Made by a program: the position numbers and the translations under genes. Shown one piece after another: positions 1 through 64,000 of a stretch of DNA of 64,000 nucleotides. How positions within the stretch are numbered: position 1 is the first letter of the stretch; every line of letters starts with the position of its first letter. Where the stretch lies: NCBI RefSeq assembly GCF_000802205.1, contig NZ_CP012850.1:1488001-1552000 (forward strand), written 5' to 3'. The notes under the pieces were generated by a model that was not told where the DNA came from, searched no databases, and saw only the letters and a program-made list of their open reading frames with translations. The DNA comes from Candidatus Nitrosocosmicus oleophilus (lineage in GTDB: Archaea; Thermoproteota; Nitrososphaeria; Nitrososphaerales; Nitrososphaeraceae).

Positions 1-2
1 AC

Positions 3-266
3 ATAACAAAAAACTATAAGGTTGGACTTTTTGCAATGTTTATTGCAGCTGCCCTAATTGGATCCGTAGTAGCATTTGGCGATAACATGGCATATGCAGG
101 CGGAAAACACAAAAAATCAAATGATGCAGAGCAAGCAATTGAACAAGATCAAGAGAACGAGCAAAATGCACAATGTGTATCTGGAGTATTTACAATAGCA
201 GGATGCAACAACTTAGGCTTTATGTTCCAAACCAACGAAGGTAACTTAGCCTTAGGTCAAAGATAG
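3..266 (+). CDS. Small secreted protein, ALGQ family (5' partial)
   Basis: The reading frame is open to the left window edge, so the true start lies upstream; the first ATG inside the window (36) falls in the middle of a hydrophobic export signal (VGLFAMFIAAALIGSVV, then AYAG as a likely cleavage site). The mature part is short, polar and Gln/Asn-rich and holds two Cys (QCVSG and AGCNN). Its end, with QN.Q.VSG, GCNN and GNLALGQ, matches the ends of two other small secreted proteins in this window (37760-38017 and 51084-51341), so the three form one paralogous family. A T-rich run follows the stop. Function unknown; secretion is inferred from the signal peptide. The two Cys are absent from the other two members. 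Confidence 0.75.
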   Translation: MTKNYKVGLFAMFIAAALIGSVVAFGDNMAYAGGKHKKSNDAEQAIEQDQENEQNAQCVSGVFTIAGCNNLGFMFQTNEGNLALGQR

Positions 267-1057
267 ACCTCTTTTTTTTCTTTAAACATTTATTTAAATA
301 ATTTCTTAACTGAATACCTTAAAATTAGTAAGCACCTGTGCAGATAATTCTCATTGATGGGACCTACATTAGTCAAATTAAATCTTGGTCTATTGAGAAA
401 TATGTCTTCGATAAATAATTTGTATTGTAAAGGTTTCAAAATAATTCTCGAGTATCAAAATCTTAATAATTAGGTTTCGAATTCTTTTTTTCCAGAATCG
501 ATCTCAGATTTGATTTTGTTAAGTACATCAACTATTCTTATTTTTTTACATATTGGATCTTTAAATGCCACATGATCGGGGATAGAAATATGATATATAT
601 CAGTAAATTTGATTATTTATTAAAAATTTAAAATTGGCATAAAATTTCATCTTTGTCCTACCAAATATGTTAATCAAAAAATAGGGCGAGATTCAACCGT
701 CAAATTTGCTTCCCACCAAAGATTTGACTCTGGTGAATTTCCTTGTGATTTCCAATATGCTTACATTAGATCTATAGCGAATCTTTTTTCATCTAATTAC
801 AATTTAGTCGTAAGTACACCAATTTGCTAATATTCAATTTTATTGACATGATCCATTAAGAAGTTACTGTTGCCATTTTATTTGTCATTAGGAGAATTAC
901 GGTATAAAGTCACTTTGTTCTAGATACTAGGTAGGGTCTTTGTATAAGAAAATAATGGTATGCTACAGAATAAACAGTATTTCTCTCATATTTAGAAACC
1001 AACCGTCAAATGACAGTAGGACATAATATAAAATCTATAATTAAAGGAGGGTAACAA
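267..1057. other. Intergenic stretch, 791 bases, with a possible short ORF relic
   Basis: AT-rich and without a convincing gene. On the minus strand, about 603 down to 473, a 43-codon open frame lacks ATG (a GTG at about 572 could start 33 codons) and ends KKIRIVDVLNKIKSEIDSG. It has coding-like composition and may be a gene relic, but I cannot support it as a gene. Confidence 0.3.
270..286 (+). terminator. T-rich 3' end
   Basis: A run of mostly T lies directly after the stop at 266, with no hairpin. Archaeal RNA polymerase stops at oligo-T tracts, so this is the probable transcript end of the preceding gene. Confidence 0.4.
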
Positions 1058-1480
1058 CTACCCTTGTGTAAGTTCATTAACTTTGAGTGTTTTTGTTGCT
1101 GATGCTGAAATATGAGTTTCGTCTCCAGCAAAGTATGCTTGAAGTGCATATTCTCCTGGGCCCAATCGGACCTGTAAACTATATTTACCCATTTCATTTG
1201 TTATAACATCGTTACTATTTTCATCTATACCTGTAATTATTACGGTAGCTCCACTTATACCGGAGTCCCCGCATTTCAGCTCACCCAACAAATTTACAGG
1301 GAGGGTACCATCAGAACCGACAGTTCCTGTTCTTGGAAATGAAGCTAAACTTAAAGTTGGTTGACAGTCAACCATTTGAGCTGATACCGGATTGCTTGAC
1401 AACGATGCCATTACAATTATTGAGAATGTCAGGAAACCAGCAATAGCTACAATCATGGTCATTTTGTTAAAGTTATTCAT
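1058..1480 (-). CDS. Secreted Ig-like / carboxypeptidase-regulatory-like domain protein
   Basis: 140 residues. An N-terminal export signal (about 1-35: hydrophobic MIVAIAGFLTFSIIVMASL, then VSAQ as a likely cleavage site) is followed by one small beta-rich domain. SGATVIITG, MGKYSLQVRLGPGEYALQAYF and a closing SATKTLKV strand are typical of bacterial Ig-like or CarboxypepD_reg-like folds that serve as stalk or adhesion modules on surface proteins. Two Cys (about 39 and 71) could pair. The start is the ATG directly before the signal. The gene stands alone, with long AT-rich gaps on both sides. There is no anchor, so it is probably released or held by partners. Fold by pattern recognition only; exact function unknown. 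Confidence 0.7.
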   Translation of the reverse strand: MNNFNKMTMIVAIAGFLTFSIIVMASLSSNPVSAQMVDCQPTLSLASFPRTGTVGSDGTLPVNLLGELKCGDSGISGATVIITGIDENSNDVITNEMGKYSLQVRLGPGEYALQAYFAGDETHISASATKTLKVNELTQG

Positions 1481-2224
1481 AATTTACATGAAATTACGTC
1501 AATTAATATTTAAGCTTTCTAACATATCGAGTGGCCCTGTCAACTTACCGTGATCCTTTAGTTTGAAATGTCCTATGTCTATTAAGAACGCTAGAAGAGG
1601 TGTACATCAGAGTATGTAGCATATCGTATACTTCAGTTTGTTAACGCTTTTCAGGATTGTCACTGAGGAAGGCCACGGAAATACTGTCTTGATAAGTTAG
1701 TAGAAACCATGTTACTTTTGCTAATATGGATTATCTCTTTTATATCTTGATTAAATGTCAATAAATCGAGGATATTGCTAACACATGGATTATAACAGTA
1801 GGGGGCTGGCTATCCAAATTTTATCTTGTATCATTTTTGTATCGGACTTAACGAGCCTGTAAATTGAATCGGGTTTTGTAAATCTTGCAATTCAATAGTA
1901 GTACGGATGAAATTTGTTTCAACCATTAATGAACGAGAGATTCAATTTGGTAACGATATTAATACCGGTTAATGCATAAAACTGTAGATGGAATTATCCA
2001 AATTGATATTATCTCCCTTTTTTCCGGCTTGATGTGTTGTTAAATACTAAATTATTCTAATTAAGCAAGAAACCTAGTGAAGTACAATGGTTGAGGTTAT
2101 ACAGGGTTTAGTCAGAGCTGTTATAAATATACATAAAAATAATTAATGAGATCCTTGAATACTAACGACCAAAAGTACATGAACTAAGTAGTTTTTTAAT
2201 ATACCATTAATTAAAAGAAGATGT
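1481..2224. other. Intergenic stretch, 744 bases
   Basis: AT-rich with no open frame of coding character on either strand. It must hold the promoters of the divergent genes at 1480 (minus) and 2225 (plus). A purine-rich AAAAGAAG lies just before the ATG at 2225 and could serve as its ribosome site. Confidence 0.4.
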
Positions 2225-3739
2225 ATGAATCATGATACTAAATTAAATGAAAATAACCTTATTACAAATACCAATGACAATAATTATTATAAACGCCAAT
2301 TAGTGGAAACTTATGTTGATGCTTTTGCTTCTTCGATCAAATTTTATTCTAGAGTTTATGGCGCGTTTATTGAGGCCTTTTCTGTGCCATTTACTGATGC
2401 GAGAGAAGATCTAAAAGAAATAAAAAAGGAAGCTATAGTTGGTAATGCCTTGATGTTTACTAGCTATGATAAACAACAAGAAATCTACGATATATCTGAA
2501 AAAATAATACTTTCTAAAATACGTAATAAATTTGATACAAACTTTAGAGATAAAGCATTTGTGGCATCTCTTTCAGAATTTATTAAAAGCTATTGCGACA
2601 TTGCGAAAATTACAGGAGCTGGATTGATATATCAATACTTCTCCAATGTAAACTCCTTTTGGAACAATGAATTTATCGAGCCTTTGAGAGATGTAATATA
2701 TAGAACCCCATGTCACAAGATCCACTCTGAAAACAAATATTCTCTGTTTCATTATGATTTGCCTCAAGAAAATAATCATAGACAAAAAAATGATGAACAT
2801 GAGATTGTCAAAAAGGGGATGTCAAGTACAAAACTAGCATCTGGTGGATTTACTACTCCTGTTTCTACACCTCTACTGATTATCTATGCGTTTATTAACA
2901 GAAATTACATTCTCGACCTTCTTCCCGATTCGAGTATCGTTAGAAATTTTCAAAAACAAGGCTTTGATGTCTATACTACAGATTGGGGAACTCCAAGTGC
3001 ATATGATAAGGAACTAACTGTGGGGCATTATGTGAACCACTATCTTACCGACGCAATAGATCACATATTGGAGCATTCAAATTCTGAAAAGGTTTCATTA
3101 TTGGGTTATTGTTGGGGAGGTGACCTGGCTCTTATGTTGGCAGCACTACATCCTGAAAAAATAAAGAACATAGTGACTTTTGCAACACCAGGTGATTTTA
3201 GTGTTGATAATAATCTCTTAAGCGTGTGGACAAAAAGCATAAACGCCAATTCTATTGTAGATACATTCGGTAATACTCCTAGTTGGTTTATTAATAGTTC
3301 ATTTTTGCTCAGGAGCCCAATAGATTTTCTGCACAAATATCCTCACTTTTTCTTTGAGGGAAAACCTAAAGACATAGATTCCCTGATCCAATTCTTCGCT
3401 ACAGAGACTTGGCTTTATGATAGTCCTCCTATAATAGGTGAGATATACAAGCAATTTGTAAATGACTGTTACAAGAAAAATCTGCTAATAAAAAATGAAA
3501 TGATAATAGGGAAAAATGATAAGATTGATTTGAGTAAAATTAAACAACCTTACTTAAATGTAATTGCGAAGAGGGATGATTTGGTTGATCCCTCATCAAG
3601 TAGGGCGATTAATAATGCAATAGGAAGTGTAGACAAATCAACCATAGAATTCAATTCAGGTCATGTTGGTGCTTGTATAAGTTCTAGAGCACATGAACAG
3701 TTGTGGCCTAAGGTAGGCGACTGGTTAAAAAGCAGATAA
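2225..3739 (+). CDS. phaC: Poly(3-hydroxyalkanoate) synthase
   Basis: 504 residues. Polymerises hydroxyacyl-CoA into polyhydroxyalkanoate storage granules. The alpha/beta-hydrolase core fills about 190-504. The lipase-like box GYCWGG carries the nucleophile Cys296 in place of Ser, the hallmark of PHA synthases. Asp452 (RDDLVDP) and His480 (SGHVG) complete the triad. The first ~190 residues are helical and charged; this is longer than usual for class III PhaC (about 350 residues) and nearer the class I/II layout. Thaumarchaeal PHA synthases are usually described as class III-like, working with a PhaE-type partner; a helical phasin/PhaE-like protein sits at 60837-61373, far from this gene. The ATG has a purine-rich AAAAGAAG upstream. 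Function is firm; the class assignment is less so. Confidence 0.92.
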   Translation: MNHDTKLNENNLITNTNDNNYYKRQLVETYVDAFASSIKFYSRVYGAFIEAFSVPFTDAREDLKEIKKEAIVGNALMFTSYDKQQEIYDISEKIILSKIRNKFDTNFRDKAFVASLSEFIKSYCDIAKITGAGLIYQYFSNVNSFWNNEFIEPLRDVIYRTPCHKIHSENKYSLFHYDLPQENNHRQKNDEHEIVKKGMSSTKLASGGFTTPVSTPLLIIYAFINRNYILDLLPDSSIVRNFQKQGFDVYTTDWGTPSAYDKELTVGHYVNHYLTDAIDHILEHSNSEKVSLLGYCWGGDLALMLAALHPEKIKNIVTFATPGDFSVDNNLLSVWTKSINANSIVDTFGNTPSWFINSSFLLRSPIDFLHKYPHFFFEGKPKDIDSLIQFFATETWLYDSPPIIGEIYKQFVNDCYKKNLLIKNEMIIGKNDKIDLSKIKQPYLNVIAKRDDLVDPSSSRAINNAIGSVDKSTIEFNSGHVGACISSRAHEQLWPKVGDWLKSR

Positions 3740-3844
3740 TGACAAACAATTACCATTTTCTTAGTTCCTGCTTGCGATAAACTTAGAGATTTCAATTCAA
3801 GGGGATATTTTAGCATATTTTAGAATTATTGCTATCCCTATTCA

Positions 3845-4456
3845 ATGCATTATAACTTGTTCTACAAAACAGTCAAAAAGCAGTTATATATATTATCATT
3901 TATTGTTATTGATATGCAATTTATAATATTATCTATTATAATACTATTTGGCGCAGGTGTTTTATTACAAAATGACAAAGAGGTACTGAGTCAGCCTTAT
4001 CAAATTGTAAATGAAATTGCGGATCACAACCTCAATAAGTTAGTAACGAATTCTTTAAATTTATCCGCTCCAGTATATCAGGCATACTCTGGGATCTTCC
4101 TGGGAACTAAAAATTTATCATCCGGCCCTTCTTTAATAAGTGAAGATCATGCAATTGAAAAAGCAGTTCTGAAAAACGTAGGCAATGTAACCAATAATAT
4201 GACCTTTATAAATACTCATTTACCAGATGGTACAATTCAGAGCGCAGCCAAGGGGGTGATTACATCTGAAGATGGACAAAGCATTAGTTGGATTTCCTCA
4301 GACATTGGAATTATTAATGACCAAGGTGAGTTGTTCCATGGAATTGTCCAATTTGAAATTACAAATAGTTCAAGTTTCTCATTTCTAAATAATGCTACAG
4401 GTATAGACACACAGACTCCAGACATTAAGAGGACAATTTGGTTAGTTGAGAAGTAA
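3845..4456 (+). CDS. Secreted or membrane-anchored protein of unknown function
   Basis: Up to 203 residues. A hydrophobic segment (MQFIILSIIILFGAGVLL) begins at the internal ATG 3914; starting there gives 180 residues with an ordinary N-terminal signal or anchor, while the ATG at 3845 adds a 23-residue basic leader. The exported part has several N-x-S/T sequons (NNMT, NSSS, NNAT) and alternating beta-like stretches (GTIQSAAKGVITSEDGQSISW, ELFHGIVQFEIT). I do not recognise a family. It follows phaC by 105 bases in the same direction, but nothing ties the two functionally. Confidence 0.6.
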   Translation: MHYNLFYKTVKKQLYILSFIVIDMQFIILSIIILFGAGVLLQNDKEVLSQPYQIVNEIADHNLNKLVTNSLNLSAPVYQAYSGIFLGTKNLSSGPSLISEDHAIEKAVLKNVGNVTNNMTFINTHLPDGTIQSAAKGVITSEDGQSISWISSDIGIINDQGELFHGIVQFEITNSSSFSFLNNATGIDTQTPDIKRTIWLVEK

Positions 4457-4970
4457 AATAAAGCGGAGTGGAGGATGAATACATTAGTAAATGTTAATTG
4501 GAATGGCCTTTAGACCCATGGATATCATATGATGTCATCTCTATTGGAATGATTGTTTGTTTTAAGGCTGTGGGATCCGTATATAATGGGGAGAGGTTTT
4601 TGACAAAATAATATCAAAATTTGTTTTACATCCCATCGAGCACGTATCTATTTAGGTCTGTTAGGGAACTGTATCTAAGAATATATAAAGTTCCTAAAAT
4701 CTCACAAAAAAATAATAGCTCATTTGTCAGAAAGTAAAAAAAAATTATGTCGTAAAATCACTCGCAATATCCAATTACCCTTTGTTTATGAAATTGTATC
4801 TCTATATGCCATTTATTCGAACTGCATTACCAGGTGTGCAAGAGGTATCAAGGAAATGCTTTCTATGACATTCATAATTCATAAGAACATTTGAACACAT
4901 TGAAAACTGGATAATAGGATTCCGGTTTATTTACATATAGGTTTCAAGAAATTCCCAACGAATCACATTA
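4457..4970. other. Intergenic stretch, 514 bases
   Basis: AT-rich with no coding frame seen. It should carry the promoter of the broken gene that starts at 4971. Confidence 0.35.
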
Positions 4971-6243
4971 ATGTCAGGGATTTTTGTAACTAGTGCAATA
5001 GCTCTAGCATTCATATCTCTTATTCTGGGTAATATTGTTCCAGTTTATTCGATTGAAACCCCTGCCAAACATGGTTCCCACATACCAATAACAGAATCAA
5101 CCAAATTCTGACATAGAAAAGTATGGCTTCTCAGTCAATAATTTATCTAAATCATATACAGAACAAATCATAACATCATGCTACGATAATGATGATCACT
5201 GTCCTAGGATGGCTCTAGATGAGCTCAATAAAACAACAGGTGTGCAAACTGTTTTAGGAACTTTTTCGGATCTTATTAGGCTTTATGATGAAAACAATTA
5301 CTCTTGTCATCATGAGGGTCATCATCTTGGGATGCGGTTGTATGATTATACAAGCAATTTGGAAGAGGCACTCAATCATGCTACAATACTCTGTGGAGGT
5401 TCAGTATACCATGGAATCTTTCAAAGCTTTTTTGGTGGAGAGCAATTTGTTCATAATACAGATAAAAATCAGATCGTGATTACACAGCTTTGCACTATGG
5501 GCCAAGAAAACGTCACCTAGTTACATGAACGAGACTGTATTCATGGAACAGGACATGGTTTAGTGAAATTATACAATTTCAACACTACAGATGCTGTTGA
5601 TCGTTGTAATGAGTTTATACCACTATGGGCACAGAGCGCATGCTCAAGAGGTGTATTTATGGAGAACATCGATTATTTCTTAGAAACCGGCAAAGGTAAT
5701 TTTGACAAAAATGACATTTATTATCCTTGCAACAGGACCGTTGAAAATTTTGCACCTCAGTGCTATTACTATTACCCAGAGTATAATTCGGAAAGAAATA
5801 ATTTCACTCTAGGATACAATCTTACAGACATATTTGCTCAATGCGATAATATATCTCTAGGCAAATTTGTCAAATATTGCTATCAAGGTATTGGAAGGAT
5901 GTTAGCACCATTTGCATATACAAATCCGGAACCATCAATTGCGGCTTGTGATTTTGGAAATCAGACTACCTATCATAATGATTGTTTGATAGGAATCCTG
6001 AAAACAATACTAAAGTCAGATGCAAAGACAGATGTTGGAGTCCAGTTCTGCAGTCTCTCAAAAGAAGATTTTAAAGCGACGCGTTACGAAATAGTAGGAA
6101 TGTGGATTAAAACATTCCTATATCCTGACAAACAAGAATTAGAAAGCGAATGTGCTAAGGCACCTGATGTTAATTATGTTATCAAATGCATAAATGCAAA
6201 TCCCAAGACTAGCTTAATTCTTCCTATGTTTGAACCAGTATAA
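4971..6243 (+). pseudogene. Secreted Cys/His-repeat protein, broken by a frameshift and an in-frame stop
   Basis: Three pieces read as one protein of about 420 residues. An ATG at 4971 opens a signal peptide (IFVTSAIALAFISLILG) whose frame ends at a TGA (5109). The mature protein continues in the next frame from about 5092 (QPNSDIEKYGFSVNN) and meets an in-frame TAG at 5518. The same frame then runs on without shift to the stop at 6243. The protein is full of Cys and His in repeating modules: SCHHEGHHLGMRLYDY then LCGGSVYHGIF; DCIHGTGHGLVKLYNF then SACSRGVF; then YCYQGIGRML with DCLIGI. The spacing suggests disulfides or metal/haem ligands, but the family is unknown to me. The 3' part (5563-6243) could still be translated by itself, without a signal. 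Two lesions favour a pseudogene over a single sequencing error. Confidence 0.7.
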
Positions 6244-6490
6244 TTGATAGTAAACGACAATGCAGGCGACGGCTGACAACTTTGTTAGTGTGGATACGTT
6301 TGTGATTGCTCAAACCTTTGTTTCACTAGGAATTCAATTCTCAATACCAATGAGATATTTTAGTAAGATTGTAATCAAATCAATAATAAAAGTGATAATT
6401 TATGATATTATAAAAAATTATTTAAATATCCATACAATCGTCTTTAGATATGGGAAGGTTGGATATACAGTACATATTCTTTTATCTGAT

Positions 6491-7339
6491 TTATCCTCTT
6501 AACGATCCCATGGTAAATCCTTTTATCATTTGTCTTTGGAAAGCCACGATGAGAATAATCACTGGCAATAGCGCTATAGTGATCCCTGCAGCCAGGTATC
6601 CCCATTCGATCCTGTACAAAGAGATGAATTGATATAAAGCCACCTGAAATAGAGTGGAATTTGGAGAATTTGCAAGTACTATCGGTAGAACAAATTCGTT
6701 CCAGGAAAAAATAAAAGAAAAAATCGACGCAACTGCGAAGCCGGGCATAGATAGTGGAATTGTAATTCTTCTCAATACCCCTATCCTTGAACAACCATCG
6801 ATTAGTGCAGATTCTTCTAATTCTTTTGGTATAGTTTCAAAATAGTTTTTTAATAATATCACGTTTAACGGAATAATGAGTATTTGAAAGGTTAGAATCA
6901 GAGAAACGAGGGAATTAAGTAGTCCTAGATTTGCAAGAATACTATATAGAGGTATTATGTTTATTACTACCGGTATCATAAATAAACCCAGTATAAGAGA
7001 AAACAATATCCTTTTAGCTTTAAACTCAAATCGAGCCAGAGCGTACCCAGCTAAAGCACATATAGTAACATTTAGAATCATACTCCCAAAGCTAACAATT
7101 AAGCTATTGTATAGACTTTTTACAATGGTCGAATCTGTAAAGACAAAAGCATAATTTTCAAGAGTAACATGTTCTGGAATCAATTTTGGAGGAAAACTCA
7201 TAGTTTCATCATTCGGTTTTAAAGACGTAGTAAAAACCCAAATCAATGGAAATAAAGTGAGCCCAATGAACGTAAATATCGCAATGTAAACAAAGGATTT
7301 TTCAATCTTTTCAATTGTATGACTGGAAAGTTTACCCAA
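6491..7339 (-). CDS. Sugar-type ABC transporter permease, MalG/UgpE family
   Basis: 282 residues, last gene of a four-gene ABC importer operon. One of two integral membrane subunits of a CUT1-type (oligosaccharide or glycerol-phosphate) importer. Six hydrophobic helices are visible. The cytoplasmic EAA loop that docks on the ATPase is clear: EESALIDGCSRIGVLRRI with the following PLSMPG. The start is TTG at 7339, only 8 bases after the stop of the partner permease, with no early ATG, so translation is probably coupled. The WNEFVLP stretch in the penultimate helix is typical of MalG relatives. Substrate cannot be read from sequence. Confidence 0.9.
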   Translation of the reverse strand: MGKLSSHTIEKIEKSFVYIAIFTFIGLTLFPLIWVFTTSLKPNDETMSFPPKLIPEHVTLENYAFVFTDSTIVKSLYNSLIVSFGSMILNVTICALAGYALARFEFKAKRILFSLILGLFMIPVVINIIPLYSILANLGLLNSLVSLILTFQILIIPLNVILLKNYFETIPKELEESALIDGCSRIGVLRRITIPLSMPGFAVASIFSFIFSWNEFVLPIVLANSPNSTLFQVALYQFISLYRIEWGYLAAGITIALLPVIILIVAFQRQMIKGFTMGSLRG

Positions 7340-7347
7340 GTTGTATA

Positions 7348-8217
7348 TTATCCTCTCCGTTTCAATGCAATGATATAGATAAAAGCAACTACTATGTTGA
7401 TTGATAACAATATTATTCCTGAGGCCGAACCTTTAGACAACAGTCCAAATTCAAATGCCTGCCTATACATGTATAGCGATGCGGGAGTACTTGCAAATAA
7501 TGGATTACCTCCAGTCATTATTAAGGGTATTTCAAAAAAATTTATCGACCAGATAGTGATCAATATGATGTCAATTATTATGAATGATCTTATCATGGGA
7601 AGCGTTAGATAGAAAAACGACTTGATTTTAGAAGCGCCATCTACCTTAGCAGATTCATAAATAGATGGATTTATTGATAATAATCCTGCAGTGAGGAATA
7701 AGATAGTAAATGGTGTTCCATACCAGACATTTGCTATGATAATTGACCATACAACTATCTTGGGATCGGACAGCCATGCAATGGACGAAAATCCCAGATA
7801 CTCTAAAATGTAGTTTATAATCCCAAAACTGTTATCAAAAATGAATTTGAATGAAAAAGCAGCAATCAATCCAGATGTAATCCAGGGGATCATGATTAAA
7901 GCGATCAAAATTTGTTTTCCTTTAATATTTTGATTCAGCAGAGATGCAATAACTAAACCAATCAAAAACTGAAATACCACAGATCCTCCGACAAATATTA
8001 TTGAAATTTTAATGGAAGTATGAAAATTTGGATCATTTAAAACTTGTATAAAATTATCAAGCCATACAAATTCCCATTCTTTTAAGATTGTAGTTATCGA
8101 AACTCCATGCGTGGAGATATAAATATTCCAAGCGAATGGAAACAATAGAAATACGCACAAAATTGAAATGGCAGGTAATAGATAAAGATAGGGCTCATAT
8201 CTTGCTATAGAATGCAT
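7348..8217 (-). CDS. Sugar-type ABC transporter permease, MalF/UgpA family
   Basis: 289 residues. First membrane subunit of the CUT1-type importer, pairing with the MalG-like permease just downstream. Begins with a basic N-terminus and a helix (YLYLLPAISILCVFLLFPF). The EAA docking loop reads YESAKVDGASKIKSFFYLTL and is followed by PMI. It is shorter than enteric MalF because it lacks the large periplasmic insertion, which is the common form in archaea and Gram-positives. Its ATG lies 34 bases after the stop of the binding-protein gene, so the operon order is ATPase, binding protein, MalF-like, MalG-like. Confidence 0.9.
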   Translation of the reverse strand: MHSIARYEPYLYLLPAISILCVFLLFPFAWNIYISTHGVSITTILKEWEFVWLDNFIQVLNDPNFHTSIKISIIFVGGSVVFQFLIGLVIASLLNQNIKGKQILIALIMIPWITSGLIAAFSFKFIFDNSFGIINYILEYLGFSSIAWLSDPKIVVWSIIIANVWYGTPFTILFLTAGLLSINPSIYESAKVDGASKIKSFFYLTLPMIRSFIIIDIILITIWSINFFEIPLIMTGGNPLFASTPASLYMYRQAFEFGLLSKGSASGIILLSINIVVAFIYIIALKRRG

Positions 8218-8251
8218 TTGTATGAAAAAAAATAGGTGGATTTAGAATTTG

Positions 8252-9571
8252 TTACCAGCCTAGTATTTCAGCGGTCTTTTTGGCAGCATCATCCAGAGCT
8301 TGTTTAGGTGCTTTTATGTTGAAATAGACTTCATCGATAGCCTGTTTCAAGTTCTCAGCTATTTGAGGGTATTCTGGGATGTTTGGTCTACTATGAGCCT
8401 CCGGAATCATAGATATAAGCTTAGAGTAATAGGGTATAGTACTATTTAGTTGGGATGAATAGTTACCCTCGCCTATTGGTTTTTGAGTTGGAAGATAGCC
8501 TTCTTGTAGTAACATGGGGGTTAAAATCTCAGGATCCACCATTAGAGTCAGCAACTCCCATGCCAAATCCTTGTTCGGAGATGATTGAGGGATACTCAAT
8601 ATCCATCCACCCATCATTGTGGTGGTATTAACGTTTGAAGAAGGAGTAGGGAACAACGGAAGCATTCCAATCCTTTCATCCAGTGAGGTCCATTCATTTT
8701 TAGGGAAAGTACCTAACAACCATGATCCTTCTAGCATGACTGCAAACTTTTTATCTGCAAATTCCTGTCCCCAAAAGTGGTTAGGTTGAGGAGAAATACC
8801 TGCGTCTACTTGTTGTTTTAAGAATTCCAATGCCTTTACCCCCTCAGAGCTGTTGAATACTGGATACCAGTACGAACCCTTAGTAGGATGATTGTCTCTT
8901 TGTTCAAGGATTTGACCGCCTAGCATCCATAAATATGGATACCACATATCAGGAGAATGAGCAGCTCCAACTAGATGTACTCCCTGTATTCCACGGTCTT
9001 TTAAAAAATCATTTAACTTCTTGGCTGATTCGATATACCCATTCCATGTAGTCAAATTCTCTGGATCAACCCCTGCTTCTTTGAGAAGATCTTTCCAATA
9101 CCACATTGCTCGAACATCAGTCCAAGACCAAATACCATAGGTTTTATTTTCATATTTTCCTCCTTCCCAATTGGTTGGATACCATTCATTTGCTCTTCCC
9201 CAATCGTTTGCTTTATCAGTAATATCGGTAAGAAAACCGCCCTGTGCAAATTCTCCAAGCCAAATTTGATCAACAGATATCAAATCTAAGGGAGTTTGTC
9301 CTGCCATAGAGGTCAAGATCTGTGTTCTGGTTGCGTCATATGGCAATACACGATAATCAACCTTAATGTCTAATTCTGGATGGTTTTGCTTTAATTTGTC
9401 CAATGCCTTTTCAAATAGAATATCCCATCTTTCCTTAGGTTCTGCTACAATCGCTGTAAGTGTAACTTGTTTTTGGGCCTGCCCATACACCTCCAGGTAA
9501 TTGTTTTGTAGAAAAAAAGTTACAAAGACTAATAAAACTAGTATAGAAATTGAATGCACATATATTTTCAT
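8252..9571 (-). CDS. Sugar ABC transporter substrate-binding protein, family 1
   Basis: 439 residues. Extracellular receptor of the importer. Residues 1-30 form a signal or anchor (ISILVLLVFVTFFLQ) ending near VYGQAQ. The mature part has family-1 solute-binding features: DLISVDQIWLGEFAQGGFL near the N-lobe, KKFAVMLEGSWLLGTF in the middle, and the C-terminal NKDLAWELLTLMVDPE. Many Trp and Tyr (WSWTDVRAMWYWK, SYWYPV) suit stacking on sugar rings. There is no lipobox Cys, so in an archaeon it is probably held by the uncleaved N-terminal helix. The operon implies uptake of a sugar or sugar-like compound, unexpected for a chemolithoautotroph; the ligand is unknown. Confidence 0.9.
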   Translation of the reverse strand: MKIYVHSISILVLLVFVTFFLQNNYLEVYGQAQKQVTLTAIVAEPKERWDILFEKALDKLKQNHPELDIKVDYRVLPYDATRTQILTSMAGQTPLDLISVDQIWLGEFAQGGFLTDITDKANDWGRANEWYPTNWEGGKYENKTYGIWSWTDVRAMWYWKDLLKEAGVDPENLTTWNGYIESAKKLNDFLKDRGIQGVHLVGAAHSPDMWYPYLWMLGGQILEQRDNHPTKGSYWYPVFNSSEGVKALEFLKQQVDAGISPQPNHFWGQEFADKKFAVMLEGSWLLGTFPKNEWTSLDERIGMLPLFPTPSSNVNTTTMMGGWILSIPQSSPNKDLAWELLTLMVDPEILTPMLLQEGYLPTQKPIGEGNYSSQLNSTIPYYSKLISMIPEAHSRPNIPEYPQIAENLKQAIDEVYFNIKAPKQALDDAAKKTAEILGW

Positions 9572-9712
9572 TAGCCTTATAAGTACCTCAACTTTTTTAA
9601 GTATTACTCAATTTCTAAGACTCATCTTATCAACCGACCTCAAAGTTTGATATTGCCTCCCCTGTATTTCTGAGTCGGATTATATCATATTAGGAAAACT
9701 GCTTTTGATGTT

Positions 9713-10798
9713 TCAGTCTATTCTAGTTCCTTCGTCGTCAAAAAAATGCATCTTTGAATATTCAATACCTATTTCTATTTTATCGCCCACATGAAAAGGA
9801 TTCAAAATTTTATTGATAGTAACCAGTAAACTATCTGATCCAATTTTTACTTCAACTGTTATGTCATCGCCAAGCATTTCAATAAAGACAACAATTCCAT
9901 CCAACCTGATTCCAGTAAAAACGTCCGTTTCCTTGATAATAATTACATCTCTTGGTCTTATCCCAACAATGAATTTTGTAGTTAGCTTTTTTTCAAGTAG
10001 TGTTTTATCAACAGGCTGGATAATGATTGGCTGTGAGAACAAAAATAAGGATTTATCTTTGATAGACCCATTGATCAAATTCATCTGAGGATTACCAATA
10101 AATTGTCCAACAAATGTATTCGTAGGGTGATGATAGACTTCCGTAGGAGTTCCAATCTGCTGGATATTACCATTTTTCATGATAGCTATTCTGTCTGCCA
10201 TACTCATGGCTTCAACTTGGTCATGTGTAATATACAGAGTAGTTATTCCAATTTTCTTTTGTAGTTTTTTTATCTCAGTTCTCATGTGCGTTCGAAGCTT
10301 TGCATCCAAATTGCTTAGCGGTTCATCCATAAGAAATAGTTTGGGTTCTCTTACCAAAGCTCTACCAAGTGCAACTCTTTGCATTTGTCCACCACTCAAT
10401 TCCTTTGGTTTTCTGTCAAGGAGATCTTTTATTCCTAATAGCTCAGCCATTTTGATGACCTTTTCTTCTATATCAGATTTGGATTTCTTTCTCATTTTTA
10501 GTGGAAATGCAATGTTATCATGAATAGACATATGTGGATACAATGCATAGTTTTGAAAAACCATTGCTACGTCTCTATCCTTTGGAGATAATTCATTTAC
10601 CTTTTTATTTCCCAAATAAATTTGTCCATTTGAGGGATCTATTAACCCTGCGATGCACCTAATAGCCGTAGTCTTCCCACAACCTGATGGCCCCAACAAC
10701 ACCATCAATTCACCTGACTTTATATAGATACTAAATTTATCTAATGCTGTCGTCTCTCCGTACTTTTTAGTAAGGTTTTCTATTTTGAGATCGACCAT
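9713..10798 (-). CDS. ABC transporter ATP-binding protein, MalK/MsmK/UgpC family
   Basis: 361 residues, first gene of the importer operon. Powers sugar uptake from the cytoplasmic face. Walker A is GPSGCGKTT (about 37-45), the Q-loop FQNYALYPHMS, the signature LSGGQMQRVALGRAL, Walker B FLMDEPLSNLD and the switch His in YITHDQ. The C-terminal ~120 residues form an OB-fold (TOBE) regulatory domain as in MalK, containing VGIRPRDV. The ATG has no close upstream gene; the next gene (binding protein) begins 141 bases further on, so that gene may have its own promoter. Confidence 0.93.
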   Translation of the reverse strand: MVDLKIENLTKKYGETTALDKFSIYIKSGELMVLLGPSGCGKTTAIRCIAGLIDPSNGQIYLGNKKVNELSPKDRDVAMVFQNYALYPHMSIHDNIAFPLKMRKKSKSDIEEKVIKMAELLGIKDLLDRKPKELSGGQMQRVALGRALVREPKLFLMDEPLSNLDAKLRTHMRTEIKKLQKKIGITTLYITHDQVEAMSMADRIAIMKNGNIQQIGTPTEVYHHPTNTFVGQFIGNPQMNLINGSIKDKSLFLFSQPIIIQPVDKTLLEKKLTTKFIVGIRPRDVIIIKETDVFTGIRLDGIVVFIEMLGDDITVEVKIGSDSLLVTINKILNPFHVGDKIEIGIEYSKMHFFDDEGTRID

Positions 10799-11254
10799 GT
10801 CTTATTTATCCTTGTGTATATCACAATTTACCCTACATAAAGAATTACATGGGAAAAAACATGATAAAGGACTTGTTTCCTTTGTATATACACGTCATAT
10901 ATAACTAATAAAACAAGAAAAACCCTATAAAGCCAGTCCTTATATCTCATGATTTTCATCGAATTAGATACATACTTTAGTAATCACTGCCATGTTACAT
11001 TGTTTGGGCTCATGATATCATCTTTCAAATATTTCATAGATTTGAAAACAAATACTTTTACGTTAAATTAATTACCGAATTAATTATTATTCATAATTTT
11101 TTTTCTGTCTATGATACCCTGATGTTTGTACTTGTTGAATAACCATAAACATGCTAAAGAGAAAAATTCAAAACACCCAGTGATTTGAAGAGGTAGAATT
11201 CATCTTAAAAAATCGCTAGAGATTCATCTCTACTTTATTGTTCTTATTTTCACA
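10799..11254. other. Intergenic stretch, 456 bases
   Basis: AT-rich, no open frame of note. It holds the promoter region of the minus-strand ABC operon; a TATATAACTAATAA stretch at about 10900 could be part of it, but I cannot fix the element. Confidence 0.3.
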
Positions 11255-11476
11255 TTACAGTGTTTTTTCTTTGTTGTACTCTTCGCCCAGGTCTTTGTCA
11301 GTATCTTTGACTTTATTAACAACGGCTTTTGTTCCAGCCTTTACCTTATCAACTGCTTCATCTAGAATACTTTCAGATTCATCCTGAGGCCTTTCGTTTT
11401 TATTATAATCGTCTGTTATATCCACAAGGTTTTCACCCCGATTCTCTACCTTTTTGTTATTCTGATTTTCAGACAT
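11255..11476 (-). CDS. Small hydrophilic stress-protein-like ORF
   Basis: 73 residues, very rich in Lys, Asp, Glu and Asn, with no hydrophobic core. The second half (DEAVDKVKAGTKAVVNKVKD) is an amphipathic repeat with 11-residue spacing, as in LEA-like or CsbD-like desiccation and stress proteins. It resembles in composition, and loosely in pattern, the 52-residue protein at 38307-38465. The ATG is well placed and the stop is followed by T-poor sequence. Family unassigned; soluble and cytosolic by composition. Confidence 0.6.
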   Translation of the reverse strand: MSENQNNKKVENRGENLVDITDDYNKNERPQDESESILDEAVDKVKAGTKAVVNKVKDTDKDLGEEYNKEKTL

Positions 11477-12020
11477 TTCACAATAGATTGTATAACACAG
11501 TATAAATAATCAATACAATTGTTATCTATTTTCTCAGATCATTTGTATTCCAGCTATCCATCCAAACCTTGAAGAAATTGGTAACCCTGATTTGTAAAAT
11601 AGTACTAAACTATGTCATCTATTTAATGGGTGTACATCAAAAAAAGTTCTATGAGCAAATACTCACAACCGTTCCTATTTGAAAGGGACAATAAAACAGG
11701 TATATTTATGCTAAGGTAGCTGATTTTGCCTTACTTGCTGATTGGGAATTATCCCTTCGGATCTTTTATATCGATAATTATTTAAAATAATAAGTTCAAA
11801 TTCACGCTATTTTACTAATCACATTTCACACTTGTCTATACCTGCGGATTTCATTGATTGAATTTAATTGTAACCTAACGAGCGGTTATCACGATAAAAG
11901 AGACTCATCTCAGACCGAGTGATCGATTTGTATTTGATCTTACATGTAATAAATAAAAGAAAATTAAATATGATAGTTAGGTTTGTTTTTCTATTTTTGT
12001 TAATAGTATATCAGATTTAG
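11477..12020. other. Intergenic stretch, 544 bases
   Basis: AT-rich. I see no gene or repeat in it. Confidence 0.35.
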
Positions 12021-12290
12021 TTATGGGCTTGAGCCATTAACTACGTCTTGAATCCCTTCTAACACATTTCCTGTAGCATTGGAGAGGGCTTCTCCTGTTT
12101 CATTCACTGCCTTTCCTAATCCTTCAGTTACATTGCCTGCAGCTTCACCGGTTTCATTCACTGCACCTTGTGCGTATTCTCCAGTTTCATTAGCGTCTTC
12201 AGTGACATTTTGTGCAAAGGCGTTGACACCTGCAGTTCCAACTAAAAGAGTTAGAGCACCAATTATAGTGAACAATATATTATTATTCAT
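12021..12290 (-). CDS. Small secreted NETGEA-repeat protein
   Basis: 89 residues. A clear signal peptide (NILFTIIGALTLLVGTAGVNA, cut near AFAQ) is followed by a ~60-residue mature part made of imperfect 11-residue repeats around NETGEA (EDANETGEYAQGAV, NETGEAAGNVTEGLGKAV, NETGEALSNATGNVLEG). Most repeats contain an N-x-T sequon, so heavy N-glycosylation is possible in an archaeon. The amphipathic 11-mer pattern also recalls LEA-like helices. No family assigned. Single gene with its own flanks. Confidence 0.65.
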   Translation of the reverse strand: MNNNILFTIIGALTLLVGTAGVNAFAQNVTEDANETGEYAQGAVNETGEAAGNVTEGLGKAVNETGEALSNATGNVLEGIQDVVNGSSP

Positions 12291-12572
12291 TGATTAAGAC
12301 TGATTAACATACCATTTAAGCTTTACATATTTAGAACGCACATTTTAGATGGAAATTTTTTGATCAACTATGTTTGCGTTAAACCCTTCTAACCGTCTAT
12401 CAAATCGATTATCCTGTAAATAATAATTTTGCACAAATTGAACTATCCTATTCTTATGGATTCCGTGTTGATATTTGAATAGTAATATGTCCAATACTAT
12501 ATCCACCGATCTCACTTCATTTTTAATATTTAGAAGTTAAGATATAAGGAAATGTAAATTTCTATATAAAAT

Positions 12573-13441
12573 TTAAAAATGTTTGTAATACTTTGGTGAA
12601 CTTTCGGGATACTGATACATCAATCCATGTCCTGCATCCTTAATTTGTATAATCGATATCAAAGGGATTTTTTCAACCAGTGAAAAAGCAGCTTTAGGTG
12701 TAGTAATTATGTCCTCTGTACCGATCAAAACTAAAGTTGGCTGAGTAATCAATGAAGGTGAACTGTAAATTCCATCCCATCCAACAATTGCTTGTGCTTG
12801 TTTTTGCGTAGTTTCAATAGATACAGTGCTCTTGAGAAGAGGAAATTGATTTATAAAGTTAGGATTGTCCAGGAGCCATGGAGAAGGAAAAAAAACGAAA
12901 GTATTTGTCTGGCTTGTTCTTCAGGAGTGCCAGAAACTCCTCCCAATGTTTGCATTAATTCCGCACTTGAAGGAACAGCTTTGTCTCCACCAGGTCCTGA
13001 GCCATACAGTACAAGACTATTAACTTTATCTGGATATGAGAGGGCCATTTCCGTTGCGATATATGCACCCATTGACCACCCGATAACATTTGCTTTCTCT
13101 ATATCAATTGAATTTAGCAAAACTGCAGCGTCCTTGGCTAGCTGCTTAATTGAGTAGTCTTTGGTCCCGGTTGAAGAGTTACCCGTACCCCTATTATTGT
13201 AAATTATAACGCTACTATTAGACTGAGCAAGCTCGTTTAGCATTTTAGGCGGCCACATGTCCATAGTTATTCGTAGTCCAGCAATGAAAAGGAGGGGAGT
13301 ATTCTCATTACTACCGTTAATGTTCTTGGACTTGAGAATTTTGTATTCTATTTCTATATCATCTACTGTGGACTTTTTTATAGGAAAACTGTCTATTATT
13401 TCCCTCGCTTGAGATTCATTAGACAAGTCTTTGTCCTCCAA
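12573..13441 (-). pseudogene. Alpha/beta hydrolase, frameshifted in an A8 run
   Basis: Read through one frameshift, this encodes a complete alpha/beta hydrolase of about 288 residues. The first frame (13441-12851) has the oxyanion region (LFIAGLRITMDMW), NNRGTG and the nucleophile elbow GWSMG. At a run of eight A (plus strand 12888-12895) the frame breaks; adding one base gives SPWLLDNPNFINQFP, then the acid in IGTEDIITTP and the catalytic His in DAGHGLMYQYPE, ending at 12573. The triad is therefore split across the break. A homopolymer indel may be a sequencing error, or a slippage site that switches the gene off. The start is TTG at 13441. Substrate unknown. Confidence 0.75.
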
Positions 13442-13958
13442 ATATTGTATATATGTTGTGTAAAATCATAGATAATATAGAAAGTAACACAAATTTTAGT
13501 GAAAATAGTATACTCTTGTTAGTTTTATTAATTATTTGATTCAATGTAAGCATAGTGCTGTGAGTATAAGAACATTATGGGGTTGCTTATCTCCATTCAG
13601 ATAAAGTGATCGTCTCTAACCAGCAAGAGAACGAACCAAAGATCTCCATTCTTTATTTTGCACTTTTTCATATTTTGTTGTTTCCTAGGGATTGTAAACG
13701 ATGGAATGATTGTAGCCCTAATACATCTCATACAGAATACAAGCCATTAATTAGAGTCGATGTTCTCATAATGTAGCATTTTGTCTATATCTAAATATCT
13801 AATCGCAATTTTTTTCAGTATCCGAGAGAATGCATAATTGAAATTTAAAGTCTTGAAAAATACTAAATAAATGGTAACATATAATTCAAATACTTTATTA
13901 TTTGTATATTACATACATATGCATCAAGCCTTCGTGTAAAATGATATTAAAACTTTCA
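13442..13958. other. Intergenic stretch, 517 bases
   Basis: AT-rich. I see nothing beyond the presumed promoter of the minus-strand hydrolase near 13450-13500. Confidence 0.3.
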
Positions 13959-14252
13959 TCAGCTAAGTGGTATTGCCTCTTTCTTTCTAAACTCTAATTC
14001 ATTGATACCATCTGGTGTAATTTGGTAATTTTCCCCATCTTCAGAATGTATAAGACTTTGAGCAATCAAATCTTCGATTGCCTGATCTAGTAAGGGAAAC
14101 ATACTATTGTCTATGGAATCCATTAATTCTCCAATACTAGTTGAAGAATTTTCAGGGTCTAACTTTGTTGATAATTTCTCTAAGACAAACCCCTCAACAT
14201 TGTGAAGAGAGTTTGCCTCATCATTAGAACTGGATGTTTTATCCATGATCAT
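13959..14252 (-). CDS. Small winged-helix-like protein of unknown function
   Basis: 97 residues (95 if started at the second ATG, 14246). The first 35 residues are polar and probably flexible. The rest looks like a small winged-helix unit: LLDQAIEDLIAQSLIHS would be the recognition-side helices and GENYQITPDGINELEFRK the wing with the closing helix; the phrase ITPDG..EL is common at the end of archaeal winged-helix regulators. No ligand domain. Could be a DNA-binding accessory protein; that function is inference. Confidence 0.55.
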   Translation of the reverse strand: MIMDKTSSSNDEANSLHNVEGFVLEKLSTKLDPENSSTSIGELMDSIDNSMFPLLDQAIEDLIAQSLIHSEDGENYQITPDGINELEFRKKEAIPLS

Positions 14253-15404
14253 AAGTGCGTGCTACGCTTAAATTCTTATCTTTGTTGTTTGAGTAAGATA
14301 TTATGATCAAGAAGAATAATAGGCTAAAATAAGATATACATCTCGTTTAAGAAGATCACGGTATGATTTCTATCAATGAAATATTATTAGTAATAATGTA
14401 GATGTAATGTGGCGCTTAATATCTCAAATTAAACCAAAACAGTTTTTAACCACATTCTAGAAATTCGTTGAATATTCCTGATCAAATTCCAATAATAATT
14501 CTTGTCATTAAGCTTGGGTTTAGACAAATAATATATATTGTTAAACTCTCCCTGCCCATTACGATAAAAGCACTTTTAAAAGGGTCCTACCAATGATGAA
14601 GAAAAAATTGGTAGAATCTTAATCTTCATTCAAAATAATAAAAGGAAATTTGTACATGGTCGCTCTATTTGTATACTATAGTCTTTAATAACAAGGGAAA
14701 ATTGTACAAAAAGACTTGGATTTTTTTTGATTTTTTACAGATCAAAAGAAAAGCAGCAGAACGAAAAAAAACAGAGAATTTGTCAATTTCTCGATTAAAG
14801 TGGGAGATATATGGACTCTAACGCTGTTTTAAAATTATGCGGAATCCTCTCTCTATGGGTATCAAAAAAGATAGAACAGGATTTACGATTAAAAACTAAC
14901 TATCTGTGCCCCATATTCGTCTGAGTTTTCTTATCGCATTTGCTTGGTCTTACGCTGAATCAATACATGTGTATATCTTGTCGTTAAATTGATGAATTTT
15001 CGTTCTAACCTATATATGAAACCTGACATTCGGAGAAAAAAATGCAATTTTGCCAGTGATTTAGGTCAGATTTTTTGTAGTTTCAACTAAGGCTTATATT
15101 GTAGTAGAATCCATAATACGGCATCTTGAATTGATATTTTGTAACTTTTTTATTATTAGAAATTTATTAACCTATTAATTTACATGGAGTAAAGAAGATT
15201 CATGAGCAATCGTCAGATGATTCCTACTACGCAAAAATGATTCTTATGTCAACCATTTTCTATATTAATGGACCCTGTAATCAGTGTTACAAAACTTATT
15301 TGTCATTTGTTAGTTATTATTTTCATTATTGTCTAAAGTGGGTTCTGTTTTTCTGTATCCAAATATTGTTATTTTTCAAAACCATCCTTACAAAGCTGCC
15401 TTGA
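14253..15404. other. Intergenic stretch, 1152 bases
   Basis: One of the two largest gaps in the window. It is AT-rich with several poly-T and poly-A tracts and no open frame of coding character on either strand. No tRNA or rRNA pattern was recognised. A small RNA cannot be excluded. Confidence 0.35.
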
Positions 15405-16325
15405 TTAATTTAAGAATGGTGTATTCGTGATAACTGTTCTGACCTCTAACAACCTCTTTCGTAAAGTCATGATATTTATATTCGCAGCAGTAGCAATTTT
15501 TGCCTGTGATATCTTCTGTCTATGCTTTCTGCAGGTAATATAAAGAATGGCTGCAGCCAAGGATAGTGAATTTTTCCCTGAGAATAGGCTTTCATTTTGA
15601 ATTGCCAATAGCATATCAATAGACTCTCTTACTGTTCTCTCATGGATGTTAGCAACATCAGCAATTTTCCGAATAAAAATCGAAGGCTTAAATTGGACTT
15701 GGATTATTTTCAACTCTCTTATAAGGAGCCTATAGCATCTTCCAGCAAAGATCTCGTTTGCTTCTACTATTTGCGAAATTTCTGTCAACGTTCGGGGAAT
15801 ACTGGAACTTTTACATACTACATAAACACATGCAACTATCAATTCCTTGATAGACCTTCCTTTTATCAGTCCCCGATCAAGAGCCTTTTTGTAATACAAA
15901 AGTGCTTCCTCTATACAGGCTGAGGTTAAGGACAATTTGTCTTTTATCCGGTCTAACAGATCTAAAACTATTTTTAGATTTCTCTTTCTATTGGAACAAC
16001 TTACTATTTTATGAAGGAATTCGATCTTATTGTGTTCCTTTCTGCTAGAAAAGCTTTTCGGGCTTTTAGTACTATAATCTGCAATAGCAGTTGACATTCC
16101 ATTGACATTTAGGATTATGGAACGTGGAGATCCCGTATTAGTATCACTTTTATATTTACAAAAATTGATATCTAATTCCGTATCATATAGTTTGTCCTGG
16201 ACGACTATACCACAGAGCTTACAGATCTTTTCACCATTCTCATAGTCATAAATAACAGAATGTTGATGCGACTGAATCTGTGATTGTAAATCTCTAACAT
16301 TTTTAACAAATAAAATATTAGACAA
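15405..16325 (-). CDS. tfb: Transcription initiation factor B (TFB) paralogue with an incomplete zinc ribbon
   Basis: 306 residues. TFB bridges TATA-bound TBP and RNA polymerase. Residues about 20-45 form the zinc ribbon (YDYENGEKICKLCGIVVQD), but only the second Cys pair is present; where the first C-x2-C should stand the sequence reads QSHQHS, so Zn binding is doubtful or uses His. A B-linker follows (about 45-105), then two cyclin repeats (about 110-205 and 210-306); SQAKIATAANINIMTLRKRL is the promoter-contacting helix-turn-helix of the second repeat. The start is TTG at 16325, with an in-frame stop just upstream, so no longer N-terminus exists. Thaumarchaea often carry several TFBs for alternative promoter sets; this may be a specialised one. 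Confidence 0.9.
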   Translation of the reverse strand: MSNILFVKNVRDLQSQIQSHQHSVIYDYENGEKICKLCGIVVQDKLYDTELDINFCKYKSDTNTGSPRSIILNVNGMSTAIADYSTKSPKSFSSRKEHNKIEFLHKIVSCSNRKRNLKIVLDLLDRIKDKLSLTSACIEEALLYYKKALDRGLIKGRSIKELIVACVYVVCKSSSIPRTLTEISQIVEANEIFAGRCYRLLIRELKIIQVQFKPSIFIRKIADVANIHERTVRESIDMLLAIQNESLFSGKNSLSLAAAILYITCRKHRQKISQAKIATAANINIMTLRKRLLEVRTVITNTPFLN

Positions 16326-16753
16326 TATCTACCTTTAAGCAATATTCTATAACTAGTGGTTGTTTACAAATTTGAGATTTAATGCTCATCAATTACAAAT
16401 GGATACGGATAGTTACATGTGCTATCCAGCGATTATTTGGATGTCTTTAGTGGCCCAAAAGGATCATTTAGCATCTCCAGGTAAGGTAGCTCATTATAAT
16501 ATTGTACAATCTGCCTGTGCCATAGGTATAGTACCTGTCTCAAGGTGGCATTCTATCCGTACTTAATGATTGTAACTTTAGTCACTTCTATCTTTCAGAA
16601 GAATAAACGTTATTCTCCCAAAATTGGTCTTGAATCAACATTCTCTAAATCAACCATTGGTGACCACTCGAAGAAGGAATAGTTAAGATCCTAGTACGGA
16701 TAATAATTTATCCCTTGTCATAGGTTTAAATTTAGTTACCTTTTTTGTGATAT
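16326..16753. other. Intergenic stretch, 428 bases
   Basis: Lies between the TFB start and the kinase remnant. A 68-codon open frame on the plus strand has no coding character. Nothing else seen. Confidence 0.3.
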
Positions 16754-17105
16754 TCAATCTAGCGGTAAGCTGGATGGAGAGGTAGCACCCTTACCTTCAT
16801 CATAATTATTTTGCGCCCATATCTGTCCGCCGTGTGCATCAATGATGCTCTGCAATATACAGCCCTAACCCAGTGTCCCGATCTGATTTAGTGGTAAATT
16901 TTGTAACTAGTCGTGGGAGAATATCTGAACCTATACCTTTACCTCTGTCTCTTACGGATACCACTACCATCATCTTCATAATATCTTCATCCTTGTTTTC
17001 CGGCTTTGTTATATTGCCTTCTTTGTGCTGATGTCGAAGATGTATATGTGTTTCCCCATTATCACATGTAACTGTATCTTGTGTTTCTTTGCTTACCGAG
17101 GTCAA
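16754..17105 (-). pseudogene. Histidine kinase ATPase-domain remnant
   Basis: Only the C-terminal half of a sensor kinase catalytic domain survives. VVVSVRDRGKGIGSDILPRL is the D-x-G-x-G ADP-contact box, FTTKSDRDTGLGLYIAEHH the F and G2 boxes. The frame then stops; in the next frame SIIDAHGGQIWAQNN followed by GKGA and LPLD completes the usual end of the domain, finishing at 16754. There is no dimerisation/phospho-His helix or sensor upstream, because the plus-strand gene at 17172 follows at once. Truncation plus a frameshift marks it as a relic. Confidence 0.75.
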
Positions 17106-17140
17106 TCAATGATGTCATACTTGATAAATATTATGGTATG

Positions 17141-17152
17141 TCTATTTAAATT
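17141..17152 (+). promoter_or_regulatory. Probable TATA box for the PRC-barrel gene
   Basis: TCTATTTAAATT is centred about 26 bases before the ATG at 17172, the distance expected for a leaderless archaeal transcript. Confidence 0.45.
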
Positions 17153-17171
17153 ATGATAATTAATATTGGTC

Positions 17172-17411
17172 ATGAGTAACAACAATATTGACTGGAACGA
17201 TGTTATTAAAAAAGAGGCAAGAGGTATAAACGACGCTGACCTCGGAGAAGTACAGGAAATTCGACTGGATAATGTTATTACTAAAGCTGGTGTAGTGGAC
17301 AAAGAAGTATATTCAATTCCTAAAAACCTAGTCGATAGATATGATGGACATAATTTGTGGTTTAGGGTAACAAAGGAAGACGCTGAGAACATCTACAAGA
17401 TAAAAGATTAG
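17172..17411 (+). CDS. Small PRC-barrel-like (DUF2171-type) protein
   Basis: 79 residues from the ATG at 17172 (a TTG two codons upstream is less likely given the TATA spacing). The whole protein looks like one PRC-barrel: an opening ARGINDADLGEVQEIRLDNV, a strand pair ending in EVYSIPKNLVDRYDGHNLWF, then RVTKEDAENIY. Such small barrels are found as RNA-maturation or photosystem-like modules and as stand-alone stress proteins in archaea; the exact role here is unknown. Soluble, acidic, single gene. Confidence 0.7.
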   Translation: MSNNNIDWNDVIKKEARGINDADLGEVQEIRLDNVITKAGVVDKEVYSIPKNLVDRYDGHNLWFRVTKEDAENIYKIKD

Positions 17412-17813
17412 ATAATAAATAAATTACAGTTTCTTCTTTGGGTAATTAAAAAATATTATTGGAAGATAAATTAATTATCCATTGTAGGGATTTGAAATGT
17501 ATTAATTTTCGATTTCACATCTTTATATTTAAACAAAACTTACACCTAACTTATTTTCTCTTGCGTGACTGTTTGTCATATGATGATCGTAGGGGAAATT
17601 GGAATCGAATTGGTCCATGTGACATGATCGTATAAAATTTCATAATGTAGTTATTGAGAAGATAATAAAGTAACAAAACTCAGTCAAATTTATTTCAGAT
17701 TTCACCGAACTCGATAACTATTCTGGAAACCATACAGATACAGTAAAATACAAATTCTTGATATTCAAATTGTATTGAAAAAAATGGGAAGTTATAGGTT
17801 AAGAGTTTAGTAA
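17412..17813. other. Intergenic stretch, 402 bases
   Basis: AT-rich gap between convergent genes. No gene or strong hairpin found. Confidence 0.3.
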
Positions 17814-18047
17814 CTAGTTTGCTTTTATTGTATTAGCCATGCAGTCTCCTAGTTGTGGGTTGAGATTACTAGGTAACTTTATCCATCCTTCAGGACAATC
17901 CCTTTCTTTCTGTTTGAATATTGTTGCATCAACTTCACTAATAGTTATAAAAGTACTCATCATCAGGGCCAATGCAACTACTATTGCTATCGAGGCAACT
18001 ACTATTCTTTTGTTTTTGTTCTTGTTTTTGAGAGTTGTTATTCTCAT
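17814..18047 (-). CDS. Small secreted two-Cys protein
   Basis: 77 residues from the ATG at 18047. A very basic N-terminus (KNKNKNKR) precedes a strong hydrophobic segment (IVVASIAIVVALALMMSTFI), then a mature tail of about 40 residues with RDCPEGWIKLPSNLNPQLGDC; the two Cys, 17 residues apart, probably pair. No family recognised. Exported or membrane-anchored by the uncut helix. Possible partners unknown. Confidence 0.6.
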   Translation of the reverse strand: MRITTLKNKNKNKRIVVASIAIVVALALMMSTFITISEVDATIFKQKERDCPEGWIKLPSNLNPQLGDCMANTIKAN

Positions 18048-18402
18048 ATAATTCAAACATACAAATAATTATATTGAAATTGCTAACTAATTGCAATACT
18101 CTAATACTCTAGCAACATTAGAAAATGATTTAGATATTTCTAACAAGAAAGATTACTGGGGATCAAAATTAGATTCTACATGCATTTCTTTATCTACATA
18201 CATATATGTAGTCTGATATTTGGTAAATGTAAGTGGTTAGTTCTTTTGCATAGTTAAATCATTAATAAATTTATAAAGGAATATTCAGCTTAATCGTAAT
18301 CTTTATTGACAAATCAATAATTGTATTTATCATATTTGGCTACGCAGAATACAAATTCTATAAAACTTTAAATGAATAACAAATATGATTTAATTATTTG
18401 AT
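18048..18402. other. Divergent promoter region, 355 bases
   Basis: Separates the minus-strand secreted protein from the DyP peroxidase. It is AT-rich; TTTATAAAGG near 18270 and TATAAAACTTTAAAT near 18359 are possible TATA elements. The latter lies about 40 bases before the ATG at 18403. Confidence 0.35.
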
Positions 18403-19329
18403 ATGGATATCAAACCACAGAATGTATTAGATTATCACGGTGACAACGCCATATTTATGGTTTGGAATTTGAAGAAAGATCTAGACGTCAAAGATTGTTT
18501 TAAGAGGATTAGTAAACTTGTTATTAATCTTAATAATTCAGCAGATAACCGCTTTCCTGATTCCGGGGCAAGCTGCGTAATGGGGATCGGATATGATGCG
18601 TGGCTTCGACTAAATCTCCCTGCTCCACTTCCTAAAGAATTAGAGAACTTTATGCCTATTGTAGGTGAAAAGCACACGGCGGTTGCTTCCAAAGGAGATT
18701 TGCATTTTCATATCAGAGGTATTGGTAGCAGTATGTGTTATGATATGGCACATGCATTATCCGACGTTCTGGGAACGGTGGCTTCAAGCACAGAAGAAAT
18801 CCATGGTTTCAGATATTGGGACGCTCGTTCCATTTTAGGTTTTGTTGATGGTACAGAAAATCCTCATGAACAGGAACGGGCAATCTTTGGTTTGGTTGGG
18901 AATGATGATCCTGTCTATAAAGGGGGAAGTTATCTTTTTGTTCAAAAATACATTCACGACTTGAATGCATTTGAAAAATTATCTACTGAGGAACAGGAAA
19001 GGGTAATTGGCAGGTATAAAATGAACGATATCGAAATGCCAGATAATATTAAACCCTCAAATTCTCATATTGCTTTGACCAATGTTGGCGACGAATTCAA
19101 GATTATTCGAGATAACATGCCTTTTGGGAACATATCCACCAATGAAATGGGCACATATTTTATCGCATATGCCAGCACATTCAGCACTGTAAAGAAAATG
19201 CTTAACAATATGTTTATTGGTTCTCCAAAAGGAAATCATGATAGGTTATTGGATTTCAGCACACCTAAAACAGGGACTCTATTTTTTGTTCCAACATTCG
19301 ATATGTTAGATGACTTTTCATCGAGTTAA
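18403..19329 (+). CDS. DyP-type haem peroxidase
   Basis: 308 residues, close to the usual length of YfeX/class-P-type dye-decolourising peroxidases. Oxidises substrates with hydrogen peroxide at a b-type haem. The family signature G-x-x-D-G is present as GFVDGTENP with distal Asp149; the proximal haem ligand is His222 (NSHIAL) and the distal Arg is Arg236 (IIRDNMPFG). The C-terminal YFIAYASTFSTVKKMLNNM is the usual helix under the haem. No Tat signal, so it is cytosolic or packed in an encapsulin; no encapsulin gene is nearby. Single gene, ATG start. Likely role in oxidative-stress defence. Confidence 0.93.
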   Translation: MDIKPQNVLDYHGDNAIFMVWNLKKDLDVKDCFKRISKLVINLNNSADNRFPDSGASCVMGIGYDAWLRLNLPAPLPKELENFMPIVGEKHTAVASKGDLHFHIRGIGSSMCYDMAHALSDVLGTVASSTEEIHGFRYWDARSILGFVDGTENPHEQERAIFGLVGNDDPVYKGGSYLFVQKYIHDLNAFEKLSTEEQERVIGRYKMNDIEMPDNIKPSNSHIALTNVGDEFKIIRDNMPFGNISTNEMGTYFIAYASTFSTVKKMLNNMFIGSPKGNHDRLLDFSTPKTGTLFFVPTFDMLDDFSSS

Positions 19330-19820
19330 ATCATAGTTTTTAGTCCCAAGACTTTGTTTTAACTTGAGTTCAATAAATGATAGAGAAATTGGTATGGTGA
19401 TATGTATTTGGGTTTTTTTTAAGTGAATTAAGGATATAAACAATCTTTTCTTGTAGAGTCTTTTTGTTTGTTTATTGATTATGTAATTCTACAAACTTTT
19501 GTCATTTTTCTAGTACACCAATAATGGTGGGATTGTCATTTGATGAGAATATGTAAATACATGTCCACATCTTTGACTCAACCGAATAGGATCTGATAGC
19601 AACCATTACCATATTAGCTCCCTGAAAGGCGACATACTAGAATATCATAGTGGGAATTTGGAAATCGATCCTGCCACGCTTATCATATTCATCAGTACTC
19701 TTAGAACAGCATGAGAAAATGAAGGGCATAGTGGATAAGAAACCAACTAACCCAGATAATTTTTTAGTTTGCTGCATCGCTGCTATCTCTTCAGTTTTGA
19801 CAGGAGACTGTTGTCCCACT
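19330..19820. other. Intergenic stretch, 491 bases
   Basis: Gap between convergent genes. No supported gene; open frames reaching into it from the right overlap the NTF2-like gene in other frames and lack coding character. Confidence 0.3.
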
Positions 19821-20198
19821 TCAGTTGGGTTTCTCGACCCACTTGGATCTCCACTCTGGTGGTTCGAATGGATCTCCAAAGTAGAGTGTTTCATGTGCGA
19901 TTTTTTCATCAATGAACTCCATGATGCAGGCTACATTAACTGGACGTCCATCATAAGTAATAATATATTCAGTTACCCATAGAGTTCCTTCTCCACGTGT
20001 TCTCAGGACCTTAAATCCAAGTTTAGCAGGATAATGTTTTCTGAGTTCGTATAAGTTTTTTTTACCAGAGATTCGTTCGCCAGACTGAGGAAATTCAACT
20101 ATGACGTCGTCACGATAAATCTCGTGTGACTTGTCTATATCTATACCTGTGAACTCCCAGTGGCGATCCAGTGCTGTACGTATTTCTAGATTGCCCAA
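19821..20198 (-). CDS. NTF2-like / SnoaL-like domain protein
   Basis: 125 residues, one alpha+beta barrel of the SnoaL/NTF2-like superfamily: LDRHWEFTGIDIDKSHEIY, then DDVIVEFPQSGERISGKKNL and the strands WVTEYIITYDGRPVNVACIM, ending with ETLYFGDPFEPPEWR. These barrels bind or isomerise small hydrophobic molecules, but the family is too broad to name a substrate. The start is TTG at 20198 with no earlier ATG. Base composition is somewhat richer in GC than its surroundings, so transfer from bacteria is possible. Confidence 0.8.
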   Translation of the reverse strand: MGNLEIRTALDRHWEFTGIDIDKSHEIYRDDVIVEFPQSGERISGKKNLYELRKHYPAKLGFKVLRTRGEGTLWVTEYIITYDGRPVNVACIMEFIDEKIAHETLYFGDPFEPPEWRSKWVEKPN

Positions 20199-20660
20199 TC
20201 TACTCTTAAATTATTTGAAAAGCCTAGATTATTAGGTTTCTCATCCATTCCAAACGCCGATGAAGAATGGAAAATTCGACCTAGTGTTGGAAGTAGCGAG
20301 CATTTAGTCCTGCCTTTGAGGTAGCGTCTCTTTAAGTAAGCATCGTCTAAAAATCATAAGAATCATATGTGTACCTAAATTATTCTACCCTCACCGAAAT
20401 AGTTATTGCACTTTGTGTCTCTCTTCTGTTTTACAAACGACCTGCTAACCATTATTGTTATTACATATCACCATATTTTTGAAATGAGAGTTCCCATAGC
20501 CTTGGCTGTTAAATCCAGAAGAATGTAAACCCAAACCATTATCATAAATATCTAACCAGTTTGTTCATACTGGTGATTTGATACGTTTTATTTTTTCGAT
20601 TAAATCAAACTAAATTGGTGTTGCTCTATGCTGTCATAAAATTGATTTCAGCAAATATAA
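20199..20660. other. Intergenic stretch, 462 bases
   Basis: AT-rich. Nothing seen apart from the presumed promoter of the NTF2-like gene near 20220-20240. Confidence 0.3.
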
Positions 20661-20819
20661 TTAAAAATTATACTCTGATTCATCATATTTAGATACCTGT
20701 CCACAGCTAGGACAACTTTCAAGATTTGAGAAATGTCTATGAAAATGATGTTCTTCCAATCGATATATGTTAGAAATATGATTAAAATCACACTGTTTGC
20801 ATTTTATCCTAAGTGTCAT
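20661..20819 (-). CDS. 52-residue zinc-ribbon-like protein
   Basis: A short gene below the usual length cut-offs. The protein runs MTLRIKCKQCDFNHISNI, then a His-rich middle (EEHHFHRHFSN), then ESCPSCGQVSKYDE. Two C-x2-C knuckles (Cys7/Cys10 and Cys36/Cys39) about 25 residues apart make a small zinc ribbon, and four His between them may add ligands. ATG start at 20819, TAA at 20661. Many archaeal proteins of this size serve as RNA-polymerase, ribosome or protein-interaction accessories; the role here is unknown. Confidence 0.65.
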   Translation of the reverse strand: MTLRIKCKQCDFNHISNIYRLEEHHFHRHFSNLESCPSCGQVSKYDESEYNF

Positions 20820-21162
20820 AATACATATGAGAAGGCATAGTACTTTAGTCTTTTTTGTGAGAAGACTTTTGAGAATTGTTTCTCCAGGTTTTCTGATTTA
20901 ACATTTAGAAAAACACCTCATAAACTCATTTGATATTAATTATTATTTTGGGATCTTACAAGGGGTGACTCGTGTTAGAGTCTAATATTAAATAAAACTA
21001 TCGAGGTTATTGAAATCGACTAATTCATTATGAGGAATTCATAGATCTGTAAATCCTCCTAGCGAACACGATCTTAATTTGGATTTTTATTTGTATCTCT
21101 CAAATATAATGGGGTAGATGAGAATATACGGAGCCTTTAGGTTGGTTTTCCAAGTTTGTTAG
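20820..21162. other. Intergenic stretch, 343 bases
   Basis: AT-rich. Nothing seen apart from the promoter region of the 52-residue zinc protein. Confidence 0.3.
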
Positions 21163-21936
21163 TTACATAATTAGGGTTTTAGCTTCAAGATTTCCTTTTC
21201 TTATCTCATTTCTTAACGCATGTTTTACTATCCATTGAGTGTCAGCATTTTGAGACTCTGACCATTTTTTTAATACCTCAAATCCAATGTTATAGTTATC
21301 TTTTAGAATATCGTTGAGGTTATTGGCTACCGATTTCTTGACAAACAATGATTCGTCCTGTTTTAGATTCTCGAGTATGGGTAGGATTGGTTTCGGATCT
21401 AAGATAAATTGGTCCATCTTTTTTGCCCATGGAAGTCTTGGTCTGATACCTTCAGAAGATAACCTTCTTACATGAACGTTTTTACTTTGTGACCATTTAA
21501 ACATTAACGATGTCATTTTTTCTGGATATTTTACAAGAAAAGGACGTACTGCATATTCTCCAGTATGTCGTTGTGTTATTTGATAGATTGCATTAGTTGA
21601 TATCTCAAATTCGTCAGTACCATACTTTTCTATAAGAAATGCTAATGGCATGATCCAGTAACCATCTCTAAACATTCCAGTCTCATTTTGATTCGGAGGT
21701 CCAAGAATGCTCATAATTAGATTTACCGCTTCTTTGTAATCCATGGGAAGAAATTCATGTAATGTGTCAGCAATTACCTCAACACGACCCTTTAGTTCCA
21801 AATTTGTTATCTTTTTATCCACTGTATCGATAAATTTTTGTTTTTGAAACTTTGGATATTTTTTGTAAACTTTATCTGCAAGAAGTTTCGCTAGGTCTCT
21901 ACCATAGTAAGATTTTAATTTAGTATATTCTGTCAT
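21163..21936 (-). CDS. DNA alkylation repair protein, AlkC/AlkD-like HEAT fold
   Basis: 257 residues. AlkD-type glycosylases remove bulky or cationic alkylated purines (3- and 7-methyl) without base flipping, using a curved stack of HEAT-like helix pairs. The helices are plain here: DLAKLLADKVYKKYPKF, KGRVEVIADTLHEFLP, YKEAVNLIMSILG. SKNVHVRRLSSEGIRPRLPW is the most family-typical stretch; such proteins usually carry an R-R-x-x-S-E-G-x-R-P-R-LPW motif. It is followed by ESLFVKKSVANNLNDILKD and NADTQWIVKHALR repeats. ATG start. Cytosolic, DNA-bound. Family firm, enzymatic activity inferred. Confidence 0.85.
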   Translation of the reverse strand: MTEYTKLKSYYGRDLAKLLADKVYKKYPKFQKQKFIDTVDKKITNLELKGRVEVIADTLHEFLPMDYKEAVNLIMSILGPPNQNETGMFRDGYWIMPLAFLIEKYGTDEFEISTNAIYQITQRHTGEYAVRPFLVKYPEKMTSLMFKWSQSKNVHVRRLSSEGIRPRLPWAKKMDQFILDPKPILPILENLKQDESLFVKKSVANNLNDILKDNYNIGFEVLKKWSESQNADTQWIVKHALRNEIRKGNLEAKTLIM

Positions 21937-21995
21937 ATATTTTCATTTCGCCTTTCTAGTTGAATTCCCATTTTCCATAACCAATAACACAATTT

Positions 21996-22193
21996 ATGAG
22001 TATTGCGAAAATGACGACAAATTTGCTTCATATAGAATCTCAGATGCCACTATTTATGATAATGAGGTTAGCACAAGTTAAGACAAGAATGGCGATAAAT
22101 GGTTCACGATTCTCTGACCTGAATCAAAAAAAGAAGAAAGTGGTAGTCAGTTTAGGCAGAGTTAAGAACTTATCAAAAAAGAGATCACGATAA
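21996..22193 (+). CDS. Doubtful small basic ORF
   Basis: 65 codons from ATG. The product is basic (NQKKKKVVVSLGRVKNLSKK near the end), which fits neither a secreted nor a known ribosomal protein. It faces away from the AlkD-like gene and lies 59 bases from it. Composition is only weakly coding-like, so it may be chance. Confidence 0.25.
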   Translation: MSIAKMTTNLLHIESQMPLFMIMRLAQVKTRMAINGSRFSDLNQKKKKVVVSLGRVKNLSKKRSR

Positions 22194-22273
22194 ACTTAAA
22201 GATAGATACCCACTTTATTGTTTAAATTATCCTTTAATGTTCAAGATATCCTTGATATTGTAGAAAATTAGCA

Positions 22274-22286
22274 ATATATTTAAATA
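22274..22286 (+). promoter_or_regulatory. Possible TATA box upstream of the TSP3 protein
   Basis: ATATATTTAAATA is a good archaeal TATA-like element. It sits about 85 bases before the ATG at 22367, so if used the mRNA has a leader of about 60 bases. Confidence 0.35.
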
Positions 22287-22366
22287 CATCTGATATACTA
22301 ATGAAACAGTTTAATATTATATGAAATTCATGGGAGATTATATTCTCAATTGAGAATTCACACAAT

Positions 22367-25147
22367 ATGAAGTTAAACTCAGAAAAGTTTGAAATAGCAC
22401 ATTCTCGATTAAAGTCATTATTTTTTATTCTTATTGTTGCTTCTATTCCTATTATTACACCTCTGATTACAGAGCCGATGCCGTCTATGGTGTCTGCGTT
22501 TGAAGCACCTTTACAACAAAACTACCCGGGCTATAGTGGGATACAACAGACACAGTTTGAGTTAACGCCAGGAGCGGCGCAATTTACCCTAGCAAGCACC
22601 AGTACAGAACCAGGTCCTAGAATTAATCAAGCTGATAAACCTGTCAATCTAGTGAATCCTTCTGAGACTAACTCTCCTCAATCCTCTTCCCCATCCACCT
22701 CCACCTCCTCTCCCTCCTCTACTGCACCTAAATTTTTTAATATCAAAATTGGTAACCAAGTATTTCCTATATCATATACTATAGAGGGAGGCCAGCTAAC
22801 AAACATAACTGTCATACCGGCTAGTTCCACTTTACTAGTAGACTTGGATACAACTGGAAACTCCTTTGGTGGCAAGTTGACAATTAATCTTCCAAGGAGT
22901 GTTATTGACGCTATAAATCCTACAAACAAAGGAGATATACCCTTTCTTGTTTTTGACGATGGACGCCCAATAACTCAATCAGTCCTGGAGCAGGGCCAGA
23001 ACCAACAAACAAGGCCTCTAACTTTGATGTTTGACGGGGGGCCAAGTAAGATACAGATTAAGGGAACAAAGACTGTTGTGTTACCATCGTCGTCAACTAC
23101 CTCAGGAGCCACGCCAGGTTCGATCGGAAAATCACCCTCCCTAACATCTTCCTCCTCTTCCTCCTCATCGTCAGGTAATCCCGCCGCTAAAAACCCAGGT
23201 GGAGGTGGAAAAGCAGGTGGTGGATCTGGCGGTACTGGATCTGGTGGTGGATCTGGCGGTGCATCTGGTGGAACTGGAACCAATCCGGGAACAGGAAGCA
23301 AAGGCACAGGCACTGGTGGTGGAACTGGAACAGGCACTGGTGGTGGAACTGGAACAGGCACTGGTGGTGGAACTGGAACAGGCACTGGTGGTGGAACTGG
23401 AACAGGCACTGGTGGTGGAACTGGAACAGGCACTGGTGGTGGAACTGGAACAGGCACTGGTGGTGGAACTGGAACAGGCACTGGTGGTGGAACTGGAACA
23501 GGAACTAACCCCAACTCTAATGATAAACTCGTTATAGCAGATAAGGACAAAGATCATATTGGTGATAACACGGATAATTGTCCAGATACTTCAAACCCAA
23601 ATCAACAAGACACAAACAAGGATGGAATAGGTGACGCATGCCAGTCCCCAGATGTAGATGGCGATGGAATAGGTAATGCGGTTGACAATTGCAAATTTGA
23701 CCCAGACATTACTCAGAAAGACACGGATGGTGACAAGATAGGTGACGCATGTGATCCTGACACTGTCGATACTGATAAAGACAATATTATAGATTCAAAG
23801 GATAATTGTCCTCAAAATCCAAACCCTGCTCAGAAAGACACGGATGGTGACAAGATAGGTGACGCATGTGATCCTGACACTGTCGATACTGATCATGATG
23901 GTATATTGGATGCTAAAGACAATTGTGCGGAAAATGTAAATCCTGGTCAAAAAGACACTGATGGCGATAAGATAGGAGATGAGTGCGATCCCGATGTTGC
24001 TGATACAGATAGAGACGGTATATTGAATACAAAGGACAACTGTCCAACAGCGAAAAACCTTACTCAAAAGGATACTGACGGTGATGGAATAGGTGATGAA
24101 TGCGATAAGAGTACATTTGATCCTAATGGAGATAAGGACAAGGACAGCATACTTGATACTACAGATAACTGTGTTTTTGACCGCAACAAAGACCAGAAAG
24201 ACACAGATGGCGATAAAATAGGTGACGCATGTGATTCAGATGCATTAGATTTTGATAGAGAGGGTATACTGGATTCAAAGGACAACTGTCCTTTTGAAAC
24301 CAACGCATATCAAAAAGACTCTGATGGTGACGGTCTAGGCGACGCGTGCGACAAGGAAGTTGATACAGAAGAAGATAAAGATGGCGTTCTTGTTCCAAAT
24401 GACAATTGCCCAACTACCTCAAATCCCGACCAAAAAGACTCTGACGGTGACGGTCTGGGCGACGCTTGTGATATTGATTCGCGAGATGGTGACAAAGATG
24501 GAATAGTTGATGCTAAGGACAATTGTAGTTCTAGAAAGAACACTGACCAAAAAGACTCTGATGGTGACGGTCTAGGCGACGCGTGCGACAAGGAAGTTGA
24601 TACAGAAGAAGATAAAGATGGCGTTCTTGTTCCAAATGACAATTGCCCAACTACCTCAAATCCCGACCAAAAAGACTCTGACGGTGACGGTCTGGGCGAC
24701 GCTTGTGATATTGATTCGCGAGATGGTGACAAAGATGGAATAGTTGATGCTAAGGACAATTGTAGTTCTAGAAAGAACACTGACCAAAAAGACTCTGATG
24801 GTGACGGTCTGGGCGATGTATGCGATCCTGATGTACAAGATCTAGATAAAGACGGCATAGCAGATTCAAAGGACAATTGTAAATTTCAATCAAATCCCGA
24901 CCAAAAAGACTCTAATAAAGACGGAGAAGGAGATATTTGTGATAACGATAATCTTGACGTTGATAAAGACGGCACAGTTAATTCAAAGGACAATTGTACG
25001 GGAGTCTTAAACCCAGACCAAAATGACTCTGATGGTGACGGTCTGGGCGACGCTTGCGATAACGATAATAGTGATTTCGATAAAGACGGCATCTTTGATT
25101 CAAAGGACAATTGTTTCGAAAAACCTAACTCTGATCAGAAGGACTGA
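22367..25147 (+). CDS. Giant secreted thrombospondin type 3 repeat protein, 5' part (frameshifted)
   Basis: 926 codons before a frameshift; with the 3' part the protein would have about 1325 residues. Order: signal peptide (about 1-45, hydrophobic SLFFILIVASIPIITPLI); an N-terminal beta-rich domain (about 120-240, FFNIKIGNQVFPISY to GTKTVVLPSSS); Ser-rich linker; Gly-rich spacer; eight exact 24-base repeats coding for alternating GTGTG and GGG; then 14 copies of the TSP3 unit D-x-D-x-D-G-x-x-D-x-x-D-N-C with Q-K-D-x-D-G-D-x-x-G-D-x-C-D. These acidic loops bind Ca2+, and each unit carries Cys for disulfides. Probably a calcium-stiffened rod on the cell surface. The frame ends at a TGA (25145) just after NSDQKD, where neighbouring units read QKD-S-D-G. 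Confidence 0.88.
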   Translation: MKLNSEKFEIAHSRLKSLFFILIVASIPIITPLITEPMPSMVSAFEAPLQQNYPGYSGIQQTQFELTPGAAQFTLASTSTEPGPRINQADKPVNLVNPSETNSPQSSSPSTSTSSPSSTAPKFFNIKIGNQVFPISYTIEGGQLTNITVIPASSTLLVDLDTTGNSFGGKLTINLPRSVIDAINPTNKGDIPFLVFDDGRPITQSVLEQGQNQQTRPLTLMFDGGPSKIQIKGTKTVVLPSSSTTSGATPGSIGKSPSLTSSSSSSSSSGNPAAKNPGGGGKAGGGSGGTGSGGGSGGASGGTGTNPGTGSKGTGTGGGTGTGTGGGTGTGTGGGTGTGTGGGTGTGTGGGTGTGTGGGTGTGTGGGTGTGTGGGTGTGTNPNSNDKLVIADKDKDHIGDNTDNCPDTSNPNQQDTNKDGIGDACQSPDVDGDGIGNAVDNCKFDPDITQKDTDGDKIGDACDPDTVDTDKDNIIDSKDNCPQNPNPAQKDTDGDKIGDACDPDTVDTDHDGILDAKDNCAENVNPGQKDTDGDKIGDECDPDVADTDRDGILNTKDNCPTAKNLTQKDTDGDGIGDECDKSTFDPNGDKDKDSILDTTDNCVFDRNKDQKDTDGDKIGDACDSDALDFDREGILDSKDNCPFETNAYQKDSDGDGLGDACDKEVDTEEDKDGVLVPNDNCPTTSNPDQKDSDGDGLGDACDIDSRDGDKDGIVDAKDNCSSRKNTDQKDSDGDGLGDACDKEVDTEEDKDGVLVPNDNCPTTSNPDQKDSDGDGLGDACDIDSRDGDKDGIVDAKDNCSSRKNTDQKDSDGDGLGDVCDPDVQDLDKDGIADSKDNCKFQSNPDQKDSNKDGEGDICDNDNLDVDKDGTVNSKDNCTGVLNPDQNDSDGDGLGDACDNDNSDFDKDGIFDSKDNCFEKPNSDQKD
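23309..23500 (+). repeat. Eight perfect 24-base tandem repeats
   Basis: The unit GGCACTGGTGGTGGAACTGG plus AACA occurs eight times without change and codes for a Gly/Thr spacer. Identity of all copies points to recent expansion or ongoing homogenisation; copy number probably varies between strains. Confidence 0.95.
24311..24784 (+). repeat. 237-base tandem duplication (79 codons, two copies)
   Basis: 24311-24547 and 24548-24784 are the same block of two and a half TSP3 units (from QKDSDGDGLGDACDKEVD to SSRKNTD); I found no difference of note. The exactness shows a very recent in-frame duplication. Confidence 0.9.
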
Positions 25148-26345
25148 CGGTAATGGCATAGGGGATGCATGCGAGAAGGATTCAACCGACTTTGATAAAG
25201 ATGGCATAGCAGATTCAAAGGACAATTGTGAATTTACATCAAACCCAGACCAGAAAGATACTGATAATGACAAGATTGGCGATGCCTGCGATAAAACAGT
25301 TGGTAGCCAATTTGCTGGAACAACAGGACTAAAGGATTCTGATAAAGATGGTAAACTTGACAACGAAGACAACTGTCCTTCTACTGCCAATGCTGATCAA
25401 AAAGATACAGATGGTGATGGACAAGGCGATGTATGTCAAACTCTTCCTTCAACTTCACAACCTTCATCTGCAGGAACAACAACAACTACTACCCCACCTG
25501 CAGGATCCACATCTACATCAACAGAAGGAATGGTTGACAAAGACGCAGACGGAGTAGACGACTCCAAAGACAACTGTTTCCAACCCAACTCCGACCAAAA
25601 AGACTCTGATGGTGACGGAATAGGTGACGTATGCGACCTTACAGCAAATGGTCCTGTAACCGGAACAACATCTTCAACTACAACCTCTACTACAACACCT
25701 CCAACCACAACAACCACCACTCCACCATCTACATCAACAGAAGGAATGGTTGACAAAGACGCAGACGGAGTAGACGACTCCAAAGACAACTGTTTCCAAC
25801 CCAACTCCGACCAAAAAGACTCTGATGGTGACGGAATAGGTGACGTATGCGACCTTACAGCAAATGGTCCTGTAACCGGAACAACAACTCCTGGTACAAC
25901 TACAGGGGTCCCACCTGCATCATTACTCCTACCATATTTTGAAACAGATTTGGATAAAGGCGAAACACTTTCCTCAATTAATAATCCCGTTTGTCAATCT
26001 AATCCCACCGATCCTGCTTGTCAGTCACCAACTACAGGAACACCCCCAGCAACTCTGGCCTCTACGGAAGAACAGACTAATGATTCGGATGGTGACGGAG
26101 TATTAGACAATGATGATAACTGTACATCCTATGCCAACTCAGACCAATCAGATTATGATGGTGACGGAATAGGTGATGCCTGTGATAACGAAGATAATAG
26201 TGTTAACGAATCTGAGCAGCCATTTGCAGAAGAAGGAGAGAACATGGAAAGCACTAACACAGAGCAATCAGTAGGTGAAGGAGGAAATGAAGAGGATGGT
26301 AGCAGCAGTGATGGTGGCAGTGCCGGTGGCGGCGGCAATGGTTAA
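25141..26345 (+). CDS. Giant thrombospondin type 3 repeat protein, 3' part (out of frame)
   Basis: Continues the TSP3 array of the preceding entry in the next frame, from DGNGIGDACEKD onwards, with five more D-N-C units. Thr/Ser-Pro-rich linkers separate the units, and one 216-base block (TEGMVDKDADGVDDSKDN to TANGPVTG plus linker) is duplicated. Near the end there is a non-repeat segment (PPASLLLPYFETDLDKGETL), a last TSP3 unit (SDGDGVLDNDDNC) and a low-complexity acidic, Gly-rich tail. No C-terminal membrane helix or sorting signal. An ATG-started version in this frame begins at 25023 inside the upstream gene but lacks a signal peptide, so separate expression as a secreted protein is unlikely. 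Compared with neighbouring units the break looks like loss of one CT from CTCT. Confidence 0.8.
25511..25884 (+). repeat. 216-base-period duplication of a TSP3 unit plus linker
   Basis: The block coding for STSTEGMVDKDADGVDDSKD through TANGPVTGTT occurs at about 25511-25668 and again at about 25727-25884, separated by a Thr/Pro-rich linker. Confidence 0.85.
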
Positions 26346-26980
26346 GGCCCATGATGGACTAGCCAATTCACAAAGAGAAAATAAAACAAGACTTACTGAT
26401 CTGCAGATACTCACTCTAGAGATATTTTTTGTCTGAAGCAACCAACCTGCAGTTTACCATGGTGGACTCAATTAGGTATCCTCATGATTTCCGCTGAGTT
26501 AGTTCTATTTCAGTAATCTTGGGTGATAAAAATGGACCATCTAGTTTCCCATATCATCAATCCAGTTTCTATGAGTCTTTTATTCTATGAATGGTTATAT
26601 TCGTATAATAATTGTTGTGTTTTTAAATGTAAATGATCTAATATTTGTAAGAATGTTCCGTTTGACCCAAATTTATTTCAATAAGATTCAAAGGTCATAC
26701 CTTGTCGGTCAATTTGTAATATTATTCATTTGCAAATTCTGCATAAAATTTTTTGGAATTATTGTTTATCTTTGATATTTTGTCTCATCTAATCTACTAA
26801 TCTCTGCAAATAAGGCTATAATTGATATAACTTAGTAGATCTGGGTACTATCAGCGTAACTTCAAATGCAGTGCGCAATTTGAAAATGCATATATGGATA
26901 AGAAAAGTTCTATAAAATTAATTTGTATAAATTTAATATAATTTGATCGAGTATTTATATAATAGTAAATTTAACTTTAC
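26346..26980. other. Intergenic stretch, 635 bases
   Basis: AT-rich. A 62-codon open frame at 26587-26775 codes for a chance-like hydrophobic string and is not supported. The 3' end holds the promoter of the next gene. Confidence 0.35.
26952..26961 (+). promoter_or_regulatory. Probable TATA box for the SDG-repeat protein
   Basis: TATTTATATA is centred about 25 bases before the ATG at 26981, matching a leaderless archaeal promoter. Confidence 0.5.
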
Positions 26981-27430
26981 ATGCATATGAATAAATTAAA
27001 TTTATTCCTTATTATGAGCATAGGCGCAGTATTTGCCACAGCATCGATTTTTGGATCAACCATGACAACTGCTTTTGCACAAGGAAATGACACAGGTGAA
27101 GTTCAGGTAGGACCACCATTGGTATTTACAGCAGAAAATGCAACATTGGCTGGCAATGCGACCAATGCTACTACAGCAGCAGCAGGTGATTCGGTTGTAG
27201 GCCAAACACCCCAAGTTGATGCTACTCAAAACCAAGCAACCTCTGATGGTGAAACCTCTGATGGTGAAACCTCTGATGGTGAAACCTCTGATGGTGAAAC
27301 CTCTGATGGTGAAACCTCTGATAATGGAAACGACGGCTCTGATAATGGAAACGACGGCTCTGATAATGGAAACGACGGCTCTGATAATGGAAACGACGGC
27401 TCTGATAACGAAGACGAAAGCAATAACTAA
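26981..27430 (+). CDS. Secreted acidic repeat protein (TSDGE and SDNGNDG repeats)
   Basis: 149 residues (147 from the second ATG). A signal peptide (LFLIMSIGAVFATASIFGS, cut near TAFAQ) is followed by a ~60-residue region with three N-x-T sequons (NAT) and then two exact tandem arrays: TSDGE five times and SDNGNDG four times, ending EDESNN. The tail is strongly acidic and could bind Ca2+ loosely or act as a flexible spacer. The same Ser/Asp flavour appears in the TSP3 protein just upstream and the CAP protein downstream. No anchor. Function unknown. Confidence 0.75.
   Translation: MHMNKLNLFLIMSIGAVFATASIFGSTMTTAFAQGNDTGEVQVGPPLVFTAENATLAGNATNATTAAAGDSVVGQTPQVDATQNQATSDGETSDGETSDGETSDGETSDGETSDNGNDGSDNGNDGSDNGNDGSDNGNDGSDNEDESNN
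27239..27400 (+). repeat. Two coding microsatellite arrays: 5 x 15 bases, then 4 x 21 bases
   Basis: ACCTCTGATGGTGAA occurs five times (27239-27313) and TCTGATAATGGAAACGACGG plus C four times (27317-27400), all copies exact. Both units keep the frame, so length can change without breaking the protein. Confidence 0.95.
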
Positions 27431-27444
27431 AACAAGTTAACCAA

Positions 27445-27466
27445 ATTTTTTCCTCCTTTTTTTTTG
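27445..27466 (+). terminator. T-rich 3' end
   Basis: Two T runs separated by CCTCC lie just after the stop of the SDG-repeat gene; no hairpin. A likely archaeal oligo-T terminator. Confidence 0.5.
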
Positions 27467-27993
27467 TTTAATATTTTAGCTGACTTTTGTTAACCCATAA
27501 TTGATTAAAATACCATAGAATAATTATACTCGGCAAACGCCCAAAGTCTATTAAATTCGGTCTATAGTAATCAAATGCTCTTTTAGTAGGGCAAAATGGA
27601 ACGGGAACTTTAAGACTTGTTCTACTTTACTATCTCATTAGGTATTGAAATCATATCTTTACTAATTTTAGATTTAACGATACCTGTTTTGTCTAATAGA
27701 AATTAGTTATCAATTCTTTGTGCCAACTTACTATTTTATAAATAAACTAGTCCAATTAATTATTATGCAAAGCGTTCGTATCGCAAGCGATTTTAATTAA
27801 TAAATAAGAAATACTTTATGATCATAACACTTTCAATTTCTTTAGATTCTTTTAAAAAAAGAAAAATGATTGAGACTTGCGCCTCTCACTATACCAATGC
27901 TCATCTTGCTTGGGGTAACTGCATCTGAGGTCTTGATTCAGAGTGAAAGGGAGGTAATCATTGTGGAAGTATCGTGTCAGGAACGATGTTCTC
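27467..27993. other. Intergenic stretch, 527 bases
   Basis: AT-rich gap before the convergent CAP gene. I see no gene in it. Confidence 0.3.
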
Positions 27994-28734
27994 CTAATTC
28001 GGTGATTGCCCCAAGAAGTTGCCCGGTGGGCTGTAGCGGCATACCAGAATGTCAAAAGGATGACCAGAGCCACTGGCGATCCCACAACCGACTTCTTGCG
28101 TGTTCTTCCATATCATCTGCGTGTAATGACCGGTCGGATACCAATTCTCCGCTGTCAAAACGCCGCCATGCCAATCCTTCTTTTCATCGACCCATAGAGA
28201 CTGTCCCTCTCCTGGAGCGGACACCCCCAAGGACGGATTAAAGCCTGCAATATTCTCACCCACACCACTAGGCCTATTGGGGTCGTGGGCAAACTCGCCT
28301 GTCGTAGCAAGATTCTGAGCCCAAGTCTGTGCGCCGGAGGCTAGATCGTTGCTCCACACAAGTGGCGGAACTCCAACGGCAGCACGCTCATCGTTGTGCA
28401 CAGTCAGAATGCTGTTGACCAGATCCCCTCCTTGCACATTTCCAGTATTGTTACTCAAAGTAGATTCACTTGATAAAGTGGGATTATTTTCCGTAAAGGT
28501 TGTTGTTACATCAGCGTTACCATCAGTAGAGCCACTACCATCTGATGAGGAGCCGTCATCACTAGTATCAGTAGACCCATTATCTGATGAGGAGCCGTCA
28601 TCACTAGTATCAGTAGACCCGCCGGATGCTTCATCACTACCCTGTGTAGACCCGCTAGCATACATGATTGCTGAAGCAGGTAATATCATTGAAATCATCA
28701 TTAAAAATATCAATGAAATAGTTATTCTATTCAT
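27994..28734 (-). CDS. Secreted CAP/SCP (PR-1-like) domain protein with Ser/Asp linker
   Basis: 246 residues from the ATG at 28734. A signal peptide (ITISLIFLMMISMILPASA) is followed by a low-complexity linker of STDTSDDGSSSD repeats (about 30-75), a Thr/Asn-rich stretch, then the CAP domain (about 100-246): VHNDERAAVGVPPLVWSNDL, WAQNLATTGEFAHD, GVGENIAG, SLWVDEKKDW, GHYTQMIWKNTQEVGCGIA and VCRYSPPGNFLGQ. The CAP cavity His/Glu residues (H of FAHD, E of GENIA, H of GHYTQ) are kept. CAP proteins are secreted and bind sterols or act in adhesion or lysis; the activity here is unknown. Higher GC than its flanks suggests transfer. A second CAP gene lies 0.8 kb upstream. Confidence 0.9.
   Translation of the reverse strand: MNRITISLIFLMMISMILPASAIMYASGSTQGSDEASGGSTDTSDDGSSSDNGSTDTSDDGSSSDGSGSTDGNADVTTTFTENNPTLSSESTLSNNTGNVQGGDLVNSILTVHNDERAAVGVPPLVWSNDLASGAQTWAQNLATTGEFAHDPNRPSGVGENIAGFNPSLGVSAPGEGQSLWVDEKKDWHGGVLTAENWYPTGHYTQMIWKNTQEVGCGIASGSGHPFDILVCRYSPPGNFLGQSPN
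28541..28620 (-). repeat. 42-base repeat in the CAP linker
   Basis: TCTGATGAGGAGCCGTCATC and the following 18 bases recur with period 42 (28541 and 28583). It codes for two STDTSDDGSSSD units of the linker. Confidence 0.8.
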
Positions 28735-29556
28735 AGTTGCCAATGAATTACCATATATATAAAGACATCGTTATGATTCTTTAAAGAGAATTTAGAGTAT
28801 TGAGAACAAGATCATTAATTTCATGATTTTAAGCTCTTGAAAGAAAAACAAATTGACATGGTAACTGCTGTGGGTATTGAGAGTGATGATGCATACTACG
28901 TATAATCTATAAAGGCATTAGTAACTGGTCTAGGACGTCCATGTTTCGAGTTTCCATGACAACATATTGTTTCGCTTTATATGCCAGAAGAATTTTCAAA
29001 GGCCGTAAGGAGTACAACAAAGAGAAGGGATTAGAAATTTAAGATACTAGTTTATTTGATGAGATTATATCGCTACTATAATTAGGTATCGAATTTGGGG
29101 GTGAGATAAATTTGGCTTTATTTTTTTAAGAATTGAATTAGGTAATAGTTATCGGCCCAGAAGATATTTTATGGTTACAAAAAAAGATACCTTGGCATAT
29201 AGTACCTATATGTCAATATTTTGCCTTGTGAATATTATTATTTGACTTCTGTAAATCTTCTGATCTATACGTTTATTGATCTAGCAAATTTTCGCCTCGT
29301 AAAATCATCCAAAAAACTAGGTAATTAATTATTACTCAAAAGTTTTGTATCTCAAGGTATGTTCGTTGAATGTATAAGAATATCGATTATTCAATACGGT
29401 TTTTTGAATACTTCAAACTCTCCTAAAAAATAAAAGATGATTAGGACTCTACCACAGCCTTCTCATTATCTTATTGCTATATTTCCTAGAACAACTCTAT
29501 CTGCGGCCGGTTCAGAGTGAAGGGCGAGCACTTACGGCGATAGGGAGGAGATTCCT
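28735..29556. other. Intergenic stretch, 822 bases
   Basis: AT-rich. A 33-codon frame from an ATG at about 28940 (ending RRIFKGRKEYNKEKGLEI) has some coding look, but I cannot support it as a gene. Nothing else seen. Confidence 0.3.
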
Positions 29557-30078
29557 CTAAAATGGTGGTTGGCCATTGAAGTTGCCAGGGGGACTATATT
29601 GACAAACCAATACATTCGTTCCACCATATTGAGCGTATTCACCACCGGGTCCACTAGCTAACGCACAACCAACCTCAGTTGAACGCTGGTCAACCATCTG
29701 AGTGTAGTGACTATTGCCGGGTGTGCCTGGTACATAGCTATTCTTTTCGTCGACCCAAGACTGCTGCAGGACGTCCACAGTTGCGTAATCCGGACCTCCT
29801 CCACTTGCCAAGTTCTCACCAAAACCTGTGCCAGTCGAATGGACCAAACTGCCTGTTGAAAGCAAATTATCGGCCCAATTCTGTGCACTGGCGGCGATGC
29901 TGTCGCTCCAAGTCAGCGGTGCAACTCCAACTGCAGCGCGTTCTTGGTTGTGGGTATTTAAGATGGTATTTTGTAAATCCCCTTGTGCATACGATAATTG
30001 AAGAACTGCTGACGGTACTGCTAGAGTTGCCGTCATAATCAAGATCATAGTAATTTTTACTGATACTTTATTATACAT
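29557..30078 (-). CDS. Secreted CAP/SCP (PR-1-like) domain protein, compact form
   Basis: 173 residues from the ATG at 30078 (an upstream TTG would add eight). A signal peptide (SVKITMILIMTATLAVPSAV, cut near SYAQ) is followed at once by the CAP domain: NTHNQERAAVGVAPLTWSDS, WADNLLSTGSLVHSTG, GFGENLASG, QSWVDEKNSY, SHYTQMVDQRSTEVGCALA and CQYSPPGNFNGQPP. A paralogue of 27994-28734 without the Ser/Asp linker. The cavity His and Glu are present. Relatively GC-rich. Both genes point the same way but lie too far apart to be one operon. Confidence 0.9.
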   Translation of the reverse strand: MYNKVSVKITMILIMTATLAVPSAVLQLSYAQGDLQNTILNTHNQERAAVGVAPLTWSDSIAASAQNWADNLLSTGSLVHSTGTGFGENLASGGGPDYATVDVLQQSWVDEKNSYVPGTPGNSHYTQMVDQRSTEVGCALASGPGGEYAQYGGTNVLVCQYSPPGNFNGQPPF

Positions 30079-31260
30079 GATTTGTATCAGTATTAGAAAC
30101 AATTTAGTTTATTAATGAATCGATTTATTTAAATACTAGTGTCTGAATGAGAAATTTTTGATTTGTCGTTCATAATTGCTATTTTTGATTATTCTTTTCA
30201 ACAAATCTATCAAATTATTATGGTAAAAGACCAGAACTTTTTTTTCAATTATCAGGACTCAAAAGGGATGTATTCCGTGACAAGGGTATTAACAATAATA
30301 GCAAAGGATAGAATGGTTTCCTGTTTTAGACCATTTAGATAATATTTCGCGTGGTCAATTCTGTTATTACTAATCAAGGTCGAAATATTCTTATGTAAAA
30401 CAGGTGCTATTCTAAGCGAGGGTTATCATCACGATTTCTTCACTGCTTCCAACTTTTGATTCACAAAAGTTTCGCTAAAATGATAATCCGCCAAATTCGA
30501 AAACCTAAATTTAAATGAGGATTTTTCATATAACTGCCCCAACAAGTATTAGGACTGTCCAAAAGTAATATGCAATGCGCATATCAATGAAGGAAAACAA
30601 TTGTCGATAATAGAAATATAAGATGAGTAAGAACTGATTCATTTTTTATATCCCATATTTCCTTATGAGTAAGAGTTTAGTCATCAATTATTCTTTGTCG
30701 TCTACATCCATGTTATCGTCACTAGTGTTCTTGCCATCGTCAAAACGAGTGCCTATATTGCAAATACACTTGGGAAAGAAACATTGCTTATTTGGTGGTT
30801 AGTCGAAAGTGGGATGCGGGTAATAAAAACAAGAATACTAAAATTATCCACGTAGTGAGAAAGTGAGGGCAATATATATGATTAAAAATTCGATGATATA
30901 CAACCAATAAATATCAATTACTAAGATTCTATTATCATGAGTCTCAAATTCGGAAGCCTGCCCTAGTATTTTGTGAATAATTTGTTACTTTGTGAGATAC
31001 TGTTTTAAAGTATCTAGGCGAATTGAAATTATTAAAATCAGTATGGAAAATACAAAAATGCCATCGGAAAATGACGCTATTTGCTCTAGTTTTATCAGAC
31101 GTCTAATCAATCTATAAAAACACAAGCACCTAAAGCAGTATCATTAATAGGTAATTTAATTACGTATTTGGTATATCTTGGAGAGAGTGAATGGATTTTG
31201 TTACTACATTAGTCACAATCTACTAACCTTCTAACTCACTACATTTCACAAATATTACTA
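30079..31260. other. Intergenic stretch, 1182 bases, with a possible Cys-rich relic
   Basis: The largest gap in the window. On the minus strand, about 30798 down to 30687, a frame without start codon reads NKQCFFPKCICNIGTRFDDG and ends SDDNMDVDDKE; the Cys spacing and acidic tail look like the end of a small zinc protein that lost its start. Otherwise AT-rich and empty. Confidence 0.3.
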
Positions 31261-32595
31261 CTAATTCACTTTTTTGGTTTGCATTTGAAAGGTTTCACCT
31301 AACCAGTCAAATATTCTTTGATTGACAAGTCCAGTCGCACCTGTTTGACAGTGTTCCTCTCCACCTTCCTCCTCAGTAAATACTATATACTTTTTGGACG
31401 ATGATGGAACCGACACGAGTCCATCGTAAACCTTTTTTGGCTGCCCCGGAAATGAATCGTCTTTCTCACCCTCTAATACGAGAGTAGGGCATGTAATTTT
31501 TTTTAAAGTATCCTTGACTGAATATTTCTTTGCTCCTGTTATAAGTTCATAGGGAGAGTTTGCCCCGGTGGTCCACATCCCATGTTTCATGTTAAATTTT
31601 ATGTTAGAATCTGATTGCATTAATTCATTTAATGTTTTATTTACAAATTCTACATCGCCTCTATCTATTGCATCTAGCATTTGTGAAGGAAAGCTTGCAG
31701 TGACGCCCTCATAACCGTCATATACTCCATCATAAAGAACCATCGCAGCAAAACGATGCTCAAAGGAGACAGCTCTGGCAGCCAATAGTGCTCCCATACT
31801 AATCCCCATTAGGGCTATTTTTTCTGGATCGATATCATATTCACTTTTTTTTGATAATGCAAAATCTAATACAGGAGTGACGACTTTTTCCCAGTCATAC
31901 CTGAAAGGTAGTTTATGTTTAACAATTACGTTACCTTGGCCAGGACCTTCAAATGTTAGACAGTTATACCCTCTGTCTAATGAGGGTGCTGCTCCAAAAA
32001 AATAAAGCTCCTCCAATGTGGAATCAAATCCGCCATGCACCACAAGTGTTGGGTAAGAGGAACTTGTAGCAATTGATATATTATGGTTATCATTTTCAAG
32101 ACCATTTTCTCGTTGGTCAGCTAGATTACTCTCTTTCCCAAATTCGCTTTTATAGTGATTGTTGTGATTTCTTGGTGCATGATAGAAATATCCAGGCAAG
32201 AGTATTCCTTCATAGGGTATCTCAATCGGTTCAACAAAAAAGGGAAATAGGGAAATAGCCTTCCTAAAACTTTCCTTACTCAGATCTATGGCGGAGGGCA
32301 ATCTTTGATCTTTTGAGTCAACTAGGAAGAACGCTGCTGTACGGTAATAGTTTGTCGCTCTAAGATATGCCTCTCTGGCACTGGTCGCATGACCGTTAGT
32401 TGCACTATCCTCGGCATAAGACTGAACTCTTTTTGCTGTCTTTATCCATTCTTCATACCAACTTTCAAAATCCCCTTCTTTAATGCGATAAGCAGTAGAT
32501 AGACATTCTCCGATGTCAGCTCCTTTGTAATATGTATCGGCAAGGGTTCTCAACAATAAAGCCGAAAAAGTGGGATCTCTGAACACAATTTTCAT
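31261..32595 (-). CDS. Alpha/beta hydrolase, FrsA / pseudooxynicotine-hydrolase-like
   Basis: 444 residues. An N-terminal helical cap (about 1-120: TYYKGADIGECLSTAYRI, NGHATSAREAYLRATNYYRT) precedes a large alpha/beta-hydrolase core. GISMG gives the nucleophile Ser266; Asp379 or Asp380 (GEKDDSFPG) and His415 (GEEHCQTG) complete the triad. VVHGGFDSTLEELYFFGA and FEGPGQGNVI are typical of this two-domain group, which includes FrsA-type and dihydroxypseudooxynicotine hydrolases that cut C-C or ester bonds. A ~30-residue polar insert (about 150-180) is unusual. No signal peptide, so cytosolic. Substrate unknown. Confidence 0.88.
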   Translation of the reverse strand: MKIVFRDPTFSALLLRTLADTYYKGADIGECLSTAYRIKEGDFESWYEEWIKTAKRVQSYAEDSATNGHATSAREAYLRATNYYRTAAFFLVDSKDQRLPSAIDLSKESFRKAISLFPFFVEPIEIPYEGILLPGYFYHAPRNHNNHYKSEFGKESNLADQRENGLENDNHNISIATSSSYPTLVVHGGFDSTLEELYFFGAAPSLDRGYNCLTFEGPGQGNVIVKHKLPFRYDWEKVVTPVLDFALSKKSEYDIDPEKIALMGISMGALLAARAVSFEHRFAAMVLYDGVYDGYEGVTASFPSQMLDAIDRGDVEFVNKTLNELMQSDSNIKFNMKHGMWTTGANSPYELITGAKKYSVKDTLKKITCPTLVLEGEKDDSFPGQPKKVYDGLVSVPSSSKKYIVFTEEEGGEEHCQTGATGLVNQRIFDWLGETFQMQTKKVN

Positions 32596-32739
32596 TCTGA
32601 CTCATGGTTACATGTCTCCTACCCATTTTTATGTATTCCTTTGAAATCGGTTTAGCACATAATCAGAGATATTGGATATAATGATCCTGAATTTCCATAC
32701 GCAATACCTTATAAATGACAATACTCTAGATACGTTACA

Positions 32740-33300
32740 ATGAAACAAGATCGCAATAAATTTGTGAAAATACCGAGTACCAAGTTTGTAGTTGCAGTTA
32801 CATTGTGTTTTAGTCTTTTAGTTATCATAACTGTAACAAATATGATGTCGCCATCATCTATCAAATTTCCAACTTTTGCATTAGCACAAGGGCAACAAAA
32901 TTTTACCGCAAACCTTACCGGACAGGATGTGGTTCCACCATCAAATTCTAAAGCTTCTGGTACTTCTGAGTTTACTCTTAATAGCGATGGAATGAGCATG
33001 AATTACGAAGTTTACGTTAAGGATATAGATGGTGTCACGCTTGCTCAAATATATCAAGGTCAAGAAGATGGAAATGGTCCCGCTTTATCAACGCTCATAC
33101 GATTCAAAGATATAACGCCCAGTGGTCCAGTGAATGGACTATTAACACAAGGAATGATAACAGCCGATAATCTTCAAGGACCACTAATTGGAAAACAAGT
33201 CTCTGATCTGGCTGAACTTATGGAAAATAACAATACATACGTAGAAATCCAGACCACAGAGAATCCTAATGGAGAAATTAGAGGACAAATAGGAAAATAA
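32740..33300 (+). CDS. Secreted CHRD (chordin-like) domain protein
   Basis: 186 residues. An export signal or anchor (about 13-50, VVAVTLCFSLLVIITV, cut near ALAQGQ) is followed by one CHRD domain of ~135 residues: NFTANLTGQDVVPPSNSKAS, GTSEFTLNSDGMSMNYEVYV, GVTLAQIYQG, the central variable part, and NNNTYVEIQTTENPNGEIRGQIGK. CHRD domains occur in vertebrate chordin and many bacterial secreted proteins; the ligand is unknown in prokaryotes. ATG start; a 10-bp hairpin follows the stop. Family firm. Confidence 0.9.
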   Translation: MKQDRNKFVKIPSTKFVVAVTLCFSLLVIITVTNMMSPSSIKFPTFALAQGQQNFTANLTGQDVVPPSNSKASGTSEFTLNSDGMSMNYEVYVKDIDGVTLAQIYQGQEDGNGPALSTLIRFKDITPSGPVNGLLTQGMITADNLQGPLIGKQVSDLAELMENNNTYVEIQTTENPNGEIRGQIGK

Positions 33301-33314
33301 TATAATTGACTGTG

Positions 33315-33346
33315 CATATCGGTCGTGCTCCAAGCGGACCGATATG
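33315..33346. repeat. Inverted repeat, 10-bp arms, just after the CHRD gene
   Basis: CATATCGGTC (33315-33324) pairs with GACCGATATG (33337-33346) across 12 bases. It could be a transcript-end hairpin or a protein site; no T run follows. Confidence 0.5.
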
Positions 33347-33763
33347 ATTGATTGGTTTCTGATGATATCATACGAATTTTGATAAATAACAAGTGTTGCC
33401 TAGTCAAATATTGAAACGTTACGCCTAGTACAATACCAACAAAATTTGTTATCTAACTAAACGTGTTATGAAATATGTAAAAAGTTCAGTTGAAATATTT
33501 GAATTCAGCCGACCAGTTATATTTAAAAGAAAAGAAATACAATTAAAGAATACTAATTTAGTTAAAAATTTACTTCGATATACTACCCTTATCCATACTG
33601 ATATCCTCACTATCCCAGTCAACTGTGCTAGTTATTTGAATAGGACTACAAAGACTGAATTAATAGTAATATGTTCAAACTTTATAGAACTAGAATTACA
33701 TTAATAAATGATTACTAGAAAACATTCAGATATCATTTATTTAAAGTTCTGAAAAGCTAACCA
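33347..33763. other. Intergenic stretch, 417 bases
   Basis: AT-rich. A 78-codon frame at 33468-33704 has no family look and is not supported. ATTTATTTAAAG at about 33735-33746 may be the TATA box of the next gene. Confidence 0.3.
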
Positions 33764-34159
33764 TTGAGTAGTGACGATTTAAAAAAGGACGAATCAACTG
33801 AGGAAGTATTAATTGTAAAAAAAACACTTGCTCAAGAATTTTTTCATTTTCTAAAAACATTTGGCATAATTGGGTTAGCAATAGCTTTTGTTATAGGTCA
33901 GGCTGCTTCTGGGCTAGTGACTTCCTTCGTAGATGACATCATAAATCCACTTATTGGATTATTTATACCTGCAGGAAATCTCGATGCAGTGTCTATACAG
34001 GTACCAAATATATCAGGTGGGACTACAGAGTTTAGAATTGGACATCTTATATCCAGTATTATTGACTTTGCGATAATCGCTCTGGTGGTATTTCTTGCAT
34101 ATAAACAACTATTGCGATTCAAACTGGTTGATGATAAAGATATACCCGTGAAAAAATAA
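33764..34159 (+). CDS. mscL: Large-conductance mechanosensitive channel, MscL family
   Basis: 131 residues, near the usual ~136. Forms a homopentameric pressure-release pore opened by membrane tension on osmotic downshock. A short charged N-terminus leads to the amphipathic start of TM1: FFHFLKTFGIIGLAIAFVIG, then the conserved end of TM1 VTSFVDDIINPLIGLF, an external loop (about 70-90), and TM2 (ISSIIDFAIIALVVFLAYKQ) with a basic C-terminus. The start must be TTG at 33764, since no ATG or GTG precedes TM1 in frame. Family firm; gating not tested. Confidence 0.88.
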   Translation: MSSDDLKKDESTEEVLIVKKTLAQEFFHFLKTFGIIGLAIAFVIGQAASGLVTSFVDDIINPLIGLFIPAGNLDAVSIQVPNISGGTTEFRIGHLISSIIDFAIIALVVFLAYKQLLRFKLVDDKDIPVKK

Positions 34160-34420
34160 TCTCTTATATCTTTTCTTGATTTCCTGTATTCTTAATTTGA
34201 TTAATACAACTATCAATCTGATTCTCGCCATTTTCATTTTACAATGCTTTAGTTTATCTAGCCCAACATACATCAGGTATTAATCTAGGTGACAAAAGTG
34301 AATTAATTATGTCCTTGGATGTAATTTGATGACGGTCAGATTAATTAACTGTTTGTAGGATCTGACGCTGAAACAACTGGGAATCTTTTTATACTCATAA
34401 AGAAAATAATTACAAAGCAG

Positions 34421-34792
34421 ATGGACTACTATTATCGTATTACGTTAATTGTGTTAGTCTCTATTGCAGTAACAGGCTTAATTGCAATTCCATTTGGGAA
34501 TCCCAAGTTTATTGATAGGGCAATTATTTTGGAATTAACATTTATTGCACTATCTGTTCTGATATGGAAAGGGTACCATAAGGCACTGTATGCGTGTATC
34601 CCATTAGCTGCATTAATTATTATTGGCAATAGCCTTGCTCCACCCCATGTTAATTTGATGATGACTTTTTCTAAACCACTAAATGCAATTGTTCTGATTT
34701 TGGGGGGATATGTATTACAAATTGTTCTTATATATAGCAGCTTGAGGGCGATACTGAATATAAGGTCAAAGAGATTGACCACCTCTGCATAA
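34421..34792 (+). CDS. Four-helix membrane protein of unknown function
   Basis: 123 residues with four predicted membrane segments: LIVLVSIAVTGLIAIPF, AIILELTFIALSVLIW, ALYACIPLAALIIIGNS and PLNAIVLILGGYVLQIVLIY; short loops; basic C-terminus (NIRSKR). Positive charges suggest both ends face the cytoplasm. No family recognised. 261 bases downstream of mscL on the same strand, probably separately transcribed. Confidence 0.65.
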   Translation: MDYYYRITLIVLVSIAVTGLIAIPFGNPKFIDRAIILELTFIALSVLIWKGYHKALYACIPLAALIIIGNSLAPPHVNLMMTFSKPLNAIVLILGGYVLQIVLIYSSLRAILNIRSKRLTTSA

Positions 34793-34981
34793 GTTTATTT
34801 GATTTGTCATGCAGGTTTACAATGATTTTATAAACTAACTTTTATGGGTATTTATCTTATGGAAGTTTCAATTGGAACATAAAGGAAGTCAATCCAATGA
34901 GTATTTCCCATTCCTAAAAATGGATTACTGACAGATCTATAAACCTTCGGCTGAATCACACTGGGTCAGATGAACTGGAGA

Positions 34982-36232
34982 CTACTTAAAGTTTCTAACA
35001 GGGTCTGAAATCCATTCAAAGAGATCTTCCAGAACCTTTTTTTCTACTGGTCCTCCGACATTGGTAACCCATTGCGAGGATGGATAAAATAGATGTCCAA
35101 GGTTTGGATATGTAATCAATGCATGATCAGGATGTCTAAGTTCTGCAAGTTTTTGTTGTAATAGCAATGCTTGTTGTATAGGTGTGTCTGAATCATTCTC
35201 TCCCTGAAGAATCAAAATAGAAACATTAGATGGAACTTTGCTTATGATATATAAGTTAGATTCCAAAGCGAATTGTGAATTAAGCCAAATAGGACAGGGG
35301 CCAGTTAAGCCGTCGCATTTTTCACCTGGGATCACAGACGAAAAAGAGTTGAGTTTGTCTATTTGCATTGGTTTGAGCTCATCTTTTATACTTATTAGAG
35401 TATCGTTATTCTTATCATATTGGCGACCCATCTGTTCCCCTGTTGCTCCTGTTCCATTTGCCAATGGAAGATTTTGAGCAAGAACTGAGGTAAGGTTTCC
35501 AACTAGGGAACTGAAAACATGATCCTCAGAAGCCTCTTTTAATGAAATCAAACCATTATGGTCATGATCTAAAACCTGTTGAGCGTACAGCACAGGGACC
35601 ATCACCTGGTCGTGCCCTATTTCTTTCAAATTTTGGGCTAAGGTGCCCATAAGTACAATTGCACCCACTTTATCTGAATTGTTGATTGCTATTCTTGGTA
35701 CAATTGTAGTACCCTCACTATGTCCAATCAAAACCACTTTGCTAGGGTCAACTTCTGGTTGATTTAGGAGGATATCCAATGCTTTCTGAGCATCTTGTGC
35801 TAGATCATCAAATGTTGTGTTTCCCCATACATTGTCATCTAAAATTGTCGCATTCGCACCTATACCTCTCTTGTCATATTGCAAAACTGCGAAACCTCTT
35901 TCTGAAAGAAATTCAGCTATATCGTAGAATGGCCTAGCAGATGGGTAAACTAAAGAGCCTGTGCTGTTGTCTATACGAATGTAACCACCTGTTTCATTCA
36001 TATCTGTCCTCCCAGAGCCCGGTACTAAAAGAACAGCAGGGTATGGACCGTCACCAATAACTGGTAGATTTAATCTTGCATTAGTCTCTAATCCATTACC
36101 CAAATCTATTATCATATTTCTATATTTTGTTGTCTGTAGTTCTGATTGACCATTAATTGTGAGAGCTAGACTACTAGACAAGAAACATAAAGTTACAGCA
36201 GAAAACATTATTGATACCAAATTTAATGACAA
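34982..36232 (-). CDS. Secreted alpha/beta hydrolase with two EF-hand-like loops in the cap
   Basis: 416 residues. Signal peptide (SIMFSAVTLCFLSSSLALTI). The hydrolase core starts with AVLLVPGSGRTDMNETGGYI, goes on with VLQYDKRGIGAN and the nucleophile elbow LIGHSEGTT (Ser172); the acid lies in LQGENDSDTP and the His in LGHLFYP. Between strands, in the cap, are two 12-residue loops fitting the EF-hand pattern: DHDHNGLISLKE (222-233) and DKNNDTLISIKD (273-284), so Ca2+ binding in the lid is likely. The start is TTG at 36232 (alternative ATG 36208). A decayed paralogue lies at 39175-40390. Extracellular esterase or peptidase; substrate unknown. Confidence 0.88.
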   Translation of the reverse strand: MSLNLVSIMFSAVTLCFLSSSLALTINGQSELQTTKYRNMIIDLGNGLETNARLNLPVIGDGPYPAVLLVPGSGRTDMNETGGYIRIDNSTGSLVYPSARPFYDIAEFLSERGFAVLQYDKRGIGANATILDDNVWGNTTFDDLAQDAQKALDILLNQPEVDPSKVVLIGHSEGTTIVPRIAINNSDKVGAIVLMGTLAQNLKEIGHDQVMVPVLYAQQVLDHDHNGLISLKEASEDHVFSSLVGNLTSVLAQNLPLANGTGATGEQMGRQYDKNNDTLISIKDELKPMQIDKLNSFSSVIPGEKCDGLTGPCPIWLNSQFALESNLYIISKVPSNVSILILQGENDSDTPIQQALLLQQKLAELRHPDHALITYPNLGHLFYPSSQWVTNVGGPVEKKVLEDLFEWISDPVRNFK

Positions 36233-36853
36233 GACATATGTAATTATTGGAGCTATGATTTAAGCATTATTTGGATGCCTTATTAAAAGTGGTATTTATG
36301 CCCTACACTCTGGTTATGGTTCACTAACTATGTAGTAGATCATATTAAATGAGCATCGCTACAATTTGAAAAAACCAGATGTATTTGCAGGATTAACAAC
36401 AACAAGTATACTGGACAAAATGTAAGTTAGCGGCAGTTTTAAATGGTGTATCGTCCTGCAATGATGCATATTTTGACTTTGAAGAAACATCATCACGGTT
36501 TTATCACCATCGTTTAGGACAAACAAGTGACAAGGAATAAAGAAGGGTAGAATTAAACTTAATTTCACCTATATTATAGGTGGATACTTTGATACCACAC
36601 TAATGACCGATTACCCGATGAAAGAAAAAGAAAATATAAAGATTCAATATGTAAATTTCTTCTTCATGACTTCATTAAGGTAGAACAGAATCAATAAGGT
36701 GATTCACGCCGATCTAACCAAAATATACGAAAAACGATCTATTAAAGATAAAATATCTATAAACATTGAGAGCGATACTTAATTTGTATTCAATGCTTAA
36801 TGTAAGACCCATTGCTATAATGAATACCATGAAACTTACGAACATTTTCTTTG
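36233..36853. other. Intergenic stretch, 621 bases
   Basis: AT-rich; open frames here (for example 36359-36568, minus) have no coding character. Promoter of the hydrolase near 36250-36290. Confidence 0.3.
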
Positions 36854-37219
36854 TTAGGTGGAACCTGTTCGTTTATCTTGATATTCTAAATCATAGTTAT
36901 TTGATTCAACCTTGATAATAAGGTCAGCATAATCTGATACCAAACTCTCCCGTTGTGAATAAATACTATATAATAGGTCCCAACCGTTCGCCTCAATCAA
37001 ATACACTTTTCTGATTCGATTGTAAGATATGAATGAATTATTTATCAAATGATGCATGTATTTTCTCAAAACTGCTTTTGAAGTAGGAATTATTCTAGGA
37101 ATATGAAATTCAATCTCTGAGAATGAGGACCCTTTTATGCAGGCTAACAAAATTGATTCTGTAATTGCAACATTTAGATAAATCGGGTTTATGTCTTCAT
37201 TGATGGGTTCCCGATTCAT
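36854..37219 (-). CDS. Winged-helix transcription regulator-like protein
   Basis: 121 residues. NVAITESILLACIKGSSFSE, IIPTSKAVLRKYMHHLINNS and FISYNRIRKVYLIEANGWDL follow the helix-turn-helix plus wing layout of archaeal PadR/ArnR-like regulators, and the C-terminal 35 residues (QRESLVSDYADLIIKVESN) look like a dimerisation helix. Its ATG directly follows the stop (TAG-ATG) of the upstream gene at 37220-37480, so the two are translationally coupled. DNA target unknown. Confidence 0.65.
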   Translation of the reverse strand: MNREPINEDINPIYLNVAITESILLACIKGSSFSEIEFHIPRIIPTSKAVLRKYMHHLINNSFISYNRIRKVYLIEANGWDLLYSIYSQRESLVSDYADLIIKVESNNYDLEYQDKRTGST

Positions 37220-37480
37220 CTAATCTTTGTCACCTTTTATCTCGTAAATAGGAAATGTTGAATAATCGTCCATTCTAAATGGTCTCAAATCCTTTGAATT
37301 CATAGGGATTGTAATTAAAAAACATTTAGGAATTGTTGGCATTAAAGATTGATTAGTGATAATTTTTGTTGCGATACTATTGATATGGATAAATGCTACC
37401 TTAGTACTCTCAGAGTAGATTTCTAATAAATCAAAACATAACTCCTTGGCAGTTGTATGGCGATAAACAATGTTCTCCAA
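37220..37480 (-). CDS. Small protein of unknown function coupled to a winged-helix gene
   Basis: 86 residues, TTG start at 37480 (no ATG in frame). KELCFDLLEIYSESTKVAFI, HINSIATKIITNQSLMP and IPKCFLITIPMNSKDLRPFR suggest a small alpha/beta fold, perhaps a degenerate sensor module (it recalls the start of MEDS/DcmR-type sensors only loosely). It ends immediately before the regulator start, so the pair probably works together as input and output. Family not assigned. Confidence 0.55.
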   Translation of the reverse strand: MENIVYRHTTAKELCFDLLEIYSESTKVAFIHINSIATKIITNQSLMPTIPKCFLITIPMNSKDLRPFRMDDYSTFPIYEIKGDKD

Positions 37481-37744
37481 TCCAAAAATTTGCGGTTAAA
37501 CTGGGTATGATTTAGAAATGCTATCTTTATATGTTTTGTAATAGAGTTGAGTAATGCAAAGTCATGGTGAATAATAAAATTTTTCTATCGATTCTACAAG
37601 GTTAATCCAATAATTGTTAGACACAAATACGGGGATTTTAAAAAATCGTGACGAAAGCAAATTCAGGCTAATCTAAAAATAAAACATATAGTCATTTGTA
37701 ACTTAATAACAATATTACTAAATTCAAATGTATAAACAAGAGAA

Positions 37745-37758
37745 CAATAAAAAAAAGG
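37745..37758 (-). terminator. T-rich 3' end of the ALGQ gene
   Basis: On the minus strand a run of eight T follows the stop at 37760 after a few bases. The same arrangement follows the paralogue at 51084. Confidence 0.4.
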
Positions 37759-37759
37759 A

Positions 37760-38017
37760 TTAGTTGTTTATTTGTCCTAAGGCATTATTGCCTCTATTGA
37801 ATTGATCTTGGAAGTTAAAGTTATTACCTGATAAGAATGTACTTTCACCGGAAACTACTTGGCTATTTTGTTTCGATTTTTGAGATTGTGCGATTATTTG
37901 CTTTGCTTTGTTACTCTTCTTTGCTAGTGCATCATCTGAGATTGCTAATGGGGCTAAGACCAAAGCAAGTGCGAGAACAACTGCTGTTGATAACAGTAAT
38001 GTTTTACTTGTGTTCAT
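37760..38017 (-). CDS. Small secreted protein, ALGQ family
   Basis: 85 residues from the ATG at 38017 (an upstream TTG at 38038 adds seven). Signal peptide TLLLSTAVVLALALVLAPLA, cut near ALAKK. Mature part of ~45 residues: basic KKSNKAKQIIAQSQKSKQN, then QVVSGESTFLSGNN and FNRGNNALGQINN. Nearly the same as the protein at 51084-51341 (more than 80% by eye), and the sequence just after the stop is also alike, so one arose by recent duplication. The third member is at the left edge of the window. Function unknown. Confidence 0.75.
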   Translation of the reverse strand: MNTSKTLLLSTAVVLALALVLAPLAISDDALAKKSNKAKQIIAQSQKSKQNSQVVSGESTFLSGNNFNFQDQFNRGNNALGQINN

Positions 38018-38273
38018 ACTTGTAAATTTTATTCTCAAAATTCGATATATATTGGATATTATAGAATTTCATATGAACAAGTTTCAGTTAGTTTGAACAG
38101 AAAAATGTTCTAATATCCTATAAATATTGAATGATCTACTTACCAATGCTATAGCCGAACTATATAATTGAATGAAAATTGAACTATGTATTGCTTTGGT
38201 TATATATAGTCTCGAAAAGGCATTTGTTAGTGTCTCCAAGTTAGCTTTTACAATATTTGAATAAAAAATTATT

Positions 38274-38285
38274 AGCTATATAAAT
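38274..38285 (+). promoter_or_regulatory. Probable TATA box
   Basis: AGCTATATAAAT lies about 27 bases before the ATG at 38307, which supports that short gene as a real, leaderless transcription unit. Confidence 0.5.
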
Positions 38286-38306
38286 AATATTAAATAACAA
38301 TTAGTA

Positions 38307-38465
38307 ATGACTGATAACATTGTTGATGACGCTGCAAAGAAGATGAAAAACGCAGCTCAAGACGCTGAAGCAAAGGCAGAAACAGCCCAAGATCATGCAG
38401 AGGGGAAGCCTAGTTCAGAGACTTTGAACAAGGCCAAAGTAAAGATAAAAGACGCATTAGATTAG
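38307..38465 (+). CDS. 52-residue LEA/CsbD-like stress protein
   Basis: A short gene with its own TATA box. The product begins MTDNIVDDAAKKMKNAAQDA, continues EAKAETAQDHAEGKPSSETL and ends KVKIKDALD: Ala/Lys/Asp-rich amphipathic helices without aromatic residues, typical of CsbD-like or LEA-like desiccation and stress proteins. It shares composition and the DKVK/AKVK helix pattern with 11255-11476. Cytosolic. Role in protection is inference. Confidence 0.65.
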   Translation: MTDNIVDDAAKKMKNAAQDAEAKAETAQDHAEGKPSSETLNKAKVKIKDALD

Positions 38466-39174
38466 AAAATTGTTTGGACACCTAAACAATATTTTTTTTA
38501 CCAAATATTTAGAATCCTTGTCATCAATTTTTAGCGCATCCCCTGTTCTGAATCTTGATATTTCATAAAATCTCTGAGTATGTTGCTTACTTTATTATTC
38601 TTTATTGTAATTGATAATACAAAATCATTGTAAACCTGTCTGATATCGTATCCGAATCAATCCTTTTTCTATTCATAATAAACACACGCCTAGAACAAAA
38701 AAAGAGTGAAGAAAGACTCAAACAATATGGGGAGAATCATACAATCTATTGCCGTGCCGCCCTGTTATCAGGATCCCATTAACAAAGTCAATCAAATCTC
38801 AAAGAATAATAATGATAATGGCCGCTGCAATAATAACATCAATAACAAGAAAATACCGCATAAACCGCATAAACTGGTTATTTCATTTCTGGGCTATAAA
38901 CATGATGTACCTTGGGAGTAAAATAAGTCAAAGATTCATCACCTTAAGATGTTTGGGGTAATGAATAATTCGATTTTAACCCCTTTGTATTATTTAATAA
39001 CATATCTTAACGCAAAATTAGAAATCGAAACATTAGGAATGGTACAAAGTTGCATACTGCTAAGAAAAAATATAGTAGGCTAGATGAATTTTTTTATATT
39101 TACCGAATGTATCTAAAATTAATAACATAGAAAGAATTTCTGTCGTGAAATAAAAAGGTAAAGGTGAGTTATAT
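38466..39174. other. Intergenic stretch, 709 bases
   Basis: AT-rich. Around 38850-38880 the minus strand reads a short hydrophobic string (FLVIDVIIAAAIIIIIL) ended by TGA, and a plus-strand frame at 38727-38921 is Asn-rich; neither is convincing. A 9-base unit (ATAAACCGC) is repeated twice near 38860. Confidence 0.3.
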
Positions 39175-40390
39175 TTACCGTCCAGAATGAGCTTCCAACC
39201 ATGAATACAAATCCTTCAAAACATATTCAGGTATGGGTCCACTTTCTGTTGTCCATCGACTTGAAGGATAGAAATGATGTCCTAGGTCTGGATAAGTTAT
39301 CAGAATGTGGATCAGGGTGATTCAATTCAGATAACTTTTGTTCTAGAAGAAATGCTAGTTGAACCCGACTTCCTGGATCGTTTTGTCCATGGAGAATTAG
39401 AATGTCAGTAGATGAGGATACATTATCTAAGATACTTAAGGTTGAACTTAAATTAACAATCGAACCTAAATAAATGGGACAGGGTCCTGCCATGGGATTT
39501 TCGTATTTTGTTCCTTCAAATGACTTTTCCATTCTCTTCTCAAGAACCGGTTTAAATTCGGTAAGGATATTTACATATCGATCTTTACTAATATTGGATA
39601 CCGATTTTGAAAGTTCAGTACTGGTATTATCTGTGATAGTCGGAGAGAGAATTAAACTGGTATTTCCGCCAACCATACTTTGGAATATTTGATCTTGTAA
39701 TACTTCCTGCAACGAAAAAGATCCATTATGATTCTTATCTAATACTATCTTAGCGTATTCAACTGGGAATCCAACAAACCCATAGTATATCTGATCCCTT
39801 GGGTTCTCAATTCTTGGAGCCATAAGGATAATGTTGTCAAATTTAGTAGTTGGATTATCTGCCGCAAGTCTTGTAACAATTTCACCTCCCTCACTATGTC
39901 CAATTAAGCTTATCTTAGTGCTATTAACTTCGGGTTGTTGCATTAGCACATTTACAGCTTTCTTTGCATCTTGCTTTGGATCATTGTATGTTAATTTTCC
40001 CCATAAATTATTGTTAATAATTGTGTTATTTTCGCCTATACCCCTCTTATCGTATTTAAGAACGACAAACCCCCTTTCTGATAAAAATTGTCCAATTTGC
40101 CAAAATAGTTTAGCGTTCTCGCCTGCAGTGTAGTTCATATCCGCTGGTCCTCCCCCAGGAACAAGGAGAACGGCCGGATTTGGTCCTTTACCTATTGCGG
40201 GATAAGATAGCTGAGCATTTGTGAAGATTCCATTGTCAAGATCCAGAGTTAGATTTCTATTTTTCACAACTTGAAGATCTGATTGAGCTCAGATGTTTGA
40301 AAACAGAGGCTCATTAAACGATAATGAACATATAGATAAAATCAATAACATACCAAAAAATGTCCATAAAACTATGAGAGTTGATAACAT
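39175..40390 (-). pseudogene. Secreted alpha/beta hydrolase paralogue, with in-frame TGA and 3' frameshift
   Basis: A paralogue of 34982-36232. An ATG at 40390 opens a signal peptide (STLIVLWTFFGMLLILSICS), but the same frame meets TGA at 40289-40291 just before AQSDLQVVKNRN, where the intact paralogue reads GQSELQTTKYRN. The core then runs intact: VLLVPGGGPADMNYTAG, LKYDKRGIGENN, LIGHSEGGE, an EF-hand-like loop DKNHNGSFSLQE (the second EF loop is lost), and LHGQNDPGS. Near 39310 the frame shifts; the other frame gives HILITYPDLGHHFYPSSRW with the catalytic His and ends at 39175. Two separate lesions make a real pseudogene the best reading; the central open part could use a GTG at 40267. Confidence 0.78.
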
Positions 40391-40957
40391 AAACTTTTTC
40401 AGAATCACTAACAATAGCAATAATCACTTGTATATAAGTAGATAGGATTCTAGCGACAATCTCTTGGTATTTTCTCAATAAGGTGGATCTTTTTATTCTC
40501 TTTCATTAAAGTTGTATTCTTTGAATTTCAGCTTAATTGAAATAGAATTTCCTGTCATCATGAAATCTTGTTGATTCGTACTAGTAATGCTTATTGCAAT
40601 GCAACGCAGTTTGTATTGTCCAGCTTTACTTTTTTTTATTATCTGAAATAATCTCTGAATCTTACTAAACTAAAATCTTTTTCTACTTCTAAACTGCGAT
40701 GGCTACGAAACGGTGTATTTCTTTTTCTTTTCCAAGCTTCTGCCTTATCATGTCTCATGCGCCCCGTTTACAAATGAGGATCTGCTGAAACTAAGAAAAA
40801 AATATCACCAGACATATTGCTACCTCAATGAAAATATATTCAGTTTTCAAAAATTTCTAATAACTTAAAGACTTGATATGTAGAGTACCAGAACCATATG
40901 GTGCGTACACATTCTAATACCAGAGCTAGTTACAAGAAAAAAGCCGTTTAAGAAGTA
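40391..40957. other. Intergenic stretch, 567 bases
   Basis: AT-rich. Nothing seen. Confidence 0.3.
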
Positions 40958-41386
40958 TTATTGATTTAATGTTTCTGGCGGCTCGATAACTACATTGCCC
41001 TGTACAATGACTAAATATATGGGATCACCATGGAGATCAAATTTTGATGTTTTAGACACCTTTGTTACCATTGGCTGTACTTTAATATTTGCTCCATCAT
41101 CGGTAATGTATTCATTCCAATCCTGAGTTATTATAGTATAACGAACATCATGTGTTATCGATTGTTGCAATTCGGATGGAGAATAAACTTTGGCATCTGG
41201 TTGACCTCTCTCATTTGATAATACCACAATTATATTTTGAACATCAATTTTGTAATCAGAATTTTTTTTCCGAATTTTAGTGGCAATTAATTTAATCTTT
41301 AATATCGAGCTATCCGATAAATTGTATCTACTCCAGTCTTCTTTTAAAACAGTAAAGTCCAATGGAGGTCTTAAGAAACTGTCCAT
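40958..41386 (-). CDS. Unknown protein with internal duplication
   Basis: 142 residues, no signal and no membrane segment. It consists of two similar halves: DFTVLKEDWSRYNLSDSSIL with KIKLIATKI and, about 75 residues on, RYTIITQDWNEYITDDGANI with KVQPMVTKV. Each half has a T-[VI]-[LI]-x-[EQ]-D-W start, an acidic turn, a K-[IV]-x-x-x-x-T-K strand and a hydrophobic strand (NIIVVLSNE and PIYLVIVQG). This suggests a duplicated beta-rich module of ~65 residues, perhaps a pseudo-dimer. Family unknown to me; function not guessed. Confidence 0.6.
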   Translation of the reverse strand: MDSFLRPPLDFTVLKEDWSRYNLSDSSILKIKLIATKIRKKNSDYKIDVQNIIVVLSNERGQPDAKVYSPSELQQSITHDVRYTIITQDWNEYITDDGANIKVQPMVTKVSKTSKFDLHGDPIYLVIVQGNVVIEPPETLNQ

Positions 41387-41908
41387 TTAATTTTATGCTC
41401 ATTTGGTTGTTATTAAATTCAGTGCTATACCGGATTATTTGAGATATTGTTGGATATTTCCATCAAAAGTAAGATTATCAAGTTTTGTTTTTACCCCGTT
41501 ATTTTGATTCTTCTATACAATTTATTTTGATTTAGTTTGCTGAGGGAAAGCCAATTTATTAAGATGGACTGATTAGTAGTTTCAACCTAGATGTCTTTAA
41601 TTGCTATTGGCAGATTTATTTCCGTATGTGATACCAAAAATAGGTATACTTCAATAAGATTTAAATTAAAGAATTCTCTGAATCCGAGGAACATTACAAA
41701 AGAAAAAGACTTGAAAATTTGATCATTCTATGTTGTTCATCAAATCTAATGAGGTATTTGACATTTAGATGGACAGGTTGGTAAGTTTGTATGGGTCCAT
41801 ATTGGAGTTAAGACCATTAGATATGGATTTTGAAAAGTTAGTTAATAAGATAAAAAAGTCACTAATGACTAACTATTAGATTACCGCCCATAGGAATTTT
41901 CATGATTT
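41387..41908. other. Intergenic stretch, 522 bases
   Basis: AT-rich. Nothing seen beyond promoter space for the unknown two-repeat protein. Confidence 0.3.
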
Positions 41909-42430
41909 TTAGGGTAGGGAAATGGTGCAGTCACCATTAATTTCTTGTTTAACTATTAATCCCTGATGTTCGAGTGAGTCAATCATTTGAATTAATGGTA
42001 TTACTCCTAATCTATTACTATATCGTTTTTTGAGACTATTGAAAGTTATGTGATCTGTATGGAGTGTCAGATCCGTTATCATGGATAGAAATGATTGCGA
42101 ATACTTCTCCAAATCATTTCTTGATAAAATCCCAAAGGTTTCTGGGGACACCCTATAGTGTTCTGAAACTCTATATATCCCATCATAGCTGATGTTTATT
42201 TCGTCTTTTTCAATCCAACCCGTCAATTTCTCTTGAACAAGAATAGGTAGGATGTTATCCTTAAACGCTATCTCTGTAATAGGAAAATCAGTATCATCGT
42301 CTTCAAATTCCATCCAAACTTTCATAAATTTGACTTTTTTTCGGACATCGCCGTTGACTGTTTCAGCTAACTTTTTAAGGAAACTAAAAACTTGGAATTG
42401 TTCCGCATAATCAAGTTCTGAAACCTTCAT
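41909..42430 (-). CDS. Unknown protein with C-terminal winged-helix-like unit
   Basis: 173 residues. The first ~95 residues form a mixed alpha/beta region (EQFQVFSFLKKLAETVNGDV, KFMKVWMEFEDDDTDFPIT). The end (HITFNSLKKRYSNRLGVIPL, IQMIDSLEHQGLIVKQEING) looks like a winged helix with its wing in DCTISLP. Its ATG comes three bases after the stop of the DUF1275-like gene, so both are in one transcript. Possibly a regulator; family unassigned. Confidence 0.6.
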   Translation of the reverse strand: MKVSELDYAEQFQVFSFLKKLAETVNGDVRKKVKFMKVWMEFEDDDTDFPITEIAFKDNILPILVQEKLTGWIEKDEINISYDGIYRVSEHYRVSPETFGILSRNDLEKYSQSFLSMITDLTLHTDHITFNSLKKRYSNRLGVIPLIQMIDSLEHQGLIVKQEINGDCTISLP

Positions 42431-42433
42431 TAT

Positions 42434-42865
42434 TTAAAATTCCTTGAATATCATTACTTTTAAAGATGAGTGATATGATGCTTGGGCTAGAAATATCCCC
42501 TCTACCATTAAGGCCCTAGTAACTGTTGTCGGCCAAATTTTCCTTTGAAATTCTAGATCCGGTTCTGCAAGTCTGTTACCTAAGGCTACGCCACCTATGA
42601 AACCCATTATTGCGACAAGCGGCACTATGACATTAAGAAGATTTCCATTACAAATTGCAAGTCCAAGAAGAACAGTATTACCTGTTAACACAGATGCGAA
42701 AACATTGAGTTCTATGAAACTTATAGCATCCATGAACCCTGACATAGATGCATGAGCAACTAACCGTATATTTCGCAAATACAAAGTTTGGGTTTTAGCA
42801 TAAGGGACATCTGCTGGCAACTTAGATGAATTCTTTGCAGGTATCTTATCTGAAGGGTTATTCAT
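42434..42865 (-). CDS. Truncated DUF1275 (YoaK-like) membrane protein
   Basis: 143 residues from the ATG at 42865; family members are usually ~220. The N-terminal signature is clear: AHASMSGFMDAISFIEL and FASVLTGNTVLLGLAI, followed by NVIVPLVAIMGFIGGVALGN and the VEGIFLAQAS helix. It then ends after VMIFKEF, so the last two helices are missing. Either a deletion joined it to the next gene or this is a short functional form. DUF1275 proteins are six-helix inner-membrane proteins of unknown transport role. Confidence 0.7.
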   Translation of the reverse strand: MNNPSDKIPAKNSSKLPADVPYAKTQTLYLRNIRLVAHASMSGFMDAISFIELNVFASVLTGNTVLLGLAICNGNLLNVIVPLVAIMGFIGGVALGNRLAEPDLEFQRKIWPTTVTRALMVEGIFLAQASYHSSLKVMIFKEF

Positions 42866-43778
42866 TATCGACTTTGATAATATTAAGTACTGAGATAAAA
42901 GAATTAAGAACGCTAGTCTATTCCTTTTCAAAGATAGATATCAAACTATCATTTGATATCTATCTTTGAATCACTAATTTTCAAAACAAAAACCGCTTAC
43001 CTAACCTATGGAGGTATCTCAGGATTACTACGGACCTTGCTAAATATTGTGAAATCTTTTTTAGCAGGATAAATTCTTAAGCAAACGATTATCTTAATTC
43101 ACCATTATTGTTTGGACAAGAATGATCAAGTGATGGATTGCAGCTCCTAAAATTGTAAGGTAATTTTAAAGATAGTGAGAAGATTTACTATACTGATGAA
43201 CTAAATTCATATTTTGACTAGGCCGCCCTGCTGATATAAACAATCCACTCTTTCAATCATATATTGGACTATTCTAGCCATTTCACTCTGTCGATTTGAA
43301 GAATCTAAGTAGAAAACAAGCTAGGTTAGAATTCGTGCAGCTGTTCGACACTAGAATCAAACACATATCCGTCTGACTATATTATATTATTTAATAAATC
43401 TATGTTATTTTTATGAATTTTATAATAAATAAATATTTTATTCATATTGTCATAAGATAGTGATACGTTTATTTACTTTTTTGGATAAATATGAATAACC
43501 TAGAAAATAGAAATAAGGCTACATTCATGTCATAAATAATGCCGCAGTAAGAACTATGGCAACGAAGGGTACGTCGCAAACTACTTTCTATCGTTGAAGC
43601 TATGGTTCCCTGCGAAAATTTATGGAAAACATGAGGTTAGGCAGAACAAGATGATGATGGCGCGGTCACAAGTCTAATGACGCCTTTTTACTATTTTCTA
43701 GGATTGTATAAAGAATCACAATAGATAGGCTATTTGTACTTTATATTTGTAGCATGAAATGTATGGTAAATATAGAGA
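42866..43778. other. Intergenic stretch, 913 bases, with a strong hairpin
   Basis: Divergent region between the DUF1275-like gene and the aldo/keto reductase. Apart from the 19-bp inverted repeat at 42927-42970 it is AT-rich with no gene. Confidence 0.35.
42927..42970. repeat. Perfect inverted repeat, 19-bp arms, 6-base loop
   Basis: TTCAAAGATAGATATCAAA (42927-42945) and its exact reverse complement (42952-42970) flank CTATCA. It stands about 60 bases upstream of the ATG at 42865 on the minus strand, so it would lie in or near the promoter or 5' leader of the DUF1275-like gene. Arms this long and perfect are unlikely by chance. Confidence 0.9.
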
Positions 43779-44816
43779 ATGAATACCGATACGAGTGAAA
43801 TAGAACGTCATTATCCTCTGACTCCTGATTTGATAATACATAGGATAATCAATGGTATGTGGCAAGTCGCAGGAGGACACGGGTATATCGATCAGGAGTC
43901 GGCAATTGAAGACATGATAAAATATCATGAAGCTGGATTCACAAGTTGGGATCTTGCAGATATCTATGGCCCTGCGGAAGATTTTGTTGGACAGTTCCGC
44001 AGGAGATTGTCAGAGATAAAAGGAGGGGGAGAACTCGATAGAATTCAGGCATTGACAAAATGGGTACCGCATCCAGGAAGAATAGAATATTCTAACGTTA
44101 AAGAAAATATTCAAAAATCACTCTCAAGAATGCGGGTTGACTCTCTTGATTTGCTTCAATTTCATTGGTGGGATTATAATAATCCGTATTATATGGATGC
44201 TCTCAAATATCTGTCAGACCTACGTGATGAAGGACTAATCAAGCATATAGGCCTTACAAATTTTGATACCGAACGTATGCAAATCATGATGGATTCAGGA
44301 TTGCAAATTGTATCAAACCAAATTCAATATTCGATCATAGATCGTAGACCTGAGGTAAAAATGGTACAATTTTGCAACGAACATAATATCAAGCTACTAG
44401 CCTACGGAAGCCTGTGCGGAGGGCTGTTGTCAGAACGATATCTTGGAAAAATACAAGAACCATCTGCTTTTGATCTAGATACATTGAGCCTGAAAAAATA
44501 CAAGAAGATGATAGATACATGGGGCGGATGGGGTTTATTTCAGAAACTTTTATCCACCTTGAACGAAGTATCACAAAAACACAATGTGAGTATTGCTAAT
44601 GTAGCAACTCGATATATCCTGCAGAAACCTGCAGTGGCCGGTGCCATTATCGGTGTTAGGCTTGGGATATCTGATCATAGAAATAGTAATGCTCAGGTAT
44701 TCAACTTCAGTTTGGACAAGTCTGACATTGATATTATAGATACCGTATGCACAAAGTCAAATAACCTATCTGACATGGTAGGAGATTGTGGTGACGAGTA
44801 TAGATATCCATTTTAG
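43779..44816 (+). CDS. Aldo/keto reductase
   Basis: 345 residues. NAD(P)H-dependent reductase with a (beta/alpha)8 barrel. The catalytic tetrad is intact: Asp58 and Tyr63 (WDLADIYGPAED), Lys94 (ALTKWVPHPG) and His129 (LLQFHWWDY). GLIKHIGLTNFDTERM and VSNQIQYSIIDRRPE are the usual barrel strands, while LLAYGSLCGGLLSERYLG and AGAIIGVRLGISDHRNSN bind the cofactor. The ATG is followed by a short polar leader. Cytosolic. Substrate probably an aldehyde or sugar, not determinable. Confidence 0.93.
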   Translation: MNTDTSEIERHYPLTPDLIIHRIINGMWQVAGGHGYIDQESAIEDMIKYHEAGFTSWDLADIYGPAEDFVGQFRRRLSEIKGGGELDRIQALTKWVPHPGRIEYSNVKENIQKSLSRMRVDSLDLLQFHWWDYNNPYYMDALKYLSDLRDEGLIKHIGLTNFDTERMQIMMDSGLQIVSNQIQYSIIDRRPEVKMVQFCNEHNIKLLAYGSLCGGLLSERYLGKIQEPSAFDLDTLSLKKYKKMIDTWGGWGLFQKLLSTLNEVSQKHNVSIANVATRYILQKPAVAGAIIGVRLGISDHRNSNAQVFNFSLDKSDIDIIDTVCTKSNNLSDMVGDCGDEYRYPF

Positions 44817-45094
44817 AGAATCCTGTTCCTCTCAATCATTATAGACCTATTAGCCATTTGAGAATAGAATACTGGGAACACTGATTTAATTTAAGTACCA
44901 GATTATCAATAATGATAAATGGGCGGGGAGGGGATTTTTTTTAATTGATTAGATTTTTAATCCTATTTTATTATGTCAAATAGATATTATAATGGATATT
45001 GGATATTAAGATATCAGCCGGTTTCACTTTCTTATTGAAAATCAAAAACAATGGGAAAAAATATGATTAATAAATGATATTCGCATAGTAGTCT

Positions 45095-45481
45095 TTATCC
45101 TTCGTACCTGTGATAAACCTTGGTTATTATGTACCATGTCCCATCAAGTTTTATGAGCGTGTGAAAGTCTGTATAATTTGCTCCAACAGCGTCATTCTCC
45201 ATGTCGACACGCAATATTGCTGTGGTTGGTGTAATAGATAGCACGTCGATTCGAGTCTTGATGTTTGGGGCAGGGCCGTTTTTTTCAACAAAGTCATAGA
45301 AATTCTTGATCGGCCCATGGAGTAACTTGTCATCGTCGAACCCGGATATCGTGGCATCCCTGTGGAAGGCCTGGGTAAGTATAGGAACGCTGCCGACGCG
45401 CAACCCTTCTACGTATAAAGCAACAGTAACGAGTGCATCCTCATATTCTTGAGTAGACACATTTTTTATATTCTTTGACAT
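45095..45481 (-). CDS. NTF2-like protein, lumazine-binding-type (Lumazine_bd_2 family)
   Basis: 128 residues, one barrel. VSTQEYEDALVTVALYVEGL, a helix followed by FHRDATISGFDDDKLLHGPI, KTRIDVLSITPTTAILRVDM and the end FHTLIKLDGTWYIITKVYHR are typical of the NTF2-like 'putative lumazine-binding' group. The cavity probably holds a small ligand; the real ligand is unknown. ATG start. Richer in GC than its flanks, like the other NTF2-like gene at 19821, suggesting bacterial origin. A 20-bp palindrome lies 45 bases upstream. Confidence 0.82.
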   Translation of the reverse strand: MSKNIKNVSTQEYEDALVTVALYVEGLRVGSVPILTQAFHRDATISGFDDDKLLHGPIKNFYDFVEKNGPAPNIKTRIDVLSITPTTAILRVDMENDAVGANYTDFHTLIKLDGTWYIITKVYHRYEG

Positions 45482-45525
45482 TGGAATTCTTTTTCAGTGA
45501 AAATAAAGTATTTTCCGTAATAAAA

Positions 45526-45545
45526 CTTACTATATATATAGTAAG
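45526..45545. promoter_or_regulatory. Perfect 20-bp palindrome in a divergent region
   Basis: CTTACTATAT followed by its exact reverse complement lies 45 bases upstream of the NTF2-like start (45481, minus) and three bases before an ATG at 45548 that opens a 23-codon frame. It contains a TATATATA core, so it may be an operator overlapping a promoter. Confidence 0.55.
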
Positions 45546-45650
45546 AAATGAGAACGCGAGAAAATAGTAGATTAGTTGATTACGATGCACAAGGTGGTCC
45601 GCCGAGAATACTCAAATAATAAAGTCTTTGATTGTGTTGAATATTATTAA

Positions 45651-46052
45651 ATAGGACGACTTACTATATTATTCATATTCCAAGATCAAAAAAATGATGA
45701 TAGCAATAAGTCAGGCGAAGCATATGCGCAATCCAATAGAAAAGGGAAATATGCAACTTCCACTGAAAATCGTAGATTAGTATGGGAATATATAATCTGG
45801 CCCCTAATTTTAAAAATTAACAGAAATTATTTTACTCCAAATGAATACCACATAATCAGAGACAAAGTTTCGAAAGAAAAAAAAATTCCTACATCAAAGG
45901 TATCCGGAGGACTGGTATCACTATTGCTTAAAGGAATTATAACTCAAGACAAGAAATACTATTCAATCCATTACAAATTAATTCCCTATATGAGAATAAA
46001 ATCAAAACTGGATTACGGAACTGTTTTAAGGGAAACTTGTTCTAAAAAATAA
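45651..46052 (+). CDS. Winged-helix-like ORF without a visible start codon
   Basis: The frame is open from 45651 to a TAA at 46050-46052 (133 codons) and reads like a protein: ENRRLVWEYIIWPLILKINR, FTPNEYHIIRDKVSKEKKIP, TSKVSGGLVSLLLKGIITQD, KKYYSIHYKLIPYMRIKSKL. The last part is a winged-helix unit (helix, recognition helix, wing). No ATG, GTG or TTG occurs before the domain, so either the start is a rare codon or the 5' end was lost or shifted; a run of seven A at 45688-45694 is a possible slip point. A short ATG frame at 45548 contains the similar string ENSRLVDYD. Confidence 0.45.
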   Translation: MGRLTILFIFQDQKNDDSNKSGEAYAQSNRKGKYATSTENRRLVWEYIIWPLILKINRNYFTPNEYHIIRDKVSKEKKIPTSKVSGGLVSLLLKGIITQDKKYYSIHYKLIPYMRIKSKLDYGTVLRETCSKK

Positions 46053-46457
46053 GTATAAATAGTATTGTATTGATGATTCTCCAAACCTTGCAAATAATCC
46101 TTGCTCCTTCTCGTTCTCCTTTTCTGTTTGTTCATTAATCCATAGTCGTCATAACAAACTGGTAATCCGTTCACTTTGAGAAAAGGCCAGAGCTTGGTTG
46201 TCTTAAAATAAAGATGATTTTGTAAACACGGTTTATCCATTCTCGGCTGACATAATAACTACTGCACGTGATTTTATACCATTTTTCTATCTTACTACAA
46301 ACCCCAAGTTTCATTCTACGTTATTCGAAATGAAAAGATATGGCGAAACTAAAGATCATTTAAACAAGTATATAGTTTTCACTTGATAACATTTTTTCAC
46401 AATAATCTATAGGAAAAATCTTTTTATAGATTTATAGTGATAATAATATGATTGAAT
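46053..46457. other. Intergenic stretch, 405 bases
   Basis: A 75-codon minus-strand frame (46013-46240) overlaps the winged-helix ORF and is not supported. TTTTTATAGA at 46421-46430 is a possible TATA box for the next gene. Confidence 0.3.
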
Positions 46458-46679
46458 ATGGTCATGGTGGGTAATTATATTCAAAAATATATACCTAAAA
46501 GAACTGAGATAGCCCTGTCCCCCAATAAAGACAAAATTAGTCAGCAATTACCTTCTTGCTGTATACCTAATTGTCATTCTTATCCCTTATCGAGGTGCAC
46601 CAAGTGTTCAAGCTATTGCTGCTATGCGCATGTGTACGGTCACGATCATTCAATAGAGAATTTTGAAATACTTAAATAA
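46458..46679 (+). CDS. Small B-box-like zinc-finger protein
   Basis: 73 residues from ATG 46458 (71 from ATG 46464). The first 30 residues are basic and polar. The end carries a dense metal site: SCCIPNCHSYPLSRCTKCSS then YCCYAHVYGHDHS. With ligands Cys34 or 35, Cys39, Cys47, Cys50, Cys54 or 55, His58, His62 and His64, the pattern C-x3-C-x7-C-x2-C-x3/4-C-x2-H-x3-H resembles a two-zinc B-box or AN1-type finger. Such fingers bind proteins or RNA. A TATA-like element lies ~32 bases upstream. Function unknown. Confidence 0.65.
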   Translation: MVMVGNYIQKYIPKRTEIALSPNKDKISQQLPSCCIPNCHSYPLSRCTKCSSYCCYAHVYGHDHSIENFEILK

Positions 46680-47226
46680 TTTCACCTTAATTTTATTACA
46701 AAAATACTTCATTTATTGATCAAAAAAAGATAGATAGAGATAAAAGATCTATAACAAACAATCTACAAGAATCAGGGTTTGTATAGCTACCGGTTGGGGT
46801 ATCTATGAACATAGAAAAGGACATAATTTTATATCTTTTCTATAATTCTAGGATTCATTGGTTTTGAGTCCTAATTGTAAATATTTTGAGTATATTTAAC
46901 TTGGGAATGTTTTCTGTTCTGTTGGTCCACTAGATTTTAGACCAGATGTCTCCTTTCTACTAAATATTGGATATTGCGCTCTTCTAATCAGTATGGGTAA
47001 ATGTTTTTTGTCGAAGGGAAAAACCGGCAGCACTTTTGGAAAGTTTCAATGACAAACCAATCCATGATGTTTGAAATTATAGATGAGGGGAGAAAAAAAG
47101 ATAGAACCTTTGATATAGACTCAAACCGATAACAGAATATATGACCATATCACTATTCATCTTTTTAGGTGTTATTACATTTATAGATCTGAATTTAAAT
47201 ATCTTGGTATGCAATGCAAAGTGCAA
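46680..47226. other. Intergenic stretch, 547 bases
   Basis: AT-rich. A minus-strand frame at 47077-47391 runs antisense over the YHS gene and is not a gene. Nothing else seen. Confidence 0.3.
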
Positions 47227-47371
47227 ATGGCAAAAGACCCAGTTTGTAGTATGAACGTGGATGAAAAGACTGCAAAAACATGTATCGAAAATTGGCGGAA
47301 ACAAGATATATTTATGTTCTTCTACATGCAAACAACAATTCGATAAGAATCCTTCAAAATATGGATATTGA
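47227..47371 (+). pseudogene. Stand-alone YHS/TRASH metal-binding domain, frameshifted
   Basis: Begins MAKDPVCSMNVDEKTAK from the ATG at 47227; near 47281 the frame slips, and the next frame continues VSKIGGNKIYLCSSTCKQQF then DKNPSKYGY, ending at 47371. Joined, this is a complete ~47-residue YHS domain with Cys ligands (DPVC, LCSSTC), much like the N-terminus of the CopA at 48385 (MAKDPICGM, FCSSQC). One extra base (T after AAAACA) explains it. Small YHS proteins bind copper or mercury in the cytosol. Either inactivated or a sequencing error. Confidence 0.75.
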
Positions 47372-47399
47372 TACAAATCATGGATAAACAATTCTAAGA

Positions 47400-47912
47400 C
47401 TAGTCAATTTCGGATATACCGTCATATTTTCTTTTTATCGATTCTATTCTGCCTCGATATTTTTCAGCATATCCTGATTTGCATGATATACAACAGAAGA
47501 ATCGTTCAATATCTGCGAATTTTAGAATCTTAGGTTTACCATAGACAGGTCCATCACAGAAATCACAAGTAACGCTTATTGTTAGGCCACTTTCAATTTT
47601 TTTCTGAATTTCGCCTATCTCTTTTTTTAGTATCTTGTTCTGCGTTTTGTAACCGATGTTCTTTTTTCTTTTCACATTTTCATCAAGGTCCTGCAATTGG
47701 ATGAAATTCTTTTCTTTTGACTCTACCTTATCAAAGTCAAAAATTGGTAGGATCCCCTTGATAAAACCTATGTTAACCAATCTTTCATAACGTGACTTTA
47801 CGGTTGGAGTTGTTATTCTCGTCTCCCTTGATATCTTTCTAAATGACTTTCTGCCGTCCTCTAGTAGTGACCTTATGATAGATACATCAATTTCATCAAG
47901 GCTAAGTGGCAT
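47400..47912 (-). CDS. copR: Copper-responsive Lrp-type regulator with C-terminal TRASH domain (CopR-like)
   Basis: 170 residues. N-terminal Lrp/AsnC winged helix (about 5-60: LDEIDVSIIRSLLEDGRKSF, RKISRETRITTPTVKSRYER), a coiled-coil linker (about 80-110), and a TRASH domain with Cys116, Cys119, Cys140 or 141 and Cys144 (SVTCDFCDGPVYG, RFFCCISCKSGYAEKY). This is the architecture of archaeal CopR/CopT, which senses copper and controls the copA operon. It lies between the YHS gene and the HMA chaperone. A palindrome TTTACATTTGTAAA sits 38 bases before its ATG and again before copA, so it probably regulates both. Confidence 0.9.
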   Translation of the reverse strand: MPLSLDEIDVSIIRSLLEDGRKSFRKISRETRITTPTVKSRYERLVNIGFIKGILPIFDFDKVESKEKNFIQLQDLDENVKRKKNIGYKTQNKILKKEIGEIQKKIESGLTISVTCDFCDGPVYGKPKILKFADIERFFCCISCKSGYAEKYRGRIESIKRKYDGISEID

Positions 47913-47949
47913 ATGAAGTTGTCAATTTACTTGCTTTGTAATAATATTC

Positions 47950-47963
47950 TTTACATTTGTAAA
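47950..47963. promoter_or_regulatory. Candidate CopR operator, copy 1
   Basis: TTTACATTTGTAAA (inverted hexamers TTTACA/TGTAAA with two central bases) lies 38 bases upstream of the CopR-like start (47912, minus), just upstream of an AT-rich TATA-like stretch (47936-47947). An identical 14-mer precedes copA at almost the same distance. Confidence 0.75.
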
Positions 47964-47994
47964 AAGTAATAGCCGAAAATGTTATTAGATTTAC

Positions 47995-48216
47995 TCAGTA
48001 TTGTGGTACTCTAACAAATTTGTATCCTGATTCTTCTAATCTTTCTTTAATGTCGTGTTGAGTTATTTCCAAGGGATCAAATTCTACGATCACTGTATCT
48101 GTTATATTGTTAATATTTATTTTTTTGATTCCTTTTTTATCTTTTAATTGCTTTTCCACAATAGGTTTGCATGTAGTACAATACATTCCGACAACTTTAA
48201 AGTAGACTTTTTCCAT
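47995..48216 (-). CDS. copZ: Copper chaperone, heavy-metal-associated (HMA) domain
   Basis: 73 residues, one ferredoxin-like HMA domain. The metal loop is GMYCTTCKPIVEKQL with Cys13 and Cys16 binding Cu(I); NNITDTVIVEFDPLEI and HDIKERLEESGYKFVRVP are the usual later strands and helix. Hands copper to the CopA ATPase encoded divergently 168 bases away; that CopA has a YHS/TRASH head but no HMA domain of its own, so this separate chaperone makes sense. ATG start. Copper preference is inferred from context. Confidence 0.88.
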   Translation of the reverse strand: MEKVYFKVVGMYCTTCKPIVEKQLKDKKGIKKININNITDTVIVEFDPLEITQHDIKERLEESGYKFVRVPQY

Positions 48217-48332
48217 AATATGTCAATAATTCTTTTCTTGTAATTTATTTAATTGATAGCGCTGTTAAAAAGGATGTAGACAGAGGGTCTTAGACCCAGG
48301 CATTAAAAAAGATGTAACCAAAATAAACTAAT

Positions 48333-48346
48333 TTTACATTTGTAAA
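48333..48346. promoter_or_regulatory. Candidate CopR operator, copy 2
   Basis: A second exact TTTACATTTGTAAA, ending 38 bases before the copA ATG (48385) and just upstream of the TATA-like GTTATATATCT (48354-48364). The matched spacing in the two promoters argues for one regulator, most likely the CopR-like protein. Confidence 0.75.
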
Positions 48347-48384
48347 GCCTTGTTGTTATATATCTATTAATCACTACTCATTGT

Positions 48385-50625
48385 ATGGCAAAGGACCCCA
48401 TATGTGGAATGTTTGTTGAAGAAAATGAAAGTTCCATTCATCATACTAAAGACGGAATATCCTACTATTTTTGCTCGTCTCAATGTTTAGACGAATTTCT
48501 TGAACCCGAGAAGGCCCTCAAAAAATTAAAAATACATGTCCTAATAAGCATAGTATTAACCATCCCAATCGTATTGTTTAGCTTACCACATATGATTCCA
48601 CAATTGGAACACCTCTATCCAATGGAAATGATGGAATATATCAATTACATACTTTTGGCTTTGGCTACTCCAATACAATTTTGGATTGGTTGGCGTTTTT
48701 ACAGAGGATTCTGGGATGGTATCAAATCAAAAGCGTCAAATATGGATACGTTAATTGCTATCGGAACAACAGCCGCTTATATTTACAGCGCCATAGTTAC
48801 CATCTTTCCTGGATACTTCCCTTTTACAGCGGTATACTTTGAAACAAGTGCAATCATAATTACTCTTATCCTGATAGGAAGGCTGCTTGAAACTAAGACA
48901 AAAGAAAAAGCATCAGGTGCGGTTAGAAAGCTTTTAGATCTAAAACCTAGGACTGCACATGTATTGAGACCTGAAATCAGAGAAAAAAATACTGCAGGTT
49001 CCGATGCTAATAAGAATAGTAATAATCCTTTGGATGGTTCTAGACTAAAGCTAGTTTCAAAAGAATTTAGAGAACTTGAAATTCCAGTGGAAGAAATCAT
49101 ACAAGGCGACTTGATGATCATACGCCCAGGAGAAAGGGTTCCCACTGATGGAATGATAGTAGACGGTTCATCTTCGATAGATGAATCTGCGATAACAGGT
49201 GAAAGTATACCTGTTGACAAAGTAAAAGGCGACGAAGTAATTGGGGCAACAATTAACAAAAATGGCCTCTTAAAAGTCAAAGCAACTAAGATTGGTCAAG
49301 ATACAGTATTATCTCAAATCATAACCCTGGTAGAAGAGGCCAAAACAGGTAAATCCAAACTTGAAAGAATGGTGGACCAGGTAGCAAAATATTTTGTTCC
49401 GGCTATTGTAATAATAGCAATCGGGGTATTCCTTGGTTGGTATTTTATTGGGAATGCGGGATTAACTTATTCCGTACTAGCATTTGTTTCTGTCATGATA
49501 ATAGCATGTCCATGTGCTTTAGGATTGGCGACGCCAGCAGCATTAATGATGGGTGCCGCAAAGGGAGCTGAAAATGGTATTTTGTATAAAGGCGGCGAGC
49601 ATATAGAAATAGCAAGTAAAGTCAATTTAGTGGTATTTGATAAAACTGGAACATTAACAGAAGGAAAACCATCTGTTACTGACATAGTAACATTTGATAA
49701 TATAGATGACAACGAGTTGTTAAGACTAGCAGCGATAGGAGAATCAGGGTCTGAGCACCCTTTGGCCAAAGCTGTTATCACAAAAGCCAACGAAAAAGGA
49801 ATTCATGCAGTTTCGCCTGATTCATTTGAAGCGGTAGCAGGTCATGGTCTTATAGCTAAATACTCTGATCATGACATAACGGTAGGAAATAGAAAGATAA
49901 TGCTTGACAATGATATTTCAATTCCTGAAAACATTGAAAAAAGACTTTCGGAATTGGAAAAAGATGGTAAAACAACAGTACTAGTCTCACTAGACAATCA
50001 TTTGTATGGATTAATTGCAATATCTGATACCATAAAGGAAGGTGCCAAAGAAGCGATTCTTGATCTAAAAAACTTGGGAGTTGAATCAATAATGCTCACT
50101 GGAGATAATGAACGGACAGCAAAGGCTGTCGCTTCCAGAATTGGTATTACCCGAGTAATATCTCAGGTGTTGCCACATCAAAAAGAAGAGATCGTAAGCA
50201 GTATACAGACAAAAGAAAAAAGAGTTGTAGCAATGGTAGGTGACGGAATTAATGATGCTCCAGCTTTAGCCCGAGCAGATTTGGGAATTGCAATAGGGTC
50301 CGGAACAGATATTGCCAAAGAAACTGGTGGTATAATATTAATTAGCAACAATATTGGAGACGTTGTAACCGCATTAGAATTAGGAAAGAAAACTGTCTCA
50401 AAAATAAAGCAGAATTTGTTCTGGGCTTTTGCTTATAATACGGGGTTAATACCTGTAGCAGCAGGTGCATTGGTTCCTATTTTGGGACTATCAGTATTTG
50501 GGTGGCTCCCAATTCTTGCTGGATTGGCAATGGCCATGAGCTCTGTCACTGTTGTTACTAATTCTCTTTTTTTGGGAAGATATAAACCAAGAACAATAAA
50601 TAGACCAAAAACAAAATCAGTTTAG
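48385..50625 (+). CDS. copA: Copper-exporting P1B-type ATPase with N-terminal YHS/TRASH domain
   Basis: 746 residues. Pumps Cu(I) out of the cytosol. Residues 1-40 form a YHS/TRASH metal-binding head (Cys7, Cys30, Cys34) in place of HMA domains. The eight-helix P1B core follows: actuator TGES (271-274), the membrane metal site Cys375-Pro-Cys377 in IACPCALGLATPAA, the phosphorylated Asp419 in DKTGTLTEG, SGSEHPLAKA for nucleotide binding, and GDGINDAPAL (about 619). The last helices have the P1B-1 residues (AYNTGLIPVAAG; MAMSSVTVVTNSL). A ~30-residue polar insert at about 200-230 precedes the actuator core. ATG start; CopR operator candidate upstream. Confidence 0.95.
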   Translation: MAKDPICGMFVEENESSIHHTKDGISYYFCSSQCLDEFLEPEKALKKLKIHVLISIVLTIPIVLFSLPHMIPQLEHLYPMEMMEYINYILLALATPIQFWIGWRFYRGFWDGIKSKASNMDTLIAIGTTAAYIYSAIVTIFPGYFPFTAVYFETSAIIITLILIGRLLETKTKEKASGAVRKLLDLKPRTAHVLRPEIREKNTAGSDANKNSNNPLDGSRLKLVSKEFRELEIPVEEIIQGDLMIIRPGERVPTDGMIVDGSSSIDESAITGESIPVDKVKGDEVIGATINKNGLLKVKATKIGQDTVLSQIITLVEEAKTGKSKLERMVDQVAKYFVPAIVIIAIGVFLGWYFIGNAGLTYSVLAFVSVMIIACPCALGLATPAALMMGAAKGAENGILYKGGEHIEIASKVNLVVFDKTGTLTEGKPSVTDIVTFDNIDDNELLRLAAIGESGSEHPLAKAVITKANEKGIHAVSPDSFEAVAGHGLIAKYSDHDITVGNRKIMLDNDISIPENIEKRLSELEKDGKTTVLVSLDNHLYGLIAISDTIKEGAKEAILDLKNLGVESIMLTGDNERTAKAVASRIGITRVISQVLPHQKEEIVSSIQTKEKRVVAMVGDGINDAPALARADLGIAIGSGTDIAKETGGIILISNNIGDVVTALELGKKTVSKIKQNLFWAFAYNTGLIPVAAGALVPILGLSVFGWLPILAGLAMAMSSVTVVTNSLFLGRYKPRTINRPKTKSV

Positions 50626-51083
50626 ATGACCATTATATTATTCTTTTTTATTTATAGGATTTAAAAACAAGCATTCTTGACTTATCTGGATCTGGAGTTT
50701 AAGCCGTTGTAGACCTTTATCGGCTACTAAACCTTTAACCCTTCATATCTTTTAGTTCTCAACTTGATTATATGAAAAAAATTTGATTATACAACCCTCA
50801 TCTACAGATGATATAATCCCTTTTTTAGCATATCAGTCAATTATCAATATTGGATTATACAATAATACGATAGATACTTTCTTCTATCCATACCTTGATG
50901 TCATTATTGTCAATCCTTGCATTGTCAATCCTTGCATTGTCAATATTCATCGCATGGATGATACCTTTTAGTTAGAGTCTTGATAAATCTAATAACTTTT
51001 CAGGTTAAATAAAATCTATTGAAAGCTTAAATTTGAATTCTAAAAAGTAATGTGAAATAAGTGAACAACAAAAAAAAAAAGGA
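50626..51083. other. Intergenic stretch, 458 bases
   Basis: AT-rich. Holds a 15-base direct repeat (ATTGTCAATCCTTGC) at 50906 and 50921 with a third partial copy to 50944. A 62-codon frame across it has no coding character. Confidence 0.35.
50906..50944 (+). repeat. 15-base tandem repeat, 2.6 copies
   Basis: ATTGTCAATCCTTGC occurs twice in full (50906-50920, 50921-50935), followed by ATTGTCAAT. Non-coding. Confidence 0.85.
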
Positions 51084-51341
51084 TTAGTTGTTTATTTGTC
51101 CTAATGCATTATTTCCTGTGTTAGCTTGGAATTGGAAGTTCAAGTTATTGCCAGAGAGTACAGAGCTTCCACCAGAAACTACTTGACTATTCTGTTTTGA
51201 TTTTTGAGATTGGCTAATGATTTGTTTTGCTTTGTTACTCTTTTTTGCCAATGCATCTTCTGAAATTGCCAATGGGGCTAGGACCAAGGCAAGTGCGAGA
51301 ACAACAGCTGTTGATACTAGTAATGTTTTATTTGTGTTCAT
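51084..51341 (-). CDS. Small secreted protein, ALGQ family
   Basis: 85 residues, ATG at 51341. Signal peptide TLLVSTAVVLALALVLAPLA, cut near ALAKK; mature KKSNKAKQIISQSQKSKQN, QVVSGGSSVLSGNN and QANTGNNALGQINN. Nearly identical to 37760-38017, with most changes in the variable middle of the mature part, and with the same A-rich sequence beyond the stop. A poly-T (minus strand) follows the gene. Copies this similar 13 kb apart suggest recent duplication or gene conversion. Function unknown. Confidence 0.75.
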   Translation of the reverse strand: MNTNKTLLVSTAVVLALALVLAPLAISEDALAKKSNKAKQIISQSQKSKQNSQVVSGGSSVLSGNNLNFQFQANTGNNALGQINN

Positions 51342-51950
51342 ACTTGTAAACTATAACATGATAATTCAACTTATATTAGATATTTTAGATATTTCTATGA
51401 ATCTTTAGAGGTAAAATTAAACAGAATTAATTTCTAGGTTACGGTCTAGAGGTCTGGTAAGCATATAATAAAAGTACAGGGAATATTTTTTTGGAAATAG
51501 ATTTAATCTAATTAATAGTCTTTATTTGTCACTCTACAGGTGTTTTTCATTTACCCGTTTTCTATCAATTTATATTTGACTAATTTTTTTTCAAATATCT
51601 AAAATCTTGTCCGATAATTTTATCAATTCTCCCAATTTTAGATTGATTTATGATCAATCGCATATAGCATATCCAAATCCAATCCCATTACGCAGGCTAT
51701 CCACCAATGAGATGCAGAACCTAAACTAATGAATCTGTTTCGTAATTAAATTAACTGTATAGTATCGGAATTTCTAAAGATATTTGGATTGATGATGGTA
51801 TATACTCATTGAGAACACTCGAATTACAGACCTTTTTTATGTAGCCCTCTGCTGATCTCTATTCTCTTAAAGTGTTAGTGGTACAAGTATAGATAGGATA
51901 TTCTGATTGTTAATATTGTTGTTGTTGGTTTTGTTAGTAGTATATAGTAT
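51342..51950. other. Intergenic stretch, 609 bases
   Basis: AT-rich, no gene seen. The short GTTGTTGTTGGTTTTGTTAG run at about 51918 lies just upstream of the phosphoribosyltransferase. Confidence 0.3.
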
Positions 51951-52433
51951 TTGAAGTTCAAAAAAGAAGAGATTAACGAAAAAAGCTCTCCCAAAGAGTA
52001 TAGTAGTTGGGGGGAGATAGGACTACTAATTCAGATTGTTGCAGCTAAAATAAAGACTTCGAACAAAAAGTATGACATAATATTAGGAATAACAAATGGA
52101 GGAATCATCCCAGCAAGGCTAATGGCCCAAGAACTAGACATTGATCATATACAGTTCATACCCGTTAGAAATAAGAAACTACATATCGAAGAAATGCCTC
52201 AATTAACGACCGATAAAAAGTATCTTGTAGTGGATGAAATATACGATACTGGTCAGACATTTTCTAAAGTCAAACATGCAATAAAAGATTTTGATTGTGA
52301 TTACGCATTTCTTATGAGAAGATTCAACGAAACTAATCGGAATGAAACAGACGATGAAATAACCTTTATCGGAAAAATATTAAACCATGACAAATGGGTC
52401 GTCTTTCCATGGGAACTAAAATCATTACCATAG
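51951..52433 (+). CDS. Phosphoribosyltransferase
   Basis: 160 residues. A type I PRTase fold: YDIILGITNGGIIPARLMAQ is the first strand and loop, and YLVVDEIYDTGQTFSKV the PRPP-binding loop (about 92-104). The pyrophosphate-side region is DHIQFIPVRNKK, and the hood ends KILNHDKWVVFPWEL, as in xanthine/hypoxanthine-type enzymes. Transfers a base onto PRPP, probably in purine salvage; the exact base is not clear. The start is TTG at 51951, the only option ahead of the fold. Confidence 0.85.
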   Translation: MKFKKEEINEKSSPKEYSSWGEIGLLIQIVAAKIKTSNKKYDIILGITNGGIIPARLMAQELDIDHIQFIPVRNKKLHIEEMPQLTTDKKYLVVDEIYDTGQTFSKVKHAIKDFDCDYAFLMRRFNETNRNETDDEITFIGKILNHDKWVVFPWELKSLP

Positions 52434-52510
52434 GATAGAATTTTGCTTGGAAATTTTTGATTGTTGAATCAAATTAAATGTGTGCTCGACATGTCCATAA
52501 AACTATAAAA

Positions 52511-53509
52511 ATGCTTTGTTGCATAATTCCTTATTCTCCGGTTATCATCATGATCATCATGTTATATTCTTCTAAAAATGTTATACAATGATACTTTTAT
52601 CATGATCTCCTTTACCATGTTTTGAAACCTGTTTGCTGATGTGTATTCACCAAACATTCTCTTTATAGCTGAGAACACAGTTTCAGATATCCATCTCTGT
52701 CCGTATTTTCTTTTTGTCTTCCATTTCAACAGATCCTTTGCTTGTAACTTTACTTCGTTGTTCCTTAACCTATTGTTTTTAGGAGAAACAATAGAGTTCC
52801 TTCTTACCTTTATACCTGGATTGATCTTTTTGTCCTCAAGATACACAAAGTTTGGATTTGAATCATAGGCTCCATCAGCTAGTACCGATTTTATCTTTAC
52901 AGTGTTTGGTTCTCTCGAATCCAAAACATGATTGACTAGTTTCTTTAGCATTTTCCCATCATGTACCTTCTCATCTGTCACTTCCAAAGCAATGATTTTC
53001 CTGGTCTTTATGTCTACAGCAACGTGGATCTTGAGATATCCTTTTCTATTTTGTGTATTCCATTTCTCATCCATCCACTGACCTCTGTTAGTAATCTTGA
53101 TACCTGTACTGTCTATTGATATTATTAGGTCATCATCGTCATCCATCTTGTCTCTTTTAATATCGATGTTTAGCTTGTTGATTCGTTTACAGATGTGACC
53201 ATAACTTGGTGGATTAGCAGGTAACCTTTTTCCTGTGGCCTTAATTATACCTTGGGTTTGTCTGTATGGTAGGTGAAATAAATAGCGAATGTAACCAATG
53301 GCCAAGATGAAAGAATCTGGAAATACAAATGGTTTACCCTTTTTGTTTATATTCATATTCTCTATCTCTGAACCCCAACCATCAAGGAAATCATACGAGA
53401 AGAGGATCTCACCGCGTTGAACTAATGAGCGATTGTAAGAGGGCCAGTCTATCACAAATAATCAATCTGTTCATTCCAGCTAAATATGTTGAGTTAGGCG
53501 ACAAAGCAT
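52511..53509 (-). mobile_element. IS5-like insertion sequence, about 1.0 kb
   Basis: One transposase gene lies between imperfect terminal inverted repeats: ATGCTTTGTTGCATAA (52511-52526) and TTAGGCGACAAAGCAT (53494-53509), matching at 14 of 16 positions when reverse-complemented. ATAAAA stands on the outer side of both ends (52505-52510 and 53510-53515), a possible 6-bp target duplication, though AT-richness makes this weak. It lies between genes and disrupts none that I can see. Confidence 0.75.
52562..53455 (-). CDS. Transposase, IS5-type DDE family
   Basis: 297 residues. N-terminal helical DNA-binding part (FPDSFILAIGYIRYLFHLPY, RQTQGIIKATGKRL), then the RNase-H-like core with Asp115 (LIISIDSTGIKI), Asp194 (SVLADGAYDSN) and Glu258 (RWISETVFSAIKRMFGEY). 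All three acidic residues and the Y/R-x-x-x-E-x-x-F motif are intact and the frame is unbroken, so the copy may be active. GYLKIHVAVDIKTRKIIALE is typical of the family. The start codon is an ATG inside the element. Confidence 0.93.
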   Translation of the reverse strand: MIDWPSYNRSLVQRGEILFSYDFLDGWGSEIENMNINKKGKPFVFPDSFILAIGYIRYLFHLPYRQTQGIIKATGKRLPANPPSYGHICKRINKLNIDIKRDKMDDDDDLIISIDSTGIKITNRGQWMDEKWNTQNRKGYLKIHVAVDIKTRKIIALEVTDEKVHDGKMLKKLVNHVLDSREPNTVKIKSVLADGAYDSNPNFVYLEDKKINPGIKVRRNSIVSPKNNRLRNNEVKLQAKDLLKWKTKRKYGQRWISETVFSAIKRMFGEYTSANRFQNMVKEIMIKVSLYNIFRRI

Positions 53510-53718
53510 ATAAAAACCATAATACTCTAAGAAACCAAGATATATGATTCAAAAGTATGAATACAGTCATTTGCACTAAATACAATTTGTGTTTCCAAAT
53601 CATATATTCGATTTAGTAACGATTGATGTTTACTTGACTTTGACTGGAACGTCAAAAAATAGATGAATAATTCGAGAAGATCAAGTATAATAAATATGTT
53701 GACTATATGGGGAGTATA

Positions 53719-54375
53719 ATGAGTAGTAGAGATTTTAACCCATTTGACTGGTATAGAAATTTCTTTGGAAGGCACACAAACAAGAATAGAGGGGGATTCT
53801 TCGATGATTACTTTGCTGGATTTGAAGAGATGCAAGAGGAGATGGAGAGAATATTTAAACAATTTAATAATATTCAATCCAATGCACCAAAGGAATTGGT
53901 AAGAGAATATCAAGCACCAGATGGTACAAAAGTAAGAGAAGTTGGGCCAATAGTTTATGGATATTCGATGACAATTGGACCTGACGGAAAGCCGCATATA
54001 AGACAATTTGGAAACGTTAAGAATTTGGCCGGAGGATCAAACAAGCAAGAAATTAATATCACTGGTTTGGCCGCAGGACCAACATTAACGGCTGAGAGAG
54101 AACCTCTGGCAGATCTAAATACTACCGAAAAGGAAATCAAAGTCATAGTAGAAATGCCAGGTATAAAAAAAGAGGATATTAAAATAAATGCGACTGAAGG
54201 TATGGTGGAAATTGCAACTACAGGTTCTCAAAGAAAATATCATAAAACTGTTGAAATTCCCTTAGAAGCTGATATAGATTCAGCTAGATCTAACTATACT
54301 AATGGTATATTAGAAGTCGTTTTCAATAAAAAAGAAAATGTAAAACCAAAAGGTAAGGAGGTAAAGGTAGAATAA
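53719..54375 (+). CDS. hsp20: Hsp20/alpha-crystallin small heat-shock protein, archaeal type
   Basis: 218 residues from ATG 53719, chosen because GGGGAG sits just before it; an ATG at 53707 adds four residues. The first ~125 residues are charged and flexible (FNPFDWYRNFFGRH, FEEMQEEMERIFKQFN, then a PDGTKVREVGPIVYGYSMTI stretch also seen in archaeal GvpH-like proteins). The alpha-crystallin domain follows (about 130-210): KEIKVIVEMPGIKKEDIKIN, KYHKTVEIPLEADIDSARSN and the conserved Y-x-NGILEVVF. A holding chaperone forming oligomers in the cytosol. Confidence 0.9.
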   Translation: MSSRDFNPFDWYRNFFGRHTNKNRGGFFDDYFAGFEEMQEEMERIFKQFNNIQSNAPKELVREYQAPDGTKVREVGPIVYGYSMTIGPDGKPHIRQFGNVKNLAGGSNKQEINITGLAAGPTLTAEREPLADLNTTEKEIKVIVEMPGIKKEDIKINATEGMVEIATTGSQRKYHKTVEIPLEADIDSARSNYTNGILEVVFNKKENVKPKGKEVKVE

Positions 54376-55032
54376 CGCTGAATAATACAACTTGTTTAAT
54401 ACTATACTATTAAGTAGTTAGCCATCTTTCCTGTTGTTTACCTCTCTTCCTTTTCATACCATTTTATTATTATCATTAAATAGTATTTTTAAATATGGAT
54501 CTTTACCAACCCCCTATCTAGGAAGCAGATAAATATTACTCCTAGAGATGAAGAATAAGATCTACGTGCACCTTGTATCATCTTTTCTCTATTCCCATCT
54601 CTAGTTAAAACACCATCTACTCATTTCTTAAACTTCTTATTCCTTTTTTGATGATTCTCTGTATTTTATTTCTAGGGACTTTATAGTATTAAATATCGGT
54701 CATCCAGGAACAGATGATAGTTACGAGTCCAATAACGATGATAAAGTTAAGAGTATCTTTAATGGTCTGATTTAGACTTCACTAATACAATTGATAATGA
54801 TTAGAAATTTTAACATAATAAATTAATCCAGTTTGATCAATTATGTATGATAGAAAAGAATGACTACTAATGAGGAAACCTCTCACGGCTAAACCTGTTA
54901 CATATTCTTCCAGTCATGGTACAATCTAACTTTCAAGAGGCAAGAAACACTAGACTAGTGTAGGTTATTAAACTATTATCACTAAATAATGATAGGTGTT
55001 ACTAAATTCCCCTTGAGACAGATATTAATGAA
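54376..55032. other. Intergenic stretch, 657 bases
   Basis: AT-rich, no gene seen. It contains pieces with mild pyrimidine bias but no open frame of note. Confidence 0.3.
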
Positions 55033-55590
55033 ATGCTTGTGGAAAGCGCATCAAATACTATATCTGAATCAGAGTATGGGACTCATGCATTAGTTATTTA
55101 CGAGAATTTAGAGACACTAAGAGAATTTTACTCGCAATATATAAAAAAAAGAATTGAAGAGAAAAATGAATTTATTCAACTAGCATCGTTTTACGAAACT
55201 GAAGATTCTGTCAGAAAAACTCTGTCGGCAGGACATGTATCAATAGATGTCGATAAGTGGGAGAAGACTGAAAATTCATTGATGATTATGGATTCTTTAA
55301 AGAAATATTTAGGTAATGAATCTCAACAATCTGAAAATAATTCTGATAAGGATTTAGTAGGATACGCCAAAGAGAAGGGAAAAGCGGGTGTATCATTCTT
55401 GGGAGATATGGGCCCTTTTCGTTATGAGCACCGCATACAGGATCTCCTAGCATACGAATCATCTCTACCTACTAGATACGATATCGATTTAAAGAGATTA
55501 TGCCTATACCATCAAAAGGACTTTAATACACTTTCAAAGGAGCAAAAGCAAAAGTTATTAAGTCACCATGCATTTGCTATAAAAATATGA
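55033..55590 (+). CDS. MEDS-domain sensory protein (DcmR-like)
   Basis: 185 residues. The MEDS (methanogen/methylotroph DcmR sensory) fold is recognisable from THALVIYENLETLREFYSQY and NEFIQLASFYETEDSVRKTL through VDKWEKTENSLMIMDSLKKY, to the end LCLYHQKDFNTLSKEQKQKL and LSHHAFAIKI, the family's usual closing. A RecA-like alpha/beta fold without visible Walker A; probably binds a small ligand and passes a signal by protein contact. No output domain is attached. It faces a CheY-like receiver gene (55670-56056), a natural though unproven partner. Confidence 0.8.
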   Translation: MLVESASNTISESEYGTHALVIYENLETLREFYSQYIKKRIEEKNEFIQLASFYETEDSVRKTLSAGHVSIDVDKWEKTENSLMIMDSLKKYLGNESQQSENNSDKDLVGYAKEKGKAGVSFLGDMGPFRYEHRIQDLLAYESSLPTRYDIDLKRLCLYHQKDFNTLSKEQKQKLLSHHAFAIKI

Positions 55591-55622
55591 TACTTTTAGA
55601 CGGGCTTTTTCAAATCTTTCAG

Positions 55623-55644
55623 GCTAATTTTGATCAAAATTAGC
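55623..55644. terminator. Perfect 22-bp palindrome between convergent genes
   Basis: GCTAATTTTGA followed by its exact reverse complement lies between the MEDS gene (stop 55590) and the receiver gene (stop 55670). It may act as a two-way transcript end or bind a protein; no T run follows. Confidence 0.5.
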
Positions 55645-55669
55645 ATATAAGTAAATAACCTACATGGTA

Positions 55670-56056
55670 TCATTTTTTCCAAGCATCATTTATCATCTCC
55701 CGGAGATCAGGAAAACGAATTGGTTTTTGAATTATCCTATCAATTCTTGCAATCTTAAAGTTCTCATGATCTTTCAAATCTTTGGCATCAAAAGCAGTCA
55801 TTAAAAAAATCTTTATTTCATTATTAATCTCTCTAATGTTCTTTGCAAGGTCTATACCATTTATGTCTGGCATTCTCATGTCCGTAATTATCAAGGAATG
55901 TTTACCAGAAGTTTCCCTAAAATATTCAAGTGCCATTATAGGATCAGTGAAAGAGATTGCATTGAATCCTTCTTTTTTCAAAAATTCTTTGAAAAGATCT
56001 GCAAGTTCTATTTCATCGTCCACTATAATGATAGACTTATCAGATGACGATGACAA
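55670..56056 (-). CDS. CheY-like response regulator receiver
   Basis: 128 residues, one receiver domain. Acid pocket Asp13/Asp14 (IIVDDEIELADLF), phospho-acceptor Asp59 (LIITDMRMPDINGIDL), Thr87 (FLMTAFD) and Lys111 (RIIQKPIRFPDL) are all in place. No output domain, so it works by protein contact. The start is TTG at 56056. No full kinase is in the window (only a relic at 16754), so the phosphodonor lies elsewhere. The converging MEDS gene suggests a shared signalling role. Confidence 0.9.
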   Translation of the reverse strand: MSSSSDKSIIIVDDEIELADLFKEFLKKEGFNAISFTDPIMALEYFRETSGKHSLIITDMRMPDINGIDLAKNIREINNEIKIFLMTAFDAKDLKDHENFKIARIDRIIQKPIRFPDLREMINDAWKK

Positions 56057-56679
56057 TTAGTGCTGATTTTTTTCTAAATTATTTAAATTTATCCATAAAA
56101 TTATAGACCCTAAGGAATTGTACTACTTTGTAAGCCCGTTCTCATGGTTCAAGTGAGTGATCAATCTAATTCTTTATCGTAATTCAGTGTTGTTTGTCGC
56201 TTTATGACATCATAATGAGTGAAGGGGTCAAATCCTTTTGGTGTACGGGTTGTACTGAGATCCCATTTTTTGGGTCATCTGCGTCGTAATTATTATGAAG
56301 AGTTGGTGGGCTGCATAAATGTAAAGTATTGATTTACAATAGAAATCTTATAAAAAAAGTACCATAATCTATTTAAATAATTTATGAGATTTCAGATCTG
56401 CGACATCATTTACTTCCTCAAAGGTCTGGTGCGTTGGAGTGCCAGACCTTGTGAGTAGCTGAAATTTTTATCTTTTGTATTAGAACCCGCTCTCAATTTA
56501 AAGCGATAGCATGTCCATTCTCTTAACAAAATTGTTAGTATCGTTTTTGACTACAAATGGTGCTCGGATACTAATTTACTGAAATTTGAATCAACGGCGT
56601 CGTCAAATTCTATGTGTGAAAGCCAAAAGGGTTTTTCAAAGTAAATCAAAAAATGGGTTGATATTTAGTCCGCCTAAAT
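56057..56679. other. Intergenic stretch, 623 bases
   Basis: Mixed composition, no supported gene. A 24-codon ATG frame at 56215 contains WCTGCTE, which may be chance. Confidence 0.3.
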
Positions 56680-57816
56680 TTATCGCAACAAGACAGGTCG
56701 GGCATTTACTTGAATACGGAACATAACATAAGGCTTAACTCGGCGATCCTTCCCATTGTTATAACGAGCTTGACGATGCAATTGATTAGCGGTAACATAG
56801 AGATATCCATCTGTAGCTAGTGAAAGGGTATCGGGCCATAGGAGGCGTGAATCATATGCCAATGTTTCCCATATCTTGTCAGAATGTCTAAGACGAAGAA
56901 TGGCATTATGCTCATAGTTAGTTGAGTAGATATTACCAGAGGCATCTGATTCAAGACCATCCGATGCACCACCCCTGTCACCATGATCTTTTATGGTAGC
57001 AACAACATCCGATTCTGGTGTATCACGATTAATAAGGGCATCTATATCTACACTGTATAACTTACGACTCCCAAGTGGACAGTAGTATAAACGAGACCCA
57101 TCAGAGCTAATTGCGATGCCGTCAGCGCCCATGCTGGCTCCATGTTTCACCGACCCATTTTGTTGTTCTTCTAGGAATGGCTTACCTTCTACTAGAGGAA
57201 GAAAGGCTTGCAGATCCTCCGGTTTGGTCGATTTGTGATCATTAAGTCGACGCCAGCTTTCACCAGATCCAAGGTCAACCACAATAAATCCATTCGATCC
57301 CTTTTGAGATGAATCTGTGATGAAGGCCATACCCTCATCGCCTCTTCGTAAGTCGAATCGAATATCGTTTAGATAGGTTGTAGGTAATGCCACTGTTTGG
57401 GAAAACAAAATCTTTTTAGTTACTTTGTTTGTTTCCAAATCAACACAAATCAACTTTGGCCCTCCGTATTTTGTGGGTTGAAATAAGGGGCTACCAGTGT
57501 CAAGAATCCATAACCTGTCACGAGGGTCAACAACAACAGACTGTACTGATACTAAAGTTGAAGCTTGATCATCTTCATTTGTTTTGTTTAATGACTCATC
57601 CGGATAAGCAACCATGTTCCCATCTTTAAGTATTTCAGCAACAGAGTATTTGACATCGTCACCCCACTTTGGAAAGTTTACAAATATTCTACCCTTATGG
57701 GATACTGTCACTCCTGTTGGCATAGCATCATTAAAAAAAGCTACGGTTTCTAATGCTCCTACTGGATCAGCAGATGGCAACTTGTGTAGATGAGTATTTT
57801 TTGGATTATTTGACAT
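56680..57816 (-). CDS. Major royal jelly protein / Yellow-family (L-dopachrome tautomerase-like) protein
   Basis: 378 residues, a six-bladed beta-propeller. MPTGVTVSHKGRIFVNFPKW, VVVDPRDRLWILDTG, TTYLNDIRFDLRRG, GMAFITDSSQKGSNGFIVVD, GADGIAISSDGSRLYYCPLG and LLWPDTLSLATDGYLYVTAN follow the MRJP/Yellow family, whose bacterial and archaeal members are poorly characterised and often annotated as gluconolactonase or dopachrome-tautomerase-like. No signal peptide. GC-richer than most neighbours, so it may have been acquired. The activity is unknown; a sugar-lactone or small-molecule role is only a guess. Confidence 0.85.
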   Translation of the reverse strand: MSNNPKNTHLHKLPSADPVGALETVAFFNDAMPTGVTVSHKGRIFVNFPKWGDDVKYSVAEILKDGNMVAYPDESLNKTNEDDQASTLVSVQSVVVDPRDRLWILDTGSPLFQPTKYGGPKLICVDLETNKVTKKILFSQTVALPTTYLNDIRFDLRRGDEGMAFITDSSQKGSNGFIVVDLGSGESWRRLNDHKSTKPEDLQAFLPLVEGKPFLEEQQNGSVKHGASMGADGIAISSDGSRLYYCPLGSRKLYSVDIDALINRDTPESDVVATIKDHGDRGGASDGLESDASGNIYSTNYEHNAILRLRHSDKIWETLAYDSRLLWPDTLSLATDGYLYVTANQLHRQARYNNGKDRRVKPYVMFRIQVNARPVLLR

Positions 57817-58037
57817 ACTATGATATCAAAAACATAGCTCATATACTTGAGATCTCTTTCGTTGCCTTTAAGCGCGGCGCCTCTTACATTGTATTCACAT
57901 AATACATATCTCTCTTACAATACCTGCCGAATATGAGATCAATCTTTTCGGTAAATTTCACTCAACAATTGACTCTATCTTTATAATTATAGAATTGAGA
58001 TCAAGGCATAAATCTCTGTTAGAGTAATATAATTTCA

Positions 58038-58298
58038 ATGAATAAATATTCATTTATCTTTTTAACAGTAATAACTACAGCCTTATTATCAACTGGTAGC
58101 GTCGTAACAAATGCTTTTTCTAGTACATCAGCTAGTGTATCTTATTGTCCCCCAATATGCTTAGATGAAGTACAACAGCATGTAAACGATGCAAAAGATG
58201 CACTAAACGATGGAAAACTCGTTGAAGCAGCATCTGAATTAGATATAGTTAGTAGTCTATTAGACCAACTAGACGATATGACTAGTAAATCAGAGTAA
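58038..58298 (+). CDS. Small secreted helical protein
   Basis: 86 residues. Signal peptide (SFIFLTVITTALLSTGSVV, cut near NAFS). The mature part has one Cys pair (YCPPICLDEV) followed by a long acidic amphipathic helix pair (QQHVNDAKDALNDGKLVEAA, LDIVSSLLDQLDDMT) resembling a single helical hairpin repeat found in small periplasmic proteins. ATG start. Family unknown; exported. Confidence 0.7.
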   Translation: MNKYSFIFLTVITTALLSTGSVVTNAFSSTSASVSYCPPICLDEVQQHVNDAKDALNDGKLVEAASELDIVSSLLDQLDDMTSKSE

Positions 58299-58582
58299 TA
58301 TTAGACTAATACTCTGGTTAGGATATATTTCTGAAACCGATCTAAATTATTTTATCCATAAGATAATAGTTCACTACCTTCATACTCCCCATGGTAACTG
58401 CTTACTAAATTAATTAGGGTATTAGCGGTAGAATAAAGCATCTGAATGGGTCAAACGGCTATTCTGTTTGAAAACCATGATTGTCATCTATGACTCGTAC
58501 GATGGGCAAGGGTCTTGTTTACATGTCAGACGTCATGGTTTGGGTAGTTACTAGAACAATGACATTTAAACTGCCCGATATT

Positions 58583-59647
58583 CTATTGTTGTTTTTCCTC
58601 TTTAAAATGAGGTAACACTTTTTTGCAGAATTGTTGTACAAAATCAAGTTCATCAGGACTAGTGCTGTGTATATAAATCTGGGTGAAACCACATTTAAAA
58701 TATTCTTCAAGTGGTTTTATCAAATCTTCCACAGACGTTACTATTAGGGTTGACTTTTCTAGCTCTTCGTCTGATACTTCTTCTAGTGCTTTTTGCTGTA
58801 ATTTTCTTGGATCATTAATGGCAGTATCAAATACATTCCTTATTTCGCTTGCTCTCCAAAAATTTATGGATTTGAATGCCTCATCGTAATCCTCGGAATA
58901 GGATATTCTGGGTTTGCTTATTTTTTCAAGTTTATTTGGATCTTTACCTGCGGCAACAGCGGCCTCATCGAATTTATCAAATACTTCTTTTGAATTATTA
59001 GGCTTTGATACCGTGATCAATCCATCTGTAAGAGTAGCAGCAGCTGCAGTAGCCTTGGGTCCTGAGGCAGCCATATACAAAGGAATTGGATATGAAGGAA
59101 GTGAATAGAGTTTAGCCGATTTTGTCTTGAAATATTGACCATTATAGTTCAAAAATCCATCTTTGTCGATAAACTTCTTGTCCGATGTAAAACTAGTTTC
59201 CCTATTTGATTGAGGTTGTCGCTCTTTTTCCCAGAGAATCTTTATAATTTCAATGGCTTCTATCGTCCTTTCCAATCTAGTTCTTGAGGAGGGCCATTCA
59301 AATCCAACGGAAACTTCATTCATGGCTTCTCCTGAACCTAATCCCAAGCTAATTCTGCGTGGATATAATATGGCAAGAGATGCAAATGCTTGCGCTATTA
59401 TTGCAGGATTGTACCTATAAATCGGAGAAGTGACTCCAGTAACAAATCGCATCTTCTTTGTTCTTTCTGCAGCTGCTGCAAGCCATATCCAGGTAAAATT
59501 TCCAAATCCTCCGTCATTCCACCAAGGGTGAAAATGATCACTAGTCATAGTTGAAGTAAAGCCGCCTTTCTCTGCTTCAATTGTGAACTTGATTAAATCT
59601 TGCATAGAATATTGTTCTTGGGAGGCCCAATACCCAACTGTCCTCAT
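58583..59647 (-). CDS. F420-type luciferase-like oxidoreductase (FGD-like)
   Basis: 354 residues. A TIM-barrel of the luciferase-like monooxygenase superfamily, in the coenzyme-F420 group near F420-dependent glucose-6-phosphate dehydrogenase. TSDHFHPWWNDGGFGNFTWI holds the His and Trp of the F420 site; RFVTGVTSPIYRYNPAIIAQ, RRISLGLGSGEAMNEVSVGF and YPIPLYMAASGPKATAAAA are hallmark barrel stretches. The end (DFVQQFCKKVLPHFKE) is usual. ATG start. F420 is made by thaumarchaea; the substrate cannot be read from the sequence. Confidence 0.9.
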   Translation of the reverse strand: MRTVGYWASQEQYSMQDLIKFTIEAEKGGFTSTMTSDHFHPWWNDGGFGNFTWIWLAAAAERTKKMRFVTGVTSPIYRYNPAIIAQAFASLAILYPRRISLGLGSGEAMNEVSVGFEWPSSRTRLERTIEAIEIIKILWEKERQPQSNRETSFTSDKKFIDKDGFLNYNGQYFKTKSAKLYSLPSYPIPLYMAASGPKATAAAATLTDGLITVSKPNNSKEVFDKFDEAAVAAGKDPNKLEKISKPRISYSEDYDEAFKSINFWRASEIRNVFDTAINDPRKLQQKALEEVSDEELEKSTLIVTSVEDLIKPLEEYFKCGFTQIYIHSTSPDELDFVQQFCKKVLPHFKEEKQQ

Positions 59648-60118
59648 GTCTTGTTATTTCTACTAAAGTATTTATTCCATATACCTACATTAAGCGATGT
59701 AATTTCAGAATTAAACAATCTCATTGAAAAGTTTACTATTGTTTGGAATAGGTAGGATGCCAGAATTTGTAGAGTTGTTTGTTAATGATGAAGATTGGTT
59801 GGAAATGTTGAGACCATAGGTCAACGGAAAGAACAAATGAGACCAAATCTACACCTTTCCAGCAGAGTCTTGTCAATCGAACGAAATCATTATCTATATA
59901 CGGGAAAAATTGATGATTTACAATTAGTAGCCAATCCATGAGGACAAATAGATCACATAATAAAACTAATAACCAATGAATCAACCGCAAATCAGAATAA
60001 TATCTGTCATAATAGTTCATTTTCAACACAAATATTAAAAACTTAATCTTTGTTGGTTAGTAAAATTCCAAAGTAATTGTATTTGGAAATCTTCGACCAC
60101 TATAATTATGCCGGTTCT
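59648..60118. other. Intergenic stretch, 471 bases
   Basis: AT-rich. A 97-codon minus-strand frame (59736-60029), rich in Trp, Tyr and Leu, has no family look. On the plus strand a 20-codon frame from 59753 follows GGTAGG, but I do not support it. Confidence 0.3.
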
Positions 60119-60508
60119 ATGACAATATTTGTTATACAATTAGACATCTTCTTCTGGCTGGTATACTTTGTATGATTCCATTAGGTCAATTACAAAAGTA
60201 CCAAAACTATTACATGTTGCAAATTTGCACATTTTCAATTTTCCATTGGTAAGCATAATTCTTCCAGCCAGAAATGAAGAAAATTATATCGAAGAATGTC
60301 TAAAAAGTCTACTAAGTCAGGATTATCTAACTATGAAATAATTGCTATTAATGATTCATCTTCAGATGATACAGGAAGAGTAATCAAAAAGTATAGTTTT
60401 AGTCATAGTAAAGTAACCTATGTTGAAAATCCTCCATTACCACAGGGATGGACAGGTAAGAATTGGGCGTGTTACCAAGGCTACTTTATGCTGGTCGCTT
60501 TTATCTAA
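60119..60508 (+). pseudogene. Family 2 glycosyltransferase remnant, at least three frameshifts
   Basis: Pieces in three frames join into the start of a membrane-linked GT2: FVIQLDIFFWLVYFV (helix), then YDSIRSITKVPKLLHVANLH, IFNFPLVSIILPARNEENYI, EECLKSLLSQDY, then after a shift NYEIIAINDSSSDDTGRVIK, KYSFSHSKVTYVENPPLPQG and WTGKNWACYQGY, where it is lost. The nucleotide-binding LPARNE and INDSSSDDT are clear. Everything after about residue 125 is missing, so the acceptor half and C-terminal helices are gone. The family glycosylates lipids such as carotenoid or polyprenyl carriers. A true pseudogene. Confidence 0.8.
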
Positions 60509-60836
60509 TCATTAGTTAAATCAAAACAAGGGCATGTGATCAGCTGGAGAGATAGGAAATATTCACTCAGAATAAAAAACAAAAACAAATATCAATAGTG
60601 GATGATTTTGAAATGTTACGTATTCTACATATTGCATGTCTAACTGATTATTTTTCTATTTGTTTTAGAATTACGAAATAAAAAAAGTCAAAGAATAATC
60701 TGGCTACTAGGAGTTTGATATCTATTTTGATTCACAAAGTTGGACAAGAAACAAATGTATCTTTATTATCTTTTCCAGTTTCATGATAATTCTTTACAAT
60801 TCATTTTCCATTCTCGGTAAAATATTCTCATTTATC
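60509..60836. other. Intergenic stretch, 328 bases
   Basis: AT-rich. No further glycosyltransferase sequence recognised beyond a possible KAT relic directly after 60480. Confidence 0.3.
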
Positions 60837-61373
60837 CTAGGCCTTTTTGTTCAAATCATTAAAAAAGCCCACATTCGAAATTATAAAGTCATTCCATATT
60901 TTGTTGAAAGCCATAGCACTTTCTATGTAAGTGCTAATCATCCCTGAATACATGTCTGGTATTTTTTTAAAGAATTCTTGGTTGTTCCACAATTGCTTCT
61001 GGAAATTTTCAAAGTATTGAGCGTATACTGATTGAAATGAATTTATAGCCTGTTTTTGATATTCAAGATAGTTATCTGCTAGCGCGTTGGTGACTTTAAC
61101 TGTTTGTTCCTGTGTATCAGTAATAGCCTGAGTATAGCGGGGAACTTGATTCCTTGCTTCTTCTGTACTTGTCTCCATGGTTCTTTTAGAATCTGCTGAT
61201 GCGTTGATGACAGCTTGGGCGGATTCTTCTTCATTATAATCCTCAACAAATGATTGTAAATTGTTGTTATTGTTTGGATTGATGGATTTATCGTTGTAAT
61301 CTGTATTCTTACCTGGAATAATTTCTTCAATTATATCAGGAGATTCTGCGTCATTCTTATCATTATTAGCCAT
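60837..61373 (-). CDS. Phasin / PhaE-like helical protein
   Basis: 178 residues from ATG 61373 (an upstream ATG at 61388 and a longer frame exist). A polar N-terminal ~50 residues rich in Asn and Asp is followed by long amphipathic helices: AQAVINASADSKRTMETSTE, TQEQTVKVTNALADNYLEYQ, KQAINSFQSVYAQYFENFQK, then MYSGMISTYIESAMAFNKIW. These match phasins, which coat PHA granules, and the C-terminal part of PhaE, the partner of class III PHA synthases. With phaC in the same window, a PHA role is likely. No signal peptide. Which of the two families it belongs to is open. Confidence 0.6.
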   Translation of the reverse strand: MANNDKNDAESPDIIEEIIPGKNTDYNDKSINPNNNNNLQSFVEDYNEEESAQAVINASADSKRTMETSTEEARNQVPRYTQAITDTQEQTVKVTNALADNYLEYQKQAINSFQSVYAQYFENFQKQLWNNQEFFKKIPDMYSGMISTYIESAMAFNKIWNDFIISNVGFFNDLNKKA

Positions 61374-61622
61374 GTAGTAAAACATTTTAATTAACAAGTT
61401 ATAAAAGACTAATAGATACCAATTCTGTTCAAAAAACAATTTTTCAATTCTTATTATGAGGCATTTTTATTTTAGTCGTAATCCTCATTGATATTGATCC
61501 AAGTCAATATTTCTTGAGATCCATTTCATGCATATTTCAAGAATTAATTAACTTTATTGTAGAAACAGGTGAGGATGAAAAAAATGCAGTTATATAACAT
61601 AAGAAGGTATGGTGGATAAAAC

Positions 61623-63434
61623 ATGGACTATATTGACAATGTAGCGATCTTGGATGAAGATCTTATTTCACTTGAACTTGAAATCTCTACAGTAAATGCA
61701 CATAATGCTGGCTCCGGTGATCTTCATTATGTTAATATTGTCTTCTCCGACGGTACACGCCTTTATGAGCCTTTTAATCTTAAGCTATATAATGAGATCG
61801 GATTATCTGAAATACCGATTAGTATTGGAACTTTGCCCCCTCGTGGAAAGACAAAGAGGTTTGCCCTCCCCGTCCCACCTGCACTTAACCGCAAACTAAT
61901 TGATATTTCCGAGGTATTCCTTCGCAAGGATGGTACTGATGGATGGTTTGTAGGTAGCATACTTTTGTTTGCTAATGGCCACTCAATGCCCTTAATTGGA
62001 AATAGTAACGCTAATCAATTCCTTGACAACGATAATGCTGTACTGATGCTTCGAGATTGGTCTACAGGGTCATTCTGTGTCGCCCCAGCCTCCAATGCTA
62101 AAGATCCTCTACCACGATCTGGGTATCGGGTCCTGGGTCCTGTGGTGGGCCAAGTCTCAGACACTTCTGCAGTTATACTTTATCGCGTGGATCGAGTGGG
62201 CTACTATCGCTTTCGAGCATTTGATACTATTACCAATCTCAAGGTTCATGATGAAACTCAAAAATTAGAGCCCACTTATCGATTCAATCTAACCGGTCTT
62301 CTACCGAATCGGCGTTATGAATTTAACCTCAGTTTTTTGCGCGCTGGTTTTGAAACTCCAGTGCCTGATGGCTCGGGCTCAATTCTTACATATCCTCCTG
62401 AAGGGTCTCATGGGCAATTTACCTTTGCATTTGGTTCTTGTGTTAAATCTAAAAAGCAGATAGCACAGGGATCATGGACAGCCATTAAAGCATTAACGGA
62501 ATCATCGGCAAGTGGTATCAGCCCTGTGCGCTTGTTTGTTCATCTTGGTGATACGTTCTATTTTTATGATCACGTGACTGAGGAGATACCCCGCAATGTA
62601 GAATCAATGCATGCTGCTCATGTCTCAATGCGACGCCATTTAGAATTTCTCGATATGGCTAAAGTGGTACCATCTTGCGGAATCTGGGACGATCATGACT
62701 TTGCTGGAAACGACAAAGATAGTAAAGCTATTAACAGCGAGTTACGTATGCAGGCTGTATGGACTTGGTTACAGTACTGGGGAAATCAACCCATTTCCCT
62801 CGAAGAAATTGGTAAAACAGGACTAACTACCAGGATCTCTTATGGACTAGTTGATATTTATTTACTTGATGGCCGCTTTAGGCGTGATAAGGACAGAGGC
62901 ATATTCTTTGGTAATGACATAATTGATAAAGTACTTGATACGATCAATAAACGTGGAACCATAGATCCGCGGGTTGTAATACTAGGTACTGGTATCAGCT
63001 GGAATCATCATGCAGAAGATGGAGAGGGTTACGGTCAAAGTAAATACGATGATGAGCGAGAGAGACTGTATAGAGAATTGGCAATTCGGATGGGTAAGAC
63101 CATTAATGGTCTTTTGTTTATCTCAGGCGACATTCATATCAATGAAATCTATCATATTGATCTGGGAGGAGGTCGTATGGCCCCAGAATTTGTCTCATCG
63201 CCGCTTACACGGAACACTGGTCTTAGGGGGCCACGTGACATTCAAGGTGAGCGCGTCGCTAGTTTCTCTTCAAAGGAGAAACGAGGTTTTGCCACCTTGA
63301 CAATTGATACGCTAAAAGGTACTAGAGATAAATGGAGGGCGACCATTCGTTATTTTCAAGAGGCTACTGGTGCCCAGTATGAGAGGCGTTCATATACTCT
63401 GTCTAATGGTCAATTCAATCCTGACCCGGTTTAA
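61623..63434 (+). CDS. PhoD-like phosphatase/phosphodiesterase with extra N-terminal beta domain
   Basis: 603 residues, no signal peptide. Residues 1-165 form a beta-rich domain (LISLELEISTVNAHNAGSGD, HYVNIVFSDGTRLYEPFNLK) of PLAT/C2-like look, which may bind a ligand or membrane. A fibronectin-like segment follows (about 180-260, YRVLGPVVGQVSDTSAVILY), as in PhoD. Metallophosphatase motifs: GSC with Cys273, LGDTFYFYD with Asp310, IWDDHDFAGND with Asp356-Asp357-His358, and GDIHINE with His505. PhoD uses Fe and Ca to cleave phosphodiesters and monoesters; Cys273 ligates the Fe. GC-richer than most genes here. Usually exported by Tat, but no signal is seen. Confidence 0.88.
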   Translation: MDYIDNVAILDEDLISLELEISTVNAHNAGSGDLHYVNIVFSDGTRLYEPFNLKLYNEIGLSEIPISIGTLPPRGKTKRFALPVPPALNRKLIDISEVFLRKDGTDGWFVGSILLFANGHSMPLIGNSNANQFLDNDNAVLMLRDWSTGSFCVAPASNAKDPLPRSGYRVLGPVVGQVSDTSAVILYRVDRVGYYRFRAFDTITNLKVHDETQKLEPTYRFNLTGLLPNRRYEFNLSFLRAGFETPVPDGSGSILTYPPEGSHGQFTFAFGSCVKSKKQIAQGSWTAIKALTESSASGISPVRLFVHLGDTFYFYDHVTEEIPRNVESMHAAHVSMRRHLEFLDMAKVVPSCGIWDDHDFAGNDKDSKAINSELRMQAVWTWLQYWGNQPISLEEIGKTGLTTRISYGLVDIYLLDGRFRRDKDRGIFFGNDIIDKVLDTINKRGTIDPRVVILGTGISWNHHAEDGEGYGQSKYDDERERLYRELAIRMGKTINGLLFISGDIHINEIYHIDLGGGRMAPEFVSSPLTRNTGLRGPRDIQGERVASFSSKEKRGFATLTIDTLKGTRDKWRATIRYFQEATGAQYERRSYTLSNGQFNPDPV

Positions 63435-63511
63435 ATCATTAGCTCAACATAGATGCGACATGATCACCAAAAAATTTCTTTCTCTACATTTGAATTTATT
63501 AATCAAATGAT

Positions 63512-63534
63512 TTTGTAACATGACATGTTACAAA
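63512..63534. repeat. Near-perfect 23-bp palindrome between convergent genes
   Basis: TTTGTAACATG (63512-63522) and CATGTTACAAA (63524-63534) flank one base. It follows the PhoD-like gene (stop 63434) and precedes the 3' end of the Pro-rich gene. It may be a terminator hairpin or a protein site. Confidence 0.6.
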
Positions 63535-63588
63535 TCTAGTTCGCAACATCGTTACATATTAGAATGTTAATAAAAATATGGGACATCT

Positions 63589-63774
63589 TTACTGATATGG
63601 CTCAGGCTCTGGATTTGGTTCTGGAGATGGTTCAGGGACAGGCTCTGGATTAGGTTGTGGTTGTGGTTGTGGTTCTGGAGTAGGATAAGGCTCAGGAGCT
63701 GGCGGTGGCGGTTCGGACAATTTCCTGGATAAGATGGAACCAACAAATTCACTGATTAAGAAGTTTTCCATCAT
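63589..63774 (-). CDS. Small Pro-rich repeat protein
   Basis: 61 residues, ATG 63774. A 20-residue start (MMENFLISEFVGSILSRKL) is followed by a Pro-x-Pro tail of PEP, PQP and PNPEP units (for example PEPSPEPNPEPEP). Pro/Glu tails of this kind make stiff, extended spacers that reach across a cell envelope or bind SH3-like partners. No signal peptide or membrane helix, so the place of action is unclear. Low complexity and shortness leave some doubt that it is a gene. Confidence 0.5.
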   Translation of the reverse strand: MMENFLISEFVGSILSRKLSEPPPPAPEPYPTPEPQPQPQPNPEPVPEPSPEPNPEPEPYQ

Positions 63775-63884
63775 TTTATCAATAGTAGCTGATATTTTTG
63801 CTTTATGACACGCTATGAAATGAATCTTTTTTACGAGCTACTAGTAGCCGGTGTCACGTTGATAGAACTGGAGTTGGATTGTGA

Positions 63885-64000
63885 TTATCTTGATATATTT
63901 CCAAATGTGTTACTCATCGAATTTTCAGCCCCGTCTGCACTGTTATTTCTTGGCAGGGTCAAATCTTCGCTATCATTAGTATCAGTAAATGATAAATGTT
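63885..64000 (-). CDS. C-terminus of an unknown protein (partial)
   Basis: A frame open from the right window edge to a TAA at 63885-63887 gives 38 codons rich in Asn, Ser and Asp (FTDTNDSEDLTLPRNNSADG, then AENSMSNTFGNISR). Composition fits the polar tail of a protein that starts outside the window. Too short to name. Confidence 0.4.
   Translation of the reverse strand, partial: HLSFTDTNDSEDLTLPRNNSADGAENSMSNTFGNISR

Follow-up and report, generated by a model that had tools for sequence, protein, structure and literature searches.

The window, by which we mean the whole 64-kb stretch of DNA analysed, contains a gene for a CopR-like regulator (copR) that is separated from a divergent copA by a copZ-like metallochaperone gene (Table 1). 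Motif scanning found the exact 14-mer TTTACATTTGTAAA twice in these 64 kb, once before copR and once before copA; a promoter scan of the interposed HMA gene found no operator of its own at the usual position. Next to copR lies the relic of a small YHS gene that, aligned with the copy at locus L028, has one inserted base (+1 frameshift) and has lost its frame, and an intact homologue with a perfect operator stands beside the second copR of the genome. A 14-mer before the relic may be a decayed operator; it is a weak candidate, as matches with three mismatches occur in the window at chance level (34 against 30 expected). Elsewhere in the window, at 52562-53455, there is an IS-type DDE transposase with a closely similar ORF near C1:152,200-153,000 (L030).

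Table 1. Genes, promoter elements and predicted operators at the copR-copA locus (window coordinates).
Feature	Coordinates	Strand	Description
Possible decayed operator of the YHS relic	47174..47187	+	ATTACATTTATAGA, 3 mismatches; weak
Frameshifted relic of a small YHS gene	47227..47371	+	From alignment with the L028 copy
copR	47400..47912	-	170 aa; AsnC-type HTH 5-52, linker, TRASH domain 114-153 (Pfam)
TATA-like element of copR	47940..47948	-	AATATTATT, A/T-rich; begins about 1-2 nt past the operator
Predicted CopR operator of copR	47950..47963	.	Exact match, reads TTTACAAATGTAAA from copR; most relatives have it before copR too
copZ-like HMA metallochaperone gene	47995..48216	-	73 aa; between copR and copA; Pfam HMA
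Predicted CopR operator of copA	48333..48346	.	Exact TTTACATTTGTAAA; conserved in relatives
TATA box of copA	48356..48364	+	TTATATATC; begins 9 bp past the operator
copA	48385..50625	+	746 aa; P1B-type ATPase, N-terminal YHS domain; Pfam E1-E2_ATPase, Hydrolase, YHS

The initial annotation had described a 14-base palindrome repeated exactly and at matched distances in both promoters, and had considered this very unlikely by chance. The two exact copies are there, and each is an inverted repeat of 6+2+6 bases (TTTACA-TT-TGTAAA), but the central two bases have no symmetry. The distances agree when measured to the start codons (37 nt to the copR ATG at 47912 on the minus strand, 38 nt to the copA ATG at 48385) but not when measured to TATA (9 bp for copA, about 1-2 bp for copR). 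Chance was rightly dismissed: TTTACANNTGTAAA was observed twice in the window against 0.01 expected from shuffles, none of which contained two copies, and five exact matches in the complete 3.43-Mb genome compare with none for the reversed control pattern. All five fall in two copR loci, two in the window and three in the second. With one mismatch allowed, the genome-wide count equals background (45 against 40 for the control), so that only exact sites stand out; one-mismatch sites elsewhere in the genome, many of them within ORFs or far from starts and without excess over the control, were not counted.

The second copR locus (C1:281617-282444) contains the other three exact sites. Its copR is 74% identical to that of the window and has its own exact site in front, as does the gene for a 47-aa YHS protein, while the third site, TTTACAATTGTAAA, faces an MFS exporter gene. 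This exporter gene starts with TTG about 108 bp downstream of the operator (L028 5432-5554), and between them lie an ORF of about 23 codons and the sequence AGGAGGG, possibly a leader peptide or a coupled start. No TRASH-domain protein other than the two CopR copies was found in this genome.

The window CopR has an N-terminal AsnC/Lrp-type HTH (PF13404, 41.2 bits against a cut-off of 27, with PDB profile matches to Lrp-family HTHs) and a TRASH domain matched by PF24273/PF08394 at E ~1e-4, slightly under the curated gathering cut-offs. Cysteines C116, C119, C140, C141 and C144 are invariant across 19 sequences. In the AlphaFold model (mean pLDDT 67), HTH and TRASH are predicted with fair confidence and the linker between them is disordered; a Foldseek search with this model gave weak Lrp-family matches only (best E 0.0019). 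No Pfam match to the RAM ligand-binding domain (PF01037) was found in the window CopR or in the CopR of locus L112, whereas the domain is present in a 204-aa paralogue (P0004). Because the window CopR lacks RAM by Pfam, unlike this longer paralogue of relatives, it could plausibly bind a compact site as a simple dimer. HTH+RAM+TRASH paralogues of this length (~204 aa; e.g. L123 4017-4631, and at L075, L089 and L126) occur in a few genomes and carry no operator in front.

CopR-like matches were obtained in 73 of 121 related genomes sampled, and promoters were counted in the loci fetched from them. In Nitrososphaeraceae, most copR and copA genes have an exact or one-mismatch site at ~31-57 bp upstream. 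Within 50 bp of the start, exact sites precede 42 of 63 copR genes (45 with one mismatch allowed) and 26 of 37 copA genes (29 with one mismatch), as well as 17 of 23 YHS genes, in these loci; the motif thus holds in the same promoters of relatives. Predicted targets across Nitrososphaeraceae comprise copR, copA, small YHS proteins and the MFS exporter, and further well-placed sites in relatives precede DUF326 (Csp-like), DsbD-like, DsbA-like, DoxX and HtrA-like genes. In a second family, apparently Nitrosopumilaceae, the site is found before CopA, Dsb-like and other genes; at five of its loci (L112, L297, L304, L306, L338) the operator precedes DsbD-like/DsbA-like genes that resemble bacterial Scs copper-defence gene sets. 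The copR promoters without a site belong mainly to one genus, by our inference Nitrososphaera, and to the longer paralogues. In this Nitrososphaera-type genus the site stands before copA, YHS, MFS exporter, multi-HMA CopA and YtkA-like genes, and copR at seven loci (L106, L109, L110, L111, L118, L119, L122) has no operator in its own promoter; autoregulation of copR has apparently been lost there. At the equivalent locus of the closest relative (L067), the copR site is degenerate with two mismatches. Both observations count against the CopR reading. The autoregulation proposed by the initial annotation is thus not universal, but it is likely in this genome, since both CopR copies, the only TRASH proteins found in it, are encoded behind a site.

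In archaea the BRE is located immediately before TATA, and the copR operator therefore covers the BRE position while the copA operator is clear of it. When promoters were aligned on the site, the modal gap between operator and TATA was 9 bp in copA, YHS, MFS, HMA-CopA, DUF326 and DsbD promoters; in most copR promoters it was 0-4 bp, with a median of 1. At about 20 loci divergent copR and copA share a common operator, which abuts TATA on the copR side and leaves the 9-bp gap on the copA side. The two genes are divergent in most loci; in the lineage studied here the chaperone gene is interposed and there are two operators. The site is semi-palindromic and situated just upstream of the BRE/TATA of its predicted targets, as is characteristic of archaeal CopR.

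Presence of CopR predicts presence of the site, which agrees with the earlier proposal of the 14-mer as a candidate CopR site. Nitrososphaeraceae genomes with CopR had on average 3.2 exact sites (control 0.60), those without it 0.8 (control 0.43; p = 2e-5). In the second family, the operator followed by a 9-bp gap and TATA was found in 42 of 73 CopR-positive and 3 of 148 CopR-negative genomes (p about 1e-21), counts copied by hand and with statistics that ignore shared ancestry; the three CopR-negative genomes with the composite count against our interpretation. The strictest control is given by genomes with copA and without CopR: orthologous copA promoters of this family had the site in all 15 CopR genomes (10 exact, 5 one-mismatch) and in none of four near-complete genomes lacking CopR, counts likewise copied by hand and ignoring kinship, while a fifth genome lacking CopR, 61% complete, has it. 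Among 400 genomes the operator with TATA was present in 72 and the reversed control in none. A scan of 84,980 species for this combination returned 42 stretches, about 39 of them from ammonia-oxidising archaea or resembling these and three with bacterial titles. The stretch titled Planctomycetota (L259) has a gene near-identical to a Nitrosopumilus one adjoining the operator and is probably a misbinned archaeal contig. Genome G004 is a counter-case: it lacks CopR and has the longer paralogue alone, but a YtkA-like gene there (L219) is preceded by a well-placed site.

We infer, with a probability of about 0.8, that the 14-mers are CopR operators from which CopR would activate at the 9-bp spacing and repress at copR. 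The sequences themselves show the site, its conservation, its spacing and its co-occurrence with CopR, whereas binding, dimer formation, copper response and sign of regulation belong to this reading. A CopR dimer would bind each TTTACA-N2-TGTAAA palindrome via the N-terminal winged helix, and copper on the TRASH cysteines would alter the behaviour of the bound protein. With the operator 9 bp ahead of TATA (copA, YHS, MFS exporter and other copper genes), the BRE would stay free and CopR would activate at high copper. Where it abuts TATA and lies over the BRE, as at copR, CopR would exclude TFB/TBP and limit its own synthesis. In most relatives a single operator between divergent copR and copA would serve both genes through this asymmetry in spacing. 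Judged from sequence comparison, the predicted CopR site and regulon are of high confidence; confidence in the polarity is moderate. A more specific version, in which a RAM-less CopR dimer sits on a rigid 14-bp operator, a TATA shift of ~6-8 bp alone sets activation or repression, and the operator letters have converged on those that CopY repressors, an unrelated family of bacteria, recognise, is tentative, with odds slightly short of even.

The sign of regulation is where a rival has most to offer. CopR might be a copper-released repressor at all its targets, obstructing the polymerase at the 9-bp spacing. In gel shifts, copper releases the CopR of P. furiosus from DNA (PMC7830388), and under copper limitation the CopA2 of N. 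viennensis was reported as upregulated instead of falling (PMC7785015). In what is likely the N. viennensis genome, the operator-bearing copA beside copZ (L189) appears to be CopA2, so that simple copper activation fits poorly. However, copA sites lie upstream of a free BRE/TATA at near-fixed 9-bp phasing, like the activating position in P. furiosus, and it is the copR site, by contrast, that overlaps the BRE position. General repression therefore seems unlikely to us, though a serious contender.

Other rivals concern the protein that binds. A CopY/BlaI-family repressor is suggested by the site itself, because TTTACAATTGTAAA and close variants of it are proven operators of Lactococcus CopR, a member of the CopY family (PMC7253601). 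But Penicillinase_R (PF03965) had no match in three operator-bearing genomes (G037, G042, G192), was below threshold in the genome studied here and had no Pfam match in the window CopR, and the site follows the HTH-TRASH CopR; a binder of the CopY family, rejected by this search, is very improbable. There is an equally slight chance that the longer, CopT-like RAM+TRASH paralogue of about 204 aa, not the 170-aa CopR, occupies the site. It shares the HTH family, and G004 combines the paralogue alone with one well-placed site. Yet none was found in the present genome, which has five sites, and the promoters of the paralogue itself lack the site, so it was rejected as the binder. That the repeat is a coincidence or a generic promoter element of an AT-rich genome has in its favour the background level of one-mismatch matches; against the count in the window, the absence of the reversed control among 400 genomes and the strict specificity for gene and position, its probability is negligible, and conservation refutes it.

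Regulation of cop genes has been called an open question (PMC7785015). Ammonia-oxidising archaea depend on copper enzymes, and an operator, a regulator and a list of targets make their control of copper export directly testable. The locus also offers a natural case in which one operator is probably an activator or a repressor site depending on spacing, and in which two unrelated copper sensors apparently share a DNA word. No archaeal description of the motif was found in the open-access literature, where an exact-motif search gave only the Lactococcus-type paper, and nothing useful was found on copper stress in Nitrosopumilus.

Among known systems, CopT/CopR of Sulfolobus is of the HTH-TRASH type and reportedly controls copA as well as chaperone genes, and by this description is similar. 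The closest parallel is CopR of P. furiosus (PF0739), whose motif TTNNCAWWWTGNNAA lies directly upstream of the BRE and which in vitro activates copA and represses copR (PMC7830388). Both systems have an HTH and TRASH regulator, divergent copR-copA, a copper regulon beyond copA and, immediately before the BRE, a semi-palindrome TT..CA..TG..AA, and as the promoter anatomy is alike we predict the same regulatory signs here. In contrast to the P. furiosus motif, the present site is one base shorter, near-invariant (12 fixed positions) and near-fixed in its 9-bp phasing to TATA; the predicted targets in ammonia oxidisers include YHS, DUF326, YtkA-like and DsbD/DsbA-like proteins, and this lineage has two separate operators. 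The C-terminal His-rich tail of P. furiosus CopR has been described as specific to Thermococcales (PMC7830388). Promoter motifs reported for copper limitation in N. viennensis, TTCSGSMTTTGWACYANT and RATTTAAABATAGATTTAAATAATAAS (PMC7785015), likewise belong to copper-responsive promoters of the same archaeal family but differ in sequence from the present site. The CopR-CopY 'cop box' of Lactococcus and Enterococcus, TACANNTGTA / RNYKACANNTGTMRNY, serves the same physiology, control of a copper exporter, and TTTACANNTGTAAA is found in five bound L. lactis operators of the CopY-family repressor (PMC7253601). The archaeal 14-mer contains TACANNTGTA, so that the two share operator letters but not family membership: CopY is BlaI-like with CXC motifs, whereas the archaeal sites lie upstream of TATA/BRE. 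Since the archaea tested yielded no good relative of CopY, the likeness of the operators is most simply read as convergent.
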